From: Microbacterium testaceum
GTDB lineage: Bacteria > Actinomycetota > Actinomycetes > Actinomycetales > Microbacteriaceae
Direction of reading: 5' to 3'
Assembly (NCBI RefSeq): GCF_029761935.1
Contig: NZ_CP121699.1
Coordinates: forward strand, 744,001-808,000
DNA length: 64,000 nucleotides
Made by a program: the position numbers and the translations under genes. Shown one piece after another: positions 1-64,000 of the stretch (position 1 is the stretch's first letter; each line of letters begins with the position of its first letter). The notes beneath the pieces were generated by a model. That model saw only the letters and a program-made list of their open reading frames with translations. It was not told where the DNA came from and searched no databases.

Positions 1-112
1 TGGCGATGAACGCGCGCCCCGCGCCGACACCCCACCCCTCTCCCACTCCTACGGTGGTGAGTGCGGCGTCGGAAGTGAACCCGGGCGCTCAGTATCGAGA
101 AAGGCGACCCAG
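1..112. other. Upstream region of tkt
   Basis: Short leader of the pentose phosphate operon. On the + strand GAAAGG lies a suitable distance before the TTG start at 113 and acts as its Shine-Dalgarno site. On the - strand a GTG at 28-30, preceded by GGAGAGG, could start a divergent gene that leaves the window. In related actinobacteria ctaB (heme o synthase) often sits divergent to tkt, but ten codons are too few to identify anything. No convincing -10/-35 pair was seen. Confidence 0.3.
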
Positions 113-2212
113 TTGTCGGACTTCGAATGGGATGACATCGATCGGCGCGCGGTGGACACCGCCCGCATCCTCGCGGCGGATGCCGTCGAGAAGGTGGGCA
201 ACGGCCACCCCGGAACCGCGATGTCGCTCGCACCCGCGGCCTACCTGCTCTACCAGCGCGTCATGCGCCACGATCCCGCCGACACGCACTGGCCGGGCCG
301 CGACCGCTTCATCCTGTCGGTCGGTCACTCCTCGCTGACCCAGTACGTCCAGCTCTACCTCGGCGGCTTCGGCCTCGAGAAGAAGGACCTCGAGGCGCTG
401 CGCACCTGGGGCTCGCTGACCCCCGGTCACCCCGAGTACGGCCACACCGACGGTGTCGAGATCACCACGGGCCCCCTCGGCCAGGGCCTCGCCTCGTCCG
501 TCGGCTTCGCCTACGCCGCCCGCTACGAGCGCGGCCTGTTCGACCCGGAGTCGCCGGCCGGCGAGAGCCCCTTCGACCACTACGTCTACGTGATCGCCGG
601 CGACGGCGACCTGCAGGAGGGCGTGACCAGCGAAGCCTCCTCGCTCGCCGGCCACCAGGAGCTCGGCAACCTCATCGCCATCTACGACTCCAACCAGATC
701 TCGATCGAGGACGACACCAACGTCGCCTTCACCGAGGACGTCCAGAAGCGTTACGAGGCCTACGGCTGGCACGTGCAGACGGTGGACTGGAAGAGGACCG
801 GCAAGTACGTCGAAGACGTCGCCGAACTCCACGCCGCGATCGAGCGCGCGAAGGGCGAGACGAGCAAGCCCTCGCTCATCGTCCTCAAGACGATTATCGG
901 CTGGCCCTCCCCCGGCAAGCAGAACTCCGGCAAGATCCACGGCTCGGCCCTCGGCGCCGACGAGCTGAAGGCCACGAAGGAGGTGCTCGGCTTCGACCCG
1001 GAGCAGCACTTCGCCGTCGCCGACGACGTCATCGCCCACACGCGCAAGCTCGTCGAGCGCGGCGAGGCCGAGAAGGCCGCCTGGCAGCAGAAGTTCGACG
1101 CGTGGGCCGAAGCCCACCCCGAGCGCAAGCAGCTGTGGGACCGCCTGCAGGCGCGCGAGCTCCCCGAGGGCATCGCCGACGCGCTCCCCGCCTTCGAAGC
1201 GGGCAAGGACGTCTCGACCCGCGCCGCGAGCGGCACGGTCATCAACGCCCTGGCCGCCGAGCTCCCCGAGCTCTGGGGCGGTTCGGCCGACCTCGCCGAG
1301 TCCAACCTGACGACGATCAAGGATGCCAAGTCCTTCATCCCCGCCAGCTGGTCGACGCACGAGTGGTCGGGCGACCCCTACGGCCGCGTGCTCCACTTCG
1401 GCATCCGCGAGCACGCCATGGGTGCGATCCTCAACGGCATCGTGCTCCACGGCCCCACGCGCCCCTTCGGCGGCACGTTCCTCATCTTCAGCGACTACAT
1501 GCGCCCGCCGGTGCGTCTGGCCGCCCTGATGAACATCCCCACGATCTTCGTCTGGACGCATGACTCCGTCGCCCTCGGCGAGGACGGCCCCACGCACCAG
1601 CCGATCGAGCAGATCGCCACGCTCCGCGCCATCCCCAACTTCGCCCTCGTGCGTCCCGCGGATGCCAACGAGACCAGCGTCGTCTGGCTCGAGATGCTGC
1701 GCCGCACCGCCGGTCCCGCCGGCATCGCCCTGACCCGCCAGAACATCCCCGTCTTCGCCCGCGGCGAGGGTGCGGCATCCGGAGACGAGTTCGCCTCCGC
1801 CGAAGGCGCGGTCAAGGGAGCGTACGTGCTGGCCGAGGCGAAGAACGGCGAGCCCGACGTGATCCTGATCGCCACCGGCTCCGAGGTGCAGCTGGCCGTC
1901 GAGGCGCGCGAGAAGCTCGCCGCCGAAGGCGTGCACGCCCGCGTCGTGTCGGCCCCCTCGCTCGAGTGGTTCGCAGAGCAGGACGAGGCGTACCGCGAGT
2001 CGGTGCTGCCGTCGTCGGTCAAGGCCCGGGTGTCGGTCGAAGCCGGTTCCGCGCTCAGCTGGGCGGGCATCGTCGGCGACGCCGGCCGCTCCGTCGCGAT
2101 CGACCACTTCGGTGCGTCGGCCGACTACAAGACCCTTTTCCAGAAGTTCGGCATCACCACCGAGCACGTCGTCGAGGCCGCGCACGAGTCGCTGGCCGCC
2201 GCGAAGAAGTAA
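113..2212 (+). CDS. tkt: Transketolase
   Basis: Thiamine-diphosphate enzyme of the non-oxidative pentose phosphate pathway, moving two-carbon units between ketose and aldose phosphates in the cytosol. The 699-aa length is normal for the family. The N-terminal half carries [12 protein letters not shown] and the ThDP/metal motif [12 protein letters not shown]; the middle pyrimidine-binding domain has [16 protein letters not shown], and a C-terminal transketolase domain follows. The start is TTG, chosen because GAAAGG lies 8 nt upstream and the protein then begins like family members ([18 protein letters not shown]). It is the first gene of tkt-tal-pgi-zwf-opcA-pgl, with 19 bp to tal, so co-transcription is likely. 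Confidence 0.97.
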
Positions 2213-2231
2213 TCAGAGGAGAACCAGAACC

Positions 2232-3353
2232 ATGAGCACTCCCACCGCAGACCTCTCGGCCGCCGGCGTCAGCATCTGGCTGGACGACTTGTCGCGTCAG
2301 CGCATCCAGTCCGGCAACCTCGCCGAGCTCATCGAGTCGCGCAACGTCTCGGGTGTCACCACGAACCCGACCATCTTCGCCGGCGCCCTGTCGAAGGGCG
2401 AGGCGTACGAGGGTCAGGTCCAGGAGCTCGCGGCCGCCGGTGCCGACGTCGACGAGGCGATCTTCTCGATCACCACGGACGACGTCCGCGACGCGTGCGA
2501 CATTTTCCTGCCCGTCTTCGAGGCGACGAACGGCGTCGACGGCCGCGTGTCGATCGAGGTCTCCCCCGACCTCGCACACGACACCGAGGGCACCGTCGCG
2601 CAGGCGAAAGACCTGTCGGCGCGTGTCGACCGCAAGAACGTGCTGATCAAGATCCCCGCGACCAAGGCGGGCCTCCCCGCCATCACCGAGGTCATCGGTG
2701 CGGGCATCTCGGTCAACGTCACGCTGATCTTCAGCCTCGAGCGCTACGAAGAAGTCATCGACGCGTACCTCGCCGGTGTTGAGAAGGCGCAGGCCGCCGG
2801 TCACGACATCTCGACCCTGCAGTCGGTGGCGTCGTTCTTCGTGTCGCGCGTCGACACCGAGATCGACAAGCGCCTCGCCGCGATCGGAACCGACGAGGCC
2901 GCCGCCCTCAAGGGCAAGGCCGGCATCGCGAACGCGCGTCTGGCCTACGAGCTCTACGAGAAGAAGTTCTCGGAAGACCGCGCCACGAAGCTGCTGGATG
3001 CCGGTGCCACGGTGCAGCGTCCGCTCTGGGCGTCGACCGGCGTCAAGGACCCCGCGCTGCCCGACACGCTGTACGTCACCGAGCTCGTCGCCCCCGGCAC
3101 CGTCAACACGATGCCGGAGAAGACGCTCGAGGCGACCTTCGACCACGCACGTCTCGCGGGTGACACGGTCACCGGTGCCTACGCCGAGGCGCACGAGGTC
3201 TTCGACCGCCTGGCAGCGGCCGGCGTCGACGTCGCCGACGCCACGCAGGTGCTCGAGGACGAGGGTGTCGAGAAGTTCATCGCCTCGTGGCATGAGCTGC
3301 AGGACACCGTGAAGACCGCGCTGCAGGCCGGAAGCGCCCAGGCCGCGCAGTGA
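2232..3353 (+). CDS. tal: Transaldolase
   Basis: Transfers dihydroxyacetone units from sedoheptulose-7-phosphate to glyceraldehyde-3-phosphate in the cytosol. The 373-aa protein shows the N-terminal signature [13 protein letters not shown] and the Schiff-base lysine region [16 protein letters not shown], and matches the long actinobacterial transaldolase class. The start is ATG 2232 behind AGAGGAG. An upstream in-frame extension runs into tkt and is not needed. The end overlaps pgi by 4 nt (GTGA), so the two are probably translationally coupled. Some actinobacteria carry these two activities as one fused protein. Confidence 0.97.
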
Positions 3354-4975
3354 CTCTCGCCGTCAAGGTCACCGGCCACGTCAAGTCGGTCGTCGACGCG
3401 GAGCTGCCGGGCCTGACCGGCTCGCTCATCGCGTCGGGGATCACGGCGGCCGACCCCACCCTGTGGGGCGCGGCGGCCGAGGACGAGGCGTCGCGTCGAC
3501 TCGGGTGGGTGCGGGCGGTCACCGTCTCGCGCCCGCTCGTGGCCGAGATCACGGCCCTGCGCGACGAACTCGTCGCGCAGGGCGTGACCCGCGTCGTCCT
3601 CGCCGGAATGGGCGGGTCCTCGCTCGCTCCCGAGGTCATCGCGCAGTCGGCGGGCGTGCCGCTCGTCATCCTCGACTCGACCGCTCCGGGCCAGGTGCTC
3701 GCCGCGATCGACGGCGACGCCGAGTCCGGCGGTCTCGAGCAGACCGTGCTGGTGGTCTCGAGCAAGTCGGGCTCGACCATCGAGACCGACTCCGCCAAGC
3801 GCGCCTTCGAGGCCGCCTTCCGCGACCTCGGCATCGACCCCGCCGGTCGCATCGTGGTGGTCACCGACCCCGGCTCCCCGCTCGAGCAGTCGGCTCGCGC
3901 CGACGGCTACCGGGTGTTCACCGCCGATCCGACGGTGGGCGGACGCTACTCCGCACTCACGGGGTTCGGTCTCGTCCCGACCGGCCTGGCCGGCGTCGAC
4001 ATCGAGGACCTCCTCGACGAGGCGGATGCCACTCTGCTCGAGGTCGCGATCGACTCCCCCGAGAACCCGGCCCTCGTGCTCGCCGCGGCGATCGCGGGCG
4101 GTGGGGCACACCGCCGCGACAAGCTCGGTCTGGTCACCGACGGAAGCCACATCATCGGCCTGCCCGACTGGATCGAGCAGCTCGTCGCCGAATCGACCGG
4201 GAAGGAGGGCACCGGCATCCTGCCCGTCGTCTTGCTCCCCGTGTCGCCCGAGCTCGAGTCGAAGCCCGACGACCTGCAGGTCGTGCGGTTCGTCGACGAC
4301 GCCGAGGCGTTCCACCTGTTCGAGCGGCACACCGGCGAAGTGCTCATGAGCGGTTCGCTCGGTGCGCAGTTCGTCGTGTGGGAATACGCCACCGCGATCG
4401 CCGGGCGACTGCTCGGGATAGATCCCTTCGATCAGCCCGACGTCGAATCGGCGAAAGAGGCGACGCGCGGCCTGCTCGACGCGCAGCCCGCTCCCACCGC
4501 CCCGGTCTTCGTCGACCGCGGTGTCGAGGTGCGCGTGTCCGACCCCGCCCTCGCGGCGAGCGGCACGGTCGCGGGCGTCCTGGAAGCGCTGTGGCGGACG
4601 GTCCCGGCCGATGGCTACGTCAGCGTCCAGGCGTACGTGAACCGTCTCGAGCTGGCGCAGCTCGCGGGACTCCGCGAACTCGTGGCGGCCGACTCGGGTC
4701 GCCCCACCACGTTCGGCTGGGGACCGCGGTTCCTGCACTCCACCGGACAGTTCCACAAGGGAGGACCCGCCAGCGGCGTGTTCCTCCAGATCATCGAACG
4801 CACCGATGTCGACCTCGAGATCCCCGGTCGACCGTTCACGTTCGGACAACTCATCCAGGCACAGGCCGCGGGCGACGCGAGCGTGCTGGCGGAGGGCCAC
4901 GGCCGTCCCGTCGTCACGCTGACGCTGACCGACCCGCAGGTCGACGTGCTCTCACTCTTCGAGGCGGCGCAGTAA
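3350..4975 (+). CDS. pgi: Glucose-6-phosphate isomerase, pentose-phosphate-cluster type
   Basis: Interconverts glucose-6-phosphate and fructose-6-phosphate. The 541-aa protein has two SIS sugar-phosphate domains. The phosphate-binding stretch [19 protein letters not shown] lies near residue 140, preceded by [15 protein letters not shown]. It resembles the isomerase half of bifunctional transaldolase/phosphoglucose isomerases rather than the classical enzyme; a second, classical Pgi is at 60592-62280. It starts with GTG inside the tal stop codon. Lying beside zwf, it may return fructose-6-phosphate to the oxidative branch and allow pentose phosphate cycling; that role is inferred. Family assignment is firm, kinetic role is not. 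Confidence 0.88.
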
Positions 4976-4978
4976 AGC

Positions 4979-6529
4979 ATGGTCGTAGAGATCACTCCGG
5001 GTCACAATCCGTTGCGCGATCCCGAGGATCGCCGTCTGAGCCGGATCGCGGGGCCCAGCGCCCTCGTGATCTTCGGCGTCACCGGCGACCTCTCGCGCAA
5101 GAAACTCATGCCGGCGGTCTACGACCTCGCCAACCGCGGCCTGCTGCCCCCGGGCTTCGCGCTCGTGGGCTTCGCGCGCCGCGACTGGGAGGACCAGGAC
5201 TTCGCCGAGGTCGTGTACGAGTCGGTGAAGAAGTACGCCCGTACGGAGTTCCGCGAGGAGACGTGGAAGGAGCTCCTCGAGGGCATCCGCTTCGTCCAGG
5301 GGGAGTTCGACGACCCCGAGGCGTTCGGTCGTCTGCGCGAGACCGTCGACAAGCTCGACACCGAGCGCGGCACGATGGGTAACCACGCCTACTACCTCTC
5401 GATACCGCCGAAGGCCTTCCCGCTGGTTACCACCCAGCTGAAGGCATCGGGGCTCGTGGGCGACGACGAGACGAAGACCTCGGGCTGGCGCCGCGTCGTC
5501 ATCGAGAAGCCGTTCGGTCACGACCTCGCCTCGGCCCGCGAGCTGAACGAGGTCGTCGAGAGCGCCTTCCCCGCCGACGCGATCTTCCGCATCGACCACT
5601 ACCTCGGTAAAGAGACGGTGCAGAACATCCTCGCGCTGCGCTTCGCGAACGAGCTGTACGAGCCGATCTGGAACCGCAACTACGTCGATCACGTGCAGAT
5701 CACCATGGCCGAGGACATCGGCGTCGGTGGTCGCGCCGGGTACTACGACGGCATCGGCGCGGCGCGCGACGTCATCCAGAACCACCTGCTGCAGCTGCTC
5801 GCGCTCACGGCGATGGAAGAGCCCATCAGCTTCAACGCCGCCGACCTGCGCGCCGAGAAAGAGAAGGTCCTGGCCGCGGTCCGCGTGCCCGAGAACCTCG
5901 CCGAGGCGACCGCTCGCGGTCAGTACGCCGGCGGCTGGCAGGGCGGCGAGCAGGTGCTCGGCTTCCTCGAGGAAGACGGCATGAACCCCGAGTCGGTCAC
6001 GGAGACGTACGCGGCGATCAAGCTCGAGATCAACACGCGCCGCTGGTCGGGAGTCCCCTTCTACGTCCGCAGCGGAAAGCGTCTGGGGCGCCGCGTGACC
6101 GAGGTCGCCGTGGTGTTCAAGCGCGCGCCGCAGCAGCTGTTCTCGCAGAGTCAGACGCAGGAGCTGGGGCAGAACGCCCTCGTCATCCGCGTCCAGCCCG
6201 ACGAGGGCGTAACGATCCGCTTCGGGTCGAAGGTCCCCGGCGACGGCACCCAGGTGCGCGACGTCACGATGGACTTCGGCTACGGGCACGCCTTCACCGA
6301 GGCGAGCCCCGAGGCCTACGAGCGCCTCATCCTCGACGTCCTGCTGGGCGATCCGCCGCTGTTCCCCCGGCACGAAGAGGTGGAGCTCAGCTGGAAGATC
6401 CTCGACCCGATCGAGGAGTTCTGGTCCGCCCAGGGCGGTCCGCTCGAACAGTATTCGCCCGGTTCGTGGGGTCCGGCATCCGCCGACGAACTCCTCGCCC
6501 GCGACGGTCGCACCTGGAGACGCCCGTGA
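4979..6529 (+). CDS. zwf: Glucose-6-phosphate 1-dehydrogenase
   Basis: Oxidises glucose-6-phosphate to 6-phosphogluconolactone with NADP+ and is the entry point of the oxidative branch. The 516 aa are typical. The Rossmann motif is GVTGDLSRKKLMPA near residue 33; the substrate-binding signature RIDHYLGKETVQN follows near residue 203. ATG 4979 lies 3 nt after the pgi stop, so translation is probably coupled. The 3' end overlaps opcA by 4 nt (GTGA). In actinobacteria OpcA modulates this enzyme, which fits the gene order. Confidence 0.97.
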   Translation: MVVEITPGHNPLRDPEDRRLSRIAGPSALVIFGVTGDLSRKKLMPAVYDLANRGLLPPGFALVGFARRDWEDQDFAEVVYESVKKYARTEFREETWKELLEGIRFVQGEFDDPEAFGRLRETVDKLDTERGTMGNHAYYLSIPPKAFPLVTTQLKASGLVGDDETKTSGWRRVVIEKPFGHDLASARELNEVVESAFPADAIFRIDHYLGKETVQNILALRFANELYEPIWNRNYVDHVQITMAEDIGVGGRAGYYDGIGAARDVIQNHLLQLLALTAMEEPISFNAADLRAEKEKVLAAVRVPENLAEATARGQYAGGWQGGEQVLGFLEEDGMNPESVTETYAAIKLEINTRRWSGVPFYVRSGKRLGRRVTEVAVVFKRAPQQLFSQSQTQELGQNALVIRVQPDEGVTIRFGSKVPGDGTQVRDVTMDFGYGHAFTEASPEAYERLILDVLLGDPPLFPRHEEVELSWKILDPIEEFWSAQGGPLEQYSPGSWGPASADELLARDGRTWRRP

Positions 6530-7473
6530 TCATCGATCTGCCCGACACCACCGTCAGCGCCATCTCGAAGAAGCTCGTCAGCGTGCGCGAAGAGGGCGGC
6601 GCCGTCGCCCTCGGCCGCGTGCTCACGCTCATCATCGTCACGCACCACGGCGCCGAAGAAGAGGTCATCGAAGCGGCTAACGACGCCTCGCGCGAACACC
6701 CGATGCGCGTCATCGCCGTGCTGTTCGGCGACGACGACGACGAGCCCCGCCTCGACGCCCAGATCCGCGTGGGCGGCGACGCCGGCGCGAGCGAGGTCGT
6801 GGTGTTGCGCGCCCACGGCGCCGCGGGCTCGAACGCCGAGAGCCTCGTCACCGGCCTGCTGCTCCCCGATGCCCCGGTCGTGGCCTGGTGGCCGGCCGAC
6901 GCGCCCGAGGACCCCTCGCACTCCGCGATCGGTCGGATCGCGCAGCGTCGCATCACCGACGCGTCGTCGCAGGCCGACCCGGCCGCCTGGGTCGCCCGAC
7001 TCGGCGAGCACTACTCCCCCGGTGACACCGACTTCGCGTGGACCCGTGTGACGCGTTGGCGCGAGCAACTCGCGGCCGTGCTCGATCAGCCCCCGTACGA
7101 GCCTGTCACCGCGATCGAGGTCCGCGGTGCCGCCGACTCCCCCTCCACCGCCCTGCTGGCGGCCTGGTTGGGGATGAAGCTCGAGGCTCCCGTCGACTAC
7201 GCCTACCTGCCGGCCGACGAGTGGGCGAGCGGCATCAAGTCGGTGCGTCTCACCCGTCCGAGCGGCGACACGCTGCTCGAGCGGCCCGAAGCGGGGGTCG
7301 CGGTGCTCACGCAGCCCGGTCAGCCCACCCACGACCTGGCGTTCCCGCGCCGCACGTTGCGCGAGTGCCTCGCCGAGGAGCTGCGCCGCCTCGACCCCGA
7401 CCTCCTCTACGGTCGCGTGATCACCGAGGGGCACGACCTGCTGCTCGCCGCGAGCGAGCGGGACGACGCATGA
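6526..7473 (+). CDS. opcA: Glucose-6-phosphate dehydrogenase assembly/regulatory protein OpcA
   Basis: OpcA is an actinobacterial and cyanobacterial partner of Zwf, needed for assembly or redox control of the dehydrogenase. The 315-aa product begins VIIDLPDTTVSAISKKLV and has the family motif VVAWWPADAPEDPSH in the middle. GTG 6526 lies inside the zwf stop and a longer reading into zwf was rejected. The end overlaps pgl by 4 nt (ATGA). Position between zwf and pgl is the standard arrangement. Confidence 0.94.
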   Translation: MIIDLPDTTVSAISKKLVSVREEGGAVALGRVLTLIIVTHHGAEEEVIEAANDASREHPMRVIAVLFGDDDDEPRLDAQIRVGGDAGASEVVVLRAHGAAGSNAESLVTGLLLPDAPVVAWWPADAPEDPSHSAIGRIAQRRITDASSQADPAAWVARLGEHYSPGDTDFAWTRVTRWREQLAAVLDQPPYEPVTAIEVRGAADSPSTALLAAWLGMKLEAPVDYAYLPADEWASGIKSVRLTRPSGDTLLERPEAGVAVLTQPGQPTHDLAFPRRTLRECLAEELRRLDPDLLYGRVITEGHDLLLAASERDDA

Positions 7474-8261
7474 CCGACAACGGCTCGGTCAAACAGGTCA
7501 TCATCAAGCCGGATGCCGAGACCCTCGCCTCGTACGTCGCCACGCGCTTCGTGAACCGCATCGTGAAGCGGGTCGCCGAGGGCAAGCGCATGCACGTGTG
7601 CCTCACCGGGGGCACCATGGGCGGAGCGGTGCTGCGCACCGCGGCGAAGGACGCGCGGGTCGGCGAGATCGACTGGTCGCTCGTGCACTTCTGGTTCGGC
7701 GACGAGCGGTTCGTTCCGCGCGACTCGGACGACCGCAACGAGAAGCAGGCCCGCGAGGCGTTCCTCGACCACCTCGCCATCCCGGCCGAGAACATCCACA
7801 CCGTCGCCTCGAGCGAGGACGGTCTCGACCTCGATGCCGCGGCGATCTCGTACGCCGATGAGCTGGCGCAGTTCGCTCCCTCGGACCGCAGCGAGACGGG
7901 ACCCTGGCCCGCCTTCGACATCTGCTTCCTCGGGGTCGGACCCGACGCGCACATCGCCTCGCTGTTCCCCGATCGTCCCGAGATCTCGGTGACCGATCGG
8001 GCCACCGTTCCGGTGCGCAACTCCCCCAAGCCCCCGAGCGATCGCGTCTCGCTGACGCGGCCCGTCATCAACTCGTCGAAGCGCGTGTGGATGGTCGTCG
8101 CGGGCGCCGACAAGGCCGCCGCCCTGGGGCTCGCCCTTGCCGGTGCGAGCTATCAGAGCGTTCCCGCGGCCGGGGCGAAGGGTCGCCGTCGCACGGCGTT
8201 CTTCGTCGACGAGGTCGCGGCCGATCAGGTTCCGCCGCAGCTCATCGACCGCGAGTACTGA
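7470..8261 (+). CDS. pgl: 6-phosphogluconolactonase
   Basis: Hydrolyses 6-phosphogluconolactone to 6-phosphogluconate, the second oxidative step. The 263-aa protein belongs to the NagB/RpiA/DeoR-like fold: CLTGGTMGGAVLR near the N-terminus, VHFWFGDERFVP near residue 70, and the catalytic-type segment FLGVGPDAHIASLFPD near residue 155. ATG 7470 overlaps the opcA stop. It is the last gene of the operon. The remaining oxidative enzyme, 6-phosphogluconate dehydrogenase, is not in the window. Confidence 0.95.
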   Translation: MTDNGSVKQVIIKPDAETLASYVATRFVNRIVKRVAEGKRMHVCLTGGTMGGAVLRTAAKDARVGEIDWSLVHFWFGDERFVPRDSDDRNEKQAREAFLDHLAIPAENIHTVASSEDGLDLDAAAISYADELAQFAPSDRSETGPWPAFDICFLGVGPDAHIASLFPDRPEISVTDRATVPVRNSPKPPSDRVSLTRPVINSSKRVWMVVAGADKAAALGLALAGASYQSVPAAGAKGRRRTAFFVDEVAADQVPPQLIDREY

Positions 8262-8328
8262 GGAGCGGGAGCTCTCCCGACGGCGACTCTCCCCGCACGC
8301 GCCTCGAGTTCGCACGCTCGAGTGGGAG

Positions 8329-8354
8329 GACCGGATGCCACACGGCATCCGGTT
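8329..8354. terminator. Hairpin terminator after pgl, built from a GGATGCC pair
   Basis: CCGGATGCC (8331-8339) pairs perfectly with GGCATCCGG (8344-8352) across a 4-nt loop and extends by an A-T and a G-U pair. It lies 70 nt after the pgl stop. There is no U tract, as is common for high-GC actinobacterial terminators. The stem contains the overrepresented heptamer GGATGCC in both orientations. Confidence 0.65.
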
Positions 8355-8514
8355 CTCTGCGTTGTCCGCGCACGTCTGTAGGGGACTTCCACCCATTGTC
8401 TTCCGCGTGACGCCGATTTACTCTCTTCGTGGGGGGCATCCTGGTCCGCTCGGCGGGGCTCGATCCGTGAGGATCGATCCGCGACGAACGGCCGACGCAG
8501 TAGGGAGCGTTCGG

Positions 8515-11058
8515 ATGCCATTTGTCGGTCGAGATCGAGAGTTGCACGTTGCCGCGAACCTGATCGGTTCGGGTAGCGGCTCCGCGGGCTTGTTCGTCGG
8601 TGAAAGCGGGTCGGGCAAGTCCGCCCTGGCACGCGAGGTCGCGGCGCGCCACGACGCCGTGGTGGTCACGGCCAGTCCGAGCGAGCGCATGTGGCCGCTC
8701 TCGGGCGTCACCGCGGTGGTGGCGGCGCTCGACGACGGGCGACGAGATGCGGTCGACAGGGTCCTGTCCCGCGGCGGCGACTGGCCCGAGCACCTCCTGG
8801 CCGAGGAGATCAGCCGCACCCTCCACCTGCTGCGGGCCGATCCGTGCGTCGTCGTCGTCGACGACCTCGACGAGATGGACAGCGCGAGCATCACCGTGCT
8901 GTCGTACGTCTTCGGACGCCTCCGCGGCACCGGCGTCAGCGTGATCGCCACGAGTGGCTCGTTCGAGGGACGCCACGACTTCGCTGGAATGCTGCAGACC
9001 CGCATCCAGCGGTTGTCGTTCGACGAGTCCGTCGATCTCGCGCGCAACGTTCTCGGGGCGGGTGCCGATCGCGCCGTGCTGCGGATCGTCGCGGACCTCG
9101 CCGCGGGCGACCCCGGTGTACTGGTGGGCTTGCGCCTCACCCCCGCCGAGGCGAACGGCGACGAGCCGCTCAGCGTTCCGCTGCGCGTGCGGGACCAGCA
9201 GCGCAACCCGCGGAAGCAGCGTGAGTGCCGCGCGATCTACCCGAGGTGGGCGCACGTCCTCGACCTTCTCGCCGTAGGTCCCGTATACGGGCTCGACCGG
9301 CTGCGCACCACCGCCGACGAGGACGACGTCGACATCGACGATCTGATCGATCACGGCATCGTCTCCGTCCACGGCGGTCTCGCCCGCATCGCCGACCCGG
9401 CTCGCCGACTGCGCCTGCACGCCGGACTGACCCCGGAGGAGCGTCGCGCCCTGCACGCACGAGGAGCGGCCGACCACGCCGGCGCGTACCCGGCGACACG
9501 GCGCTGGCACGAGAGCTTCCTCGACCCGGCCGCCGATCGCGGCGCACTCCTCGAGGGCGCCATCCGGCTGGCTCGAGACGCCGAGACCACGGCGGCCGTC
9601 GAGTTCGCCGAGCGGGCATTGGCCGGCGAGATGGACGAAGCGCGTCGCTGCGAACTCCTCGTCGACCTCGGCGAGGCCCTCGTGCTCGGCGGACACGACC
9701 TGCTCGGTCAGCACTACCTCCGGCGGGCCGGGGTGAGCGCCGATCCCGCGACCCGCACGCGCGCCGCGATCGCCCGTCTCCGCGCGGTCGCGGCGGTGGA
9801 TCACACGGTCGACGACAGCGTGCTCCATCAGGTCGATCCGCTCCTGGGCGCCGAGGCCGCGGCATCCGAGAGGCTTCTCTGTGAGAGCGCCTGCCTCCAC
9901 CTGCACCGCGGCGAGGTCGACCTGGCCGTCGAACGGATCGCCCTCGCCGTGAAGCTCGGCGTCGCGTCCACCCAGACGGCGCTGCTCGCCGGTATCGCCG
10001 CAGAGATGGGCGGGCGCTCCCACGCCGCGGCGGCCATCCGTCTCGAAGACGACGGCGACGACGTCCAGATCCACCACGCCCTGCTGTACGCGGGGCTCAC
10101 CCTGCTGCGCGAGGACTACAGCACGGCCCGACGGATCATCCGCGCCGAGCTCGACCGTTCCCCGCGACACGCGCCGATGTGGCGAGAGCACCTTCTGCGT
10201 CAGCTCGTCACGGTCGAGGTCCGTGCCGGAGACCCGATCGCCGCGCGCGACGCCGTCGTCGCGTGGCAGCGCGAGTGGATCCCCGGACGCAGCACCGACG
10301 CCGCCAGCACGCTCATCCTCGCCGCCGAGGCGGCGATGCACGAACCGCCCACCGGTGCCGCCGATCTCGTGGAGCGGGGGCGGGAACGAGCCCGTCGCGA
10401 AGGCGCGAGCACCCTGACGCCGTGGTTCGCGGCGATCGAGGGGGCCCTCGCCCTCGGCGAGGGGCGGTACGCCGAGGCCGTTCTGCACTTGCGCGAAGCC
10501 CTCTCCTCCCACGCCGACGACGACCCCGCCGTGATGCGTCTCGACGCCGACCTCATCGAAGCCCTCTGGCTCGACGGTCGACATGACGAAGCTTGCGAAG
10601 AACTGGAAGGCCTCGAGCGCGCGGCCGCCGATTCGACGAAACGGTGGACCCACCTCGCCCTCGCGCGCTCGCGGGCCGTCTGCCGGTCCGCCCGCGAGGG
10701 CGCGGCGGCCTTCCGTGACGCCGAAACGCTGTTCCGCGGCGACGACTCCCCTCTCGAGCGGGAACGCCTCCGCCGGGCGGAGGAACGGTGCCTGACGGAC
10801 GTCCGCGTGTCGGCCGTCCGCGCGATCGGTGGCGACGCCGTCCCGACCCCCCGACCGGGTCGGAACGCGCGAGAGCTCACCGGCCACGAACGTGAGATCG
10901 TCGCCCTCGTCGAGCGCGGGTTGCGCAACCGCGAGATCGCGGCGGCCCTGTTCATTTCGCTCCGCACGGTCGAGCTGCGCCTGACCGGCATCTACCGCAA
11001 ACTCGGCATCACCTCGCGGGTACAGCTCGTGGCCCACCTTCGCGGAGCGGCGAGCTGA
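8515..11058 (+). CDS. LuxR-family transcriptional regulator with N-terminal ATPase (LAL type)
   Basis: Large cytosolic ATP-dependent activator. The 847-aa product opens with an AAA/STAND-type domain (MPFVGRDRELHVAANLIG, Walker A GESGSGKSA near residue 30, Walker B-like VVVDDLDE near residue 120). A long alpha-helical, TPR-like middle follows. It ends in a LuxR helix-turn-helix: LTGHEREIVALVERGLRNRE, then IAAALFISLRTVELRL. ATG 8515 has AGGGAG 7 nt upstream; longer in-frame starts lack a ribosome site. Its ligand is unknown. The gene converges on, and overlaps by 50 bp, the glycosyltransferase of the polysaccharide locus, which it might regulate (inference). Confidence 0.85.
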   Translation: MPFVGRDRELHVAANLIGSGSGSAGLFVGESGSGKSALAREVAARHDAVVVTASPSERMWPLSGVTAVVAALDDGRRDAVDRVLSRGGDWPEHLLAEEISRTLHLLRADPCVVVVDDLDEMDSASITVLSYVFGRLRGTGVSVIATSGSFEGRHDFAGMLQTRIQRLSFDESVDLARNVLGAGADRAVLRIVADLAAGDPGVLVGLRLTPAEANGDEPLSVPLRVRDQQRNPRKQRECRAIYPRWAHVLDLLAVGPVYGLDRLRTTADEDDVDIDDLIDHGIVSVHGGLARIADPARRLRLHAGLTPEERRALHARGAADHAGAYPATRRWHESFLDPAADRGALLEGAIRLARDAETTAAVEFAERALAGEMDEARRCELLVDLGEALVLGGHDLLGQHYLRRAGVSADPATRTRAAIARLRAVAAVDHTVDDSVLHQVDPLLGAEAAASERLLCESACLHLHRGEVDLAVERIALAVKLGVASTQTALLAGIAAEMGGRSHAAAAIRLEDDGDDVQIHHALLYAGLTLLREDYSTARRIIRAELDRSPRHAPMWREHLLRQLVTVEVRAGDPIAARDAVVAWQREWIPGRSTDAASTLILAAEAAMHEPPTGAADLVERGRERARREGASTLTPWFAAIEGALALGEGRYAEAVLHLREALSSHADDDPAVMRLDADLIEALWLDGRHDEACEELEGLERAAADSTKRWTHLALARSRAVCRSAREGAAAFRDAETLFRGDDSPLERERLRRAEERCLTDVRVSAVRAIGGDAVPTPRPGRNARELTGHEREIVALVERGLRNREIAAALFISLRTVELRLTGIYRKLGITSRVQLVAHLRGAAS

Positions 11059-12343
11059 GCGGAGCGGCCGCCGGTTCGCCCGACAGCTGCGACATCCGGC
11101 GATCGGGGCTACGCCAGCGCCCGTCGGACGGGCGCCCGAGCGCGGCGACGAGGGCACGGAGGCACAGGGTCGCATCCCACACCCGGAGGAGGGGGAACAC
11201 GAGCATCCGGGGATGCGGGCGCGTGCGCGACACCGCACAGGTGAACGCGCTCATGACGAGGTCGACGATCAGGAACCCCGCGGCCAGGGGAAGCACCGGA
11301 AGGGCCGCGGCTACCGCGGCCGCCGTCGCCGCTGCGGCACCGTCTGTCGTCGCCGCGACCACCGTCGCCAGAGCTCCGACGACCAGGAGCGGGAGCATCG
11401 CCACCAGGACCAGACTCGACACGACGGTCTCGACCGCGAAGACGCCGACCGACGACCAGAAGAGGCCAGGATGGGGTCCGTGGCGGCGTACCGTCTGCCA
11501 GAACCCGAGGCTCCAGCGCCGGACCTGCGCCGAGTAGTCGCGCAGGACCGCGGGATCCTGCGTCTCGGCGACCGCGCACTCGGGGTGGAAGGCGATCCGC
11601 CCGAGCCTCTTAGCGTGGACCTCGAAGGTCATGTTGAAGTCCTCGATCGACAGTCCGGGAGCGTCGATGTCGATGCGATGCAGCACATCGGTGCGGTAGA
11701 GGCTGGCGAACCCGGGCACGATCGCCACGGCATCCGCCCCCCGCGCCGCCTGCCCGAACTTGTGCAGGTACTGCGTGCACACGTACGTGCGCTCGCGGTA
11801 CGAGGTGAGCACGCGCCCCACGCCCGTGGGCGGGAGTTCCGCCGACGTGGTCGCCCGACCGGCCACCGCGACGACGCCATCGTCCGTGAACTGCGGAAGC
11901 GCGGTACGCAGATAGTCGGGGCGAGGCCGGGAGTCCGCGTCGAGCAGCAGGAGCAGGGGGAACCGCTCCGGGATCCGGAAGTGACCGAGGCCCGCCCGGA
12001 TAGCGCCCGCCTTCCCCCGGTTCGGCGTGAGGTCCCAGGCCTCGGCACCGGCGGCTCGCGCGCGCTCGACGGTGTCGTCGTGCGAGCCGTCCGACACGAC
12101 GAACACGTTGCCCGCAGGCACGAGGCGGCGCGCCGCACGCACGGCGTCGGCGATCACGAGCTCCTCGTCGTGCGCGGCGATGAGGATCGCCACCTCGGCG
12201 CTGCGGAAGTACATCGACGGGTTCAGCAGCGCGGCGGACGGTCGACGCTCGGCGACGAGACGGCACACCGCCGCCGTGCCCCATACGAGCGTCGACACAC
12301 CGATCGTGCACACCGCGACGAGCACGACGAGTGCAGGGGTCAT
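11009..12343 (-). CDS. Processive family 2 glycosyltransferase (membrane polysaccharide synthase)
   Basis: The 444-aa membrane protein polymerises activated sugars at the cytosolic face. One N-terminal membrane segment (residues 5-27) precedes a GT-A domain with DGS at 85-87, the DAD motif at 135-137, ED at 234-235 and QVRRW at 273-277. The D, D, D, QxxRW set marks processive enzymes such as hyaluronan, chitin, cellulose and poly-GlcNAc synthases. Several membrane helices follow from about residue 300 to 370, probably forming the export channel. ATG is preceded by GAGG. It is divergent from the nucleotide-sugar dehydrogenase and probably makes the polymer of this locus. Substrate cannot be read from sequence. 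Confidence 0.85.
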   Translation of the reverse strand: MTPALVVLVAVCTIGVSTLVWGTAAVCRLVAERRPSAALLNPSMYFRSAEVAILIAAHDEELVIADAVRAARRLVPAGNVFVVSDGSHDDTVERARAAGAEAWDLTPNRGKAGAIRAGLGHFRIPERFPLLLLLDADSRPRPDYLRTALPQFTDDGVVAVAGRATTSAELPPTGVGRVLTSYRERTYVCTQYLHKFGQAARGADAVAIVPGFASLYRTDVLHRIDIDAPGLSIEDFNMTFEVHAKRLGRIAFHPECAVAETQDPAVLRDYSAQVRRWSLGFWQTVRRHGPHPGLFWSSVGVFAVETVVSSLVLVAMLPLLVVGALATVVAATTDGAAAATAAAVAAALPVLPLAAGFLIVDLVMSAFTCAVSRTRPHPRMLVFPLLRVWDATLCLRALVAALGRPSDGRWRSPDRRMSQLSGEPAAAPLSSPLREGGPRAVPAR

Positions 12344-12672
12344 GGCATCCCACCTCTTCGGGTCGAGGGTTCGGGTCGCGCCCCCGGATCGGGCGACCGG
12401 ATGACGCGTCGAAGGCGACCGTACGTGACCCGGCGCTCGTCGAGGCCGCCTCGACCCGCAGTTGCGGTTGCGGTTTCCCGCAGATCGCGATGCGGGGAGC
12501 GGTACCCCGCAGGATCGTCCGCGATTGCTTGACCCGACCCGCGCCGACGACGCACTGTGATCCCCGGATCAGCGTCGATACCCGATCGGACGCCGTCCCA
12601 CCACCCGAAATCGTCCGAGGGGGCGCTGCATTTCCCCCGCCGCCCCCTCGGACCCTGCCTTGGAGGATGAAG
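12344..12672. promoter_or_regulatory. Divergent control region of the polysaccharide locus
   Basis: These 329 bp separate the glycosyltransferase and the dehydrogenase and must hold promoters for both. Visible structure: a 7-bp inverted repeat TGCGGGG/CCCCGCA at 12491-12511, a TTGACC near 12529 that could be a -35 element for rightward transcription (no matching -10 is clear), and a 13-bp-stem hairpin at 12613-12653. No additional gene is supported here. Confidence 0.5.
12613..12653 (+). promoter_or_regulatory. Leader hairpin just before the dehydrogenase ribosome site
   Basis: A perfect 13-bp stem (GTCCGAGGGGGCG with CGCCCCCTCGGAC) closes a 15-nt loop containing TTTCCCCC. It ends 8 nt before the Shine-Dalgarno GGAGG. 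The C-rich loop or stem could gate ribosome access or act as an attenuator of the whole sugar operon. The role is inferred; the structure is visible. Confidence 0.5.
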
Positions 12673-14004
12673 ATGTCCACTCTCGATGTCCGGGCCGACG
12701 TGATGACCACGCCGCGGCCCCCGGCTCCCGCCCCGACGCGGACGTTCGACTTCGACGTCGCCATCGTGGGGCTCGGGTACGTGGGCCTGCCGACCGCCCT
12801 GGCCTATCACGCCAGCGGGTCGCGCGTTCTCGCCCTCGACGTCTCGCCGCGACGCCTGCGCGACATCGCCGCGCGCAGCGCCGACCTCATCGACTCCGAC
12901 CGGGAGCGCCTCGAGACCGCTCTGCACGCGCCGGCGGGCTTCCGGCTCACCAGCGACACCTCGGAACTCGGCCGCGCCGCCGCGATCGTCGTGTGCGTCC
13001 CCACGCCCGTCGACCACCAGCAGGTCCCGGACCTCACCGCGCTCCGGGCGGCGTGCGCCACCGTCGTCGCCGCCGTCCGGCCCGGCCAGCTCATCATGCT
13101 CACCTCGACCACCTACGTCGGCTGCACCCACGACCTCGTCGAGAAGCCGCTCCTCGAACGCGGGATGCAGATCGGACGCGACGTCTTCGTCACCTTCAGC
13201 GCCGAACGGATCGACCCCGGCAACGTGGGCTTCGCCCAGGAGATCGTCCCCCGCGTGGTGGGCGGAGCCACCGCCCAGTGCGAAGAAGAGGGCGCGCGCC
13301 TGCTCGCACGCTACGCGGCGCGCGTGCACCGGGTGTCGAGCCTCGCCACCGCCGAGATGACGAAGCTGCTCGAGAACACCTTCCGCGCCGTCAACATCGC
13401 CCTCGCCAACGAGTTCGCCGACATCTGCGGTGCCCTCGACGTCGCCGTCACCGAGGTGATCGAGGCCGCGAGCACCAAGCCCTACGGCTTCATGGCGTTC
13501 TACCCCGGCCCCGGCGTCGGCGGACACTGCATCCCCTGCGACCCGCACTACCTGCTGTGGCAGCTCAAGGCGCTGCACGTCGACGCGGGCGTCATCACCG
13601 AGGCCATGACGCGCATCGCGGCCCGCCCTCGCCGTGTCGTCGACCGCATCCGCGATGTCCTCGGACGCGCCGGCAAGGGCACGCTCGGCGCCCGCGTGCT
13701 CGTCGTCGGCGTCACCTACAAGCCCGACGTCGCCGACTTGCGCGAATCCCCCGCCCTCGAGATCATCGACCACCTGATCGACGTGGGCGCCGAGGTGCAG
13801 TACGTCGACACCCACGCCCCGCACATCCGCCTCGATTCCGGGCGGGAACGCGATTCGCTGCCCGACCCGGCGGCCTTCCATCCCGACATCGTGCTCGTGC
13901 ACACCCGCCACCACGACGCCGACCTGGGCTGGCTCGACGGCCACGCGGTCGTCGTCGACGGCACCTACCGCAGCGCCGACATCGCGGGGCGGGTGCTCCT
14001 GTGA
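12673..14004 (+). CDS. Nucleotide-sugar dehydrogenase (UDP-GlcNAc/UDP-ManNAc 6-dehydrogenase type)
   Basis: Oxidises the C6 hydroxyl of a UDP-hexose (or UDP-HexNAc) to a uronic acid with two NAD+, giving an acidic building block. The 443-aa protein has the Rossmann motif VGLGYVGLP near residue 35 and the catalytic cysteine Cys286 in GPGVGGHCIPCDPHYL. The C-terminal domain contains VGVTYKPDVADLRESPA. Cys-Ile-Pro-Cys-Asp-Pro is closer to WbpA/WecC enzymes than to UDP-glucose dehydrogenase. ATG 12673 is preferred over ATG 12667 because GGAGG abuts the latter and is 6 nt from the former. The end overlaps the epimerase by 4 nt. Confidence 0.87.
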   Translation: MSTLDVRADVMTTPRPPAPAPTRTFDFDVAIVGLGYVGLPTALAYHASGSRVLALDVSPRRLRDIAARSADLIDSDRERLETALHAPAGFRLTSDTSELGRAAAIVVCVPTPVDHQQVPDLTALRAACATVVAAVRPGQLIMLTSTTYVGCTHDLVEKPLLERGMQIGRDVFVTFSAERIDPGNVGFAQEIVPRVVGGATAQCEEEGARLLARYAARVHRVSSLATAEMTKLLENTFRAVNIALANEFADICGALDVAVTEVIEAASTKPYGFMAFYPGPGVGGHCIPCDPHYLLWQLKALHVDAGVITEAMTRIAARPRRVVDRIRDVLGRAGKGTLGARVLVVGVTYKPDVADLRESPALEIIDHLIDVGAEVQYVDTHAPHIRLDSGRERDSLPDPAAFHPDIVLVHTRHHDADLGWLDGHAVVVDGTYRSADIAGRVLL

Positions 14005-15065
14005 GCGGCCTGACGATCTACCCGGGCTCCGCCTCGCCTCGGACGCGCACGCTGGTCACCGGGGGCGCCGGGTTCGTCGGCAGCCACCTCGTCGAGCACC
14101 TGCTGACCCTGGGTGACGAGGTCGTCGTCCTCGACGACCTCTCGACCGGCTCGGCACGCAACCTCGCGGGCGTCGCCGACAACCCCCGCCTCGAGATGAT
14201 CCACGGCTCGATCCTCAACACCAAGACCGTGAGCGCGGCGATGCAGGGATGCGACCGCGTTTTCCACCTGGCCGCGGCCGTCGGGGTGAAGCTCATCGTG
14301 GAGCAGCCCCTGCGGGGTCTGCGCATCAACATCCACGGCACCGAGAACGTGCTGACGGCGGCCATCGAGCACCAGGCCTCGGTGCTCATGGTGTCCACGA
14401 GCGAGGTGTACGGCAAGAACACCGCCGATCGCCTGCGCGAAGACTCCGACCGCGTCCTCGGCGACCCGCTGCTCTCCCGTTGGACCTATGCGGGGGCGAA
14501 GGGCATCGACGAGGCCTTCGCCAAGGCCTACTGCGACCAGGAGGGCCTCGACGTCTCGATCGTCCGCCTGTTCAACACCGTCGGGCCCCGCCAGACCGGT
14601 CGCTACGGCATGGTGCTGCCCAACCTCGTGGGGCAGGCCCTGCGTGGCGCTCCCCTCACCGTGTTCGGCGACGGCCAGCAGACGCGCTGCTTCTCCGCGG
14701 TCGAGGACGTCGTGCCCGCGATGGTGCTCATCGAGCGGGACCCGCGCGCACGGGGTCAGGCCTACAACCTGGGCGGCGCGCGCGAGATCTCGATCTTTGA
14801 GCTCGCGACCGAGATCATCCGCACCCTCGACAGTCGGAGCACGATCGAGCTCGTCCCCTACGAGCAGGCGTACGCCCCCGGCTTCGAGGACATGCGGCGC
14901 CGCGTCCCCGACAACACCAAGGCGCACGACCTCGTGGGCTATGAGCCGCACACCTCGCTGACCTCGACGATCATGCGAGTCGCCGCCGACCTGCTCTCGC
15001 GCGAACGCCTCGGCTCCGACGCCATGCCGCTGGCCGGCGCGGGCGCTTTCCGCGGGGTCCTCTAA
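14001..15065 (+). CDS. NAD-dependent sugar-nucleotide epimerase/dehydratase
   Basis: Extended short-chain dehydrogenase acting on a nucleotide sugar (4-epimerase, decarboxylase or dehydratase). In 354 aa it shows the NAD motif TGGAGFVGSH near residue 20, the active-site STSEVYG near residue 131 and the catalytic pair Tyr163/Lys167 in YAGAK, followed by FNTVGPRQTGRYG. The overall pattern resembles UDP-glucose 4-epimerase and UDP-glucuronate decarboxylase families and does not separate them. GTG 14001 overlaps the dehydrogenase stop. TAATG joins it to the following glmS, so three genes are coupled. Likely adjusts the uronic acid or HexNAc for the polymer. Confidence 0.85.
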   Translation: MSGLTIYPGSASPRTRTLVTGGAGFVGSHLVEHLLTLGDEVVVLDDLSTGSARNLAGVADNPRLEMIHGSILNTKTVSAAMQGCDRVFHLAAAVGVKLIVEQPLRGLRINIHGTENVLTAAIEHQASVLMVSTSEVYGKNTADRLREDSDRVLGDPLLSRWTYAGAKGIDEAFAKAYCDQEGLDVSIVRLFNTVGPRQTGRYGMVLPNLVGQALRGAPLTVFGDGQQTRCFSAVEDVVPAMVLIERDPRARGQAYNLGGAREISIFELATEIIRTLDSRSTIELVPYEQAYAPGFEDMRRRVPDNTKAHDLVGYEPHTSLTSTIMRVAADLLSRERLGSDAMPLAGAGAFRGVL

Positions 15066-16879
15066 TGTGCGGCATCACCGCGTACCGCGGTCCGACGTCC
15101 GCCGCCTCGCGCGCCCGAAGCGCCCTCGAGCGTCTGGAGTACCGGGGCTACGACTCCGCGGGCATCGCCGCGCGGCACGTCGACGGCACGGCCCTGCACG
15201 TGCGCACCCTGAACGGCGTGGCATCCCTCACCGACGCGGTGCGTTCGGGCGAATCGGGGACGGATGCCACGACCTCGGCGATCGGTCACACCCGCTGGGC
15301 CACCCACGGCGGGGTCAGCGAGCGCAACGCCCACCCGATCGAGGACTGCAGCGGTCGGTTGTTCCTGGTGCACAACGGGATCATCGAGAACGCCGATCTG
15401 CTGCGGGCGCAGCTCGTCGCCGACGGGCACCGGTTCGCCACCGACGTCGACAGCGAGGTGATCGTCCACCTGCTCGAGCAGGCGTTGCGCCCCGGGGTGG
15501 GGCTCGGCGACGCCCTCGCCGACATCGTCACGCGCCTCGAGGGGTCGTGGGCGATCGTCGCCCTCGACAGCCGGTCGGGATCGCTCGCGGGAACGGCGCA
15601 CGGTTCGCCCCTCATCTTCGCCGAGGGCGAAGAGGGGGTCTACTTCGCGAGCGACGTGGGTGCGATCACTCCGGTGGTCGAGACCTTCCGCGTGCTGGAG
15701 GACGACGACGTGGTCGAGGTGGACGCGGGAGGCATGCGGTGGCACCGCGCGGGCGGCAGTTGTCGCCCGCGCGGACTGTGGCCCGTCCCGCAGACGGCGT
15801 ACCTGTCCAGCAAGGGGCGCCATCGCGACCACATGGGCAACGAGATCGACGAGCAGCCCGCCGTGGCGCGCCGCGTGCTCGAGGTCCTCACCCCCGGGAT
15901 CGCCGACGGCATCCTGTGGCGAGGGGCGGGCCTTCCCCCGCTCGACGAGGTCGATCGGGTGACGGTCATCGGGTGCGGCACGTCGCTGCACGCGGGCCGT
16001 GCGGTGGCCGGGGTGTTCTCCCGCCTCGGCGGCCTCCCCACCCGCACGCTCGTCGCGAGCGAGGCGGCGCACGAGGTGTGGGAGCCGCGCACGCTGGTGA
16101 TCGCGCTGAGCCAATCGGGTGAGACGGCCGACGTCCTCCGGGCACTCGACGGCCTCCCGGCCCGCGGGCGCACCGTGTTGGCCCTGACGAACAATCCGTC
16201 GTCGACCCTGGCCCGTCGCGCGGATGCGACACTCGATTGCCTCGCCGGTCCCGAGATCGGGGTCGCCGCGACGAAGACGTTCGTCGCCCAGGTCCTGACG
16301 GGTGCCTGCCTCGCCCTCTCGGGGTTGTCGGTCTCGTCGCGGGCCGACGCGATGGCCCTCGATGGTGACCTGCGCGCGCTGGCCGCGACCCCGGAGGCCC
16401 TGTCGGCCGCTCTCGACACCTGGCGCGGCCCCGCGGCGAAGATGGCCGCCGAGTTCGTCAACGCCCCCGGCTTCCTCTTCCTCGGCCGCGGCTCGGGTCT
16501 CGTCTACGCCGCCGAGGGAGCGCTCAAGCTGAAAGAGCTGTCGTACCGGTGGACCGAGCACCAGCCGGCGGGCGAGCTGAAGCACGGCCCTCTCGCCCTG
16601 GTGGATGCCGGCACCCCGGTGTTCGTCGTCGACAACGGCGATCCGCGGCTCGACGTCGACGTCGCCGAGATCCTGGCCCGCGGCGGCCGCGTGCTCCGCG
16701 TGGGGGAACGCGTGCTGAACGTGGGCGGCATCCCGCTGCACCTGCCGCGGACCGGCCCCTCGTGGGGACCACTCGAGACGGTGGTGCCCCTGCAGATGTT
16801 CGCTCGCGAGCTCGCCCTGCGCCTGCGCCGCGACGTGGACAAGCCCCGCAATCTCGCGAAGTCGGTGACGGTCTCGTGA
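15065..16879 (+). CDS. glmS: Glutamine-fructose-6-phosphate aminotransferase (GlmS-type)
   Basis: Makes glucosamine-6-phosphate from fructose-6-phosphate and glutamine, the first committed step to UDP-GlcNAc. The 604 aa match full-length GlmS. The Ntn glutaminase domain starts with catalytic Cys2 (MCGITAYRG) and has RLEYRGYDSAG and GHTRWATHGG. Two SIS domains follow, with VIGCGTSLHAGR near residue 300, SQSGETADV near 350 and the C-terminal KSVTVS. ATG shares bases with the epimerase stop (TAATG). Being inside this locus it is probably a dedicated paralogue feeding hexosamine to the polymer, with a housekeeping copy elsewhere (inference). Confidence 0.92.
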   Translation: MCGITAYRGPTSAASRARSALERLEYRGYDSAGIAARHVDGTALHVRTLNGVASLTDAVRSGESGTDATTSAIGHTRWATHGGVSERNAHPIEDCSGRLFLVHNGIIENADLLRAQLVADGHRFATDVDSEVIVHLLEQALRPGVGLGDALADIVTRLEGSWAIVALDSRSGSLAGTAHGSPLIFAEGEEGVYFASDVGAITPVVETFRVLEDDDVVEVDAGGMRWHRAGGSCRPRGLWPVPQTAYLSSKGRHRDHMGNEIDEQPAVARRVLEVLTPGIADGILWRGAGLPPLDEVDRVTVIGCGTSLHAGRAVAGVFSRLGGLPTRTLVASEAAHEVWEPRTLVIALSQSGETADVLRALDGLPARGRTVLALTNNPSSTLARRADATLDCLAGPEIGVAATKTFVAQVLTGACLALSGLSVSSRADAMALDGDLRALAATPEALSAALDTWRGPAAKMAAEFVNAPGFLFLGRGSGLVYAAEGALKLKELSYRWTEHQPAGELKHGPLALVDAGTPVFVVDNGDPRLDVDVAEILARGGRVLRVGERVLNVGGIPLHLPRTGPSWGPLETVVPLQMFARELALRLRRDVDKPRNLAKSVTVS

Positions 16880-16958
16880 CCGGCCGCGCCTCCCCGGTCC
16901 CCGGCCCCGACGACTCAGGGATTCGCCGACGGACCCGCCCCACCCGAAAGGACACCCC

Positions 16959-18410
16959 ATGATCCACCGACACGCCGCCCCCGGGCGTCGGCGACTCCGC
17001 GCCCTCGCGGTCATCGCTGCCGTCGCCGTCGGAGCGGGCGGGCTGATCGCCGCGGCACCGCCCGCCGCGGCACCTGCCCAGGCCGCCACCCGCACCATCG
17101 TCAGCCTCACGTTCGACGACGCCAACTCCGACCAGCTCAACGCCCTCCCCGCCCTTCAGGCCAACGGCATGAAGGGGACGTTCTACATCAACTCCGGATT
17201 CATCGGCGCGGCGGGGCACATGACCCGCACCGACCTGACGAACCTGAAGAACGCGGGTCACGAGATCGGCGGGCACACCGTCAACCACCCCGACCTCGCG
17301 CAGGTCAGTGTCGACGAGGCCACGCGCCAGATCTGCACCGACCGCAAGAACCTCACCTCGTGGGGCTTCACGGTGCGCAGTTTCGCCTACCCCTTCGCGT
17401 CGTCGACCCCCGCCGTCGAGAAAGCCGTGGCGAACTGCGGGTACAGCAGCGGGCGCCTCCTCGGCGACATCCGCAGTCGCTTCGGCTGCCCCGACTGCGC
17501 CTACGCGGAGTCCACCCGCCCGGCCGACAAGTACGCGCTCAAGGCCCTCGACCAGGTCGACGCCACCTGGACGCTCGACGACCTCAAGGCGGGGGTCACG
17601 AACGCCGAGAAGAACGGCGGCGGGTGGGTGCAGTACACCTTTCACGACGTCTGCGACGACGCGTGCAGCGACCTGGCGGTCACCACGTCGTTGTTCAGTC
17701 AGTTCACCTCGTGGCTGAAGACGCGACAGGCGGCGGGGACGGTGGTCAAGACGATCGGCGACGTCATCGGCGGCACGGCCAAGCCCGTCGTGGACGGCCC
17801 CTCGGTGCCCGCCGTGACGGGGTCGACCAACGGCATCGTCAACCCGAGCATGGAGACCGGTGCTCCCGACTGCTGGATGAGGGGCGGTTACGGCAACAAC
17901 ACCCCTGCGTTCAGCACCGGCTCCCCCGCGCACACGGGGAACATCTCGAGCGGAATCGTCATGTCCGCGTACGTCGACGGCGATGCCAAACTCCTCCCGC
18001 AGTTCGACCTCGGCCAGTGCTCCCCCACGGTGACACCGGGCAAAACATATACGCTGCGCGAGTGGTACCAGTCGAGTGGGGTGACGCAGTTCGCGGTCTA
18101 CCTCCGGTCGACGAGCGGTTCGTGGTCGTACTGGACCTCGAGCCCGTGGTTCTCCTCGGCCGCCGACTGGACGCAGGCCGACTGGACGACGGCCGCGATC
18201 CCCGCCGGCTACAACGGCATCAGTTTCGCGCTGACGATCTTCGGCAACGGCACCCTCCGCACCGACGATCTGCAGCTCTACGACAGCACCGGTGCCCCGT
18301 CCCTGGCCCCCGCCACCGTGACCGCCCCGTCGTTCGCCCCGATGACCGCGACGCCTCCCCAGGGCCCGGTGGAGAAGGTCCACCCCACCGAGAGCGACGT
18401 CACCGGATGA
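16959..18410 (+). CDS. Secreted polysaccharide deacetylase (NodB/CE4) with C-terminal carbohydrate-binding-like domain
   Basis: Exported enzyme that removes acetyl groups from a GlcNAc polymer outside the cell. The 483-aa product has an Arg-rich n-region and a hydrophobic signal ending near AQAAT. The CE4 domain has TFDD (Asp53, Asp54) and the metal-binding HTVNH (His106, His110), then FAYPF. From about residue 285 the sequence (SMETGAPDCWMRGGYGNN onward) looks like a beta-sandwich carbohydrate-binding module rich in Trp and Ser. GAAAGG precedes ATG. It lies 79 nt after glmS and overlaps the lipoprotein by 4 nt. It probably modifies the product of the neighbouring synthase. Confidence 0.88.
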   Translation: MIHRHAAPGRRRLRALAVIAAVAVGAGGLIAAAPPAAAPAQAATRTIVSLTFDDANSDQLNALPALQANGMKGTFYINSGFIGAAGHMTRTDLTNLKNAGHEIGGHTVNHPDLAQVSVDEATRQICTDRKNLTSWGFTVRSFAYPFASSTPAVEKAVANCGYSSGRLLGDIRSRFGCPDCAYAESTRPADKYALKALDQVDATWTLDDLKAGVTNAEKNGGGWVQYTFHDVCDDACSDLAVTTSLFSQFTSWLKTRQAAGTVVKTIGDVIGGTAKPVVDGPSVPAVTGSTNGIVNPSMETGAPDCWMRGGYGNNTPAFSTGSPAHTGNISSGIVMSAYVDGDAKLLPQFDLGQCSPTVTPGKTYTLREWYQSSGVTQFAVYLRSTSGSWSYWTSSPWFSSAADWTQADWTTAAIPAGYNGISFALTIFGNGTLRTDDLQLYDSTGAPSLAPATVTAPSFAPMTATPPQGPVEKVHPTESDVTG

Positions 18411-19156
18411 CGCGGACGCTGCGGCCGGCGGCGGCGATCATCCTCGTGGTGGTCGCCGCCGCCGGCCTGTCGGCGTGCGCCCCACCCGCCGTGCCGCGCC
18501 CCGACACCGGGTACCCGTGGCACACCGACGTCGTGGCGACGACCTTCTGGGTGGGCGAGGTGTTCGACCCGAACGCCTCCGACGGGAGCCAGCGCCTCTC
18601 GACGTACGACTCGGACTGGCTCGGGTCCTACGGCGGGTGCGATGGGATCGTCGACGGCACCGACTGCCGCACCGAGGCCCGTACCGCCGACGCCGGGTAT
18701 TTCCCCACCGCCATGACCCCGCGCGAGAACCCGTTCTACCTCGACCTGCCGTTCGACGACGTCAACGACGACCAGGGCTTCGCCACGCGCGGCTCGGTCA
18801 TCCCGTGGGCGAAGGAGCCGGCCTACTCCTCGGCCGTCGACGACCCCTCGCAGAGCCTCATGAAGAACCGGTGGGTGGTCCTGCGCACGGACGGACACGT
18901 CTGCTACGGCCAGATCGAGGACGCGGGACCCGGCGAGTACCGCGACGCTGCCTACGTGTTCGGCTCCGACGACCGTCGTCCCGCGAACACGCGGTACAAC
19001 GGCGCGGGCCTCGACGTCTCGCCCGCCCTGAACGGTTGCCTGGGCTTCTCGGATCTCAACGGGGAGGACGACCGCGTCGACTGGGCCTTCGTCGACGACG
19101 CCGACGTCCCCGCCGGCCCCTGGACGAGGATCGTCACCGACTCCCCGGTCCGCTGA
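18407..19156 (+). CDS. Lipoprotein, possibly with a double-psi beta-barrel (RlpA/expansin-like) domain
   Basis: The 249-aa product has a lipoprotein signal with lipobox LSAC near residue 24, so it should be anchored outside the membrane. The mature part has many acidic and aromatic residues and several cysteines that could pair. The segment GLDVSPALNGCLG followed by VDWAFVDDADVPAGPW resembles the D-[LV]-S-P-A and W-R-F-V pattern of double-psi beta-barrel proteins such as RlpA, expansins and GH45 enzymes. That fold call is tentative. It is coupled to the deacetylase by an ATGA overlap and is last in the operon, so a role in binding, cutting or anchoring the polymer is the simplest guess. Confidence 0.7.
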   Translation: MTRTLRPAAAIILVVVAAAGLSACAPPAVPRPDTGYPWHTDVVATTFWVGEVFDPNASDGSQRLSTYDSDWLGSYGGCDGIVDGTDCRTEARTADAGYFPTAMTPRENPFYLDLPFDDVNDDQGFATRGSVIPWAKEPAYSSAVDDPSQSLMKNRWVVLRTDGHVCYGQIEDAGPGEYRDAAYVFGSDDRRPANTRYNGAGLDVSPALNGCLGFSDLNGEDDRVDWAFVDDADVPAGPWTRIVTDSPVR

Positions 19157-19241
19157 GCAGACTCCGACCGCCGACGCGCGCGCTCGCGCCCGTCCCCTTC
19201 CCCGGGCGTGCCCGCACCCTCTCACCGGGGCGTGGAACCGA

Positions 19242-19275
19242 AGAAGGGCCGGATGCCATGGCATCCGGCCCTTCT
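19242..19275. terminator. Perfect 34-bp palindromic bidirectional terminator
   Basis: AGAAGGGCCGGATGCCA pairs with its exact complement with no spacer, between the + strand lipoprotein and - strand rbpA. As RNA it folds either way, with A-rich left and T-rich right flanks, so it can end transcripts from both directions. The centre of the stem is again GGATGCC/GGCATCC. Confidence 0.85.
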
Positions 19276-19295
19276 CTCGCTCGCGCGGTGAGGAC

Positions 19296-19649
19296 TTACT
19301 GTCCGCGACGCTCGCGCAGCTGCTGCAGAGCGTCATCGAGGAGCGAAGCGGCTTCTTCGTCGCTGCGGCGCTCCTTCACGTAGGCGAGGTGCGTCTTGTA
19401 CGGCTCCGCCTTGGCGAGAGCCGGCGGGTTGGCCTTGTCGCGTCCGGCGGGGAGCCCGGAGTGCGGGGAGTCGATCGTCTCGGGGATCTCGTCGTCGGGG
19501 ATGCCCGCGGCGAAATACCGGACGGTCTCGTTGCCGAGGGCGTCCCAGTACGAGACGGCGACGCGGTCGGCGTGGAAGCCGTGATCCTGCTCGCCCATGG
19601 GGCCCGCGCCGACGCGCGAGCCACGGATGGCATTGCCGCCAGTGGCCAT
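19296..19649 (-). CDS. rbpA: RNA polymerase-binding protein RbpA
   Basis: Actinobacterial RNA polymerase cofactor that binds the primary sigma factor and helps open promoter complexes. The 117-aa length is typical. N-terminal AIRGSRVGAG, a central beta-rich core and the C-terminal sigma-interaction region KTHLAYVKERRSDEEAASLL are all recognisable. No zinc-binding cysteines are present, as in the mycobacterial form. ATG 19649 is 1 nt from the secG stop, so secG-rbpA is probably one transcript. It converges on the lipoprotein, separated by the palindromic terminator. Confidence 0.93.
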   Translation of the reverse strand: MATGGNAIRGSRVGAGPMGEQDHGFHADRVAVSYWDALGNETVRYFAAGIPDDEIPETIDSPHSGLPAGRDKANPPALAKAEPYKTHLAYVKERRSDEEAASLLDDALQQLRERRGQ

Positions 19650-19650
19650 G

Positions 19651-19899
19651 TCAGATCTCCGCGAACTTGGTGAGGAGACCGAGACCCACGATGGTGACGA
19701 ACCACACCAGCGCGAGCACGATCGTGAAACGGTTGAGGTTGCGCTCGGCCAGGCCCGACGAACCGAGGGCGGAACTCATGCCGCCGCCGAACATGTCGGA
19801 CAGACCGCCACCGCGACCCTTGTGAAGCAGGATGAGCAGGGTCAGCAGGAGGCTGGTGATACCCAGGAGCACCTGCAGGACGAACTCGAGAATCTGCAC
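19651..19899 (-). CDS. secG: Preprotein translocase subunit SecG
   Basis: Small inner-membrane subunit of the SecYEG channel. With the chosen GTG start the product is 82 aa, normal for SecG. It has two membrane helices (about residues 2-22 and 54-75) joined by the conserved loop LLHKGRGGGLSDMFGGG. GTG 19899 has GAAAGG 9 nt upstream; an in-frame ATG further up would add 13 unsupported residues. secG next to tpiA and pgk is usual in actinobacteria, but here a strong hairpin separates it from tpiA. Confidence 0.92.
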   Translation of the reverse strand: MQILEFVLQVLLGITSLLLTLLILLHKGRGGGLSDMFGGGMSSALGSSGLAERNLNRFTIVLALVWFVTIVGLGLLTKFAEI

Positions 19900-19969
19900 A
19901 GTCGAAAGCCTTTCGTAGCGATCAGGTCGACCGCACAAGCGTCAAGTATACGGGGAGGCGCCCCGGACG

Positions 19970-20006
19970 CACGGTTGCCCGCGGCGAAGCGCCGCGGGCA
20001 ACCGTG
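19970..20006 (-). terminator. 17-bp-stem terminator after tpiA
   Basis: A perfect 17-bp stem beginning CACGGTTGCCCGCGGCG closes an AAG loop, starting 7 nt beyond the tpiA stop. There is no U tract. It ends the gap-pgk-tpiA transcript before secG. Confidence 0.85.
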
Positions 20007-20012
20007 TCGGCG

Positions 20013-20801
20013 TCAGACGCCGACGTGCTTCTGGAAGCGGACGATCGCGGCGAACTCGTCGACGACGAGGCTCGCGCCACCCACCAGGGCGCCGTCCACA
20101 TCGGGCTCGCGCATGAAGCCGGCGATGTTCCCCGACTTCACCGAACCGCCGTAGAGGACGCGCGTGCGAGCAGCCGCATCGGCGCCCAGCTTGTCGGCGA
20201 CGACCGCACGGAGCTTGGCGCAGACCTCCTGGGCCTGATCGGGCGTCGCCGCCTGACCCGAACCGATGGCCCACACCGGCTCGTAGGCCACGACGATGTC
20301 GGCGTCCGCCGCCACGCCCTCGAGCGCGACCTCGAGCTGACCGACCGGAACGGCGCTGGCGCCGAACTTCTCGAGGTCCTCCGAGGTCTCGCCGACGCAG
20401 ATGACCGGCGCGAGACCGTGGCGAAGGGCCGCCTGGGTCTTCGCCGCGACGACCTCGTCGGTCTCGTTGTGGAACTGACGACGCTCCGAGTGCCCGATGA
20501 TCACGTACTTCGCATCGAGCTTGGCCAGGAACTGACCCGAGATCTCGCCGGTGTACGCGCCGGAGTCGTGAGCCGACAGGTCCTGACCGCCGAGGGCGAA
20601 GTCGATCTTGTCGGCGTCGAGCAGCGTCTGCACGGTGCGCAGATCGGTGAACGGCGGGAAGACCGCGACCTCGACGCTTCCGGCCTCGTGCTTGGCTTCC
20701 TTCAACGTCCAGTGCAGCTTCTGAACGAACGCGACCGCCTGCAGGTGGTCGAGGTTCATCTTCCAGTTGCCGGCGATGAGGGGGGTTCTGGTCACTGCCA
20801 T
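20013..20801 (-). CDS. tpiA: Triosephosphate isomerase
   Basis: Interconverts dihydroxyacetone phosphate and glyceraldehyde-3-phosphate. The 262-aa TIM barrel has LIAGNWKMN at the N-terminus, the catalytic His region IIGHSERRQ near residue 100, the catalytic Glu motif YEPVWAIGSG near residue 174, and phosphate-binding LYGGSVKSGN. ATG 20801 is preceded by GGAGG at 7 nt and lies inside the last codons of pgk (10-bp overlap), so translation is coupled. Third gene of gap-pgk-tpiA. Confidence 0.97.
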   Translation of the reverse strand: MAVTRTPLIAGNWKMNLDHLQAVAFVQKLHWTLKEAKHEAGSVEVAVFPPFTDLRTVQTLLDADKIDFALGGQDLSAHDSGAYTGEISGQFLAKLDAKYVIIGHSERRQFHNETDEVVAAKTQAALRHGLAPVICVGETSEDLEKFGASAVPVGQLEVALEGVAADADIVVAYEPVWAIGSGQAATPDQAQEVCAKLRAVVADKLGADAAARTRVLYGGSVKSGNIAGFMREPDVDGALVGGASLVVDEFAAIVRFQKHVGV

Positions 20802-22006
20802 CCGAGGACCTCCAGTCCGGGGAGCTTCTTGCCTTCGAGGAACTCCAGGCTGGCGCCGCCACCCGTGGAGATGTGGCCGAACGCCTCGTCGGCGAAGCCG
20901 AGCTGACGCACGGCTGCGGCGGAGTCGCCACCGCCGACGACGCTGAGGCCGTCGACCTCGGTGAGCGCCTGGGCGACGGTCTTGGTGCCGGACTCGAACG
21001 CCTTCATCTCGAACACGCCCATCGGGCCGTTCCAGAAGACGGTGCGCGAGCCGCGGACGGCGTCGGCGAACATCTCCGCCGTGCGGGGGCCGATGTCGAG
21101 GCCGAGACCGGACGCACCGAAGGCGGTGCCTTCGAGGGCGTCCGCGTCGGCGACCACGTGGTCGGCGTCCGCCGAGAACGAGGCGGCGACGACCGCATCC
21201 ACCGGCAGCACGATCTCGACGCCGCGCTCCTTCGCCGTGGCGAGGTAACCCTTCACGGTGTCGATCTGGTCCTGCTCGAGCAGGCTCGAGCCGACCTTGT
21301 GCCCCTCGGCGACGAGGAACGTGAACATCATGCCGCCACCGACGAGGAGCTTGTCCACGCGCGGCAGCAGGTGCTCGATGACGCCCAGCTTGTCGCTGAC
21401 CTTCGAACCGCCGAGAACGACCGTGTAGGGACGCTCGGGGTTCTCGGTGAGACGGTCGAGGACCTCGAGCTCCTTCTGGATGAGAAGGCCGGCGGCCGAG
21501 GGCACCAGCTGAGCGAGGTCGTAGACGCTCGCCTGCTTGCGGTGCACGACGCCGAAGCCGTCCGACACGAGGGCGTCGCCGAGACCGGCAAGCTCGCGGG
21601 CGAAGGCCTGGCGCTCGGACTCGTCCTTTGAGGTCTCCCCCGCGTTGAAGCGGAGGTTCTCGATGACGGCGACCTCACCGTTCTCGAGCGAGGCCACGGC
21701 ATCCGAAGCCGACTCGCCCACCGTGTCGCGCGCGAACGCGACCGGCTGGCCGAGGAGCTCGGACAGGCGCTGCGCGACCGGCTCGAGGGAGTACTTCGGG
21801 TCGGGGGCCCCGTCGGGGCGGCCCAGGTGCGAGCACACGATCACACGCGCGCCGGCGTTGATCAGTGCGTTGAGGGTCGGCAGCGACGCGCGCACGCGGC
21901 CATCGTCCGTGATAATCCCGTCCTTGAGAGGAACGTTGAGATCACAACGGACGATGACGCGCGTGCCGGCCAGCGACCCCAGCGAATCGAGGGTGCGCAG
22001 AGCCAT
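20792..22006 (-). CDS. pgk: Phosphoglycerate kinase
   Basis: Transfers phosphate from 1,3-bisphosphoglycerate to ADP. The 404 aa are typical. N-terminal RVIVRCDLNVPLKDG binds substrate, VCSHLGRPDG is in the first domain, LGGSKVSDKLGV near residue 195 and FWNGPMGVFE in the ADP domain, ending VVGGGDSAAAVRQLG and HISTGGGASLEFLEG. ATG 22006 follows gap after only 6 bp and has no strong Shine-Dalgarno, suggesting coupling. The order gap-pgk-tpiA is standard. Confidence 0.97.
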   Translation of the reverse strand: MALRTLDSLGSLAGTRVIVRCDLNVPLKDGIITDDGRVRASLPTLNALINAGARVIVCSHLGRPDGAPDPKYSLEPVAQRLSELLGQPVAFARDTVGESASDAVASLENGEVAVIENLRFNAGETSKDESERQAFARELAGLGDALVSDGFGVVHRKQASVYDLAQLVPSAAGLLIQKELEVLDRLTENPERPYTVVLGGSKVSDKLGVIEHLLPRVDKLLVGGGMMFTFLVAEGHKVGSSLLEQDQIDTVKGYLATAKERGVEIVLPVDAVVAASFSADADHVVADADALEGTAFGASGLGLDIGPRTAEMFADAVRGSRTVFWNGPMGVFEMKAFESGTKTVAQALTEVDGLSVVGGGDSAAAVRQLGFADEAFGHISTGGGASLEFLEGKKLPGLEVLGWQ

Positions 22007-22012
22007 GGAGGG

Positions 22013-23038
<1,026 letters not shown>

Positions 23039-23086
23039 TCAGTTGTGCGCGAGAAGCGCGTGATTGCGGTGTTCGCTGGCGGACAA

Positions 23087-23120
23087 CGGCGTCCCGGTGA
23101 GGTGTCCCACCGGGACGCCG
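23087..23120 (-). terminator. Terminator after sodA
   Basis: A perfect 13-bp stem (CGGCGTCCCGGTG with CACCGGGACGCCG) closes an 8-nt loop and starts 7 nt downstream of the sodA stop. It separates sodA from the gap operon on the same strand. Confidence 0.8.
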
Positions 23121-23126
23121 CACCGT

Positions 23127-23753
23127 TTACGACAGTACCAGCAGACCCGCGGTCTTCTCTCGGGCGGCGGCGAAGCGCTGCTGGGCGTCATCCCAGTTCG
23201 CGATGTTCCAGAACGCCTTCACGTAGTCGGCGCGGACGTTCTTGTAGTCGAGGTAGTACGCGTGCTCCCAGACGTCGAGGAGCAGGATCGGCACGGTGCC
23301 CGCGACGATCTGACCCTGCTGGTCGAAGAACTGCTGGATGACGAGGTTCTCGCCGATCGAGTCCCAGAACAGACCCGCCCAGCCGGAGCCCTGCACGCCG
23401 AGGGCGGCGGCGGTGAACTGCGCACGGAAGGCGTCGAACGAGCCGAACTGGTCGTCGATGGCCGACTCGAGGTCGCCGGTGGGCTTGTCTCCACCGTTGG
23501 GCGAGAGATTCGTCCAGAAGATCGAGTGGTTCGTGTGACCGCCGAGGTTGAACGCGAGGTCCTTCTGCAGGCGGTTGATGTTGGCGAAATCGCCCTTCTC
23601 GCGCGCTTCGGCGAGGAGGTCGAGAGTGGTGTTGGCACCGTTGACGTAGGTCTGGTGGTGCTTGCTGTGGTGCAGCTCCATGATGGTCGCACTGATGTGC
23701 GGCTCCAGCGCCGAGTAGTCGTAGGGCAGTTCGGGCAGCGTGTACTTCGCCAT
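23127..23753 (-). CDS. sodA: Superoxide dismutase (Mn/Fe family)
   Basis: Cytosolic dismutation of superoxide to peroxide and oxygen. The 208 aa fit the family. The N-terminal alpha-hairpin has [15 protein letters not shown], the third and fourth metal ligands are in [13 protein letters not shown] near residue 165, and WTNLSPNGG is conserved. ATG 23753 gives the standard N-terminus [16 protein letters not shown]; a 71-residue upstream extension is low complexity and rejected. The metal (Mn or Fe) cannot be told from this reading. It stands alone between terminators. Confidence 0.96.
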
Positions 23754-24053
23754 GATCTCAACTTCCGAATCGGGCGCTGCCGAAACCTCTTCGCCGAGAC
23801 GACGTGCCGAGGGATCGAGCAGCGAGGGTGACGAGTTCATCCTACTGAGGGGTAACCACGGCGCACCGGGGTTGCTTCCCCGGATGACGGAAGATAAACG
23901 CCCGGGCGCGTCGGAAGGGGGCGATGGATGCCGTGACCCGCGGGGCCCGGACGTGCGAGGTCGCACTCAGCGGGCGACGCATGCTGCGGCCCTTGCGATC
24001 CGGGAACGATAGCGCGCTCGGGGACGCCCGCGAGGGCGGCATCCCACCCGGAC
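23754..24053 (-). promoter_or_regulatory. sodA upstream region and whiA downstream region
   Basis: No gene is supported in these 300 bp. Visible are a 6-bp hairpin CCGGGG/CCCCGG at 23866-23883 with a TTGCTT loop, a TAGGAT on the - strand that could be a sodA -10 (no good -35), and the whiA terminator at 24021-24045. Reading frames here are low complexity. Confidence 0.35.
24021..24045 (-). terminator. Hairpin after whiA
   Basis: GGGACGCCC at 24021 pairs with GGGCG plus ATCCC across a short GCGA loop, with one small bulge, 9 nt after the whiA stop. One arm contains GGCATCC. Weaker than the other terminators in the window. Confidence 0.5.
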
Positions 24054-25031
24054 TCAGTCCTCGGCACCCACCGGAACAGCGGCCTCGGTTCCCGGGATGC
24101 CCTCGACGTCGGCCTTCTTGTCGGCCATGGCGAGGAGGCGGCGGATACGGCCGGCGACGGCGTCCTTGGTGAGGGGCGGGTCGGCGTGGTGGCCGAGCTC
24201 GTCCAGGCTCGCGTCGCGGTGCGCCAAGCGCAGCTCACCCGCCTGCTGAAGGTGCGCGGGAACGTCGTCACCGAGGATCTCGAGAGCGCGCTCGACACGC
24301 GCGCACGCCGCGACGGCGGCCTGCGCGGAGCGGCGGAGGTTCGCGTCGTCGAAGTTCACGAGACGGTTGACCCCGGCCCGCACCTCGCGGCGCTGGCGCA
24401 TCTGGTCCCACTCCCCCGCGGTGCGGCGGGCACCCATCTCGTACAGGGCTCCGCGGATCGCCTCGCCGTCGCGGACGACGACGCGCGGCACTCCGCGCAC
24501 CTCGCGGGCCTTGGCGGGGATGCCGATGCGGTGGCCCGCACCCACGAGAGCCATCGCCGCCTCCGACGAGGGGCACGAGATCTCGAGGGCCGCGGAACGA
24601 CCGGGGTCGCTCAGGGTGCCGGCGGCGAGGAACGCTCCGCGCCAGATCGCGCTCAGGTCGGGACGCGAACCGGTGGTGAGCTTGTTCGGCAGGCCGCGCA
24701 CGGGGCGACGGCGCTGGTCGAGGAGTCCCGTCTGCCGCGCGAGGGTCTCGCCCGCCTCGATCACGCGCACCGCGTAGAGCCCGCCCGCACGCCCGCCGGA
24801 ACCCTGCACGTGGTGCAGTTCGGGACGGACGCCGTAGAGCTCCATGAGGTCGCGGGCCACGCGGCGCGCGAGGATGTCGGAGTCGAGTTCGGCTTCGACC
24901 GCGACGCGGTTGGCGATGGAGTGCAGACCACCGGAGAAGCGCAGGAGGGCCGTCAGCTCGGCGACGCGCGCGGTCGGGCGCGGGTCGCGAACGGTGATGA
25001 GTTCGGCCTTCACGTCGGCGGTCAGCGGCAC
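24054..25031 (-). CDS. whiA: DNA-binding protein WhiA
   Basis: Conserved Gram-positive DNA-binding protein that in Streptomyces works with WhiB as a developmental and cell-division activator. The 325 aa match. An N-terminal LAGLIDADG-like region ([13 protein letters not shown], later [17 protein letters not shown]) is followed by a C-terminal helix-turn-helix ([20 protein letters not shown]). GTG 25031, preceded by GAGGAGA, gives the usual start [14 protein letters not shown]. It sits 40 bp after rapZ. The yvcK gene that usually lies between rapZ and whiA is absent. Confidence 0.95.
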
Positions 25032-25071
25032 GGTTCTCCTCGGGTGGGGGCGGCGGGGACGACGGTACAGC

Positions 25072-25953
25072 CTACTCGCGACCGAGGTCGCGGTGAGCCA
25101 CACGGACGGCCACCCCGGGCACATCGGACAGACGTGCAGCCAACTCCCGGGCCATCACCACCGAACGATGCTTGCCCCCCGTGCAGCCCACAGCCACGAC
25201 GGAATGCCGCTTGTTCTCGCGCTGATACCCCTCCATCACGGGGCGCAGCGCCGCCGCGTACGCATCGAGGAACTCCGCCGCGCCCTGCTGACCCAGCACG
25301 TATTCCCGCACGCGGGGATCCTCTCCGGTGAGCGCGCGCAGATCGTCGTTCCAGAACGGATTCGGCAGGAAGCGCATGTCGGCGACGAGATCGACGTCGG
25401 GCGGAAGGCCGTACTTGAACCCGAAACTCATCAGCGTGACGGTGTGACGCGCAGCGCCCTCTTCGCCGAACAGCTCGACCGCCCGCAACGACAACTGATG
25501 GACGTTCAGGGCGGAGGTATCGATCACGACGTCGGCGGCCTCGCGGACCGGAGCCAATCGCTCGCGCTCGCGACGGATGCCGTCGAGGATCGTGCCGTCG
25601 TGCTGCAGGGGGTGCGGCCGGCGCACCGCCTCGAACCTGCGCACGAGCACCGCGTCACTGGCATCCAGGAACACCACCCTCACCTGCCGGTTCGCCTGCA
25701 GGGTGCGCATGGCCTCGGGAAGGTCGCCGAACAGCGATCGACCGCGGACGTCGACCACGACCGCGACGCGCGGAACCGCCCCACCGGCGAGCTCCGTGAG
25801 CTCGAGAAGCGGCCGCAGCATGCGCGGGGGCAGGTTGTCGACCACGTACCAGTCGAGGTCTTCGAGGGCGTTGGCGACCGTGGATCGCCCGGCGCCCGAC
25901 ATGCCCGTGACGATCAGCACCTCGCCTGGCTCGTCGTCGCGTGCCGGTTCCAT
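25072..25953 (-). CDS. rapZ: RNase adapter/nucleotide-binding protein RapZ (YvcJ)
   Basis: P-loop ATPase/GTPase; in E. coli RapZ directs small-RNA decay for glmS control, while its actinobacterial role is unclear. The 293-aa product has the family's atypical Walker [11 protein letters not shown] near residue 16, [25 protein letters not shown] core near residue 95, and the C-terminal [17 protein letters not shown] near residue 260. ATG follows GGGAGG at 9 nt. It is co-oriented with uvrC (31-bp gap) and whiA. The presence of a glmS paralogue in the window is noted, but no link is implied. Confidence 0.93.
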
Positions 25954-25984
25954 GGGCGATCGCCTCCCGTCGTGTCGGTCCAGC

Positions 25985-27928
25985 CTACCGAGCCAGATGG
26001 CTGTGGATGTTCTCGGCGAGCGTCGGCCCGATGCCGGGGAGCTCCATGATCTCTTCGGGCGTGGCGTTCTTCAACGCCGAGACCGACCCGAAATGCCGCA
26101 GCAGCGCCTTGATGCGCGTGTCGCCGAGGCCGGGCACCTCGGTGAGCACGCTCGTGATGTCGCGCTTGCGGCGCTTGCGCTGGTGGACGATCGCGAAGCG
26201 GTGGGCCTCGTCGCGCAGACGCTGCAGCAAGTACAGCGCCTCCGAGGTGCGCGGAAGGATCACCGGGTACTCCTCCCCCGGCAGCCACACTTCTTCGAGA
26301 CGTTTGGCGATGCCGCACAGCGCGATCTCCTCGTGCCCCGCGTCGGCGAGGGCACGGGCCGCGGCGGCGACCTGCGGCTGACCACCGTCGACCACGAGCA
26401 GCTGCGGGCGGTAGGCGAAGCGCGGCCTCTTGCGGGCCGTGACGACCTCGCCGTCGGCCGTCGCCTCCTCGGAGTCGGGATCGGCCACGATCGCCCCGTC
26501 GATGGTCTCGGGCTCGATCTCGTCGGGCCGGTCGAGGTATGCCAGCCGGCGACTGAGCACCTGGTACATCGAATCGGTGTCGTCGGTCGTCTCGGCGACG
26601 CCGAAGGAGCGGTACTGGTCCTTGCGCGGAAGGCCGTCCTCGAACACGACCATGGATGCCACCACGTTGGTGCCCGACAGGTGCGAGATGTCGAAGCACT
26701 CGATGCGCAACGGCGCCTCGGTCATGCCGAGCGCCTCTTGCAGGTCGGTGAGGGCCTGCGACCGGGCGACGTAGTCGCTCGTCCGGCGCGTCTTGTGGAG
26801 CATGAGGGCCTGTTGCGCGTTCAGCGTCGCGGTCTTCAGCAGGTCGGCCTTGCGGCCGCGCTGGGCGACCTGCAGGGTCACCGGGCGGCCCCGGCGTTCG
26901 CGCAGCCAGTCCTCGAGCTGCTCCGCGTCGTCGGGGAGTTCGGGAACGAGCACCTGGCGGGGGATGTCGCTCGCGTCGGCGTCTCCATAGGTGCGCTGGA
27001 GGACCTGGTCGACGAGATCGGCACCGGAGATGTCGATCTCTTTCTCGATCGTGGTGGCGCGCACTCCGCGCACGCGTCCGCCGCGCACCACGAAGTGCTG
27101 GACGGTCGCGGCGAGCTCGTCCTCGGCGATACCGAAGAGATCGGCATCCGTGTCGGAGGCCAGCACGAGCGCGCTCTTGCCGAGCACGGCGTCGATGGCC
27201 TGCAGGCGGTCGCGGTAGTGCGCGGCCGACTCGTAGTCCATCGCGGCCGACGCCTCCTTCATGCGCGACGTCAGCTCGCGCGCGAAGCGCTGGTCGCCTC
27301 CCGACATGAAGGCGACGAAGTCGTTGACGATCGCGCGGTGCTCCTCGATCGTCACCTTCATCGAGCAGGGACCACCGCAGCGCCCGATCTGACCCGGGAA
27401 GCACGGTCGACCAGAGGCCATCGCCTTCTTGTACGAAGAGTCGCTGCACGTGCGGATCGGGAAGACCTTGATCATCAGGTCGATCGTGTCGTGCACCGCC
27501 CAGACCTTGGGGTACGGGCCGAAGTATTTCGCCCCGCGGATCTTCGGGTTGCGCGTGACGATCACCCGCGGCGCCTCGTCGGCGAGGGTGATCGCCATGA
27601 AGGGGTACGACTTGTCATCCTTGTAACGGACGTTGAACGGCGGATCGAATTCCTTGATCCACATGTACTCGAGCTGCAGCGAGTCGACGTCGCTGGGCAC
27701 GACCGTCCACTCCACGCTCGCCGCCGTCGTGACCATGCGGCGCGTGCGCTCGTGCAGCGAGTGCAGCGGCGCGAAGTAGTTCGACAGGCGCGCGCGCAGG
27801 TTCTTCGCCTTGCCGACGTACAGCACGCGCCCCTCGGCGTCCCGGAACCGGTAGACCCCCGGATTGGTGGGGATCTCGCCGGCCTTGGGACGGTACGGAA
27901 GGTGCGAGACCCGTTCGCGAGACGCCAT
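25985..27928 (-). CDS. uvrC: Excinuclease ABC subunit C
   Basis: Makes both incisions in nucleotide excision repair. The 647-aa protein has the N-terminal GIY-YIG nuclease domain ([20 protein letters not shown], residues 24-43), a Cys-rich piece around [13 protein letters not shown], a UVR segment near 205, the RNase H-like C-terminal nuclease domain ([20 protein letters not shown], then [11 protein letters not shown]) and tandem helix-hairpin-helix motifs at the end ([16 protein letters not shown]). It starts 2 nt after uvrA stops, so the two are coupled. Confidence 0.97.
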
Positions 27929-27930
27929 GC

Positions 27931-30900
<2,970 letters not shown>

Positions 30901-30906
30901 CTGTTA

Positions 30907-30912
30907 AGTCTA
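30907..30912 (-). promoter_or_regulatory. Candidate -10 of a leaderless uvrA mRNA
   Basis: TAGACT on the - strand matches the actinobacterial TANNNT -10 consensus and sits 6 nt before the uvrA GTG. This spacing puts the transcription start at or next to the start codon, typical of leaderless transcripts. No clear -35 and no TCGAAC-N4-GTTCGA SOS box were seen. Confidence 0.45.
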
Positions 30913-30931
30913 GGTCGGACCTCCGACATCG

Positions 30932-30951
30932 GCCCCGGGTTCGCCCGGGGC
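30932..30951. terminator. TTCG-tetraloop hairpin between ohrR and uvrA
   Basis: GCCCCGGG and CCCGGGGC form a perfect 8-bp stem with a very stable TTCG tetraloop. It lies 73 nt after the stop of the MarR-type regulator and 31 nt before the uvrA start, and probably ends the regulator transcript. Confidence 0.65.
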
Positions 30952-31024
30952 GCACGGATGTGCGAGAGTGCGAGCCCCTCGGCGTCGCTCCCGGACGCCT
31001 CGGACGGCCATCCCAGGCCGGACG

Positions 31025-31453
31025 TCAGTCGCGCGTCGGTCCCGCGAAGGGAGCGAGACCGTCGCGCAGCGCCACGAGCGCATCGTGGTCGACCCCGACC
31101 CGCTCCATGATCTTGCCCGGAACCTCGAGCGCGGCCGCGCGCAGAGCGCGACCCTCGTCCGTCAGCGCGATGTCGAGCACGCGCTCGTCGTCGGCGCGTC
31201 GCGACCGCGCGACCCTCCCCTGGGCCTCGAGGCGCTTGACGAGCGGCGACAGCGTGGCGGGCTCCATCGCGAGTTCGACGGCGAGAGCGCCGAGGGAGCG
31301 CGGCTCCTCCTCCCAGAGCGCGAGCATCACCAGGTACTGCGGGTGCGTCAGCCCGAGCGGCTCGAGCACGGGGCGGTAGATCGAGACCACGTTCCGGGCG
31401 GCAGTGACCAACGCGAAGCACACCTGATTTTCGAGCTTCAGGAGGTCGTCCAC
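31025..31453 (-). CDS. MarR-family regulator, OhrR-like
   Basis: Dimeric winged-helix repressor. The 142-aa protein has the OhrR-type N-terminus LENQVCFALVTAARNVV, whose single cysteine (residue 12 region) is the organic-peroxide sensor in that subfamily, followed by YRPVLEPLGLTHPQYLVML and the wing RRADDERVLDIALTDEG. GTG 31453 is preceded by GGAGAGGAG. An ohr peroxidase gene, the usual partner, is not adjacent; instead a 78-aa zinc-ribbon protein is divergent across a palindrome. Peroxide sensing is inferred from the cysteine. Confidence 0.85.
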   Translation of the reverse strand: MDDLLKLENQVCFALVTAARNVVSIYRPVLEPLGLTHPQYLVMLALWEEEPRSLGALAVELAMEPATLSPLVKRLEAQGRVARSRRADDERVLDIALTDEGRALRAAALEVPGKIMERVGVDHDALVALRDGLAPFAGPTRD

Positions 31454-31471
31454 GAGCGCTCCTCTCCATTC

Positions 31472-31485
31472 GTTAGTACACTAAC
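31472..31485. promoter_or_regulatory. Operator palindrome overlapping divergent -10 elements
   Basis: GTTAGT-AC-ACTAAC is a perfect 6-bp inverted repeat with a 2-bp centre in an otherwise GC-rich region. TACACT (+ strand, 31477-31482) and TAGTGT (- strand) both match TANNNT, so a bound MarR dimer would block transcription in both directions. The + element lies 7 nt before ATG 31490, implying a leaderless mRNA. Confidence 0.65.
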
Positions 31486-31489
31486 TATC

Positions 31490-31726
31490 ATGACACGAAG
31501 GGATGCCGACCGCCCGCCTCTGCGCGAGCGCGTCCGCGACGCCGGCGGCTGGTACCAGTACCTCAACACGCGCCTCATCCGGGTCGCCGGACCCGCGTCC
31601 GTCGGCCCGTACGAGAACACCCCCGAGCCCGTTCGCACGGAGCGCCCCTGTCCGCTGTGCGGTCACGCGATGTCCGAGCACGCCGTCGACCGGTCGGGGC
31701 CGAAGCCCCTCCTGCACTGCCCCTGA
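31490..31726 (+). CDS. Small zinc-ribbon-like protein of unknown function
   Basis: I do not recognise this 78-aa protein. The N-terminal half is basic and aromatic (GGWYQYLNTRLIRVAG). The C-terminal half has CPLCGHAMSEHAVD and ends LHCP, so Cys-x2-Cys, His and Cys could bind zinc. No ribosome site precedes ATG 31490 and a -10 lies just upstream, fitting leaderless expression. It is divergent from the OhrR-like regulator and shares its operator, so it is probably a regulated target. Confidence 0.65.
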   Translation: MTRRDADRPPLRERVRDAGGWYQYLNTRLIRVAGPASVGPYENTPEPVRTERPCPLCGHAMSEHAVDRSGPKPLLHCP

Positions 31727-31745
31727 TCTCTTACGCGGACCCGAC

Positions 31746-32171
31746 TCACTCGTCGAGCACGGGCCTCCCCCGGTCATCGAGTGGCCAGCCCGGGTTGACC
31801 GCGACCTCCCAGGGGTGGCCGTCGGGGTCGATGAAGACGCCGGAGTACCCGCCCCACGGGGTGTCCGCTCCCGCGCGCGCGAGCCGGGCTCCCGCCGCCT
31901 CCGCCTCCGCGAGGATCGCATCGACGTCAGCCGGGTGATCCACGTTGTGGGCGAGGGTCACCCCGCCCCAGCCCCCGGCATCCGAGACACCGGAGTCCTC
32001 GGCGAGCTTCGCCCTGTCCCACAACGCGACGACCATACCTCCGACGTCGAAGAACGCCACCTCTCCGGCGACCGACGACGGATGCGCTCGCCACCCGGGC
32101 GCCGTGTAGAAGGCCATCGCCCGTTCCAGATCGCTGACGCCGAGGGTGACGAGCGTGACGCGTTGTTCCAT
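31746..32171 (-). CDS. VOC-family (glyoxalase/bleomycin resistance-like) protein
   Basis: The 141-aa protein has the paired beta-alpha-beta-beta-beta layout of the vicinal oxygen chelate fold: VTLVTLGVSDLERAMAFY at the start and SGVFIDPDGHPWEVAVNP at the end. The C-terminal Glu of WEV is a usual metal ligand. The substrate cannot be predicted, since VOC proteins include glyoxalases, dioxygenases and drug-binding proteins. ATG follows GGAGG at a good distance. It is 31 bp downstream of uvrB start-to-end orientation on the same strand, so it may be read from the uvrB transcript. Confidence 0.85.
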   Translation of the reverse strand: MEQRVTLVTLGVSDLERAMAFYTAPGWRAHPSSVAGEVAFFDVGGMVVALWDRAKLAEDSGVSDAGGWGGVTLAHNVDHPADVDAILAEAEAAGARLARAGADTPWGGYSGVFIDPDGHPWEVAVNPGWPLDDRGRPVLDE

Positions 32172-32202
32172 GACGACCTCCGCGCGCCGGACCCGATCAG
32201 GG

Positions 32203-34272
<2,070 letters not shown>

Positions 34273-34355
34273 ACTTCCAGCGTAGGCGGGGCCTCCGACA
34301 TCGGGGTCGGGTTGCGTTCGCCGTGGGCGAGCGCCCGGGTCCCGCATCGCCCCGA

Positions 34356-34958
34356 TCAGGCGGGACGGACCACCCGAGCCCAGAGCTGATCGACCTGTCG
34401 GCGCGTGGCATCCATATCGGTCGAGGTGTCGATCACGACGTCCGCCAGAGCGAGGCGCTCCTCTTCGCTCGCCTGCGAACCCACGCGCGCGCGGGCGTCG
34501 GCCTCGCTCAGCCCGCGGTTCTCGACGAGCCGCCGCACGCGGAGCTCCGCGGGGCAGTGCGCCACGACCACCAGGTCCCACGAGTCACCGCCGCGCGCCT
34601 CGGCGAGCAGGGGCACGTCGTACACGACCACCGCACCCGCGTCCGCGGTGAAGGCCTCGTGGAAACGTCGCTGCGACTCCTCGCGCACGGCCGGGTGCAC
34701 GAGCGCGTTGAGGCGCGCGAGTCGATCGGGATGACCGAACACCAGGGCTCCGAGCGCGGCCCGATCGAGCGCCCCGTCGGGACGCACGACGTCCGCGCCG
34801 AACTCGTCGGCGATCGCGCCGAGCACCACGGACCCCGGGGCCTGCACCTCTCGGACGATCGCATCCGCGTCGACCACGACGGCTCCACGGTCGGCGAGAA
34901 GGGCGGCGATGGTGGATTTGCCCGAGGCGATCCCACCCGTCAACGCGAGAAGAGGCAC
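34356..34958 (-). CDS. coaE: Dephospho-CoA kinase
   Basis: Last step of coenzyme A synthesis, phosphorylating dephospho-CoA with ATP. The 200-aa P-loop protein starts [21 protein letters not shown] with Walker A near residue 9, and has [15 protein letters not shown] near residue 31 and [11 protein letters not shown] near residue 105. GTG 34958 gives the standard short N-terminus; another GTG eight codons upstream is possible, and neither has an ideally spaced ribosome site. It precedes uvrB by 83 bp on the same strand. Confidence 0.92.
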
Positions 34959-35070
34959 CCCTCGAGGATGCCATATCCGCACGTCCTCCCACCGGGGAGG
35001 CGGATCGTCCACCTGTCGTCTAGCATTTGCCCAGGCCGCACGCCCGTTCCGGCCCGACGAAAGCTCCGCC

Positions 35071-35445
35071 ATGACCTCCCCACACACCACTGTGGTGATC
35101 GAGGACGACCTCGACATCCGCCTCCTCGTGACGGCGGTCCTCGAGAGCGCTGGATACGTCGTCCACGCGGCCGCGACCGGCCTCGACGGCATCGAACTCG
35201 TCCGTCGGCACGACCCCGTCGTGACGACGTTGGACGTGAGCATGCCGGGGATCGACGGGTTCGAGACGGCGCGCCGCATCCGCGCGTTCAGCGCCACCCG
35301 CATCCTCATGGTGAGTGCGCGGGCTGACGAGAACGAACAGCGAGCGGGCCGCGAGGCCGGCGCCGACGACTACCTCACCAAGCCGTTCCGTCCGCGCGAG
35401 CTCCGCCAGCGGGTCACCGACCTCGCCCACTCCGTCCGGGACTGA
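35071..35445 (+). CDS. Stand-alone receiver-domain response regulator
   Basis: The 124-aa protein is a single CheY-like receiver: acidic Glu11/Asp12/Asp13, phosphoacceptor Asp55 in TTLDVSMPG, conserved Ser in LMVSARAD and Lys104 in LTKPF. There is no DNA-binding or enzymatic output. Such proteins act by binding partners or as phosphate relays. GAAAG precedes ATG 35071. It converges on the membrane GGDEF-like gene with only 8 bp between stops, and the histidine kinase lies beyond, so the three probably form one signalling set (inference). Confidence 0.85.
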   Translation: MTSPHTTVVIEDDLDIRLLVTAVLESAGYVVHAAATGLDGIELVRRHDPVVTTLDVSMPGIDGFETARRIRAFSATRILMVSARADENEQRAGREAGADDYLTKPFRPRELRQRVTDLAHSVRD

Positions 35446-35453
35446 ACCCCGAC

Positions 35454-36611
35454 TCAGGCAAGCCCGAAGGCCTGTTCGCCGGTCGCAGCCGCGTGCGCCG
35501 CGGCCTCGTCCGCTCGCGTCGTGAGGGCGACCGAGTGATAACCATGGTCTGCGGCCAGAGCCATTCCGACGCCCACGGTCGGCACGACCGCGGCGCCCAG
35601 GCGCGCGAGGTCGGCGACCACGCGCTGGTGCAGGATGCGAGCGGCGCGGCGCACGTCCGTCGTCGGCGTCGTGGTGAACGCCACGGCGAGGCCGGCGGCA
35701 TCCGTCTCCCCCACGAGAGCCATCGTGGGCGAGTGCCGACGCACGGACGCACGCACCTCGAGGGCCAGGCTCTCGGCGTCATCGGGGCCGAAGGCGACGG
35801 CGAGGCGTTTGAGATCGTCGATCCGGATGCCGATGACGCACACGCCCTCGCCCGCCTCCTCGGCCCGCGAGCAGATGATGGCGAGAGTGGCCTCGAATGA
35901 TTCGCGGAAGAGCACGCCGTTCGCGTCCACCGACAGCCGTCGGGTCTCGGACGTCCCGCGCAGCGCCGACTCGTTCGCCCGAAGGACGGAGGTCACCACG
36001 ACCGCCGCGATGACGAGCGAGATCGTGAGGATCGCCGACACCCGCGTGTCGAACGCGTCGCGGAACAGCGCGCTGTCGGGGCCGAGCGAGAGGAACACGA
36101 TCGCGCGGGCGACGAACCACACCGTCTCGACCGCCAGGACGACGGTCAGTCCCGACGAGCTCCACCGACGGGCGATCGCCCCTCGACGCGTCTCGATCGC
36201 TCCCGTCGCGGCGAACACCGCGTTGCCGAGGAAGAACGGCACGGCCCCCGCCCACGATCCCCCCTCGGGCCCCGCGGCCAGAGCGGCGACGACCACCACG
36301 AGGACGGTCGCCGTGAGGATGAGCGCGGCACGGCGGACCGATCCGCCGTTGAAGGCGACGCACCCCAGCCAGATGAAGCCGGTGGCGGCGACGAACGCGC
36401 CGTTGCCCACCGCGACCGCGACGTACACGTCGGGAAGCAGCAGCCAGGCCAGGTAGCACGTGGCCGAGAACGTCCCCGACAGGTAGGCGCTCGCCCACAG
36501 TCGACCGGGGAGGCCGTCCTTGAGCATGAGGGTGTCGAGCAGGTACATCACCGTCGACGCGACGATCACGAGGGTCGCCGCGGCCTGCAGGGTGAGGACG
36601 TCGAGGTTCAC
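35454..36611 (-). CDS. Membrane protein with degenerate GGDEF domain
   Basis: The 385-aa product has about seven membrane helices in residues 1-220, then a domain shaped like GGDEF: VIGIRIDDLKRLAVAFG aligns with the IDIDxFKxxND region, but the catalytic GG[DE]EF is replaced by GETD and downstream residues are lost. It is therefore unlikely to make c-di-GMP and may bind nucleotide or signal by conformation. It starts within the last codon of the histidine kinase (ATGA overlap), so kinase and sensor are co-translated. Confidence 0.75.
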   Translation of the reverse strand: MNLDVLTLQAAATLVIVASTVMYLLDTLMLKDGLPGRLWASAYLSGTFSATCYLAWLLLPDVYVAVAVGNGAFVAATGFIWLGCVAFNGGSVRRAALILTATVLVVVVAALAAGPEGGSWAGAVPFFLGNAVFAATGAIETRRGAIARRWSSSGLTVVLAVETVWFVARAIVFLSLGPDSALFRDAFDTRVSAILTISLVIAAVVVTSVLRANESALRGTSETRRLSVDANGVLFRESFEATLAIICSRAEEAGEGVCVIGIRIDDLKRLAVAFGPDDAESLALEVRASVRRHSPTMALVGETDAAGLAVAFTTTPTTDVRRAARILHQRVVADLARLGAAVVPTVGVGMALAADHGYHSVALTTRADEAAAHAAATGEQAFGLA

Positions 36612-38239
36612 GGGGTCTCCCTCGGATCGCGTGGCAGCCGCACGGTGAAGGTGGCCCCTTCGCCCGCTGCCGTGTGCACGGTGATCTCGCCGCCGTGGGC
36701 GCGGACGAGGTCCCGGCTGATAGCGAGGCCCAGCCCGCTGCCGTGGGTCGAGGATTTGCGCACGGCGTCGCCCCGAAAGAATCTTTCGAACAGGCGCGCC
36801 TGTTCGCTCGCGCTGATGCCCGGCCCGTCGTCCGAGATGACGACCGTGATCGAGCGCGGTTCGTTTCCGACCGAGACGGCCACCGACCCCCCGCGCGGGT
36901 TGTACTTCACGGCGTTCGAGAGCAGATTGTCGATGACCTGGCGCACCCGGCGTCCGTCGACCAGCGCGTGCGCCGCCGGCAGGTCGCCGGCCTCGATCAG
37001 GATGCCGTGATCATGCGCCTTCAACGCGATCGACTCGATCGCGGAGCGGACGATAGCCGAGACGTCGGTCGGGCGCAGATCCAGGTCGACGCCGAAACCC
37101 TCCCTCGACGTGGACGACACCGCGAGGATGTCCGCGACCAGCTCGAGTAGCCGCGAGGCGTTCCGCTCGGCCACCTCGAGCCTCTCCCGGGTCGCGGGAT
37201 CGAGCCCGTCGTCGTCGAGCGCGAGGTCAAGGTAGCCGATGATCGAGGTGAGCGGGGTGCGCAGCTCGTGCGAGACGCTGGCGACCAAGTCTTCGCGGGC
37301 CCGGCGGGCCTGCTCCTCCACCGTCACGTCGCGCGAGACGACCACTGCCCCGGCGTCGCCGGCGTCGCTGCGGGGCAGACGTCGCGCGGTGACGTTGAGG
37401 GCGCGACGGTCCTCCCCCGGAAGTCCGTACCAGACCACTTCGCCCTCGAACACCTCTCCCGAGCGCGCGCGAGCGAGCGGATCGGATGCCGGGGGGATCG
37501 CGGTGGATCCGTCGGCGGCGAACACCGCGACCTCCCGGCCGAAGGCGTCCGTGCTGTTCAGCAGGAGCCCGTGGGCGGTGTTGGTGACGGAGAACTCCCC
37601 GGTCGGGGTGATGCGCGTGACGCCGAAGTCGACGGCATCCAGAACCTCGGTGACGAGGTCCTCCTGACGCCGGGCACGATCGAGGGCGCGACGCAGCTCA
37701 GCGGACTGCTTCTCGAGCAGGACCCGCTGGGCGCGGGAACGTCGAGCGGTGAACGCGGCCATCGACGACAGCGCCGCCACGGTGAAGGGCAGCACGAGGG
37801 TCGACGCGGTGAACCGCTGCAGGTCATCGGTCGTGAGCTGGTGGACCATCACGGCGGTCACCGTCAACGACACGGCCACGACGCCGCGCAGACCGAAGAC
37901 CGTCCCGATCCAGATCGCGGGGAACGTCCACAGCAGCCCGACTCCGGCCAGGGGCGAGCTCTCGCGCATGACGGCGATCGCCACGACGTCGACGATCGGC
38001 AGCAGCCCGACCACCCACCGGGGCATGCGCTGCCAGGGCAGGAGTACGGCGGCGATCGCACCCGCGAAGACGAGCGAGGTCCCTCCGAAGAACAGCGAGG
38101 CGTGGCCCACCTGCCCCACCGAGATCGACACCACGACACTCAGGAGGGTCGCTGCGGCGAGAAGCGTCTGGCTCGCCACGATGCTGCGGCGCAGACCGAA
38201 GCGCTCGCTCGAGGTCGGAGGCGCCATGGCCTCGACCAT
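36608..38239 (-). CDS. Membrane sensor histidine kinase
   Basis: The 543-aa protein has six or so membrane helices in about the first 180 residues (MASE-like), a PAS-type domain (VLDAVDFGVTRITPTGEFSV), the HisKA motif VSHELRTPLTSIIGYLDLAL with the phosphorylated His, and a HATPase domain with N box DNLLSNAVKYNPRGG, G1 ISDDGPGIS and G2 HGSGLGLAISRDLV. ATG 38239 was chosen because GGAAAA lies 5 nt upstream; starts 14 codons earlier or 4 codons later are possible. It is followed by the GGDEF-like membrane gene. The only receiver nearby is the stand-alone one at 35071. Confidence 0.9.
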   Translation of the reverse strand: MVEAMAPPTSSERFGLRRSIVASQTLLAAATLLSVVVSISVGQVGHASLFFGGTSLVFAGAIAAVLLPWQRMPRWVVGLLPIVDVVAIAVMRESSPLAGVGLLWTFPAIWIGTVFGLRGVVAVSLTVTAVMVHQLTTDDLQRFTASTLVLPFTVAALSSMAAFTARRSRAQRVLLEKQSAELRRALDRARRQEDLVTEVLDAVDFGVTRITPTGEFSVTNTAHGLLLNSTDAFGREVAVFAADGSTAIPPASDPLARARSGEVFEGEVVWYGLPGEDRRALNVTARRLPRSDAGDAGAVVVSRDVTVEEQARRAREDLVASVSHELRTPLTSIIGYLDLALDDDGLDPATRERLEVAERNASRLLELVADILAVSSTSREGFGVDLDLRPTDVSAIVRSAIESIALKAHDHGILIEAGDLPAAHALVDGRRVRQVIDNLLSNAVKYNPRGGSVAVSVGNEPRSITVVISDDGPGISASEQARLFERFFRGDAVRKSSTHGSGLGLAISRDLVRAHGGEITVHTAAGEGATFTVRLPRDPRETP

Positions 38240-38317
38240 AGCGTTTTCCGAGTGCGCGACAGGGGCGGCGTGCTCCGGCACGCCGGTCAGGGCGTCGTGA
38301 CGGCTCCGGCGAGAGGG

Positions 38318-38995
38318 TCAGAACCCGAAGTCGCCGCCGAAATCTCCCCCGAGGTCCCCGCCGAAATCGCCCGCGCCCGCGTCCGTCCCCGACGCGTCAG
38401 CGACGCCGGCGGCGTCCGCGTCGGCCTGGGCGTCCGCTGCCGCACCGTCGGCGTATCCCGCGTCGTAGCCGGGGTCGAACATCGCCCCGACGAGAGCGGA
38501 ACCGACGACGTACCCACCGATGGTCCCGAGCATCGAGGCTCCGAGCATCGACCCGAAACCCGGACCGTTCGAGAAACCGCGCCCGCCGAAGGTGCGCTCC
38601 ATGAAACCGGGCTGCGAGTACTCGGCACGGGTGGCGGCGCGAGCCAACGATGCCGGATCGTCGCTCGCGGGACGCTCGGCGGGTGCCAACCCGGCCGACA
38701 TCTCGGCGAGCACCTGCTGACGCTGGGCCGGGGTCAGTCGGCCGAAGGCTTCGGCGTGCACCTGCTCGACCGTCTCGGGAGGCGCCGTCCGGAGCAGGTA
38801 GCGGTAGCGTTCGATCGCCTGGCGGTCCTCGTCGGACCCGGATGCGGCGGCCGGCGCCTGCTGCTGCGCGGGCGGAGGGGCGCACCGACCCTCGGCGTCA
38901 CGAGAGCCGCTCGCCGAACCGTGGGGCACCGGGGTCTCGGGGGCTCGTCGCGAGGCGTCGTCGCCGGAGCCGAACAGTCTGTCGAACAAGCCCAT
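38318..38995 (-). CDS. Conserved hypothetical protein with Gly/Asp-rich tail
   Basis: I do not recognise a function. The 225-aa product starts MGLFDRLFGSGDD and has a disordered Ala/Pro/Gln stretch. A helical middle follows (AIERYRYLLRTAPPETVEQV, then LTPAQRQQVLAEMS), a glycine-rich possibly membrane-associated part (FGSMLGASMLGTIGGYVVG), and a repetitive tail of DFGGD units ending in GF. The middle part recurs in many actinobacterial proteins, sometimes mislabelled as cation-transporting ATPases; there is no ATPase motif here. ATG 38995 gives the conserved MGLFDRLFG start. Confidence 0.75.
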   Translation of the reverse strand: MGLFDRLFGSGDDASRRAPETPVPHGSASGSRDAEGRCAPPPAQQQAPAAASGSDEDRQAIERYRYLLRTAPPETVEQVHAEAFGRLTPAQRQQVLAEMSAGLAPAERPASDDPASLARAATRAEYSQPGFMERTFGGRGFSNGPGFGSMLGASMLGTIGGYVVGSALVGAMFDPGYDAGYADGAAADAQADADAAGVADASGTDAGAGDFGGDLGGDFGGDFGF

Positions 38996-39121
38996 GGGTG
39001 CGCCTCTCGGATCGTGTGTCTCGCACCGTAGACCGCTCACCTCGGAGCGCCCTGAGGCTTGTGGACGGCGGAGCACTCGTGGCAGTCGGGCAGGCGGAGC
39101 GCACGGAGCATGCGACAGCCG

Positions 39122-39673
39122 TCAGCCCCGGCGCGCGATCGCCGCGCTCGTCCACCGGGCGTATAACGCCCAGGGGTCGTCGACGCCCGCCGCGAGCTCG
39201 GCCACGTGCGCGTCGAGCGCGGGGCTGCGGCGGAACCACTCGGTCCTGCCGAATCGCTCGTCCCCGAACTGCGCGTGTCGACGCCGCTCGACGAGCCTGT
39301 CCCCCGGCTCGAAGGCGAGGAGTTCGTCGTGCCAGATAGCGGCCAGCCGCTGACGGGGGCTCGCCGTGGTACCGATCTTGATGCGGTCGTCGAACCGCAG
39401 GTAGTAGACGACGTCGACGCGCGGCGGCGGCAGTTCGCCGTCGACGGGGTCGCCGTGCCGCCACTCGCACACCGCGCAGAGCCACCCGCTCGGCCACCGC
39501 ACGCCCAGCCGCGACCCGCACAATCGGCAGGGCGCCGGGAGCACGTCGGTCACGCCGTGATGCCCGGCAGCCCAGTCCGCGCTCACGCCCATGTGCCAGG
39601 TGCAGAGCGCCACCGGGGCGGAGGGATCGGCCGCTCGCCGGCAATCGGGCACGAGGCAGTCGGGGGCGGACAT
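39122..39673 (-). CDS. GIY-YIG (T5orf172/MUG113-type) protein with N-terminal zinc-finger region
   Basis: The 183-aa protein has an N-terminal Cys/His-rich half (CLVPDCRRA, CTWH, CRLCGSRLG, CAVCEWRH) that could bind two zincs. The C-terminal half has YYLRFDDRIKIGTTASPRQR, the signature of the T5orf172 branch of GIY-YIG nucleases, followed by ERRRHAQFGDERFGRTEWF with the usual helix and Glu. Such domains occur in phage and mobile-element proteins and in uncharacterised chromosomal ones. A nuclease function is plausible but unproven. It is not in an obvious operon; the GH13 gene lies 34 bp upstream on the same strand. Confidence 0.75.
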   Translation of the reverse strand: MSAPDCLVPDCRRAADPSAPVALCTWHMGVSADWAAGHHGVTDVLPAPCRLCGSRLGVRWPSGWLCAVCEWRHGDPVDGELPPPRVDVVYYLRFDDRIKIGTTASPRQRLAAIWHDELLAFEPGDRLVERRRHAQFGDERFGRTEWFRRSPALDAHVAELAAGVDDPWALYARWTSAAIARRG

Positions 39674-39707
39674 GCGCTCACGCTACGCCCGACCCCCGAC
39701 ATCGCCG

Positions 39708-42008
39708 TCAGTCGTCGGCGGCCGGCGCCTCCAGCACGAGGAACAGACCGGCGTAGGGCCCGAGCTCGAGAGAGAAGCTCTGCAGCTCGTCCACCCGGCC
39801 CACGGCCTCGCCGGTCGCCGCGTCGATCGCGGTGCTCTGCGGCACCAGCCACTCCGACCGGACCGTTCCCTCGATCGTCTCGCCCGAGAAGTTGAGCACC
39901 GTGATCTGCAGGGGCGCCGACTCGTCCCGTCGGTCGCCCCCGTCGAGACGATGGACCATGACGAGCATGCTCGGATGCCCGACCTGCGGGATATCGACCT
40001 GAGAGGCGATGGCGATGCCGTGATCGCCGCGGATCCGCAGGATCTCTTTCAGTCCTGAAAGGAAGGATTCGGGGTCCTCCTGCTGCCGCCCCAGCGAACC
40101 GTAGAGCGAGCGCGCACGCGGCACGCCCGACATCGACGACGCCGCGTCGGGGGCCACATCGAGCAGGTCGTGCGCTCCCCGCTCGATCCAGCGCGTGTCG
40201 CCGGTCGAGATGAGATGGCGCACGTCGTCCGCCGGAAGCGTGAGCGAGCCCGTGAGGTCCCAGCCCGAGAGGGCGAAGACCCCCGGCTGCCAGGAGTTGT
40301 ACTTCGCGAGCAGCAGGTGGGCGTCGCGGATGGCCGGGATGTCTTCGTCGGTGATCTCGTCGAGCGTCGCCTTGCCCTGCGTCGCGGCGATGAGGGATGC
40401 CGATGTGCAGGCGATCCCGTTCTGCGTGAAGACGAGGTTGTAATCGGCGTCGACGGTGAGCTTCTCGGTGAGCTCGGCGCGCACCATCTCGGCGATCTCT
40501 CCCCCGGTGTGCTCCTCGTGCCGGAAGGGGTAGACGGTGTCGCGGTGGGTGGTGGCCCAGTGCACGAGCTCGTAGGTCAGCTCGTCGTGATTCTGCATGC
40601 CGTGCACGAGCTGCACGGGCTCGACGCCGGTCTCGAGCGCCGTCGTGAGAGCGAGCCGCAGGAACTCCGTGTTCGCCGTGGCGAGGGCGTGGTGATACCC
40701 GGGCCGCGTGACGAAGTCGTATGACAGGTCGGCGCCGACCGCACTTGTGTCGCGGATGTCCTCCATCGTGAGGTTCAGCTCTTGGAACGTGAACCCGCCG
40801 ACCTTTCGGACCATCCCGGCGATGATGTGGTTGGCCGCGTGCGACAGCGGATGCCCCTCCGACCACGCGGGAAGGCCCTCTGCGCTCTTCTCCACACCGA
40901 GGAAGCCGTTCGCGTCGAGTCGCAGCGCGCTCGTCCCGAGATCGCCGAGGGAGTGCAGGGCGTCTCCGATCACGAGCCGCATCCCCGCGAAAGTGGGGTC
41001 GAGCCAGTTGATCGACGGCTGCCCCTCCTTGAAGTAGTGGAGGTACACCCAGCGTCGTTCGAGACCATCGGTGCCGACGACCGGAGCGGTCGTGCTCCAG
41101 TTCGTCTCTTTCACCCCCGGGGTGTAGAAGATGACGCGCTGGAGTTCGCCGATGATGTAGCCGCGTGCGCTGAGCTCGCGCTCGGTCTCGGCGTCGAGGT
41201 TGACCGAGTCGCGCCCGGCGGGCACCTCGGGAAGCAGATCCCAGTCCTCACGGGGGATCTCGACCATGTGGTAGATGCCCGGGTAGTCCTTATACGCCAT
41301 CTCGGCGAGCCGGAAATCCGCGCCCTTACCGGTGTGACCGGGAACGATGTCGTCGATGACGCTGCCGCCGTGTGACTCCGCCACGTCGGCGACGCGGCGG
41401 AAGGCGTTCTCGTCACCGAATTCGGGGTCGATCTGCGTGCTGATGCGATCGAAGTGACCGTCGACGCTGGGGGTCTCCTGCCAGCCGGTGATGCCTCCGG
41501 CTCTCTTGACGGGACCGGTGTGGATGCCGTTGATCCCCACCCACTCGAAGGCCTCCCACAGCGCCTCATCGCCGAGCGCCTCGAGGAACGACTCCCCCGG
41601 GCGGGTGATGAGCGAGATCGGATAGGCCGTGAACCAGACGTCGGTCGATTCGATGGCCCGGCGCGCGTCCGGACGCGCGTAGGGATTACGCCACATCGAG
41701 GGCTGACCGGACAGCTGCCGGCTCAGCACATCGGCGTCTTTGAGCATCGACTGACGGACGAGCCACTCCACATAGGAGGGATTGCCGCCGTTCGCGTTGC
41801 GGGGATCGGTGAGGAATCGACGGAGAGTGCCACCGCGGAACTGGTCGCGGGGACGCAGACGACGGGGTCGCGCCGGATAGCGCTGCTCGTCGTAACTGAT
41901 CTCGGTCGTCGTCTCGACCGCCTCTTCGGCATCGATGTCATCCGCGTCGTTCGGACCGGCATCGACCATCTCGTCGTCCATCACAGCGCGCTCATCGGCG
42001 TCGTCCAC
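39708..42008 (-). CDS. GH13 alpha-amylase-family enzyme, trehalose synthase-like
   Basis: The 766-aa product has a GH13 (beta/alpha)8 barrel. Region I ends VIDDIVPGHTG, region II is TSALRLDANGF with the nucleophile Asp, region III FTFQELNLTMED supplies the acid/base Glu, and region IV is MQNHDELTYE. The overall layout and C-terminal beta domain fit trehalose synthase (maltose to trehalose) and its relatives. The motifs differ from classical TreS (which has RLDAVPYL), so the reaction is uncertain. GTG 42008 follows GGGAGG at 6 nt. The first 45 residues are strongly acidic and probably disordered. No maltokinase or glgE gene is adjacent. Confidence 0.8.
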   Translation of the reverse strand: MDDADERAVMDDEMVDAGPNDADDIDAEEAVETTTEISYDEQRYPARPRRLRPRDQFRGGTLRRFLTDPRNANGGNPSYVEWLVRQSMLKDADVLSRQLSGQPSMWRNPYARPDARRAIESTDVWFTAYPISLITRPGESFLEALGDEALWEAFEWVGINGIHTGPVKRAGGITGWQETPSVDGHFDRISTQIDPEFGDENAFRRVADVAESHGGSVIDDIVPGHTGKGADFRLAEMAYKDYPGIYHMVEIPREDWDLLPEVPAGRDSVNLDAETERELSARGYIIGELQRVIFYTPGVKETNWSTTAPVVGTDGLERRWVYLHYFKEGQPSINWLDPTFAGMRLVIGDALHSLGDLGTSALRLDANGFLGVEKSAEGLPAWSEGHPLSHAANHIIAGMVRKVGGFTFQELNLTMEDIRDTSAVGADLSYDFVTRPGYHHALATANTEFLRLALTTALETGVEPVQLVHGMQNHDELTYELVHWATTHRDTVYPFRHEEHTGGEIAEMVRAELTEKLTVDADYNLVFTQNGIACTSASLIAATQGKATLDEITDEDIPAIRDAHLLLAKYNSWQPGVFALSGWDLTGSLTLPADDVRHLISTGDTRWIERGAHDLLDVAPDAASSMSGVPRARSLYGSLGRQQEDPESFLSGLKEILRIRGDHGIAIASQVDIPQVGHPSMLVMVHRLDGGDRRDESAPLQITVLNFSGETIEGTVRSEWLVPQSTAIDAATGEAVGRVDELQSFSLELGPYAGLFLVLEAPAADD

Positions 42009-42124
42009 TCCCGACCTCCCTCACGTCGTATCCGACGCTAGTCGCTTCCACCGACATCGACCTCGGGCATTGACCTCGACCCGCCGGGTGTCGACAGATC
42101 CGTCGTGCGCGCATTCCTCCGGGC

Positions 42125-43339
42125 TCAGCGCGGACGAGACGGGGCCCCGCGCAGGGCCGACCAGGCGATCACCAGCGCGAGCAGGCACATCCCGAGCACC
42201 GCGGTGAGGAACACCCCCCACCCGACGGAGGCGAAGAGCAGTCCCAGCAGCCATCCGAACAAGCTCGAGCCCGCGTAGTACCCGAGGTAGTACAGCGACG
42301 ACGCCTGCGCGCGGGCCTCGGGATCGGCGGCGACGGGTGTCCAGCCCGAGGCCACCGCGTGCGCTCCGAAGAAGCCGGCGGTGAAAGCGAGCAGCCCCAC
42401 GATCACTGCGGCGATGAACGGCAGGAACATCACGATCACGCCCGCCGCCATGAGTCCGGTGCTGCCGAGCAAGATGGGGAGCCTGCCGTACCGCACGGCC
42501 AGAGCGCCCGCCCGCGGAGACGAGACCGTCCCGGCGAGGTACGCGAGGAACAACAGCGTCACGATCGCCGGCGGCAGAGCGAACGGCGGGGCCGCCACGT
42601 GGAAGCCCAGATAGTTGTAGACCGCGACGAAGGCGCCCATCAGTAAGAACGCTTGCGCGTACAGCGCCATCTGCACCGGAGAGCGGAGGTTGAGCACCAG
42701 GCGCCGTCTCACCGACGGTCCCCTCACCGTCCGGGACCGACCGGGAACGAATCCCCTGGCCGCCGGCACGAGCCACAAGAAGACAACCGCCGCGACCACG
42801 CAGAGAACGACGACGGATGCCACCCCCCACCGCCACCCGGCCAATTCGGCGATCCAGCCCGAGGCCACGCGTCCCGACAGACCACCCACGGTCGTTCCCG
42901 CGATGTAGGAGCCGGCCGCGGCCGCCACGAAGCGGGGCGACACCTCCTCGCTCAGGTAGGCGAGGGCGACAGCCGGAACGGCACCGAGCGCCGCCCCCTC
43001 GAGAAGGCGCAACGCCAGCAGCACGCCGAGGTCATCCGCAAAGGGCGTGACAGCCCCGAGAAGAGTCGCCGCGATCAGGCCGATGGCCATGGCGGGCACG
43101 CGACCGATGCGATCGGCTACCAGCGACCAGGGGATGACCGCCACCGCCAGGCCCAGAGTGGATGCCGAGACGGTCAGCGCCGCCCCTGCCGGGCCCGACG
43201 CGAGATCGTCGGCGATCGCCGGGAGGACGGCCTGCGTCGCGTACAACTGCGCGAAGGTCGCGACGCCACCGAAGAAGAGTCCGATCAGCAGGCGACGGTA
43301 GTCGCGACTCCCGGGGAGATGGCCCGAGAAATCGCTCAC
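42125..43339 (-). CDS. Major facilitator superfamily transporter
   Basis: The 404-aa protein has 12 predicted membrane helices, the MFS loop motif SLVADRIGRVPAMA near residue 70, and a basic central loop (VPGRSRTVRGPSVRRRLVLN) between helices 6 and 7. It resembles the YnfM/AraJ-like efflux branch of the superfamily; substrate unknown. GTG 43339 was chosen because the protein then begins SDFSGHLPGSRDYRRLLIGL, right before helix 1; an ATG 33 codons upstream reads through the terminator sequence and was rejected. It stands alone, divergent in position from GH13 by 116 bp. Confidence 0.88.
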   Translation of the reverse strand: MSDFSGHLPGSRDYRRLLIGLFFGGVATFAQLYATQAVLPAIADDLASGPAGAALTVSASTLGLAVAVIPWSLVADRIGRVPAMAIGLIAATLLGAVTPFADDLGVLLALRLLEGAALGAVPAVALAYLSEEVSPRFVAAAAGSYIAGTTVGGLSGRVASGWIAELAGWRWGVASVVVLCVVAAVVFLWLVPAARGFVPGRSRTVRGPSVRRRLVLNLRSPVQMALYAQAFLLMGAFVAVYNYLGFHVAAPPFALPPAIVTLLFLAYLAGTVSSPRAGALAVRYGRLPILLGSTGLMAAGVIVMFLPFIAAVIVGLLAFTAGFFGAHAVASGWTPVAADPEARAQASSLYYLGYYAGSSLFGWLLGLLFASVGWGVFLTAVLGMCLLALVIAWSALRGAPSRPR

Positions 43340-43380
43340 ACCCTCGAGCCTATCGACCAGTGTCTCGGGGTACGGCGAAG

Positions 43381-43427
43381 CGCCGGTGCCCACACCCTCC
43401 CATTTCTGGGTGGTGTGGGCACCGGCG
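43381..43427. terminator. 16-bp-stem hairpin between rRNA operon and MFS gene
   Basis: CGCCGGTGCCCACACC pairs perfectly with GGTGTGGGCACCGGCG, and the 15-nt loop itself can fold (CCCA-TTTC-TGGG). It is downstream of the rRNA operon terminator and upstream of the MFS start, so it likely insulates the MFS gene from rRNA transcription. Confidence 0.75.
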
Positions 43428-43490
43428 CTGAAACCCAATCCCCGGGGTTCGACACGGGTCGATCACCGGGGAAGTGTGCCCGTAAATGCG

Positions 43491-43520
43491 AAATGGCCAC
43501 CCAACTTTGGGTGGCCACTT
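43491..43520 (-). terminator. rRNA operon terminator
   Basis: On the - strand TGGCCACCCA and TGGGTGGCCA form a 10-bp stem with a 4-nt loop, followed by ATTTCGCATTT. It starts about 15 nt after the 5S 3' end. Confidence 0.8.
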
Positions 43521-43533
43521 CGACGAAAAGAAG

Positions 43534-43650
43534 TCCGGCGGTGTCCTACTCTCCCACAGGGTCCCCCCTGCAGTACCATCGGCGCTGAGAGGCTTAGCTT
43601 CCGGGTTCGGAATGTAACCGGGCGTTTCCCTCTCGCTATGGCCGCCGAAA
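43534..43650 (-). rRNA. rrf: 5S ribosomal RNA
   Basis: The - strand begins GTTTCGGCGGCCATAGCG, contains CCGGAAGCTAAGCCTC and ends in ACACCGCCGGAC, with complementary ends forming helix I. About 117 nt, third gene of the rRNA operon. Ends are good to a few bases. Confidence 0.95.
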
Positions 43651-43703
43651 CACTATTGATGTTTCAAAAACCAACAACGACATGATCATTGTTGAGTTCC
43701 CGA

Positions 43704-43737
43704 CCGTACATCGAGAACCACTCAGTGGACGCAAGCA
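43704..43737 (-). other. 3' half of the 23S processing stem
   Basis: This 34-nt segment after 23S (+ strand starting CCGTACATCGAGAACCACTC) is complementary to 46947-46980 before 23S, with about five mismatches or G-U pairs. The two would form a long double-stranded helix around 23S in the precursor, the usual RNase III target. Confidence 0.75.
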
Positions 43738-43756
43738 CCAAAAACAGGTGTGTTAT

Positions 43757-46857
<3,101 letters not shown>

Positions 46858-46860
46858 TGA

Positions 46861-48795
<1,935 letters not shown>

Positions 48796-48982
48796 AAAGA
48801 AATGCATACAACCACCGGGAAAACGGGGCCGCAGCGAGTTTGAAACTGACCAAAGAAAAACATCATTACTGACGAATTTCACGCCAACCCCCGAAAGGGT
48901 TGGACTTTGATCCAAAGGAATTTCTCGCAATCCAACAAAAGTCAGACCGACGAGGAATAAATTGGCATTTGACAAGTGCACG

Positions 48983-48997
48983 CTGTTGAGTTCTCAA
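48983..48997 (-). promoter_or_regulatory. Conserved rRNA leader element (boxA-like)
   Basis: TTGAGAACTCAACAG on the - strand lies about 190 nt before 16S. A related TTGAGAACTACACAG lies before 23S and GGGAACTCAACAATG before 5S. In actinobacterial rRNA leaders similar elements lie in the antitermination/processing region. Function inferred from position and repetition. Confidence 0.5.
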
Positions 48998-49235
48998 GGA
49001 ACGGACGCACCCACAGAAACGATCTCTCGACCTACCCGTGAGGCAGTTCACTTCAATTGACAGCCGCCAGCACACGGAACCTCATTGGGATCTCAAAAAG
49101 ATCAACCTCGGGAACCGGCCGAACGACCGAACCAAAACCATACACCATTCAGAGCAGGTTTTGGGTGGTCCGCCACTTGAGACGATGCGGGGCCTTCCGG
49201 CCGCTCCGCTCTCCCCTGTGGGGCGAACAAGTAAT

Positions 49236-49265
49236 AAGTTACGCGGGAACGACCGACCCGTCGAA
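49236..49265 (-). promoter_or_regulatory. Candidate rRNA promoter
   Basis: On the - strand TTCGAC (49265-49260) and TAACTT (49241-49236) are separated by 18 bp. The -10 fits TANNNT; the -35 is a partial match to TTGAC. It lies about 440 bp upstream of 16S, a plausible distance for a leader of this type. Other promoters may exist. Confidence 0.4.
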
Positions 49266-49381
49266 TCCAGGCACATCTCGGGCGTGTCGCTTGACCGCGG
49301 CCGCGGAATCCTGCGGAAACGTCGACGGCCCGGCGCGACCTTCGAGGTCGCCCGGGCCGAGGGACGGGAACGATGTGGCGG

Positions 49382-49555
49382 TCAGGCGACGAGTGACCAT
49401 GTCGACGGCGAGGTCATGGCATCCGTGTGTCCCCCGGTGAACTCGATCCCGCCGAAGAACATCGCTCCGATGACCAGGGCGAAGACGAACGCGATCGACA
49501 GGAACAGCACGGCCACGCCGGCAAGGGTGATCAGAAGCGGAAGTCGAGAAGCCAT
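49382..49555 (-). CDS. Small single-pass membrane protein
   Basis: A 57-aa reading frame starting MASRLPLLITLAGVAVLF with one long hydrophobic segment (about residues 6-35), then FFGGIEFTGGHTDAMTSP and the end WSLVA. AGGA precedes ATG 49555 at about 8 nt. It lies downstream of the rpsA terminator and upstream of the rRNA promoter. I do not recognise it; coding character is supported by the ribosome site, clean hydrophobic pattern and high third-position GC. Confidence 0.6.
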   Translation of the reverse strand: MASRLPLLITLAGVAVLFLSIAFVFALVIGAMFFGGIEFTGGHTDAMTSPSTWSLVA

Positions 49556-49612
49556 GTCTTCATCCTGCCCTGCTCCCCCACCTGCCCACCAGGGCTTGCG
49601 CCCGGCAACGAC

Positions 49613-49648
49613 CGAAGGCCGGCACCTCCGAGGAGGTACCGGCCTTCG
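49613..49648 (-). terminator. rpsA terminator
   Basis: CGAAGGCCGG and CCGGCCTTCG flank a further inner stem (ACCTC/GAGGT) with one mismatch, 12 nt after the rpsA stop. Confidence 0.8.
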
Positions 49649-49660
49649 ATGCGGGACGGA

Positions 49661-51115
49661 TCAGCGACCGGAGAGCTTCTCGCGAAGCGCAGCCAGCGAC
49701 TCGTCGTCGGCGAGGGTGCCCTGAGCGGGCGTCTCGGACGAGAACGATCCACCGAACGAACCGGCGTCCGTCGGGTTGGCGGCCTCGGCCTCGAGGGCCT
49801 TGGCGACGGCAGCCTTGTGGGCTTCCCAGCGACCCTGGGCAGCGGCGTACTCCTGCTCCCAGGCCTCGCGCTGAGTGTCGAAGCCCTCGAGCCACGCACC
49901 CGACTCGGGGTCGAAGCCCTCGGGGTACTTGTACTCGCCACGCTCGTCGTACTCGGTGGCCATGCCGTACAGCGCCGGGTCGAACTCGGTGCCGTTGGGG
50001 TCGACCGACTCGTTGGCCTGCTTGAGCGACAGCGAGATGCGGCGACGCTCGAGGTCGATGTCGATGATCTTGACGAAGACCTCTTCGCCGACCGACACGA
50101 CCTGCTCGGCGAGCTCGACGTGCTTGCCCGACAGCTCGGAGATGTGCACGAGACCCTCGATGCCGTCGGCCACGCGGACGAACGCACCGAAGGGAACGAG
50201 CTTGGTGACCTTGCCCGGAGCGATCTGACCGATCGCGTGGGTACGGGCGAACACCTGCCACGGGTCTTCCTGCGTCGCCTTGAGCGAGAGCGACACGCGC
50301 TCGCGGTCGAGGTCGACCTCGAGGATCTCGACGGTGACCTCCTGGCCCACCTCGACGACCTCGGAGGCGTGCTCGATGTGCTTCCAGGAGAGCTCGGAGA
50401 CGTGGACGAGACCGTCGACGCCACCCAGGTCGACGAACGCACCGAAGTTGACGATCGACGAGACCGTGCCCTTGCGGACCTGGCCCTTGTGGAGGTTGTT
50501 GAGGAACGTGGTGCGCGACTCGGACTGCGTCTGCTCGAGCAGAGCGCGGCGCGAGAGCACGACGTTGTTGCGGTTCTTGTCGAGCTCGAGGATCTTGGCC
50601 TCGATCTCCTGGCCGAGGTACGGCGTCAGGTCGCGGACACGGCGCAGCTCGATGAGCGAGGCCGGGAGGAAGCCGCGGAGGCCGATGTCGACGATGAGAC
50701 CACCCTTGACGACCTCGATCACGGAACCGGTGACAACACCGTCGTTCTCCTTGATCTTCTCGACGTCGCCCCACGCACGCTCGTACTGAGCGCGCTTCTT
50801 GGACAGGATGAGGCGGCCTTCTTTGTCCTCCTTCTGGAGAACGAGGGCCTCGACGTGGTCGCCGACGTTGACGACCTCGTTGGGGTCGACGTCGTGCTTG
50901 ATCGAGAGCTCGCGGGAGGGGATGACACCCTCGGTCTTGTAACCGACGTCGAGGAGGACCTCGTCGCGGTCGATCTTCACCACGGTGCCTTCGATGAGGT
51001 CGCCGTCGTTGAAGAACTTGAGCGTCTTCTCGACCGCGGCCAGGAAGTCTTCGGCCGAGCCGATGTCGTTGATCGCGACCTGCTTGGTAGCCGGGGCGGT
51101 CGTTGCGGTAGTCAT
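49661..51115 (-). CDS. rpsA: 30S ribosomal protein S1
   Basis: Binds mRNA and promotes translation initiation on the 30S subunit. The 484-aa protein has four S1 repeats: GDLIEGTVVKIDRDEVLLDV, GVVTGSVIEVVKGGLIVDIG, GQVRKGTVSSIVNFGAFVDL and APGKVTKLVPFGAFVRVADG, at about residues 36, 120, 205 and 290. A Trp/Glu-rich and then acidic, Ser-rich tail ends in DESLAALREKLSGR. ATG 51115 is preceded by AGGA. Four repeats instead of six is normal for actinobacteria. Confidence 0.97.
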   Translation of the reverse strand: MTTATTAPATKQVAINDIGSAEDFLAAVEKTLKFFNDGDLIEGTVVKIDRDEVLLDVGYKTEGVIPSRELSIKHDVDPNEVVNVGDHVEALVLQKEDKEGRLILSKKRAQYERAWGDVEKIKENDGVVTGSVIEVVKGGLIVDIGLRGFLPASLIELRRVRDLTPYLGQEIEAKILELDKNRNNVVLSRRALLEQTQSESRTTFLNNLHKGQVRKGTVSSIVNFGAFVDLGGVDGLVHVSELSWKHIEHASEVVEVGQEVTVEILEVDLDRERVSLSLKATQEDPWQVFARTHAIGQIAPGKVTKLVPFGAFVRVADGIEGLVHISELSGKHVELAEQVVSVGEEVFVKIIDIDLERRRISLSLKQANESVDPNGTEFDPALYGMATEYDERGEYKYPEGFDPESGAWLEGFDTQREAWEQEYAAAQGRWEAHKAAVAKALEAEAANPTDAGSFGGSFSSETPAQGTLADDESLAALREKLSGR

Positions 51116-51584
51116 GTAGTGGGTTGTCCTAGTTGGGTGTGGTGTCGGGCTCCGACTCCTGTACCCGTCGATCCGAAGACCGGGGGCCGTCGGGCTGGGG
51201 CCGCCCGAGGGCGAACTCCAACCACGAGTCGAAGCGAAGCGGATTGTTCATGCGATGCCACGGGCTCGCCAGATAGGCAGAACCCAGGTGTGACACCTCA
51301 GTCTAACGCACCAGGCCTCCCGCGCAGTCCCGGGTGACGCTCATCCCGCGCTCGGGCCGTCACACGCTGACGCCGACCACGCGGGGCGAACGGAGACAGC
51401 GGGCCGGACAGGGCGTTTGCGCGTGCACGCGATTCGCCTCGGATCGGCCGTTTTGTTCCGGCGTTCTGAGGCGGTCCGCCCAGGTGGCGTCCAGAAACAC
51501 GTGCCAGGCTCCCCGTCTTGTGCCCGCTGACGCGGGTCGGACGGTGACACCCGCACCGTCCTCCCCTCACGTGAAACCGGTTCT
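51116..51584. promoter_or_regulatory. Divergent region between rpsA and the apf-like gene
   Basis: These 469 bp hold promoters for both neighbours; no gene is supported. On the - strand TAGACT at 51300-51305 could be an rpsA -10, giving a 180-nt leader. A few short inverted repeats (for example GCGGGT/ACCCGC near 51530-51555) are visible before the + strand gene. I looked for a c-di-AMP riboswitch, common before actinobacterial cell-wall hydrolase genes, and did not see its conserved core. Confidence 0.35.
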
Positions 51585-52586
51585 ATGCGCTCTGACTCGA
51601 CGTCCTTTTCCAATCGTCGTGACCGCCGCCTCGCCGCCCGCCGCACTCGTCGTCGCCCCGTGACGACAGTGGGAGCGCTCGTGCTCGGCGTGGTCGCGGC
51701 CGCGGCTCTCACCGGCACCGCGCCGGCCGCCACCGCCTCCCCCGCCGACCTGTCGACCGCGACGTTCTCGCTCGCCTCCTCGATCACGCCCACGGTGCTC
51801 GCGGCCACCCCCGGCCCCGAGAAGACCGAGGCCCGCGCGGCGGAGACCGCTGCGTCGACCTCGATCCAGGCCGTCGCCACCGTGCAGAGCGACATCGCGG
51901 CATCCGGTCTCGACATCGGCCAGCCCGCCACGGTCGACACGACTGCGCTGCAGCAGGCCACCGACCGCCTCGAGGCGGCCTCGGTGCTGCCCGAGACGTT
52001 CCTCCCCGCGCTCTCGCACGACGTCGCCGCGGCCACCGCCGCGGTCGACCAGCGCGTGGCCGAGTTGCGCGGCGGTCTCGACGCCGCCGTGGCCAAGAAG
52101 GCCGAAGAAGAGGCGGCCGAGAAGGCGCGCCAGGAAGCAGAGGCTGCTGCCGCGGCGAAGGCCGCCGCCGACAAGGCCACCGCCGAGAAGCAGGCCTCGT
52201 CGTCGTCGTCGTCCTCGTCCAACTCCGGCGGTGGCGGGTCTTCGGCCCCCATTCCGACCGGAGGCGGTTCGGGAGACAACAGCCCCGCCGGTGCCCAGGC
52301 TGCCGCGCGCGACATGCTCGCCAGCCGCGGCTGGGGCGATGACCAGATGTCGTGCCTCGTGTCGCTGTGGAACAAGGAGTCGGGCTGGAACTACAAGGCC
52401 TACAACTCCGGCAGCGGCGCCTACGGCATCCCGCAGGCGCTCCCGGGCAGCAAGATGTCGTCCGCCGGTGCCGACTGGCAGACCAACGCCGCCACTCAGG
52501 TGTCGTGGGGCCTCGGGTACATCTCGGGCCGCTACGGCACGCCGTGCGGCGCGTGGGGCCACTCGCAGTCGACCGGCTGGTACTGA
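51585..52586 (+). CDS. Secreted aggregation-promoting-factor-like / transglycosylase-like protein (copy 1)
   Basis: The 333-aa product has an Arg-rich N-terminus, a hydrophobic signal (TTVGALVLGVVAAAALTG) and a cleavage region near ATASPAD. A helical region follows, including an Ala/Glu/Lys-rich coiled coil (residues 165-205) and a Ser-rich linker. The C-terminal domain is SCLVSLWNKESGWNYKAYN, GIPQALPGSKMSSAGADWQ, ending in WGHSQSTGWY. This domain is shared with lactobacillar aggregation-promoting factors and has a lysozyme-like fold with a Glu in NKESGWN. It probably acts on peptidoglycan. A close paralogue in opposite orientation is at 59320-60228. Confidence 0.85.
   Translation: MRSDSTSFSNRRDRRLAARRTRRRPVTTVGALVLGVVAAAALTGTAPAATASPADLSTATFSLASSITPTVLAATPGPEKTEARAAETAASTSIQAVATVQSDIAASGLDIGQPATVDTTALQQATDRLEAASVLPETFLPALSHDVAAATAAVDQRVAELRGGLDAAVAKKAEEEAAEKARQEAEAAAAAKAAADKATAEKQASSSSSSSSNSGGGGSSAPIPTGGGSGDNSPAGAQAAARDMLASRGWGDDQMSCLVSLWNKESGWNYKAYNSGSGAYGIPQALPGSKMSSAGADWQTNAATQVSWGLGYISGRYGTPCGAWGHSQSTGWY
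52362..52394. repeat. 33-bp inverted repeat, left copy
   Basis: An exact 33-bp match in opposite orientation to 59512-59544, inside the C-terminal domains of the two paralogous genes. Surrounding bases are similar but not identical. It is a coding repeat, and could support inversion of the 7 kb between. Confidence 0.8.
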
Positions 52587-52590
52587 GCCC

Positions 52591-55500
52591 TCAGCTCCAT
52601 CGCATCATCGAGCGCGCCGCTCCGGAGAAACCTCCGGTGCGGCGCGCTTCTGCGATCAGCGGGAGATTCTCGGGTCCGTTGAGCTCGTGCAGGACGGCCG
52701 GACCCACGTGCACCTGCCACGCGCCGTGGAAGCGGACGGCGTCCGCCCGACGACGACCGATCTCGGAAGGCACGGCGAGGAACTGCCGGGACCGGGAGCG
52801 TCCCGCGCGCTCGAGGACGGCGCGCACCCACCACGACCCTCCGCCGCGGTCGACCTCCAGCACGAAACGCGGTGACCGGATCGGGCCGCACAGCTCCTCC
52901 AGCGCGATCCCGAAGGTCTTCTGATCGGCGAGGCTCGCGTGCGCCATCGTGATCTCGGCGCGGGTGGCGTCGGCATCCCTCCGCTCTCCCTCCCACACCG
53001 CAACGGCGAGCGGGGACCGGACGCGCCCACTCTCGGACAGCGCCGTCCAGACCACATGCGCCATGTTCCTCAGCGTTGCCGCGGCGTCCCGAGCCTGCCG
53101 ACGCGTGCGCCGCCACGCCGAGAGCAGGGGCACGGACATAATGGCACCGATCAGGGCGCTGACTCCCCCCACCGCGACTCCCGCGACCGGGGGCAGGAAG
53201 AACGACAGCGCGATCAGCGCCGTCGGCGCTCCCGCCGATACTGCGAGCCACCCGCCGAGGGCACGCTCGGCCGTCACCGACGTCGAGAAGACCGGCGTGC
53301 GGGCCGGGCGCTCGACCACCCCGGAGAGCTCCTCGCGGTCGTCGTACGGGGAGCCGATGCGCCAGGCGGATCGCGTCTCGTCCCGCGGCGGAGCCGAGGT
53401 CAGCGCGTCGACACGCTCCAGCGACGCGCCGGGGGCCTTCTCGAGCACCTCGTCGAGCGCGCGACGACGGTCGCGCCCCAGCGCCGCGGGCAGCCCGCGG
53501 ACGATGCGCTCGGGGTGGTCGGCGTCGAGTCCCCACAGGCCGGCGTGCTTGCGACGGAGGCGGGCGGCATCCGGTTGCGCGTCGAGAGGCGAGTCGGGCG
53601 GCAGCAGCGCCGAGACCGTCCAGTTGTGGGCGACCTTCTCGGGCCAGCCCGGATCGCGCCGCAGCGTACGGCCCCGCAACTGCTGCGTCGCCGACGCCGT
53701 CGCCACCGCGGTGAGGTCGATCAGGGTGTTCACCGCCGGGCAGTCCCACCCTTCGCCGAAGAGACCGCGCGTGCCCACGACCACCTCGAGCGAGCCGTCG
53801 GCGAGCAGCCGGGAGACGGCGCCGACCACCCCCGGCCCCGTGGCCCCCCGCACCGCGAGGACGGCCACGTCGTCGGAGCAGGGCTCCCCCGTTACCGCGA
53901 CGCCGAGCTCGCGCGCGAGCGCCGGAAGCAGCGTCTCCGCGTGACGGACGGCGACGCGCACCGTCGAGGAAGTGACGAGGATCGCGCGCAGCGCCGAGGT
54001 AGCGGCATCCGTCGCCACGATCGAGAACGTGCGGACGGCGCCGGCCGAGCCCAGGAGTCCCCCGTGGACGTTGCCGTGGGTGACGTAATCGGTCACGACG
54101 AGGGCGCGGAGGCGGTCGCCGAGCTCGTCGAGCTCGCGGGCGAGGATATCGCACGCTCCCCTGTCCTTCGAGAGGGAGGACGCGAGGACCGTGTCGATCG
54201 GATCGCGGGTGCGCCGCACCCCGCGGTCGGTCAGCGCGAAGCCGAAATCGGCGAGCAGGCGACGCAGCCGGCGCCACTCATCGGCGCGCGCGGGGTCGGG
54301 GAGCACCCGGTCCAGGGCATATCGACCCAGCAGGCGCAGCGTCTCTTCGGTGGTGGGCGCCCGTCGCGCCACGGCGGGAAAACGAGCGGTGAGCGGGTCG
54401 TCGGGCGCGACGACGGAGAACATCGCCGCGGCGGCCTCGGCACCGGCGAAATCGACGGCGAACGCCGCCGAGAGAGCGGCATCGACGGCGGCGTCGGGGT
54501 CGGACGATTCCGCGGCGGCCGGCGGGGGCTCGATCCCCGGGCGCGCAACAGCACTCCTCCCCACGGAATCGACCGGGGCCGGGGACGAGACGCCCTCGGC
54601 GGGCGGTTCGAGGGGATCCGCGGGGGCGGAAGGGGTCGACGGCTGAAGCACCGCGCGCAGGAACTTCCTTCCGGCGCCCACCGCGAATGTCGTCCGCAGC
54701 GCCTCAGCGAGGGCTTCGGCGTGCGCGGAGAGGAACGCCCGCTCCTCGCCGGTCGGTTGGACCACGTGGACGAGGTCGCGGTACGGCGCGAGATCGCCCT
54801 CGCGCACGACCGCCGGCACGGGAACCTCGAGATCGACCTCGCCCAGCAGCGAGACGTAGTTCTCGTACTCGTTCGCGTCATCGGGCGAGGGAAGTGTGGC
54901 CGTGAGCCCGATCACGAGCGGCTCCCGACCCCCCGCGCGCAACCGCGCGACGAGCGCCGCAACCACGAGTGCCCAGTGATCGAGGAGGTGATGGCACTCG
55001 TCGAGGACGATGGTCTCGACCCCCGCCTCGACCAGACGCTCCAGCAGCTCGCGCGATCGCGGGTGCAGAGCGGCCGTGAGAGCGGCGGCATCCTGTCTCG
55101 CCAGAGTGCGCCGAAGAGCGCGGGACCGAGAGCGGATGCCACGGCCGTACGCCGCGGCATTGCTCTCGCTGAGCGCCTCGAGCCATCGCTCGGCCTGGTC
55201 GGGGGTGCGATCGTCGGCGATCAGCTCGTCGACCCAGCGGGCGCGCGCCAGGGCCGCGAAGGGCTCGCTGGAGTCGACCACGCTGATCGCCTGGTACGTC
55301 AGGGCCGTGAGGTCGGCGGGGAGATCGGGGTCGTCCGACACGGCGGCGTCATCGTGCGCCAGCACCCGGGCAGCGCCCACCCACTGCGCGCGGATCGCCG
55401 TCGTGGGCGCGAAGACCACCGTGCGCCTTCCCCGGCGTGCGGCGAGGAGGAGCCCGAGCAGGGTCTTTCCGGCACCCGGCGGGGCGACGAGGTGCAGCGG

Positions 55501-55605
55501 CTCCCCCGCGTCGACGTCGACACGGTCCAGCGCGGCGCGCTGATAGACCCGGAGCGTTCCGTCGAACCGCCACGCCGACAGGGGACGGCGTGATTCGGTC
55601 GACAC
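52591..55605 (-). CDS. Superfamily 2 DEAD-like helicase with membrane segments
   Basis: A 1004-aa protein of unknown role. Its N-terminal part is an SF2 helicase: Walker A APPGAGKTLL (Lys47), DECH box at 202-205, motif III TAT at 235-237, and a second RecA lobe with GTRGLFGEGWDCPAVNT and motif VI ATQQLRGRTLRRDP. A low-complexity insert lies at about 300-350. Residues 786-831 form two closely spaced hydrophobic segments, enough for a membrane hairpin. A 170-residue C-terminal domain that I do not recognise follows. GTG start at 55605. It converges on the apf-like gene (4 bp) and is divergent from a membrane protein 65 bp away. Restriction or phage-defence helicases are one possible home for this architecture, which is inference. 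Confidence 0.75.
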   Translation of the reverse strand: MSTESRRPLSAWRFDGTLRVYQRAALDRVDVDAGEPLHLVAPPGAGKTLLGLLLAARRGRRTVVFAPTTAIRAQWVGAARVLAHDDAAVSDDPDLPADLTALTYQAISVVDSSEPFAALARARWVDELIADDRTPDQAERWLEALSESNAAAYGRGIRSRSRALRRTLARQDAAALTAALHPRSRELLERLVEAGVETIVLDECHHLLDHWALVVAALVARLRAGGREPLVIGLTATLPSPDDANEYENYVSLLGEVDLEVPVPAVVREGDLAPYRDLVHVVQPTGEERAFLSAHAEALAEALRTTFAVGAGRKFLRAVLQPSTPSAPADPLEPPAEGVSSPAPVDSVGRSAVARPGIEPPPAAAESSDPDAAVDAALSAAFAVDFAGAEAAAAMFSVVAPDDPLTARFPAVARRAPTTEETLRLLGRYALDRVLPDPARADEWRRLRRLLADFGFALTDRGVRRTRDPIDTVLASSLSKDRGACDILARELDELGDRLRALVVTDYVTHGNVHGGLLGSAGAVRTFSIVATDAATSALRAILVTSSTVRVAVRHAETLLPALARELGVAVTGEPCSDDVAVLAVRGATGPGVVGAVSRLLADGSLEVVVGTRGLFGEGWDCPAVNTLIDLTAVATASATQQLRGRTLRRDPGWPEKVAHNWTVSALLPPDSPLDAQPDAARLRRKHAGLWGLDADHPERIVRGLPAALGRDRRRALDEVLEKAPGASLERVDALTSAPPRDETRSAWRIGSPYDDREELSGVVERPARTPVFSTSVTAERALGGWLAVSAGAPTALIALSFFLPPVAGVAVGGVSALIGAIMSVPLLSAWRRTRRQARDAAATLRNMAHVVWTALSESGRVRSPLAVAVWEGERRDADATRAEITMAHASLADQKTFGIALEELCGPIRSPRFVLEVDRGGGSWWVRAVLERAGRSRSRQFLAVPSEIGRRRADAVRFHGAWQVHVGPAVLHELNGPENLPLIAEARRTGGFSGAARSMMRWS
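52612..52647 (+). terminator. Terminator of apf-like copy 1, inside the helicase 3' end
   Basis: GCGCGCCGC and GCGGCGCGC plus an inner CCGGAG/CTCCGG segment form a long stem with one mismatch and an AAAC loop, 26 nt after the stop. It overlaps the last codons of the convergent helicase gene. Confidence 0.65.
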
Positions 55606-55670
55606 CGCGCCAGTCTAGGGAGGGACCCCCGGCGGGCAGGCGGACCGACACCCGCCGGAGAGGACGACGC

Positions 55671-56798
55671 GTGGACCTTCGATGGCTCGACGCCCCCGAC
55701 GAGGACGTGCGGCGGGAGCTGCCGACCGTGCCGGAGCACGAACCGCCGCCGTGGGTACCGACCCGCAGACGCCTGCTCGTGCGGCTGAACGCCGTGATCG
55801 AGGTCTGGACCCTCTTCATCGTGGTGTTCAACACCGGACTCGACGTCGACATCCGGGGCGACGGGACGCTCGAGGCCGACGACGTACGCACCCTCGTCAT
55901 CACCCTCGTCGTCGCCATCGTCTGGACCGCCGCGAGCATCGCCCTCTGGCGATGGTCGCGGAAGGCCTCGACGCCCGTCCGGCTCCGCCGCGCTCGCCGC
56001 GCGCTCACCGCGCGGGCGAACGAGTTCCGCGCGGAGGCGTGGTGGCGGGACTCCTTCCCGGCCATCGTCACCGCTCACTCCGCCGGTGTGCGCGAATACC
56101 CGCGCTTCGTGGGCGAAGGGATCGAGTTCGGGACGGTTCGACTGCGGATGCCGCGCACGCGTCCGCGCTCCTACGTCTGCGTCTCGCTGGCATCCCCGCT
56201 CCCCCACCTGGTCCTCGACGCCGTCGAGAACGACGGGGTGCGCTCGGGACTGCCCGAGAACCTCGCCGAACGACAGCGGATCTCACTGGAGGGCGACTTC
56301 GACCGGATCTTCCGCGCCTACGCTCCACGCGGATACGCCCGCGACGCGCTCTACGTCCTCACCCCCGACGTCATGGCGGTCCTCGCCGATCACGCCCGCG
56401 CATTCGACGTCGAGATCGTCGAGGATCGCGCGGTGTTCTTCCGGGCCGAGCGGCGCCGGTGGGACGACCCGGCACTGTGGCGGGAGGTGGACGCGATCCT
56501 CACCCACGTCGCGCCCCGGCTGCGGCAACGCTCGCTGCGATACACGGACGAGAGGGTCGCGGGCCAGGTCGCGGTCGAGATCGCGGAGAGTCTCGCGAGC
56601 GGTTCGGGGGTCATCGCGTGGCGCCCGGACGCTCCCATGGTGGGCCCGGGAGGGCGACAGCTCCGCTCGTGGACGCCCCGCCACGGGTGGTGGGCGAACG
56701 TGCGCGTGGTCTCGTCGTTCATGGTCGGGACGGCGGTCTACGGCATCCCGGTGTTTCTCGGCGTCGTCACGCTTCTGGGCATGTTCGACGGGCGCTGA
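55671..56798 (+). CDS. Membrane protein of unknown function (DUF3137-like)
   Basis: The 375-aa product has two N-terminal membrane helices (about residues 38-60 and 78-97), a soluble middle and a hydrophobic C-terminal segment (SSFMVGTAVYGIPVFLGVVT). The stretch ISLEGDFDRIFRAYAPRGY followed by DALYVLTPDVMAVLADH resembles a widespread family of bacterial membrane proteins of unknown function (DUF3137-type; my recognition is tentative). GTG 55671 is preceded by GGAGAGG at 7 nt. It is divergent from the helicase with 65 bp between starts, so promoters overlap and the two could be co-regulated. Confidence 0.6.
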   Translation: MDLRWLDAPDEDVRRELPTVPEHEPPPWVPTRRRLLVRLNAVIEVWTLFIVVFNTGLDVDIRGDGTLEADDVRTLVITLVVAIVWTAASIALWRWSRKASTPVRLRRARRALTARANEFRAEAWWRDSFPAIVTAHSAGVREYPRFVGEGIEFGTVRLRMPRTRPRSYVCVSLASPLPHLVLDAVENDGVRSGLPENLAERQRISLEGDFDRIFRAYAPRGYARDALYVLTPDVMAVLADHARAFDVEIVEDRAVFFRAERRRWDDPALWREVDAILTHVAPRLRQRSLRYTDERVAGQVAVEIAESLASGSGVIAWRPDAPMVGPGGRQLRSWTPRHGWWANVRVVSSFMVGTAVYGIPVFLGVVTLLGMFDGR

Positions 56799-56840
56799 GC
56801 CGGGCGGCAGCCTTCACCGTCCCACGCGGAGCCGACGCCG

Positions 56841-58538
56841 TCAGGCGCCGTTGCGTCGAGCGACCCACCCCGCCAGCAGGGCGTGCGAGAGCGGCGCGAT
56901 CGAGACGACCATGAGGATCGTGCCCAGCACCGCCTGCTCGGCCTGCAACAGCACCCCGCCGATGAGCAGGCCCGTGAACAGCACCGACGAGACCACCCGG
57001 CGGACCATGCGCTCGAGATCGCGCATGCGCCGCTCGATGCGCGGGGTCTGGACCGACACCGAGCCGTCTTCGAAGCGCGAGATGAGGTTGTCGGCCCGGC
57101 GCGGGAGGCGCGCGGTCACGGCGGCGACCGCTCCGACCTCGCGGACGAAGGCCTGCGCGGTGTTGCCGCTTTCTTCGCGGATGAGGCGTTGGGCGTAGGG
57201 CTCGACCGCGTCCCAGATGTTGAAGGCGGGATCGAGCGCGCTGCACATGCCGCTCGTGAGCGACATCGCGCGCACGATCAGCAGGAAGTTCTCGGGCAGC
57301 TGGAACGGCAGCGACCGCACGACGTCGCCGAACTCGATCGCGAAGGCGCGGAACTCGCGCGGGTCGACCTCTTGCAGCTCGGCGAAGCCCATCCCACCGA
57401 AGCGGGAGAACAGACCCGTCATCGCGCGCTCCAACTGCACGGTGTCGGCCGAGGGCAACAGCACGCCGACATCGCGGATGCCGTCGACCAGGCCCTTTCC
57501 GTCACGCGAGGCCGCCGCGATGAGCACGCGGCGCAGCCCCCGGCGCAAGCTCGGCGGGACCTCGCCCATCATGCCGAAGTCGATGAACGTGAAGCGCCAC
57601 GCCGGGGTGCCGGCGTCGGTCGTGCCGCCGAGCGGCGTGACGAAGACGTTTCCGGGGTGCGGGTCGGCGTGAAAGAAGCCGTCGTCGAACAGCTGGTCGA
57701 ACATCACCCGCGCGAAGCGGGCGGCGACCTCGGACGGATCGATGCCGGCCGCGCGGAGGGCGTCGACGTCGTTGATCTTGATCGCCGTGACGTCTTGGAG
57801 GGTGAGCACGCGGCGGGTGGTGCGCTCCCACACGACCTCGGGCACGGCCACTCCATCGGGCCCGCCGAAGTCGGTCGCGAAGCGCTCGGAGTTGGCGGCC
57901 TCGTGCAGGTAGTCGATCTCTTCGAGGCTCGTGACGGCGAACTCCTCGACGAGCGAGGGCATGTCGACGCGATCGCGGACCAGGGCGACCTTGCTGAGCC
58001 ACACGCCGACCTTGCGGAGGGCGCGCAGGTCGACGTCGACGATGCGGTCGATGCCCGGGCGCTGGATCTTCAGCACGACGGCGCTCAGGCCGGTCTCGGC
58101 GGCCAGATCCTCCGTCAGCACGGCGCGGTGCGCCTGACCCAAGGAAGCCGCCGCGAGGGGGCGCTCGTCGACGCTCGCGAAGGCGCGCTCCAACGGCATC
58201 CCGAGCTCTTCTTCTGCCCGGGCGCGCATCTGCACGAACGGGACCGCGGGCACCTCGTCCTGCAGGCCCTCGAGCTGTTTCGTGATCGACGGGGGCAGGA
58301 CGTCGAGACGCGACGACATGAACTGCCCGACCTTGATCATGAGACCGCCGAGGTCGACAGCGAGCACATGGAAACGCTGGGCGATGCGCTCGAGCCGCCG
58401 GGTGCGGCCCCGGGCGGAGATCCACCCGAGACCGAACCGCGGCAGGAAGAGCTCGAACCACCAGGCCTGCACCAGATAGCGCGCCGCGAAGCGCGTGATC
58501 CGCCGGTAGCGGGCCTTCATGAGGGCGTCGTCGGTCAT
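56841..58538 (-). CDS. ABC1/UbiB-family atypical kinase
   Basis: The 565-aa protein has the ABC1 KxGQ motif in IKVGQFMSSRLDVLPP near residue 68, the Ala-rich loop AAASLGQAHRAVL in place of a P-loop, the catalytic-loop-like FHADPHPGNVFV and the DFG-like FIDFGMMGEVP. Two C-terminal membrane helices (about 515-560) anchor it. Family members help isoprenoid quinone metabolism or lipid homeostasis, and ATP is used in an unusual way. AGGAG precedes ATG. It lies 52 bp after padR on the same strand and is probably co-transcribed and controlled by it. Confidence 0.9.
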   Translation of the reverse strand: MTDDALMKARYRRITRFAARYLVQAWWFELFLPRFGLGWISARGRTRRLERIAQRFHVLAVDLGGLMIKVGQFMSSRLDVLPPSITKQLEGLQDEVPAVPFVQMRARAEEELGMPLERAFASVDERPLAAASLGQAHRAVLTEDLAAETGLSAVVLKIQRPGIDRIVDVDLRALRKVGVWLSKVALVRDRVDMPSLVEEFAVTSLEEIDYLHEAANSERFATDFGGPDGVAVPEVVWERTTRRVLTLQDVTAIKINDVDALRAAGIDPSEVAARFARVMFDQLFDDGFFHADPHPGNVFVTPLGGTTDAGTPAWRFTFIDFGMMGEVPPSLRRGLRRVLIAAASRDGKGLVDGIRDVGVLLPSADTVQLERAMTGLFSRFGGMGFAELQEVDPREFRAFAIEFGDVVRSLPFQLPENFLLIVRAMSLTSGMCSALDPAFNIWDAVEPYAQRLIREESGNTAQAFVREVGAVAAVTARLPRRADNLISRFEDGSVSVQTPRIERRMRDLERMVRRVVSSVLFTGLLIGGVLLQAEQAVLGTILMVVSIAPLSHALLAGWVARRNGA

Positions 58539-58590
58539 CGATTCTCCTGGATGCCGACGGGCGGAATGCCCCCGTCGAGCGGGCGTGACC

Positions 58591-59169
58591 TCAACCCTGG
58601 GCGAGGATGGAGTAGAGCTTACGGCGCGCCTCGTCGAGGATCTCGACCGCTTGCGCGACTTGCTCCTTGTCGCCCGTGCGACCGACCTGGGCCGCCGCCT
58701 GGGCGAGTTCGATACCCGCCTTGGGCAGCGCGGTCATGCGACCGCCGTCACGCGAACCGGCCGCCTCCCACGGCGCCGTGCGCTCGGTGGTCTCGTCGCC
58801 GGCCGCAGCGCGGCCCTCGGCGGTGAGCGAGTAGGTCTTGCGGCCGTTCGACTCCTCGGCCTGCACGAGGCCCTCGTCGGTCAGCAGCTGCAGCGTGGGG
58901 TAGACCGAGCCGGGGCTCGGCTTCCACGAGCCGCCGCTGCGATCTTCGATCTCGCGGATGATCTGGTAGCCGTGCATCGGCTGCTCGAGCAGGAGCGAGA
59001 GGACGGCCGAACGCACGTCGCCCTTGTTCATGCGCGGCGTCGAGGCGGTCTTCTGCTCGAACTGCGTGCGCAGCTGCTCGAGACCCTCGAGGATGTTGGA
59101 CATCGGCCAGCCGGGGGTGTTGTTGCCACCGCGTCCGCCGAACGCGTCTCCCAGGAATGAACCACTCAT
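58591..59169 (-). CDS. PadR-family transcriptional regulator
   Basis: A 192-aa winged-helix repressor. A Gly/Asn-rich N-terminus is followed by the PadR domain MNKGDVRSAVLSLLLEQPMH (residue 47), GYQIIREIEDRSGGSWKPSP and YPTLQLLTDEGLV, then a C-terminal helical dimerisation part. AAGGAGG precedes ATG 59169. It heads padR-ubiB, and an AT-rich inverted repeat upstream is a probable autoregulatory site. Many PadR repressors of this type sense small molecules or envelope stress. Confidence 0.9.
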   Translation of the reverse strand: MSGSFLGDAFGGRGGNNTPGWPMSNILEGLEQLRTQFEQKTASTPRMNKGDVRSAVLSLLLEQPMHGYQIIREIEDRSGGSWKPSPGSVYPTLQLLTDEGLVQAEESNGRKTYSLTAEGRAAAGDETTERTAPWEAAGSRDGGRMTALPKAGIELAQAAAQVGRTGDKEQVAQAVEILDEARRKLYSILAQG

Positions 59170-59202
59170 GACGACCTCCTTCGCGCGGACCCGATCTGAG
59201 CC

Positions 59203-59226
59203 AGCGATACATAACGATATATCGCT
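59203..59226 (-). promoter_or_regulatory. Inverted-repeat operator/promoter of padR
   Basis: AGCGATA and TATCGCT flank a 10-bp AT-rich spacer (CATAACGATA), 34 bp before the padR start. The block is strikingly AT-rich for this genome and also holds possible -10 sequences such as TATCGT-type hexamers. A PadR autoregulation site is the simplest reading. Confidence 0.55.
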
Positions 59227-59319
59227 GAGGAGGGGTGGAGGCTGGGAATCGACCCGCGATCCTTCGACGTCGAGCAGACCCGCGGCGCCCGGCGGGGACC
59301 CGGGACGCAGCGACGCGGA

Positions 59320-60228
59320 TCAGTACCAGTTCATCGCCTGGGAGTGACCCCACGCGCTGCACGGGGTCCCGTAGCCGCGGGAGATGTAGTCGAGGCCCCA
59401 CGCGATCTGAGTGGCCGCGTTGGTCTGCCAGTCGGCGCCGAAGCTCGCCATCTTGCTTCCGGGCAGGGCCTGCGGGATGCCGGTCGCCCCACCGTCATTG
59501 TTGTAGGCCTGGTAGTTCCAGCCCGACTCCTTGTTCCACAGCGACGACAGACACGAGAACTGGTCGCTCCCCCAGCCGTACTTCTCGGCCATGAGCTGCG
59601 AGGCGTACGCGCGCGCTCCCTCGGGCGTGTTGACCCGGGCGAGAGCGGCGGCGGCATCGGCCTGACGCTGCGCCTCGGCGGCCGCTGCGGCCTCGGCCTG
59701 ACGCTGCGCCTCGGCGGCGGCGTCGGCGGCGGCCTTGTCGGCCTTCGCCTTGTCGAGGCTGCCCTTGACCTCCGCCACGCGGGCGCTGACGCGGTCGGTC
59801 TCGCTCTGGGCGTTCTGACTCAGGGCGGGTACGAGCAGCACCGGGAGCAGGTCGCGGGAGGTGAGGCGGTCGACGGCGTCTTGGAGCGCGCCCGTGTCGA
59901 TCGACGCGTCGCCGATCGAGAGCGGGAGCCCGGTCGCGGCGACATCGGCCTGGACGGCGGTCGCGTTCGAGAGAGCCGTCTGCGCCCCGTCGAGGGCGGC
60001 GGCGGCCCCGGTGCTCACGGCGTCGAGGGTCGGCGCCGTGGACACGGGCACCGAGGTGCCGGGGGCGGAGAAGGAGGATGCCGAGGCGTCGGGCAACGAG
60101 ACGGGGGACGCCATCGCCAGACCGGTCGTGGCGACCATGCCGAACGCGAGGCCGGCGCAGGTGGCCGCCGTGACGAGGGTGCGTCGGGCGCGGTTGACGT
60201 GGGTGAGTTTGATGTCGGAACGCAGCAA
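59320..60228 (-). CDS. Secreted aggregation-promoting-factor-like / transglycosylase-like protein (copy 2)
   Basis: The 302-aa paralogue of the gene at 51585. It has a signal peptide (RTLVTAATCAGLAFGMVATTG, ending near AMASP, which I read as two adjoining parts), helical repeats and a coiled coil (with two copies of AEAQRQAEA-like units). The C-terminal domain is CLSSLWNKESGWNYQAYN, GIPQALPGSKMASFGADWQ and WGHSQAMNWY. TTG 60228 is preferred because GAAAG lies upstream and the signal peptide then has a normal length; GTG 60294 would add 22 residues. The MtrA-like repeat upstream fits control of a cell-wall hydrolase. Confidence 0.83.
   Translation of the reverse strand: MLRSDIKLTHVNRARRTLVTAATCAGLAFGMVATTGLAMASPVSLPDASASSFSAPGTSVPVSTAPTLDAVSTGAAAALDGAQTALSNATAVQADVAATGLPLSIGDASIDTGALQDAVDRLTSRDLLPVLLVPALSQNAQSETDRVSARVAEVKGSLDKAKADKAAADAAAEAQRQAEAAAAAEAQRQADAAAALARVNTPEGARAYASQLMAEKYGWGSDQFSCLSSLWNKESGWNYQAYNNDGGATGIPQALPGSKMASFGADWQTNAATQIAWGLDYISRGYGTPCSAWGHSQAMNWY
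59512..59544. repeat. 33-bp inverted repeat, right copy
   Basis: Exact reverse complement of 52362-52394, within the conserved NKESGWNY coding region of copy 2. Confidence 0.8.
59657..59718. repeat. 36-bp-period tandem duplication in apf-like copy 2
   Basis: A 26-bp segment at 59657-59682 recurs exactly at 59693-59718. It duplicates 12 codons of the Ala/Glu/Gln-rich coiled coil and keeps the frame, so coil length can vary by slippage. Confidence 0.8.
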
Positions 60229-60323
60229 GAGAGATCTTTCGTCGGGGGCGCGCTCGTCGGGATCGAGCACGGTGTCGCGCCGTCGGGTCGGCACGGGCCC
60301 CGAGTGTGGGTGCTGGTTCTGGG

Positions 60324-60340
60324 CGTTATCTTTTCGTTAC
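60324..60340 (-). promoter_or_regulatory. Candidate MtrA-type direct repeat
   Basis: GTAACGAAAAGATAACG on the - strand contains two TAACG units one helical turn (11 bp) apart. In actinobacteria MtrA binds direct repeats of this kind and controls cell-wall hydrolase genes. It lies about 95 bp before the chosen start. Confidence 0.4.
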
Positions 60341-60515
60341 CTGGAAGACCGGTGAGAGCAGACGGTTCGGTAACTCGCCCTCGCCGGGGGTGTCGCGACG
60401 GATTGCGCTTCTCGCCGTCCGCAGGAGAAAAACAGGCTTCACCGGGTTTTTTATCGACGCTCCGACGCCTTGTTCCCGTCAGTCGCCGCTGAGCTTTCCT
60501 CCCCTCGCGACGAAA

Positions 60516-60553
60516 GGCCGATCCGACGAAGAAAAAATCTCATCGAATCGGCC
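60516..60553 (-). terminator. pgi terminator, stable only on the - strand transcript
   Basis: Fifteen-base arms (GGCCGATTCGATGAG and TTCGTCGGATCGGCC on the - strand) fold around a U-rich loop. Three positions pair as G-U in the - strand RNA but would be C/A mismatches in + strand RNA. It lies 39 nt after the pgi stop and is followed by TTTCG. Confidence 0.75.
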
Positions 60554-60591
60554 TCTCAGCGGTCGATCCGCCCGTCGCGTCGCGCGAGGGC

Positions 60592-62280
60592 TCAGCCGCG
60601 GTGCGCCCGGTAGTAGTCCAGCAGGGCGCGCGTCGAGGAGTCCTGAGCCGCCAGCGCCTCGTCGTCACCCTCGATCGCAGGGGCGATCTGCAGAGCGAGC
60701 TGCTTGCCCAGCTCGACGCCCCACTGATCGAAGGAGTTGATGCCCCAGATCGTGCCCTGCGTGAAGGTGATGTGCTCGTACAGGGCGATCAGCTGGCCGA
60801 GCACCGAGGGCGTGAGGGACGGCGCGAAAATCGACGTGGTCGGCCGGTTGCCGGGGAACGTGCGGGCGGCGACGAGCGCGCCCGTGGTTCCCTCGGCCTC
60901 GACCTCGTCGGCGGTCTTGCCGAACGCCAGCGCTTTCGTCTGCGCGAGGAAGTTCGCCAGGAACAGGCCGTGCACGTCGCGCCCGTCGTCGGCGCGCGGG
61001 TAGGCCGGGTTCACGAACGCGATGAAGTCGGCCGGGATGAGCCGCGTGCCCTGGTGGATCAGCTGGTAGAACGCGTGCTGACCGTTGGTTCCGGGCTCTC
61101 CCCAGAAGACCTCGCCCGTGTCCGTGGTGACCGGCGTTCCGTCCCACCGCACCGACTTGCCGTTGGACTCCATCGTGAGCTGCTGGAGGTAGGCCGCGAA
61201 GCGGTGGAGCTGCTGCGCGTAGGGCAGTACCGCGTGCGACTGCGCGCCGAGGAAGTTGGTGTACCAGACGTTGAGCAGACCCATGAGAACGGGCACGTTC
61301 TGCTCGACCGGAGTGGATGCCACGTGCTCGTCGACCGTGTGGAAGCCGGCCAGGATCTCGCGGAACACGTCGGGACCCAGGGCGATCGCGAGCGACAGCC
61401 CGATCGCCGAGTCGACGGAATAACGTCCGCCCACCCAGTCCCAGAAGCCGAAGGCGTTCGTCGGGTCGATGCCGAACGCTGCGACCTTGTCGAGCGCGGT
61501 CGACACGGCGACGAAGTGGTGGGCCACGGCGTCGGTGCGGGCGGCATCCGAGTCGTCGATCGCGCCCTTCTCGGCGAGCTGCGCCCACAGCCAGTCGCGA
61601 GCCAGGCGGGCGTTGGTCAGGGTCTCGAGCGTCGTGAAGGTCTTCGAGGCGACGATGAAGAGGGTGGTCTCGGGATCGAGGTCAGCCGTCTTCTGCGAGA
61701 TGTCGGTGGGGTCGATATTCGAGACGAAGCGGGCGTGGATGCCGGCGTCGGCGTACGGCAGCAGAGCCTCGTAGACCATCACCGGGCCCAGGTCGCTGCC
61801 GCCGATGCCGATGTTGACGACGTGCGTGACCTTCTTGCCGGTGACGCCGCGCCACTCGCCCGAGCGCACGCGGTCGGCGAAGGCGCTCAGCCGGTCGAGC
61901 ACCTCGTGCACGTCGTGGTCGATCTGCTGACCGTCGACGACGAGGGACGGCTCGACTTTTGCCGGGCGACGGAGCGCGGTGTGCAGCACCGCGCGGTCCT
62001 CACTGGTGTTCAGGTGCGCACCGCTCAGCATCGCGCCGAAACGATCGCGCACACCGGTCTCGTCGGCGAGGGCGACCAGAGCGTCGAGGATCTCGGGGGT
62101 GACGAGGTTCTTGGACAGGTCGACGTGCAGGTCGCCCACCGTGCGCGTGAGATCACGCGTGCGATCGGCGTCGGAGGCGAACCAGCCACGCAGGTCGGGA
62201 TCGAAACCCTCCCGCAGAGCGGTGAGGCGGGACCAGGCGGAGGTGGTGGTGGGATCGATAGGCGCAGTCACGGAACCCAC
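60592..62280 (-). CDS. pgi: Glucose-6-phosphate isomerase (classical type)
   Basis: Glycolytic interconversion of glucose-6-phosphate and fructose-6-phosphate. The 562 aa match the classical dimeric enzyme. [20 protein letters not shown] near residue 150, [17 protein letters not shown] near 210, [19 protein letters not shown] near 280, and [20 protein letters not shown] near 390 are the standard active-site segments. GTG 62280 has GAGG at 8 nt; a second GTG three codons on is possible. It is unrelated in detail to the pgi at 3350. Single gene with its own terminator. Confidence 0.96.
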
Positions 62281-62334
62281 GCTAGCGACCTCGGACGATC
62301 GCCACGCCGCGGATGACGAAGTGCGCCGGACGCG

Positions 62335-63060
62335 CTACGACCGGGCCGGCGGCCCGGATCGGTCGCGGGCGCCCGCGGCGGCCTCGGCCAGGGGGATCTC
62401 CCGCGATCCATCCCAGGGCTCCGTCCACCCGAGGCGGTCGAACAGCCCGTCCAGCACCATCGCGGTGAACCCCCACACCGTCTGCGGGCCGCGCGCCGTC
62501 TGCAGGGCGAAGGCCGGGCCCCGCCACTCCCGACCGTCACGACGCAGCACCGTCACTCCTCGGCGTTCGGGATCGAGCAGATCGGCCACCGGGGCGCGGA
62601 AGACCTCGGCCGATTCCGCCGCATCCACGGCACGCACCGGGGTCGGGCGCGCCCACCATCCGATCACCGGGGCGACCTCGTGGCGAGAGAAGGCCAAGGG
62701 CAGCGACTCGAGGGTGCCCAGCACCTCGACACCGTCGGGATCGAGTCCCGTCTCTTCGCGGGCTTCGCGGAGGGCCGCCGCCACGGCATCCGCGTCTTCG
62801 GGATCGACCCGGCCGCCGGGGAACGCGACCTGGCCCGGGTGGGCGCGCAGGGTGCTCGCCCGCGCGAGCAGCAGCACGTCGAGATCGCTGGGGACGGTGG
62901 GCGAGACCCGACGGCTGGGTACCCCGTCGAGCACGCCGAAGAGGATGAGCACCGCCGCCGCTCGCGCCTCGCCCTCGACAGGCAACGCCTGCAACGCTGG
63001 GGAGACGTCGCCGAGACCCTGCGCGAGCAGGGCTTCGAGCTGGGCGCGGGGTGAGGGCAT
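62335..63060 (-). CDS. Nudix hydrolase (CoA pyrophosphatase-like)
   Basis: The 241-aa protein has a Nudix box, GGRVDPEDADAVAAALREAR followed by EETGL, near residue 83, preceded by LLARASTLRAHPGQVAFPGG. The PGQVAFPGGR segment upstream of the box is typical of the NudL/CoAse branch, which cleaves CoA to phosphopantetheine and 3',5'-ADP. Tail residues are Ala/Arg rich. ATG 63060. It lies 54 bp upstream of pgi on the same strand. Substrate is inferred from the branch. Confidence 0.85.
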   Translation of the reverse strand: MPSPRAQLEALLAQGLGDVSPALQALPVEGEARAAAVLILFGVLDGVPSRRVSPTVPSDLDVLLLARASTLRAHPGQVAFPGGRVDPEDADAVAAALREAREETGLDPDGVEVLGTLESLPLAFSRHEVAPVIGWWARPTPVRAVDAAESAEVFRAPVADLLDPERRGVTVLRRDGREWRGPAFALQTARGPQTVWGFTAMVLDGLFDRLGWTEPWDGSREIPLAEAAAGARDRSGPPARS

Positions 63061-63107
63061 GGGTCGAGGCTAGCCGCGTCGCCGGCCGGCCGTGTCGAGC
63101 GGTGCCG

Positions 63108-63770
63108 CTAGCGGGAGCCGTTGCAGGCCAGGCCGTCTCCGTCGCCGTCGAGCTTGTAGATGTCGGAACCCACGACCCGGGCTACGCCGTCGAAGTAGGA
63201 CGGGCCGTTGCCCTTTCCGCCCGCGCAGTCGACATCGGAATCAATCGGCACGCACGCGTCGGCGTAGTTCGGGTCGCATCCGCCCCCGCCGCCCGACGCC
63301 TTCTCGACCGGAGCGGGAGCAGGCGGAGCGACGAATGTCCCTCGTGAGGTGACCTCGGAGACCGGCGCTCGTCCGACGGATTCGCTGATCAGTACCCGCT
63401 CGGACTCCACACCGTCGATCGTTGTGACCCGGAACACCGAGACCTTCTCGCCGTCGACGCCCGGCGTCGAGATGCGCGACTGCCCCGACGGGATCGTCGC
63501 GTCATCCACGGTCGCCCGCTCGAACGGCACCGCGGAGGTGACAGATTGCTCGGAAACGACGACGACGGGTGTCAGTGACGGCGTCGCGGACGGAGAGGGT
63601 GCCGACACTCGACGGGCGTTGTCGATGGCGGCCGGATCGGCAGCGGAGGTCGAGGACGAGCACCCCGCGACGAGCAGAAGCGCTGCCATCACCGCTGTCA
63701 GCATCGAGACGGACCGCCCCCATCGGGTGAGGCGCGGGCGCGCCGCGGCGGGATCGTTCGCAACGGTCAT
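63108..63770 (-). CDS. Lipoprotein with G5 and excalibur domains
   Basis: The 220-aa product has a lipoprotein signal with lipobox VAGC near residue 34 and a Ser/Pro-rich linker. A G5 domain follows (VPFERATVDDATIPSGQSRI, then VSVFRVTTIDGVESERVLIS), then a Gly run and a C-terminal excalibur calcium-binding motif DGDGDGLACN with paired cysteines. Such proteins bind the cell wall outside the membrane. ATG 63770 has GGGGG at 9 nt; a longer upstream frame is low complexity. Confidence 0.87.
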   Translation of the reverse strand: MTVANDPAAARPRLTRWGRSVSMLTAVMAALLLVAGCSSSTSAADPAAIDNARRVSAPSPSATPSLTPVVVVSEQSVTSAVPFERATVDDATIPSGQSRISTPGVDGEKVSVFRVTTIDGVESERVLISESVGRAPVSEVTSRGTFVAPPAPAPVEKASGGGGGCDPNYADACVPIDSDVDCAGGKGNGPSYFDGVARVVGSDIYKLDGDGDGLACNGSR

Positions 63771-63913
63771 CGAGATGTTCCCCCAGAACAGGAGCCACGC
63801 CCCTTCGCGTCGCCACGGCTCAGCAGACCAGATCGGGGTCGCGGACGCAAGAGCGACCCCGGCCGCCTCGCTCACCTCGTCGCTTTGCGTCGTTTTCGCT
63901 GCGCTCCGTGACG

Positions 63914-64000
63914 TCAGCGGCCGCCGGGCATGGCACCCGCGGTCGGGGTGGTGGTGGTGTCGACGCGGACGCCGAGGGCGACCGTCCATCCGGTGGAGTT
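63914..64000 (-). CDS. 3' fragment of a gene cut by the window edge
   Basis: The last 28 codons, ending WTVALGVRVD, a Thr run, then AGAMPGGR and a TGA stop at 63914-63916. Third positions are GC-rich as in neighbouring genes. Too short to identify. The stop lies 143 bp before the lipoprotein start on the same strand. Confidence 0.4.
   Translation of the reverse strand, partial: NSTGWTVALGVRVDTTTTPTAGAMPGGR

Follow-up and report, generated by a model that had tools for sequence, protein, structure and literature searches.

What does a compact set of sugar genes in Microbacterium testaceum make, and is it a system at all? The window, a stretch of 64,000 nucleotides, carries at 11009-19156 six genes that the original prediction took for a synthase-dependent locus making an acidic, partly de-N-acetylated aminosugar polymer. 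A re-check of the open reading frames found all six where they had been placed, five of them almost contiguous on the forward strand and the GT2 synthase divergent (Table 1). The dehydrogenase and SDR genes overlap by 4 bp, the SDR and GlmS genes by 1 bp (TAATG) and the CE4 and lipoprotein genes by 4 bp, with a gap of 79 bp between GlmS and CE4. The best start of the dehydrogenase is 12673 or 12667, after GGAGG. A regulator gene also belongs to the island; it is convergent with the synthase gene, and their 3' ends overlap by 50 bp. The GC content of the island is 0.69-0.74 against 0.64-0.71 in the flanks, a difference that is not telling.

Table 1. Genes of the island, in window coordinates
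Feature	Coordinates	Strand	Basis and remarks
AAA-ATPase/LuxR-type regulator	8515..11058	+	AAA_16, GerE; start uncertain; part of the island
Processive-type GT2 synthase	11009..12343	-	GT2 family match and motifs
Nucleotide-sugar 6-dehydrogenase, UDP-HexNAc type; candidate UDP-GlcNAc 6-dehydrogenase	12673..14004	+	Sequence comparison
Extended SDR; candidate UDP-GlcNAcA decarboxylase (UDP-XylNAc synthase-like)	14001..15065	+	Residues, PDB match, tree
GlmS paralogue; putative flux booster to UDP-GlcNAc	15065..16879	+	GlmS match
Secreted CE4 polysaccharide deacetylase with a C-terminal region of about 190 aa of no recognised family	16959..18410	+	PF01522
Lipoprotein, predicted double-psi beta-barrel	18407..19156	+	Lipobox LSAC; model

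The gene set is more than a chance neighbourhood. We surveyed the best 80 of 175 genome loci bearing the lipoprotein and counted as the core set GT2, dehydrogenase, SDR and CE4, all within 10 kb. The neighbours were expected to be conserved together and they are: the full core set is present at 66 of the 80 loci (19/20 in Microbacterium, 47/60 elsewhere). These 66 complete loci show 12 arrangements, and 37 have the gene order of the window. A GlmS relative lies near 35 of the 80 loci and a relative of the regulator is found at 38. The set extends beyond the Microbacteriaceae to the Micrococcaceae, Nocardiaceae, Pseudonocardiaceae, Nakamurellaceae, Nocardioidaceae and others. Within Microbacterium it is an accessory island, carried by 13 of 198 genomes and lying between pgl and tpi; the same site is short and unoccupied in four relatives. 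A plasmid search with the lipoprotein gave no match, and with the GT2 it gave 75 records, one of which (Mesorhizobium) exceeded 80% query coverage; the 15 kb viewed next to that match, to a single side, contained none of the other genes of the set.

What else accompanies the set is a partial survey, since many of the ORF clusters over the 80 loci resemble antisense frames and few were annotated. One apparent ABC-ATPase cluster was identified as FtsE. GH18 genes above the Pfam cut-off occur in 8 related loci. Arthrobacter-type loci have a GH18-like gene in 13 cases; of the 6 scanned, 2 gave sub-cut-off GH18 matches and 4 gave none. No GH18 was found in the genome of the window itself.

The chemistry rests on the two nucleotide-sugar enzymes. 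The dehydrogenase matches TIGR03026 (nucleotide-sugar dehydrogenase) with 350 bits, and sequence comparison makes it a UDP-HexNAc type: it aligns with WecC at 33% identity and 171 bits and with Ugd at 27% and 75 bits, on which ground we reject a UDP-glucose dehydrogenase and a hyaluronan model. It shares FRxVNIA and PGPGVGGHCI with WecC, and its closest solved structures are Cap5O and an archaeal UDP-ManNAc dehydrogenase. The substrate is likely UDP-GlcNAc, because the UDP-GlcNAc 2-epimerase domain PF02350 is absent from the whole genome and from 8 of the 13 lipoprotein-bearing Microbacterium genomes, this one included (it is present in 5). We reject dependence on UDP-ManNAc for the same reason.

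The SDR had been called an epimerase. We believe this is the wrong sub-class, as the active site carries UDP-uronate decarboxylase residues (STSE, RxxYxxxK, RRxP[D/N]). The best PDB match is human UXS1, a UDP-GlcA decarboxylase, at 161 bits, and the SDR keeps the residues aligned with UXS1 E120, Y147 and R277 (positions counted by eye), which we take to be catalytic. The three motifs are present in 59 of 60 extracted SDR ORFs, one per locus from 59 loci; the 60th is off-target, a second, 32%-identical SDR in locus L045. Identity to UXS and ArnA is 27-39%, with STSE, RxxYxxxK and the C-terminal Arg shared. The motifs STSE and RxxYxxxK were not found in E. coli GalE or the S. meliloti UXE candidate, and we therefore reject a simple 4-epimerase of the kind compared. 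GDP-mannose dehydratase (Gmd) also has STSE and RxxY, so the motifs count against a simple 4-epimerase but do not tell against a 4,6-dehydratase. In a tree with several long reference branches, for which the tool warns of false joins, the locus SDRs form their own clade (99/97), the GalE/UXE pair is separate (100/99), and the support for placing UXS and ArnA with the locus SDRs is lower (86/86; 94/93 when one row is added). NCBIfam ranks a LegB dehydratase model first, at 165 of the 475 bits needed, and gives the S. meliloti UXS candidate the same top model; the TviC equivalog scores 93 bits, under its cut-off of 760.

A decarboxylase active site beside a HexNAc-type dehydrogenase makes it more likely that the uronate is an intermediate, subsequently decarboxylated, than that it is the end product. 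The pair best fits the route UDP-GlcNAc to UDP-GlcNAcA to UDP-N-acetylxylosamine (UDP-XylNAc), with the SDR as a putative UDP-GlcNAcA decarboxylase, a likeness drawn through UXS-type residues. The product is then probably an aminopentose polymer, and the word acidic in the original prediction is not supported. There is precedent for the pair in the accessible text of a report on Bacillus, which has a UDP-GlcNAc 6-dehydrogenase and a UDP-XylNAc synthase (PMC5078965), and the same pathway is proposed for actinomycete IdnS2/IdnS3 in the part available of another (PMC11284099).

An acidic polymer, close to the original prediction, would follow if the SDR were a UDP-GlcNAcA 4-epimerase and the GT2 polymerised GalNAcA or GlcNAcA, which the CE4 enzyme would make zwitterionic. 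The same enzyme pair occurs in Bordetella, where BB2925/BB2924 and BB0876/BB0877 are reported, in the accessible portion of the paper, to give UDP-GlcNAcA and then UDP-GalNAcA (PMC12407052), and TviC and WbpP are among the distant SDR matches. However, the SDR scores 161 bits to UXS1 against 102-106 to WbpP/WbgU, and its STSE/RxxYxxxK residues are unlike those of GalE and UXE, the two epimerases in the residue comparison. We consider this reading unlikely.

The synthase bears out its predicted motifs (DGSHD, DAD, ED, QVRRW), and its GT domain is flanked by hydrophobic segments, one on the N-terminal and two or three on the C-terminal side. An alignment of 391 aa with E. coli PgaC shows 23% identity; PgaC/IcaA is also the closest named model, at 43 bits, far under the 422.3 cut-off. 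The sequence alone gave no PDB match, and the profile matches, to synthases of chondroitin, hyaluronan and heparosan and to one unnamed glycosyltransferase, are short and weak. The enzyme is remote from every characterised synthase. The GlmS protein, matching its family with 523 bits, is indeed a paralogue: the genome has another copy at C1:1567 kb, with which it shares 37% identity.

These two proteins leave some room for a heteropolymer, in which the GT2 mixes or alternates GlcNAc with XylNAc or another sugar and the SDR, perhaps a 4,6-dehydratase, would act on a separate donor. GlmS supplies GlcNAc too, the GT2 has its weak profile similarity to two-donor, hyaluronan-type synthases, and STSE also occurs in Gmd. 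But a dehydratase route could not run without a reductase or an aminotransferase, and the seven scanned island genes include neither. One homologue (P0230) is moreover a GT2-SDR fusion protein, which links what the SDR makes to the synthase and favours its direct use, so we regard a heteropolymer as rather improbable.

The CE4 protein has a hydrophobic N-terminal signal, a PF01522 match of 70 bits and the metal motifs TFDD at 51 and HTVNH (HxxxH) at 106. Its C-terminal region, once taken for a binding module, matched no Pfam family up to E 5. The lipoprotein (lipobox LSAC) had been thought a possible double-psi barrel, and a model from an 80-sequence alignment agrees, with a predicted double-psi beta-barrel at pLDDT 92.3; it supersedes an earlier model from 32 close relatives (pLDDT 69.9, weak fold matches). 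Structure comparison puts kiwellin and expansins on top with modest Z. Asp172 and Asp203 are invariant. The protein has no Pfam or NCBIfam family match, and a profile comparison gave just a short DxGP hhalign match to GH75, so profiles give no support for membership there. Its family takes in 7,968 of 7,999 scored candidates at E <= 0.001, and 119 of 120 members among the matches listed lack a Pfam domain; it appears to be a large secreted double-psi-barrel group with no Pfam model. Members occur in Patescibacteria, Marinitoga and one archaeon, and four distant relatives (three copies in G352, one in G207) have no core gene at E 1e-5 in the surrounding stretches of 10-20 kb, so the lipoprotein is not polymer-specific.

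Weakest is the reading without any exopolysaccharide, in which the GT2 would add sugar to a lipid or wall polymer while the CE4 enzyme and lipoprotein remodel peptidoglycan. In its favour, peptidoglycan is a frequent substrate of CE4 and double-psi-barrel proteins, the lipoprotein family is common away from loci of this kind, and a 51%-identical Streptomyces plasmid SDR adjoins an LCP/MraY-like cluster of wall-glycan type. Against it, QVRRW and the hydrophobic segments around the GT domain are as expected of a processive synthase, and the scan of seven island genes found no LCP gene, ligase or polyprenyl-phosphate transferase. We find this reading very doubtful.

We believe instead that this is a synthase-dependent exopolysaccharide island making a polymer from UDP-XylNAc that is modified by the CE4 enzyme, an explanation to which, taken whole, we give about even odds (roughly 0.5). 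GlmS would raise hexosamine flux toward UDP-GlcNAc, the dehydrogenase would oxidise C6 to give UDP-GlcNAcA, and the SDR would decarboxylate this to UDP-XylNAc. The GT2 would polymerise UDP-XylNAc, alone or with GlcNAc, and export the chain through membrane segments of its own, which would make a Wzx/Wzy or ABC exporter unnecessary; no Wzx/Wzy, GT4 or ABC domain was found in the seven island genes scanned. Outside the cell the deacetylase would remove some N-acetyl groups, leaving a chitosan-like cationic polymer without the C6 hydroxymethyl, and the lipoprotein, at the cell surface, may bind, loosen or trim the polymer or a wall glycan. The product would probably resemble chitin, with aminopentose units that have in part lost their N-acetyl groups. 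The gene set, its conservation, its status as an accessory island, the sequence classes, the active-site residues and the predicted fold are results of the analysis; the substrates, the identity and linkage of the polymer, its export, the target of deacetylation and the part played by the lipoprotein are predictions. For the enzyme pair this predicts a nucleotide sugar with [M-H]- at 576 (UDP-XylNAc), not 620 (UDP-GlcNAcA).

More tentatively, and at somewhat less than even odds, the locus would stand for a polymer of N-acetylxylosamine, widespread among actinobacteria on the cell surface or in biofilms: a C6-less chitin analogue or "xylochitin", assembled by a dedicated GT2 and converted by CE4 to cationic "xylochitosan", with the new double-psi-barrel family as a surface processing protein. 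If true, xylosamine polymers would add to the known bacterial biomaterials and make a new contribution to extracellular aminosugars. Our literature searches, whose coverage excluded most subscription journals, found no poly-XylNAc and no account of this locus. The five-to-six-gene system recurs over many actinobacterial genera, and few Gram-positive synthase-dependent polymers have been worked out; a 2020 survey, in its accessible text, names the PNAG of staphylococci as the sole one characterised both genetically and structurally (PMC7112194).

How does the island compare with known systems? The idea of a synthase-type, CE4-modified aminosugar locus distinct from ica/pga and has is supported, and its gene set is conserved. 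It shares with the poly-beta-1,6-GlcNAc (pga/ica) systems a membrane GT2 (23% to PgaC), a CE4-type deacetylase and the lack of Wzx/Wzy. However, the seven island genes scanned contain no PgaA, PgaD, IcaD or IcaC domain, the GT2 is at 43 bits against the 422.3 cut-off, a Pfam scan found no recognised hydrolase domain fused to the CE4, and a dedicated dehydrogenase and SDR are added. It differs from the hyaluronan (has) locus in that its dehydrogenase is of HexNAc rather than UDP-glucose type. With the Vi/WbpO-WbpP HexNAcA polymers and b-Cool it has a UDP-HexNAc dehydrogenase and an SDR in common, but the SDR active site is unlike the tested epimerases and a GT4 or ABC domain is lacking from the seven genes. 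A comparison with an Actinoplanes sporangium-matrix cluster led nowhere; the accessible part of its description names GT4s and a transport-domain protein and no deacetylase or UDP-sugar enzyme (PMC12691653). The predicted lipoprotein fold resembles expansins, GH45, the GH75 chitosanase V-Csn and kiwellin, without a sequence-family match to any of them. The UXS/ArnA UDP-GlcA decarboxylases share the active-site residues, but the locus SDRs are a separate clade and their partner dehydrogenase is HexNAc-type. In the UDP-XylNAc pair of B. cereus NVH 391-98, proposed also for incednine and related actinomycete macrolactams, a HexNAc-type dehydrogenase is directly followed by a UXS-type SDR, as here. 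In the accessible accounts that pair serves a nucleotide sugar and small-molecule glycosides, whereas in the island a processive-type synthase and a secreted deacetylase accompany it.

We believe this is very probably a conserved synthase-type polysaccharide locus. The six ORFs of the original prediction are present (see the table), with the dehydrogenase, SDR, GlmS, CE4 and lipoprotein genes overlapping or almost abutting and the GT2 divergent from them across about 0.3 kb. Pfam and NCBIfam uphold the gene classes proposed there except for the lipoprotein, which has no family match in either. The GT2 does carry the D, D, D, QVRRW pattern, along with one N-terminal and two to three C-terminal hydrophobic segments. 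In the CE4 both metal motifs, TFDD and HxxxH, are intact, and its closest NCBIfam name is HfsH (68 bits vs a cut-off of 400). The C-terminal stretch claimed as its binding module matches nothing in Pfam, even at E 5.

Positions of the features discussed (window coordinates unless a fetched stretch, L, or a contig, C, is named)
Feature	Position	Strand
pgl	end at 8261	
LuxR-type regulator	8515-11058	+
Six-gene locus	11009-19156	GT2 -, others +
tpi	start at 20013	
S. meliloti pSymB dehydrogenase/SDR pair	L136:3929-6547	
Streptomyces plasmid cluster	L137:6566-14836	
Further UDP-sugar dehydrogenase, own genome	C1:1589 kb	

The expectation that these neighbours are conserved together was checked in 80 genome loci, the best of the 175 obtained with the lipoprotein alignment, with presence scored by tblastn within 10 kb at fixed score limits. 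The CE4 lies near the lipoprotein in 73 of the 80, the GT2 and the dehydrogenase in 70 each, the SDR in 69, the LuxR-type regulator in 38 and GlmS in 35. All four core genes (GT2, dehydrogenase, SDR, CE4) occur in 66/80, made up of 47/60 loci from other genera and 19/20 from Microbacterium, where the sole exception (L011) is on a prematurely ending contig. This co-occurrence is not inherited synteny, because tpi is a neighbour in 20/20 Microbacterium loci and 0/60 others. Twelve arrangements exist among the 66 complete loci, 37 of which have the window's order, and one homologue (P0230, 765 aa) is a GT2 fused to an SDR. Judged by record titles, three coreless loci are second copies, with a complete locus elsewhere in the genome (L046/L073, L047/L052, L057/L066), and two come from genomes with a nearly complete locus (L069/L032, L059/L065); others (L070, L074, L080 and L084) have no partner among the 80. 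The GlmS paralogue was not seen in five Microbacterium loci (L012, L013, L016, L019, L020) that have the remaining set. Many Arthrobacter-type loci (e.g. L050, L052, L055, L064, L079) have two or three CE4 matches, LuxR-type regulators and another copy of the lipoprotein (about 50% identical); this is an enlarged version of the system.

The lipoprotein was found in 13/198 Microbacterium genomes searched, our own included, and in 3/296 across the phylum, two of the three being distant relatives. Of 12 lipoprotein-negative Microbacterium genomes with tpi located, nine were inspected. In four (L144, L149, L151, L152) a gap of 732-795 bp separates pgl from tpi, so the roughly 11 kb between them in the window, regulator included, is an accessory insertion. 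The flanking proteins in one of these (G007, L144) are 91-97% identical to the window's. In the other five (L145-L148, L150) pgl was undetected in the several-kb stretch fetched beside tpi, and that junction may hold other insertions. GC is 0.69-0.74 within the island vs 0.64-0.71 in the flanks. The lipoprotein family itself is very large and secreted (7,968/7,999 scored candidates at E <= 0.001), with members named Patescibacteria, Marinitoga and archaeon (P0241-P0360); among the matches listed, 119/120 have no Pfam domain.

In the scheme we think likeliest, GlmS2 would act first, leading to UDP-GlcNAc, which would be converted to UDP-GlcNAcA and on to UDP-XylNAc. The GT2 would then make the polymer, the CE4 would deacetylate it and the lipoprotein would handle it at the surface. 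We give this whole scheme a probability of about 0.5. A chain of GlcNAc or XylNAc type would agree with the GH18 proteins found above the Pfam cut-off in 8/8 loci that share one recurrent ORF cluster, because GH18 catalysis requires a 2-acetamido group; our own genome has no GH18.

The dehydrogenase is closer to E. coli WecC (33%, 171 bits) than to Ugd (27%, 75 bits); among solved structures, Cap5O and an archaeal UDP-ManNAc dehydrogenase match it best. A search for UDP-GlcNAc 2-epimerase (PF02350), positive in 11/14 control genomes, did not find it in our own, which is 99.94% complete; among the 13 lipoprotein-bearing Microbacterium genomes it is absent in 8 and present in 5. We infer UDP-GlcNAc as the likely substrate. 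Our genome has one further UDP-sugar dehydrogenase.

The SDR is probably a decarboxylase. Among solved structures it matches human UXS1 entries best (161 bits vs 102-106 for WbpP/WbgU), and it keeps the Glu, Tyr and Arg that UXS1 has at positions 120, 147 and 277 (counted by eye), which we take to be catalytic. SDR relatives were seen in 69 loci, and 60 ORFs were extracted from 59 of them. STSE[V/I]YG, RxxYxxxK and RRxP[D/N] occur in 59/60, one per locus; the 60th (L045) has STDE and is a second, 32%-identical SDR there. STSE and RxxYxxxK are shared with ArnA and with the presumed UXS of S. meliloti, one of two genes of that species (the other being the presumed UXE) chosen by blast and tandem position. 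A 4-epimerase fits less well, as neither motif is in GalE or the UXE candidate. In a tree of 33 SDRs those two pair (100/99) outside a group of 29 (94/93) in which UXS, ArnA and two others stand with the locus SDRs. The locus clade, a Streptomyces plasmid homologue included, has support 99/97; the fork joining locus SDRs, UXS and ArnA more closely is less firm (86/86), and the tool gave a long-branch warning. NCBIfam scores cannot tell these classes apart, as LegB is the top model for the UXS candidate too. E. coli Gmd also has STSE and RxxY, so the pattern splits decarboxylases and dehydratases from the tested epimerases and not from each other. A C6 carboxylate is no substrate for a 4,6-dehydratase, therefore decarboxylation is the coherent reading beside a 6-dehydrogenase.

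Elsewhere, S. meliloti pSymB has a divergent pair of dehydrogenase (40% identical) and SDR (38%) adjoining a polysaccharide flippase-type and a GT4-type gene, its SDR carrying the active-site variant SSSE. A Streptomyces plasmid has a wall-glycan-like cluster (MraY-like, WecB/TagA, LCP) in which a 51%-identical SDR adjoins a nucleotide sugar dehydrogenase.

Known systems offer precedents for this route and for a rival one. In Bordetella, the rival case, the enzyme pair leads to UDP-GalNAcA (PMC12407052). In B. cereus NVH 391-98 a UDP-GlcNAc 6-dehydrogenase and UXNAcS make UDP-N-acetylxylosamine (PMC5078965), IdnS2/IdnS3 are proposed for the same two steps in incednine biosynthesis (PMC11284099), and xylosamine genes are inferred in ciromicin-type clusters (PMC10662134). 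The locus is a novel version of synthase-dependent exopolysaccharide systems.
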